A DNA stretch of 7,092 nucleotides from an uncultured Clostridia bacterium (GTDB lineage: Bacteria > Bacillota_A > Clostridia > Christensenellales > Aristaeellaceae), in contig CAMBWJ010000089.1 of the NCBI GenBank assembly GCA_945871545.1, positions 1 to 7,092 of the forward strand, in the 5' to 3' direction. The notes below the pieces were generated by a model. The model was given only the letters and a program-made list of their open reading frames with translations, was not told the origin of the DNA and searched no databases. Within the stretch, counting starts at the first letter, position 1, and each line of letters begins with the position of its first letter. A program made the position numbers and the translations under genes. Positions 1-7,092 of this stretch are shown here, one piece after another.

Positions 1-221
1 TCGCCCAGCAGCGGCGCGACGGCGCTCCAGCTCTGTTCCAGCCCGTCCGCGTCCAGCACCGCCGCCATGTTCTCGTCAAAGCGCGCAGCCACCGCAGCGA
101 AGTCCCCCGCCAGCAGCGCGTCGCAGTCCGCCTCCGCCTGTGCCTTCAGATCGCTCTCCGCAAGGGCAAACCCAGTCGCCAGCAGCGTAAGCGCCAGCAG
201 CATCGCAATCATTTTCCGCAT
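1..221 (-). CDS. Secreted DUF3887-like protein, N-terminal part (runs off the window)
   Basis: The first 73 codons are visible and the rest lies beyond position 1. The protein begins MRKMIAMLLALTLLATGFALA, a typical Sec signal peptide with a short basic start, a Leu/Ala-rich core and an A-L-A cleavage site near residue 21. There is no lipobox cysteine, so it is probably released or wall-associated rather than a lipoprotein. The following residues (about 25-73), with a DALLAGDFAAV segment, a Phe-Asp pair, a Met-Ala-Ala stretch and a Trp before a Leu-Leu-Gly end, resemble the DUF3887 fold, which often precedes an alpha/beta-hydrolase domain. Whether a hydrolase follows cannot be seen. The start at 221 is chosen because GGGAGGG (229-235 on the complement) lies 7 nt upstream; a second in-frame Met is three codons later. 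It has its own promoter at 255-283. The family assignment is from pattern memory only; the function is unknown. Confidence 0.7.
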   Translation of the reverse strand, partial: MRKMIAMLLALTLLATGFALAESDLKAQAEADCDALLAGDFAAVAARFDENMAAVLDADGLEQSWSAVAPLLG

Positions 222-254
222 ACATTTTCCCTCCCTCGGGTTGTTTCTGCGTTC

Positions 255-283
255 AGTATAGTCCCTTCAACCGCATCCTGCAA
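255..283 (-). promoter_or_regulatory. Promoter of the secreted-protein gene
   Basis: On the minus strand a -10 element TATACT (255-260; five of six consensus bases) lies 17 bp from a weak -35 element TTGCAG (278-283). It points to the gene starting at 221. Transcription would start near 248, giving a leader of about 27 nt. It lies just downstream of the end of the six-gene operon, so this gene can be expressed independently of it. Confidence 0.55.
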
Positions 284-322
284 GTACCGCTGCACCAAAA
301 CCGCAGAAATGCGCCCGGATTG

Positions 323-1087
323 TCAGCGGCCCCGCATCAGCTCGTACATCATGATCCCAGCGGCCACCGCCGCGTTCAGCGACTCCGCGCCGCCGCGCAT
401 GGGCAGCTTCACCCGGCAGTCCGCTGCTTCGCGCACCGCGTCGGAGATGCCCCGCGCCTCGTTGCCGATGACCAGCACGAATCGCTCCCCCGCATCCGGC
501 CGGGCGTAGAAGTCCGCGCCGCTTAAATCCGACGCAAACACCCGATAGCCCCGCTCCCGCAGCGCAATCAGGCTCTCCGCCAGCTCCGGCGCGTGGCAGA
601 AGGGCACGCGGAAGCCGGAGCCCATGGCCGCGCGCTGCACCTTGGGCGACAGCGGATCCGCACCGCCCGCGCCCAGCAGCAGCGCCTGAAAGCCCGCCGC
701 GTCCGCCGTGCGCCAGATGGTGCCCAGGTTGCCCGGGTCCTGCACGCCGTCCAGCGCAACAATGCGCTCCGGCAGCTTCTCCAGCGCCACCGGCTCCGGC
801 AACTCGAAGGCCGCGCACACGCCCTGGGGCGTGCGGGTGTCGCAGATCGTCTCCAGCAGGCTGCGGGTCACGATGAAGCCCCGCGCGCCGCCGCAGATCT
901 CCTGCGCGAAGTCCGCGTGGTCCTCCTCCGCCGCCAGCTCCCGAAGCTTCAGACCGCAGCCCAGGGCCTCACGGATCATCACCTCGCCCTCCACCAGGAA
1001 CAGGCCCGCTTCACGCCGCGCCTTTGCGTCCTTCAGAGATCGCAGGCGCTGCACCGCCGGATTCTTCGCGCTGGTGATTCTGTCCAT
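323..1087 (-). CDS. TrmH/SpoU-family RNA 2'-O-ribose methyltransferase
   Basis: A 254-residue SPOUT-class enzyme predicted to transfer a methyl group from S-adenosylmethionine to a ribose 2'-OH of RNA, most likely rRNA. Residues 1-97 match the SpoU substrate-binding domain (SAKNPAVQRLRSLKD near the start, then LFLVEGEVMIREAL at 29-42). The C-terminal domain has all three SpoU motifs: motif 1 with N120 and R126 (PGNLGTIWRTADAAGF), motif 2 at 203-214 (VLVIGNEARGIS, E210) and motif 3 at 226-250 with SLN at 236-238 preceded by LPM. The knotted fold is therefore complete. The start at 1087 has GGAGGAGG 8 nt upstream; extending to 1195 would add 36 unrelated residues. Length and layout resemble Bacillus YsgA/RlmP (23S rRNA Gm2553) and RlmB-like proteins, but the target nucleotide cannot be read from sequence, so no symbol is given. 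It is the last gene of the operon, and its first 77 nt overlap the end of comF. Confidence 0.92.
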   Translation of the reverse strand: MDRITSAKNPAVQRLRSLKDAKARREAGLFLVEGEVMIREALGCGLKLRELAAEEDHADFAQEICGGARGFIVTRSLLETICDTRTPQGVCAAFELPEPVALEKLPERIVALDGVQDPGNLGTIWRTADAAGFQALLLGAGGADPLSPKVQRAAMGSGFRVPFCHAPELAESLIALRERGYRVFASDLSGADFYARPDAGERFVLVIGNEARGISDAVREAADCRVKLPMRGGAESLNAAVAAGIMMYELMRGR

Positions 1088-1781
1088 GCTTGCTTCCTCC
1101 TCCCAATGTGTAGGCCGCGAAGTAGACCTTCGCCGCGCCGGCCTCCAGCAGCGCCTCCGCACAGTTCCGCGCGGTGGAGCCGGTGGTAAATACATCGTCG
1201 ATCAACAGGATTTTTGCGCCCTTGACGCGCTCCCGCCACTCAGGCCGCACTGCGAAGCCGCCCTTCAGGTTGTGCTCCCGCGCCTTGCCCGAGAGCCGCG
1301 CCTGCTGGGGCGCGTTGCGGGTGCGCATCAGCACGTCGCCGTATTCCAGCCCCATCTCCCCTGCCACGCCCCGGGCCAGCAGCTCCGCGTGGTTCACGCC
1401 GCGCTTGCGCAGCCGTTTGGGATGCATGGGCACGCAGGTGATGAGCACATTATCCCCGATGCGCAGCAGCTTCGCCGCACGGGCAAGCTCCACGCTCATG
1501 CGTTCCGCAAGCACGCCAACGCCCGTGTACTTGAGCCGGCGCACCAGACCGCCCGCAGGGCCGCCGTAGGGATGGGCGAAGGCCGCGCCGCTCAGGTGCA
1601 AATCGGGATTGACCTCCCGCACGCCCAGCCAGCGCTGCGCCAGCTCCTCCCGGCAATCCTCGCAGAGATCGTCCCGGTCGCAGCCGAGCATGCTGCCGCA
1701 GCCCATGCAGGTCGCGCGCCGGGGCCAGAGCAGCTCCACGAGGAAGTCCCGCGCCCGGCGGAGCATCTCCGCGAACCTCAT
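1011..1781 (-). CDS. comF: ComF family protein (phosphoribosyltransferase-like)
   Basis: A 256-residue ComF/GntX-type cytoplasmic protein. The family is required for DNA uptake in transformable bacteria and has been linked to handling incoming single-stranded DNA with helicases, but is widespread in species not known to be competent. The N-terminus carries a zinc-finger-like set of cysteines (C25, C28, C40, C43, with an extra C34). Then come the family landmarks RRLKYTG (81-87), VPMHPKRLRKRGVNHAELLARG (117-138) and the PRPP-binding motif ILLIDDVFTTGST (191-203). The start ATG overlaps the recD2 stop (ATGA, 1778-1781), so it is probably translated by coupling. The last 25 or so residues (from about 232, a hydrophilic Gly/Ala/Glu-rich tail) have no obvious counterpart in the family and are encoded by DNA shared with the downstream methyltransferase gene. 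The enzymatic activity, if any, is unknown for the family. Confidence 0.9.
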   Translation of the reverse strand: MRFAEMLRRARDFLVELLWPRRATCMGCGSMLGCDRDDLCEDCREELAQRWLGVREVNPDLHLSGAAFAHPYGGPAGGLVRRLKYTGVGVLAERMSVELARAAKLLRIGDNVLITCVPMHPKRLRKRGVNHAELLARGVAGEMGLEYGDVLMRTRNAPQQARLSGKAREHNLKGGFAVRPEWRERVKGAKILLIDDVFTTGSTARNCAEALLEAGAAKVYFAAYTLGGGSKHGQNHQREESGGAAPAISEGRKGAA

Positions 1782-3982
1782 GCCCTGCCTCCGTCCAGCG
1801 CCTGAAGCCGCTGCTTCAGCGCGCTGTACCGGCGCACGATGCGGTTGTTGTCCACCATCTGCCGCATGCAGAGCTCCCGGCCCACCACCACCACCAGGCG
1901 GCGCGCGCGGGTCACGGCGGTGTAGAGCAGGTTGCGGGTCATCAGCATCTGCGGCCCGGAGATCAGCGGCAGCACCACCGCGTCGAACTCGCTGCCCTGG
2001 CTCTTGTGCACCGAGATGCAGTAGGACAGCTCCAGCTCGTCCAGCATGGAATCGTCGTACTCGGCGCGGCGGCCGTCATCGAACTCCACAGTCATCTCCC
2101 GCTCGTTGCGGCTGAGGGACACGATGTAGCCGATGTCGCCGTTGAACACGCCCTCGCCATGCTCGCTGCCGCGCGTCCACTCCAGGTCGTAGTTGTTGCG
2201 GATCTGCATCACCTTGTCGCCCAGGCGGAAGCTGCAATCGCCACGGGTCAGCTCCGGCTTGTCGCGCCCCGGCGGATTCAGCGCCGCCTGCAGCGCCGCG
2301 TTCAGCGCGTGCACGCCCAAGCCGCCCTTCTTCATCGGAGCCATCACCTGGATGCCCCGCAGGCTGTCCACGCCCAGGTACTTGGGAAGCCGGGTTTTCA
2401 CCAGCGCCACCACCGACTCCGCCGCCTGGGCCGCGCTCTCGCGCCGTTCCAGAAAGAAGTCGCTGTCCCGGTTCTGGATCAGCGGATACTCGCCGCGGTT
2501 GATGCGGTGGGCGTTGACGATGATGCGGCTCTCCTGGCCCTGGCGGAAGATCTGATCCAGCCGCGCCACCGGAAGCGCACCGGAGGCGATCAGGTCCCGC
2601 AGCACGTTGCCCGCGCCCACGGAGGGCAGCTGGTCGGCGTCGCCCACCAGGATCAGCTTCGTGCCGGGGCGCAGCGCCTGCAAGAGGCTGCGCATCAGGA
2701 AGATATCCACCATGGACATCTCGTCCACAATCACCACGTCCGCCTTGATGGGATCGTCCGCGTCCTTCTGGAAGCCATCGATGTCCCCGCTGTACTCCAG
2801 CAGGCGGTGAATGGTGCGCGCGGGACGGCCCGTGGCCTCGGACATGCGCTTGGCCGCGCGTCCCGTGGGCGCGCACAGCTCCACCTCCCCGCGCCCGTCC
2901 AGCAGGCGCAGGATGCAGTTGATGGACGTGGTCTTGCCGGTGCCGGGGCCGCCGGTGATCACCGTGAGCCCGCCGGTCGCCGCCGCGATCACCGCCCGCC
3001 GCTGGGCCTCGCAGAGCTGCACGCCCTCCTCGCTTTCGTACAGGCGAATCTGCTCTTCCGCCTCCTCCGCATCCATGCGCACGCGGCTGTGGAAGTTGCG
3101 CAGGTCGATCAGCAGCTCCGCGGTCTCGCGCTCCACCTTCAGAAGCTTCGGCAGGTACACCGCGCGCTCGCCGTCCACGTCCTCCTCCGCAAGCTTGCCC
3201 TCCATCAGCAGGCTGCGCACCGTGTGCTCCGCGACCTCCGCTTGAACGCCCAGCACCTCGGCTGCGCGGTTCACCAGCGCGTCCATGGGCAGGTACATGT
3301 GGCCCATGGAATTGACGGCCTCGGAGAGCACGTACTGCACGCCGCTGACCAGCCGCGCAGGATGCTCCGGCGTGAAGCCCATATCCCGTGCAATCGCGTC
3401 CGCCGTCTGGAAGCCCACGCCGTCGATCTCGTCCGCCAGGCGGTAGGGATTCTTCCGCAGCACCGCTTCACTCTGATCGCCGTAGGCCTTGTACACCTTC
3501 ATCGAGAGCGCCGGACTCAGCCCCGCGCCCTGCAAAAAGATCAGCGTGGTGCGCATGCCGTTCTGTTCGGCGAAGGATTCGGCGATGGTCGCGGCCTTCT
3601 TCGGCCCGATGCCGGGGATTTCGGTCAGGCGGTGGGGCTGACTCTCCAGCACGTCCAGCGCGTTCACGCCGAAGTGCTTCACGATCAGCTTCGCCGTCGC
3701 AGGCCCCACGCCCCTGACCAGGCCCGACGCGAGGTACTTCTCCACGCCGCTCTTGGTTTCCGGGCGCAGCAGCTCATAGGAATTGACCTTGATCTGCTCA
3801 CCGTAGTCCCGGTGCTCCACCAGCTCGCCGTCGAGAATCGCATGCTCCCCGGCGTTCAGGAACGGCAAGACGCCCACGGCGCTGATGCGCCCCGAGCCCT
3901 CCACATTGAAGGAGATGACCGTCCAGCCGTTTGTATCGTTGCGGAATACGATCTCCTCCACCGTTCCCTCAAACTTTGACAT
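1778..3982 (-). CDS. recD2: RecD2 family ATP-dependent 5'-3' DNA helicase
   Basis: A 734-residue superfamily 1B helicase of the RecD2 (YrrC) type, which unwinds DNA 5' to 3' and acts in repair and replication-fork maintenance without RecBC. Order of parts: N-terminal OB-like region (1-75), two helix-hairpin-helix segments (GLVRGVGPATAKLI near 87-100; EIPGIGPKKAATI near 121-133), then the helicase core. Core motifs are Walker A GGPGTGKTT (344-352), APTGRAAKR (371-379), Walker B VDEMSMVD (419-426), GDADQLPSVGAG (447-458), a UvrD-like C-terminal part with SVHKSQGSEFD (657-667) and LLYTAVTRARR (685-695). All motifs are intact. The start is set at ATG 3982, with GGAAGG 5 nt upstream; a GTG at 3988 would add two residues but overlaps that ribosome binding site. 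It overlaps the methyltransferase gene upstream by 14 nt and comF downstream by 4 nt. Length is close to the usual 730-800. Confidence 0.97.
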   Translation of the reverse strand: MSKFEGTVEEIVFRNDTNGWTVISFNVEGSGRISAVGVLPFLNAGEHAILDGELVEHRDYGEQIKVNSYELLRPETKSGVEKYLASGLVRGVGPATAKLIVKHFGVNALDVLESQPHRLTEIPGIGPKKAATIAESFAEQNGMRTTLIFLQGAGLSPALSMKVYKAYGDQSEAVLRKNPYRLADEIDGVGFQTADAIARDMGFTPEHPARLVSGVQYVLSEAVNSMGHMYLPMDALVNRAAEVLGVQAEVAEHTVRSLLMEGKLAEEDVDGERAVYLPKLLKVERETAELLIDLRNFHSRVRMDAEEAEEQIRLYESEEGVQLCEAQRRAVIAAATGGLTVITGGPGTGKTTSINCILRLLDGRGEVELCAPTGRAAKRMSEATGRPARTIHRLLEYSGDIDGFQKDADDPIKADVVIVDEMSMVDIFLMRSLLQALRPGTKLILVGDADQLPSVGAGNVLRDLIASGALPVARLDQIFRQGQESRIIVNAHRINRGEYPLIQNRDSDFFLERRESAAQAAESVVALVKTRLPKYLGVDSLRGIQVMAPMKKGGLGVHALNAALQAALNPPGRDKPELTRGDCSFRLGDKVMQIRNNYDLEWTRGSEHGEGVFNGDIGYIVSLSRNEREMTVEFDDGRRAEYDDSMLDELELSYCISVHKSQGSEFDAVVLPLISGPQMLMTRNLLYTAVTRARRLVVVVGRELCMRQMVDNNRIVRRYSALKQRLQALDGGRA

Positions 3983-4436
3983 GCGCACCTTCCAGTTCCA
4001 GCAGGTATTTCTTTACATCCAGTCCCCCCGCATAGCCCGTGAGCCGACCGTCCGCGCCCAGCACACGGTGGCAGGGCACGAGGATAGGCAGGGGATTTAC
4101 ATGGTTCGCCATGCCCACCGCCCGGCAGGCCCTGGGCCGTCCGATCTGCGCCGCAAGCGAAGCGTAAGAACGTGTCTCCCCGTAGGGAATCGTGCGCAGG
4201 GCTTCCCAGACCTCCATTTGAAAGGGCGTTCCATGCATGGAAAGCGGAACGGAGAACGCCGTTCTCCGCCCCGCAAAGTATTCCTCCAGCTCGCGCTCGG
4301 CCTGCAAGAGCACCGGCGCAGCGTCCATCTCCTCCCCCGCGGCGGCAAAGCGCAGCGCGCACAGACCGTCCCCGTCTGCGCACAGCTTTAGCCTTCCGAT
4401 GGGCGATTCGATGTGACGAACAAGCTCAATCTGCAT
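3969..4436 (-). CDS. ogt: Methylated-DNA--[protein]-cysteine S-methyltransferase (O6-alkylguanine repair)
   Basis: A 155-residue Ogt/AGT-type suicide repair protein that moves the alkyl group from O6-alkylguanine (and O4-alkylthymine) in DNA to its own cysteine. The active site PCHR is at 121-124 (acceptor C122), within the conserved context ANHVNPLPILVPCHRV. Also present are PFQMEVWEAL (71-80), IPYGETRSYASLA (83-95), the Arg-finger region RAVGMANH (105-112) and the C-terminal GYAGGLDVKKYLLELE. The N-terminal domain is short, as in Ogt rather than Ada; no Ada regulatory domain is fused. The gene starts inside the last codons of coaX (11-nt overlap) and has no convincing Shine-Dalgarno sequence, so translation is likely coupled to coaX. 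The start at 4436 fits the family's usual N-terminus (IESPIGRLKL). The symbol follows domain architecture; some annotators would use adaB or mgt. Confidence 0.96.
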   Translation of the reverse strand: MQIELVRHIESPIGRLKLCADGDGLCALRFAAAGEEMDAAPVLLQAERELEEYFAGRRTAFSVPLSMHGTPFQMEVWEALRTIPYGETRSYASLAAQIGRPRACRAVGMANHVNPLPILVPCHRVLGADGRLTGYAGGLDVKKYLLELEGAHVKV

Positions 4437-5196
4437 TTTTCTGATGAATCAGGCACAGACCCTTCAGCGTCAGCAGGCCGTCCATGACGTCGATCACATT
4501 GGACTCCCCGGCCACCAGCACCGCAAGGCCGCCCGTGGCGATCACCTTGGCGTTGGGCGCGCCCAGCTCCTTCTTCATGCGGTCGACCAGGTAGTTGATC
4601 TGGCCGATGTAGCCGTAGACGATGCCCGCCTGCATGTTGGTCACGGTGTTGCGCCCGATGACGCTCTCCGGCTTGACCAGCTCGAAGCGGGGCAGCTTTG
4701 CGGCGCGCTCGGTCAGCGCCTCCGCCGCCAGCTTCAAACCCGGGCAGATCGCACCGCCCAAGAACTCGCCCTTTTCGGAGATCACGCCGAAGGACGTGGC
4801 CGTGCCGAAGTCGATGGTGATGCAGGGCCCGCCGTAGAGCTCGTAGGCGGCCACGGCGTTGGCGATGCGGTCGGAGCCCAGCTCGCGCGGGTTCTCATAC
4901 TTGATGTTGATGCCCGTCTTGATGCCGGGGCCGATGATGCGCGGCTCCTGCTTGAAGTAGGTTCGGCACATGTGCTCGATGGTGAAGTTGATCTGCGGCA
5001 CCACGGAAGAAATCATGATGCCGTCCACCTGCTCGGGCGAGATGTGCTTGTGCGCAAACAGGTTCATCAGCAGGATGCCGTATTCATCGGAGGACATGTT
5101 GCGGTCGGTGGACACGCGCCAGTACTGCACCATCTCCATGCCCTCGAAGAGCGCCGTCTTGATGTTGGTATTTCCGATGTCCAGGGTGAGTATCAT
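4426..5196 (-). CDS. coaX: Type III pantothenate kinase
   Basis: A complete 256-residue CoaX, which phosphorylates pantothenate with ATP (and a monovalent cation) to 4'-phosphopantothenate, the committed step of coenzyme A synthesis. Type III kinases belong to the acetate/sugar kinase fold and are not inhibited by CoA. Visible motifs are the phosphate-binding DIGNTNIK (6-13), the pantothenate-binding ELGSDR (105-110, with the likely catalytic base D109), DFGTATSF (129-136), GGAICPG (147-153) and the late TGG (221-223). The start at 5196 follows AAGGAG, which is formed by the last codons of the transporter gene upstream, 6 nt away. Being next to an ECF S component suggests that the vitamin is taken up and trapped by phosphorylation. 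Downstream it overlaps ogt by 11 nt. Confidence 0.97.
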   Translation of the reverse strand: MILTLDIGNTNIKTALFEGMEMVQYWRVSTDRNMSSDEYGILLMNLFAHKHISPEQVDGIMISSVVPQINFTIEHMCRTYFKQEPRIIGPGIKTGINIKYENPRELGSDRIANAVAAYELYGGPCITIDFGTATSFGVISEKGEFLGGAICPGLKLAAEALTERAAKLPRFELVKPESVIGRNTVTNMQAGIVYGYIGQINYLVDRMKKELGAPNAKVIATGGLAVLVAGESNVIDVMDGLLTLKGLCLIHQKNAD

Positions 5197-5202
5197 GGGG
5201 AG

Positions 5203-5802
5203 TTACTCCTTTGAGAACGATTCGTGTTTCATCTTGCGAAGCGCCAGCACCACGGGCGTGGTGATCAGGGCGTTGGCCACGGCCTCCAGCGAGCCTGCGA
5301 TCAGGCCGGTGCCGCCGATGAGCGTCAGCACCTTTTCGGAATTGATGCCCATGATCACATAGAACAGCAGCATGAGGCCGAGGTAGAAGATCGTATTGGT
5401 CAGGGAGCCCGCGACGGCGGAGGCAGTGATGGCCAGCTTGTCCTTGCCGCGGCTGCTGACCGCCTTATGCACGCACCAGGCGATCACCGGCACCAGAAGG
5501 CGCGGCACATAGCACATCAGCGCCGCCAGAACGGGATTCGCCGCCACCAGCGCGCCCGCCAGTGCGGATGGGGTTCCATAGATGCCGAAGGCGCCCAGGG
5601 CGCTGATGGTACCGAAGCATGCGCCCAGCAAAAGGCCCGTCTTCAGGCCAAGAATCAAGGTTCCGATGACCACCGGCACGGCGAGGATGGAGATGTTGAT
5701 GAAGCCCAGCGGGATCATTCCCACGGGCGTCAAGCCCAGAAGGAAGATCAGTGCGACGAAGAGTGCGGTGATTACGATGCGGAACATCCTGTTGTGGTTC
5801 AT
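5203..5802 (-). CDS. ECF transporter S component, probably pantothenate-specific
   Basis: A 199-residue integral membrane protein with about six hydrophobic segments (roughly 7-27, 31-55, 58-74, 82-112, 122-151 and 160-188) and short charged ends. This is the size and topology of the substrate-binding (S) subunit of energy-coupling factor vitamin transporters. The first helix has an A-x-x-x-A motif (A13, A17), which S components use to dock on the shared EcfT subunit. No EcfA, EcfA' or EcfT is encoded here, so it would rely on a module encoded elsewhere (group II ECF). The substrate cannot be read from the protein. Pantothenate is inferred from coaX lying only 6 nt downstream and would make this PanT-like. 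The start at 5802 has GGAGG 8 nt upstream. It is the first gene of the operon. Confidence 0.85.
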   Translation of the reverse strand: MNHNRMFRIVITALFVALIFLLGLTPVGMIPLGFINISILAVPVVIGTLILGLKTGLLLGACFGTISALGAFGIYGTPSALAGALVAANPVLAALMCYVPRLLVPVIAWCVHKAVSSRGKDKLAITASAVAGSLTNTIFYLGLMLLFYVIMGINSEKVLTLIGGTGLIAGSLEAVANALITTPVVLALRKMKHESFSKE

Positions 5803-5893
5803 TGTGTTTTCCTCCGTTCGAGTTCTTTTTGAGATACCCTACGAATTTCTTGGGACGTATAGGGTTGCCATGTTCGGTTCCGAAGATACCGAC
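5803..5893 (-). promoter_or_regulatory. Untranslated leader of the operon with two hairpins
   Basis: About 90 nt lie between the inferred transcription start (near 5893) and the ATG at 5802. In the RNA sense the 5' end can fold as UCGGU-(A bulge)-UC, a UUCG tetraloop, GA-ACCGA (5874-5892). A second stem pairs ACCC-(UA bulge)-UACG with CGUAGGGU (5836-5865, 12-nt loop). Neither stem is followed by a U-run, so this does not look like a terminator. It matches no riboswitch that I recognise. A 5'-terminal stem may simply stabilise the mRNA. Confidence 0.4.
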
Positions 5894-5899
5894 GCTCCC

Positions 5900-5928
5900 A
5901 TTATAGCACATTTCTCCCATCTTACCAA
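5900..5928 (-). promoter_or_regulatory. Promoter of the ECF-coaX operon
   Basis: On the minus strand there is a perfect -10 box TATAAT (5900-5905) with an extended TGC just upstream, spaced 17 bp from a partial -35 box TTGGTA (5923-5928). The expected start is near 5893. The extended -10 would compensate for the imperfect -35. Confidence 0.8.
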
Positions 5929-6021
5929 TAGATTGCGTAAATTTCTGCTTGCGTTTCGGGGTTTTGCGTCAAGAAAGGGTCAAATCATCGAAAAAAATTC
6001 GCAGATCCGGAAGAATTCCAC
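5929..6021. other. AT-rich spacer between divergent promoters
   Basis: These 93 bp lie between the two -35 boxes. The stretch is much richer in A/T than the genes and has a run of seven A (5991-5997) inside a small CGAA/TTCG palindrome about 20-30 bp upstream of the aroF -35 box, where an UP element or curved DNA could act. A GGAA-GAA-TTCC palindrome (6009-6019) abuts the aroF -35. No open reading frame or operator that I recognise is present. Confidence 0.5.
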
Positions 6022-6051
6022 TTGACAATCCCCTTCCTGTCGTGATAGAAT
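6022..6051 (+). promoter_or_regulatory. Promoter of the aroF leader and aroF
   Basis: A perfect -35 box TTGACA (6022-6027) is followed after 18 bp by the -10 box TAGAAT (6046-6051, five of six consensus bases), preceded by an extended TGA. The start is expected near 6058, giving a leader RNA of about 190 nt up to the intrinsic terminator. Confidence 0.85.
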
Positions 6052-6085
6052 GCAGAAAACATCGATTGCAGGAAGGTATTTACCC

Positions 6086-6154
6086 ATGCGCTTCTTCTCC
6101 CTCAGCTTTGCATTTACCGGCTACTATTACTTTACCAGCTTTGGTACGAAGTAA
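6086..6154 (+). CDS. Phe/Tyr-rich leader peptide of the aroF attenuator
   Basis: A 22-codon reading frame (ATG 6086, TAA 6152-6154) with GGAAGG (6071-6076) 9 nt upstream. It encodes a peptide with Phe at positions 3, 4, 8, 10, 16 and 19 and a Tyr-Tyr-Tyr run at 13-15: nine aromatic residues of 22, and no Trp. It starts MRFFSLSFAF and ends FTSFGTK. Such composition directly downstream of a strong promoter and upstream of a terminator is the hallmark of a regulatory leader peptide, as in enterobacterial pheL. The peptide itself is probably not functional; the ribosome's position on it would be the signal. Low charged tRNA-Phe or tRNA-Tyr would stall the ribosome on these codons. The gene controlled, a DAHP synthase, makes the first intermediate of Phe and Tyr synthesis, which fits. 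Confidence 0.9.
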   Translation: MRFFSLSFAFTGYYYFTSFGTK

Positions 6155-6230
6155 TGGTAACTTTGTGATGCGCAAAGCCCGGGGCTTTCGATGAAGAAAA
6201 CCCAAAGAACATTCCGCCGCACAGTTACCA
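6155..6230 (+). promoter_or_regulatory. Antiterminator of the aroF attenuator
   Basis: Segment 6155-6172, starting one base after the leader stop codon, can pair with 6215-6230: eight uninterrupted pairs (UGGUAACU with AGUUACCA), one mismatch, four pairs including one G-U, a two-base bulge, then GCG with CGC. The 3' partner includes the whole 5' arm of the terminator (6216-6225), so the two structures exclude each other. The loop between holds a small GC-rich hairpin, AAAGCC/GGCUUU (6174-6179 with 6183-6188). A ribosome paused at the leader stop would cover 6155 onward and block this helix. Confidence 0.75.
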
Positions 6231-6247
6231 GACTGTGCGGCATTTTT
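6216..6247 (+). terminator. Intrinsic terminator (attenuator) ahead of aroF
   Basis: A perfect 10-bp stem, GCCGCACAGT (6216-6225) with ACTGTGCGGC (6232-6241), a 6-base loop TACCAG and a run of five T at 6243-6247. It lies 33 bp before the aroF start codon and after the leader peptide, so it can only act as a conditional terminator for aroF. Confidence 0.92.
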
Positions 6248-6280
6248 ATTCCCGGCGCCGATGGAAGAGAGGTAACAGAA

Positions 6281-7092
6281 ATGATTGCAGTACTGAAGCA
6301 TGACGCATCCCCCGAAAGAACCGAAATGCTGATCGAATGGCTGAAGAAGCAGGGCCTGGGCGTGCACGTCTCCCAGGGCGAGTACACCACCGTCCTGGGC
6401 CTGATCGGCAACACCAAGAACGTGGACATGGACATGCTGCGCAGCCTGGACATCGTGGAGAGCGTCACCCGCGTCACCGACCCCTTCAAGGCCGTGAACC
6501 GCAAGTTCCATCCCGACGACAGCATCATCCCGATCGGCGATGCGGGCCTGACCCTCGGCGGCGGTTCCTTCGGCCTGATCGCGGGCCCCTGCTCGGTGGA
6601 GTGCTGCGACCAGATTGTGGGCGTGGCCCAGCGGGTGAAGCTGGCGGGTGCAAACATGCTGCGCGGCGGCTCCTTCAAGCCCCGCACCTCCCCCTACGAC
6701 TTCCAGGGTCTCGGCGGCGAGGGCATTCGCCTGCTGCTGGAGGCCAAGAAGGCCACCGGACTTCCCATCGTCACCGAAATCATGGACATCCGCACGCTGG
6801 ATCTGTTCGAGGACGTGGACGTGATTCAGGTGGGCGCGCGCAACACCCAGAACTTCGATCTGCTCAAGGAGCTGGGCAAGACCAACAAGCCCATCCTGCT
6901 CAAGCGCGGCCTGGCTGGCACCATTAAGGAGCTGCTGATGAGCGCCGAGTACATCATCGCCAGCGGCAACGAGAACGTTATCCTCTGCGAGCGCGGCATC
7001 CGCACCTACGAGAGCACCTACACCCGCAACACGCTGGATCTCTCCGCCGTGCCGGTGCTCAAGGAGCTGACCCACCTGCCCGTGGTGGTGGA
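6281..7092 (+). CDS. aroF: 3-deoxy-7-phosphoheptulonate (DAHP) synthase, type I-beta, with regulatory FL domain (3' end missing)
   Basis: The first 270 codons of a DAHP synthase, which condenses phosphoenolpyruvate and erythrose 4-phosphate to start the shikimate pathway to aromatic amino acids. Residues 1-70 form the ferredoxin-like (FL) domain typical of Thermotoga-type enzymes ([41 protein letters not shown]), where it mediates inhibition by Tyr and Phe. The TIM-barrel follows: AGPCSVE (101-107, metal-binding C104), [13 protein letters not shown] (127-139), FQGLG (141-145), [10 protein letters not shown] (183-192), PILLKRG (204-210), [11 protein letters not shown] (234-244) and [11 protein letters not shown] (248-258). 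The conserved DPSH and later metal ligands lie past the window end; about 70 residues should be missing. The start at 6281 has GAGAGG (6267-6272) 8 nt upstream and matches the family N-terminus. Expression is predicted to be controlled by the attenuator upstream. Confidence 0.96.

Follow-up and report, generated by a model that had tools for sequence, protein, structure and literature searches.

The window, by which we mean the whole stretch of 7,092 nucleotides analysed here, ends inside an aroF gene (6281..7092, plus strand, continuing beyond the window), which encodes a DAHP synthase with an N-terminal ferredoxin-like domain. On the same strand in front of it, a motif search placed a sigma-70-type promoter at 6022..6051 (TTGACA-18-TAGAAT with TG, 11 of 12 consensus positions), from which transcription would start at about 6058; the window holds two promoter-like sites, against a mean of 1.0 in shuffles. 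Direct reading gave a Shine-Dalgarno sequence (AGGAAGG, 6070..6076) and a leader peptide ORF of 22 codons, MRFFSLSFAFTGYYYFTSFGTK and a stop codon, which begins with the ATG at 6086 and spans 6086..6154, its peptide having six Phe (codons 3, 4, 8, 10, 16 and 19) and three Tyr (codons 13-15). Part of the ORF (6104..6134) forms region 1, assigned as the pairing partner of region 2 from folds and the swapped-partner tests described below; region 2 itself lies around and past the leader stop codon (6147..6174, from the same tests and the consensus of related leaders), with TGGTAACTTTGTGATGCG at 6155-6172 as its antiterminator portion. Region 3 (6216..6230), complementary to region 2, comprises the 5′ arm and loop of an intrinsic terminator (3:4) at 6216..6249, GCCGCACAGTTACCAGACTGTGCGGC plus ATTTTTAT, with an 11-bp stem, a 4-nt loop and a T tract. 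Terminator-like patterns are not rare by themselves (five in the window, shuffle mean 4.2), and with its 11 pairs the stem described here is the longest of the five. The Shine-Dalgarno sequence of aroF follows at 6267..6272, again by direct reading. As RNA, 6058-6255 folds with a z-score of -5.97, equalled by none of 200 shuffles. The promoter, ribosome-binding site, 22-codon Phe/Tyr ORF, competing fold and terminator that the original prediction had placed before a DAHP synthase gene are thus all present on direct reading and computation.

Divergent from aroF lies a gene for a small membrane protein (5203-5802, minus strand) without an NCBIfam match, adjoined by a type III pantothenate kinase gene (4426-5196, minus strand); the membrane protein could perhaps be guessed to be a pantothenate transporter subunit. 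A structured 5′ leader for this divergent gene was considered and found to be unsupported (fold z 0.09). Within the flanks examined, the remaining genes of the window show no synteny with the 80 aroF loci compared below.

The aroF product scores above cut-off for the NCBIfam models PRK08673 and TIGR01361, its Pfam ferredoxin-like and DAHP synthase domains begin at residue 1, and the alignment with chain 1rzm pairs the first residues of the two proteins. By TIGR01361 the enzyme belongs to the B. subtilis type of DAHP synthase. Its closest solved chains are 4grs, 1rzm and 1vr6, of which 1rzm comes from Thermotoga maritima and is subject to inhibition by Tyr and Phe, the same two amino acids that the leader would sense.

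Relatives of aroF were sought in one genome per species; 585 of 590 matched stretches encode a relative, and the best 80 of at least 585 were used, mostly titled as metagenome-assembled genomes of Bacillota/Clostridia. With a leader taken to be a Shine-Dalgarno-preceded short ORF containing at least six aromatic residues within 14 codons, 59 of the 79 aroF loci for which 250 nt or more of upstream DNA was available carry one, compared with 1.1% of 1580 dinucleotide shuffles and two of 325 other gene starts in those loci, both of which (L030, L055) head pheA-aroF operons. The original prediction had staked itself on orthologous loci keeping an ORF with aromatic codons, and in this respect it held. 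Widening the upstream span to 450 nt gave 60 loci with a leader, which together with the window make up the detailed set of 61. A model, R1, built from 23 aroF leaders and the window (24 in all), recovered further leaders in L018, L029, L033, L041 and L051 that the ORF scan had overlooked. Neither the ORF scans nor R1 detected a leader in 13 of the 80 loci, one of which (L056) has merely 57 nt upstream. Among the 1411 residues of the 61 detailed leaders are 256 Phe, 252 Tyr and 5 Trp, and both Phe and Tyr are present in every leader.

Some of these leaders come from records with unexpected titles. Three titled Treponema or Treponemataceae (L007, 2338-2403; L008, 2350-2421; L051, 2320-2391) have the same attenuator before aroF, with Tyr-rich leaders in L007 (Tyr:Phe 7:1) and L008 (8:1) and a mixed one in L051 (6:5), and these may reflect either transfer or mis-binned contigs. 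The leader MKAFAFSFVYYYYFTPPRA upstream of aroF in L018 (2302-2361), from a record titled Thermoguttaceae, was likewise either mis-binned or transferred.

Past the aromatic codons the leaders share a conserved stretch, consensus AAAAAGTAATAGTGATTTGTGCTGCA, which constitutes region 2 and is followed by a spacer and then the terminator. This stretch is complementary upstream to the sensor and preceding codons (region 1) and downstream to the 5′ arm and loop of the terminator (region 3). We compared the duplex energy of partners from the same locus with that of partners exchanged between loci, a swapped-partner test that requires no alignment. In the 61 leaders, own-locus partners were favoured for the antiterminator 2:3 (z -10.0) and the hairpin 1:2 (z -8.4), as against z -0.6 for the control pairing 1:3 and +1.2 for spacer:3, and region 2 paired with the terminator loop only gave z -6.8. 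The 51 non-redundant leaders gave -9.3 (2:3), -7.6 (1:2) and -6.1 (region 2 with the loop). As some ORFs read through region 2, its definition was moved from the stop codon to the aromatic cluster; 2:3 and 1:2 reached p 5e-5, the lowest attainable, with both definitions, while the 1:3 control had given p 0.018 under the earlier one. Double changes occur in 13 of 18 alifold pairs across 25 sequences, and compensation can be seen in AGCGATT/AATCGCT in L006, GGTTAAT/ATTAACC in L010 and GAGTAA/TTACTC in L019. Taken locus by locus, the 2:3 energy is better than that of shuffles (p≤0.05) in 41 of the 61 leaders only and not in 20, the window having z -2.0. The leader ORF ends just ahead of region 2 in some loci and traverses it in frame in others, so what is kept is the RNA element and not the end of the peptide.

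The terminator is similarly retained: a hairpin below -14 kcal/mol was found in 60 of 61 leaders compared with 3 of 122 shuffles, and one below -9 kcal/mol in 61 of 61 compared with 15 of 122, L001 being represented in these counts by a wrong, later hairpin, while its likely terminator was identified separately. Simple folds of the nascent RNA with the ribosome at set positions came out in the order that attenuation predicts: for the 61 leaders, the terminator 5′ arm was sequestered to 0.73 with a stalled ribosome, 0.41 with a ribosome at the stop codon and 0.47 with none; for the window alone the values are 0.86, 0.39 and 0.43. The stalled state exceeds the stop state by 0.2 in 43 of 61 leaders, the reverse occurring in none, and it exceeds the ribosome-free state in 36, with the reverse in one; a difference above 0.2 is absent between stall and stop in 18 leaders and between stall and naked RNA in 25. 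Altogether, the leader shows what is expected of a leader-peptide attenuator, namely a Shine-Dalgarno-preceded ORF of pathway codons, a terminator between leader and gene, and mutually exclusive, covarying pairings. The conserved Phe/Tyr leaders and the covariation of 1:2, 2:3 and 3:4 support the ribosome-mediated attenuation originally proposed for this locus.

Such an attenuator would work as follows. RNA polymerase would transcribe the leader, and a ribosome would begin to translate the leader ORF immediately. With charged tRNA-Phe or tRNA-Tyr in short supply, the ribosome would stall in FAFTGYYYF and mask region 1, leaving 2:3 to pair, the terminator blocked and aroF transcribed. If both charged tRNAs were ample, the ribosome would reach the stop codon abutting region 2 and mask region 2, and the 3:4 terminator would form. 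Without a ribosome, 1:2 would pair and the terminator would again be favoured. Both the stalling and the response to starvation are what we infer from this arrangement.

The RNA element is present before other genes as well. A search with R1 of the genome of L010 (G007, titled Lachnospiraceae) returned three sites: the aroF leader itself, at E 1.4e-13, and two copies, one with the Leu ORF MKHISLANLFLLLLLPQEIE (E 2.9e-7) and one with the Ile ORF MMKQSSFAIIIGIIISFIIRKCDKVGL (E 0.0036). A second model, R2, is restricted to the core and adds the window and these two copies to 21 aroF leaders. Run over 24 genomes of the G007 genus, it found 31 sites at E≤1e-4; they are spread over 11 genomes, and nine of the 11 have three to four each. 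Ten are Phe/Tyr leaders preceding aroF; nine are Leu leaders preceding a xylose-isomerase-like TIM barrel fused to an AMP-binding ligase; two, with Leu and Phe, precede pheA followed by the TIM-barrel ligase; nine are Ile leaders preceding the gene of an HTH-cupin-AMP-binding protein; and one Leu leader lies at a contig end with no gene visible. Gene type and leader residue are therefore concordant in all 30 strong matches with a visible gene. In 25 leaders of this genus the swapped-partner test gave z -3.8 for 2:3 and -5.2 for 1:2, with +2.6 for the 1:3 control.

Pooling the R2 searches gave 81 unique sites at E≤1e-4, of which 52 precede aroF, nine a Leu-leader ligase, two pheA with the ligase, nine an Ile-leader ligase, three pheA, two PaaK-like genes and one aroB; the remainder are the contig-end Leu leader and two sites without assignment. 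Phe is at least threefold over Tyr before both PaaK-like genes (6:2, 8:2). Of the pheA leaders, L113 reaches this excess (5:1), and L114 (7:5) and L184 (6:4) do not. Three weaker R2 matches, L134-L136 (E 9e-4 to 5e-3), are leaders with six Phe and one to two Tyr in front of a chorismate mutase-prephenate dehydratase gene, identified by a domain scan of the gene of L134. One scaffold copy in G172 (L161 / L167) precedes aroB, then an aroA-like gene and further genes, and its leader, MENKISAAKKYWRRFGFTMTVVRLICDA, includes Tyr, Trp and Phe in small number.

A third model, R3, rests on 19 aroF leaders and excludes the window, L001, L010, L052 and every copy seen in the G007 genus; L002 is among the 19, and its leader occurs again in the sample taken from the genus of the L001 genome. 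The 46 loci to which it was applied had been picked because earlier searches pointed there and its E-values are rough; R3 matched 44 of them at E≤0.05, including the left-out window at 3e-7. Ten Leu leaders matched at 3.7e-9 to 2.5e-7, L127 at 7.9e-10 and L130 at 8.5e-9, the PaaK-like loci at 2.8e-9 and 9.1e-8, L113, L114 and L184 at 1.1e-9 to 1.2e-8, L134-L136 at 2.7e-4 to 1.2e-3 and, more weakly, nine Ile leaders at 3.7e-5 to 9.1e-3. Scores of the Leu leaders equal or surpass those of the aroF leaders of the same genus (best 2.9e-7). The pheA-aroF loci L030 and L055 are matched by neither R1 nor R3, their layout being alike and their scaffold diverged.

In terms of prevalence, the scaffold was found in 13 of 16 genomes sampled from the genus to which the closest relative of the window belongs, the genome of that relative having one copy, and in 11 of 41 and 10 of 39 genomes in two overlapping samples of one family. 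Broad samples gave few detections: in another family 12 of 120 genomes had matches at E≤0.01, five of these being real and seven resembling chance. A scan of the class, in which ten candidates were scored per genome, gave matches at E≤1e-4 in 16 of 391 genomes, one of them without a leader. Several weak R2 matches were rejected for absence of a leader, namely L107-L110 and L112 (E 0.015-0.076), L210-L212 (E 0.004-0.007) and L137 (E 0.0049), and seven of the weak matches L116-L123 lack both a fitting leader and a recognised gene; the other, L116, is a real aroF leader, MKSVIFAAAYYFYFYFTFSKVRSISVCC. For L191 and L162, both at R2 E≤1e-4, we found no Shine-Dalgarno-preceded leader. L162 (G172 contig 158, 6771-6868, minus strand) matches the scaffold at R3 E 1.3e-5 with no recognised gene behind it, and may be a decayed copy, a chance match or a new target.

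The same RNA is read in different frames in front of different genes. In all eight aroF leaders shown, the stretch CUUUACUU, which pairs with AAGUAAGG, gives UAC-UUU-ACU (Tyr-Phe-Thr), and in L124-L126 and L128, which are Leu leaders, it gives GCU-UUA-CUU (Ala-Leu-Leu). The outer GCAUCAU, pairing with GUGAUGC, is read as GCA-UCA-UAU in seven of eight aroF leaders and as GGC-AUC-AUU in the five Ile leaders shown. Taken together, the parts, their conservation, the alternative pairings with their covariation, the common scaffold and the agreement between residue and gene, all obtained by computation, make it highly probable that the element is a ribosome-mediated attenuator belonging to a homologous family in Clostridia whose members have region 2 and the terminator in common and whose copies before other genes have, in some lineages, been re-coded for Leu, Ile or Phe.

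Such frame reading also bears on a different explanation, in which the Phe and Tyr codons would be a by-product of pairing, region 1 being U-rich in order to complement the A-rich AAGUAAUAG, and some other signal would regulate. The inner helix CUAUUACUU:AAGUAAUAG does overlap the Tyr codons, and U-rich stretches encode Leu or Ile in alternative frames; in L194, L196 and L198, which belong to the same genus as the closest relative of the window, a second ATG-led frame across the aromatic region is Leu-rich. This frame was rejected as their leader ORF, its Shine-Dalgarno spacing being poor and that of the aromatic ORF better. We nevertheless regard this explanation as improbable: three of the Phe codons of the window (F3, F4 and F19) are not covered by the pairing, frame and residue track gene type in every one of the 30 strong matches of the G007 genus, and, in small numbers, the two leaders of pheA and ligase operons have three to four Phe beside seven to eight Leu while the nine ligase-only leaders have zero to two Phe. 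TnaC is an arrest peptide that stalls the ribosome, and a leader of that kind, whose sequence with bound Phe or Tyr would stall the ribosome, might explain why a similar residue order, for instance FAAxFFxGYYYFF, recurs in several leaders; this seems very unlikely given that residue order, length and ends vary, that some ORFs cross region 2 and others end before it, and that scaffold copies have Leu or Ile in place of the aromatics. Finally, control of aroF by a T-box or another RNA binding tRNA or ligand directly can be dismissed in practice, for although T-boxes were found in all 12 host genomes tested, the ORF with pathway codons is conserved, the window has no match at E≤1 anywhere to any of 4227 Rfam families, T-box RF00230 and amino acid leaders included, and 18 related loci tested (12 of them leaderless aroF loci) have none at gathering scores.

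Having weighed these, we return to the attenuator family and to the ligases behind its Leu, Ile and Phe leaders. The fusion of a xylose-isomerase-like TIM barrel to an AMP-binding ligase behind the Leu leader (L164, 397-2922; L165, 1180-3705, minus strand) is an unusual domain pair. Behind the Ile leader, L166 (456-2798) encodes a fusion of HTH, cupin and AMP-binding ligase, the HTH slightly below the Pfam cut-off, and by its domain matches this protein is predicted to join a regulator-like part with an enzyme. The closest chain to the Ile-leader ligase is 3etc (E 1.7e-197), presumably the Methanosarcina acetivorans medium-chain synthetase that uses 2-methylbutyryl-CoA. Among NCBIfam models it scores best with MbcS, at 445 bits where the cut-off is 850. 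A medium-chain synthetase using 2-methylbutyryl-CoA is described in the accessible part of one report (PMC10455477). PaaK models match the gene of L192 under their cut-off (560 of 646 bits), and the PaaK-like gene of L157 is interrupted by a contig end. In the rumen, according to the available text of another report, isovalerate can serve as a source of Leu, 2-methylbutyrate of Ile and phenylacetate of Phe (PMC7356843). Both leader residue and gene type are in keeping with synthesis of Leu, Ile and Phe from these three acids; for the TIM-barrel ligase, the substrate would be a guess read from the sensor codons alone.

It is reasonable, on balance, to favour a broader reading, in which an ancestral Clostridia scaffold would have spread by copying from operon to operon and gained new specificities through altered codons and a shifted reading frame while keeping its fold, and in which the codons would reveal the substrates of orphan ligases. 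The residues sensed would be Phe/Tyr (aroF), Phe (pheA and PaaK-like genes), Leu, Leu with Phe, and Ile, and the ligases would act on isovalerate, 2-methylbutyrate and phenylacetate, leading by reductive carboxylation to Leu, Ile and Phe. Both the substrates and this direction of evolution are inferred from the present-day leaders and genes. One scaffold re-used with different codons would illustrate how the amino acid specificity of leader switches can shift, and the codons yield a sequence-based guess at acyl-CoA ligase substrates that is testable gene by gene.

Attenuators of this kind are well known from the enterobacterial pheA, trp, his, leu and ilv operons, which have a leader ORF with codons for the product, 1:2, 2:3 and 3:4 alternatives and a terminator before the gene, and Rfam includes Phe, Trp, His, Leu and Thr leader families. 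The leader in the window resembles them in its product-codon ORF, its alternative pairings and the terminator ahead of the gene. It differs in mixing Phe and Tyr at the first step of the pathway, and its scaffold is common to operons of different amino acids. Closer to our locus, the uORFC-13-1 motif, as given in the accessible portion of its report, is found before aroF in Acholeplasma and environmental sequences, with 24 examples having at least one Phe residue, and its candidate uORF includes a U-run that encodes Phe (PMC8632094). Compared by description and not by sequence, the window agrees with it in position, having a uORF with Phe before aroF and beside an intrinsic terminator, whereas the range given there for the motif is limited to Acholeplasma and environmental DNA. 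Classical leader-peptide attenuation in Firmicutes is described, in the parts of the reports available, for a his leader before hisS*/hisZ in bacilli (PMC2965389) and for the ilv-leu leader of S. aureus (PMC5794164). These concern other genes and other amino acids than the aroF leader; the his leader is common to two genes yet senses His in both, and in those parts of the two reports one scaffold with varying sensor residues is not described. In the open-licence literature searched, outside which most subscription papers lie, we found no aroF attenuator reported in Firmicutes and their kin besides uORFC-13-1, and no re-coded attenuator family. Ribosome-mediated attenuation is thus of a known kind, and what appears to be new is a homologous, codon-reprogrammed family in Clostridia.

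It is with T-boxes that this family bears the most instructive comparison. T-boxes bind tRNA directly, and a single scaffold is re-programmed by codon for many amino acids; to our knowledge, a change of amino acid specificity through a re-used scaffold is otherwise known for T-boxes only. The presence of T-boxes in all host genomes tested means that the leader is no stand-in for missing T-box machinery, and a classical ribosome-read attenuator would thus stand where the aromatic pathway begins, in Clostridia equipped with T-boxes too. Like T-boxes, the Clostridia scaffold would take its specificity from a set of codons; unlike them, its reader would be the ribosome, and, if this is true, the family would be the ribosome-read counterpart of the T-box.
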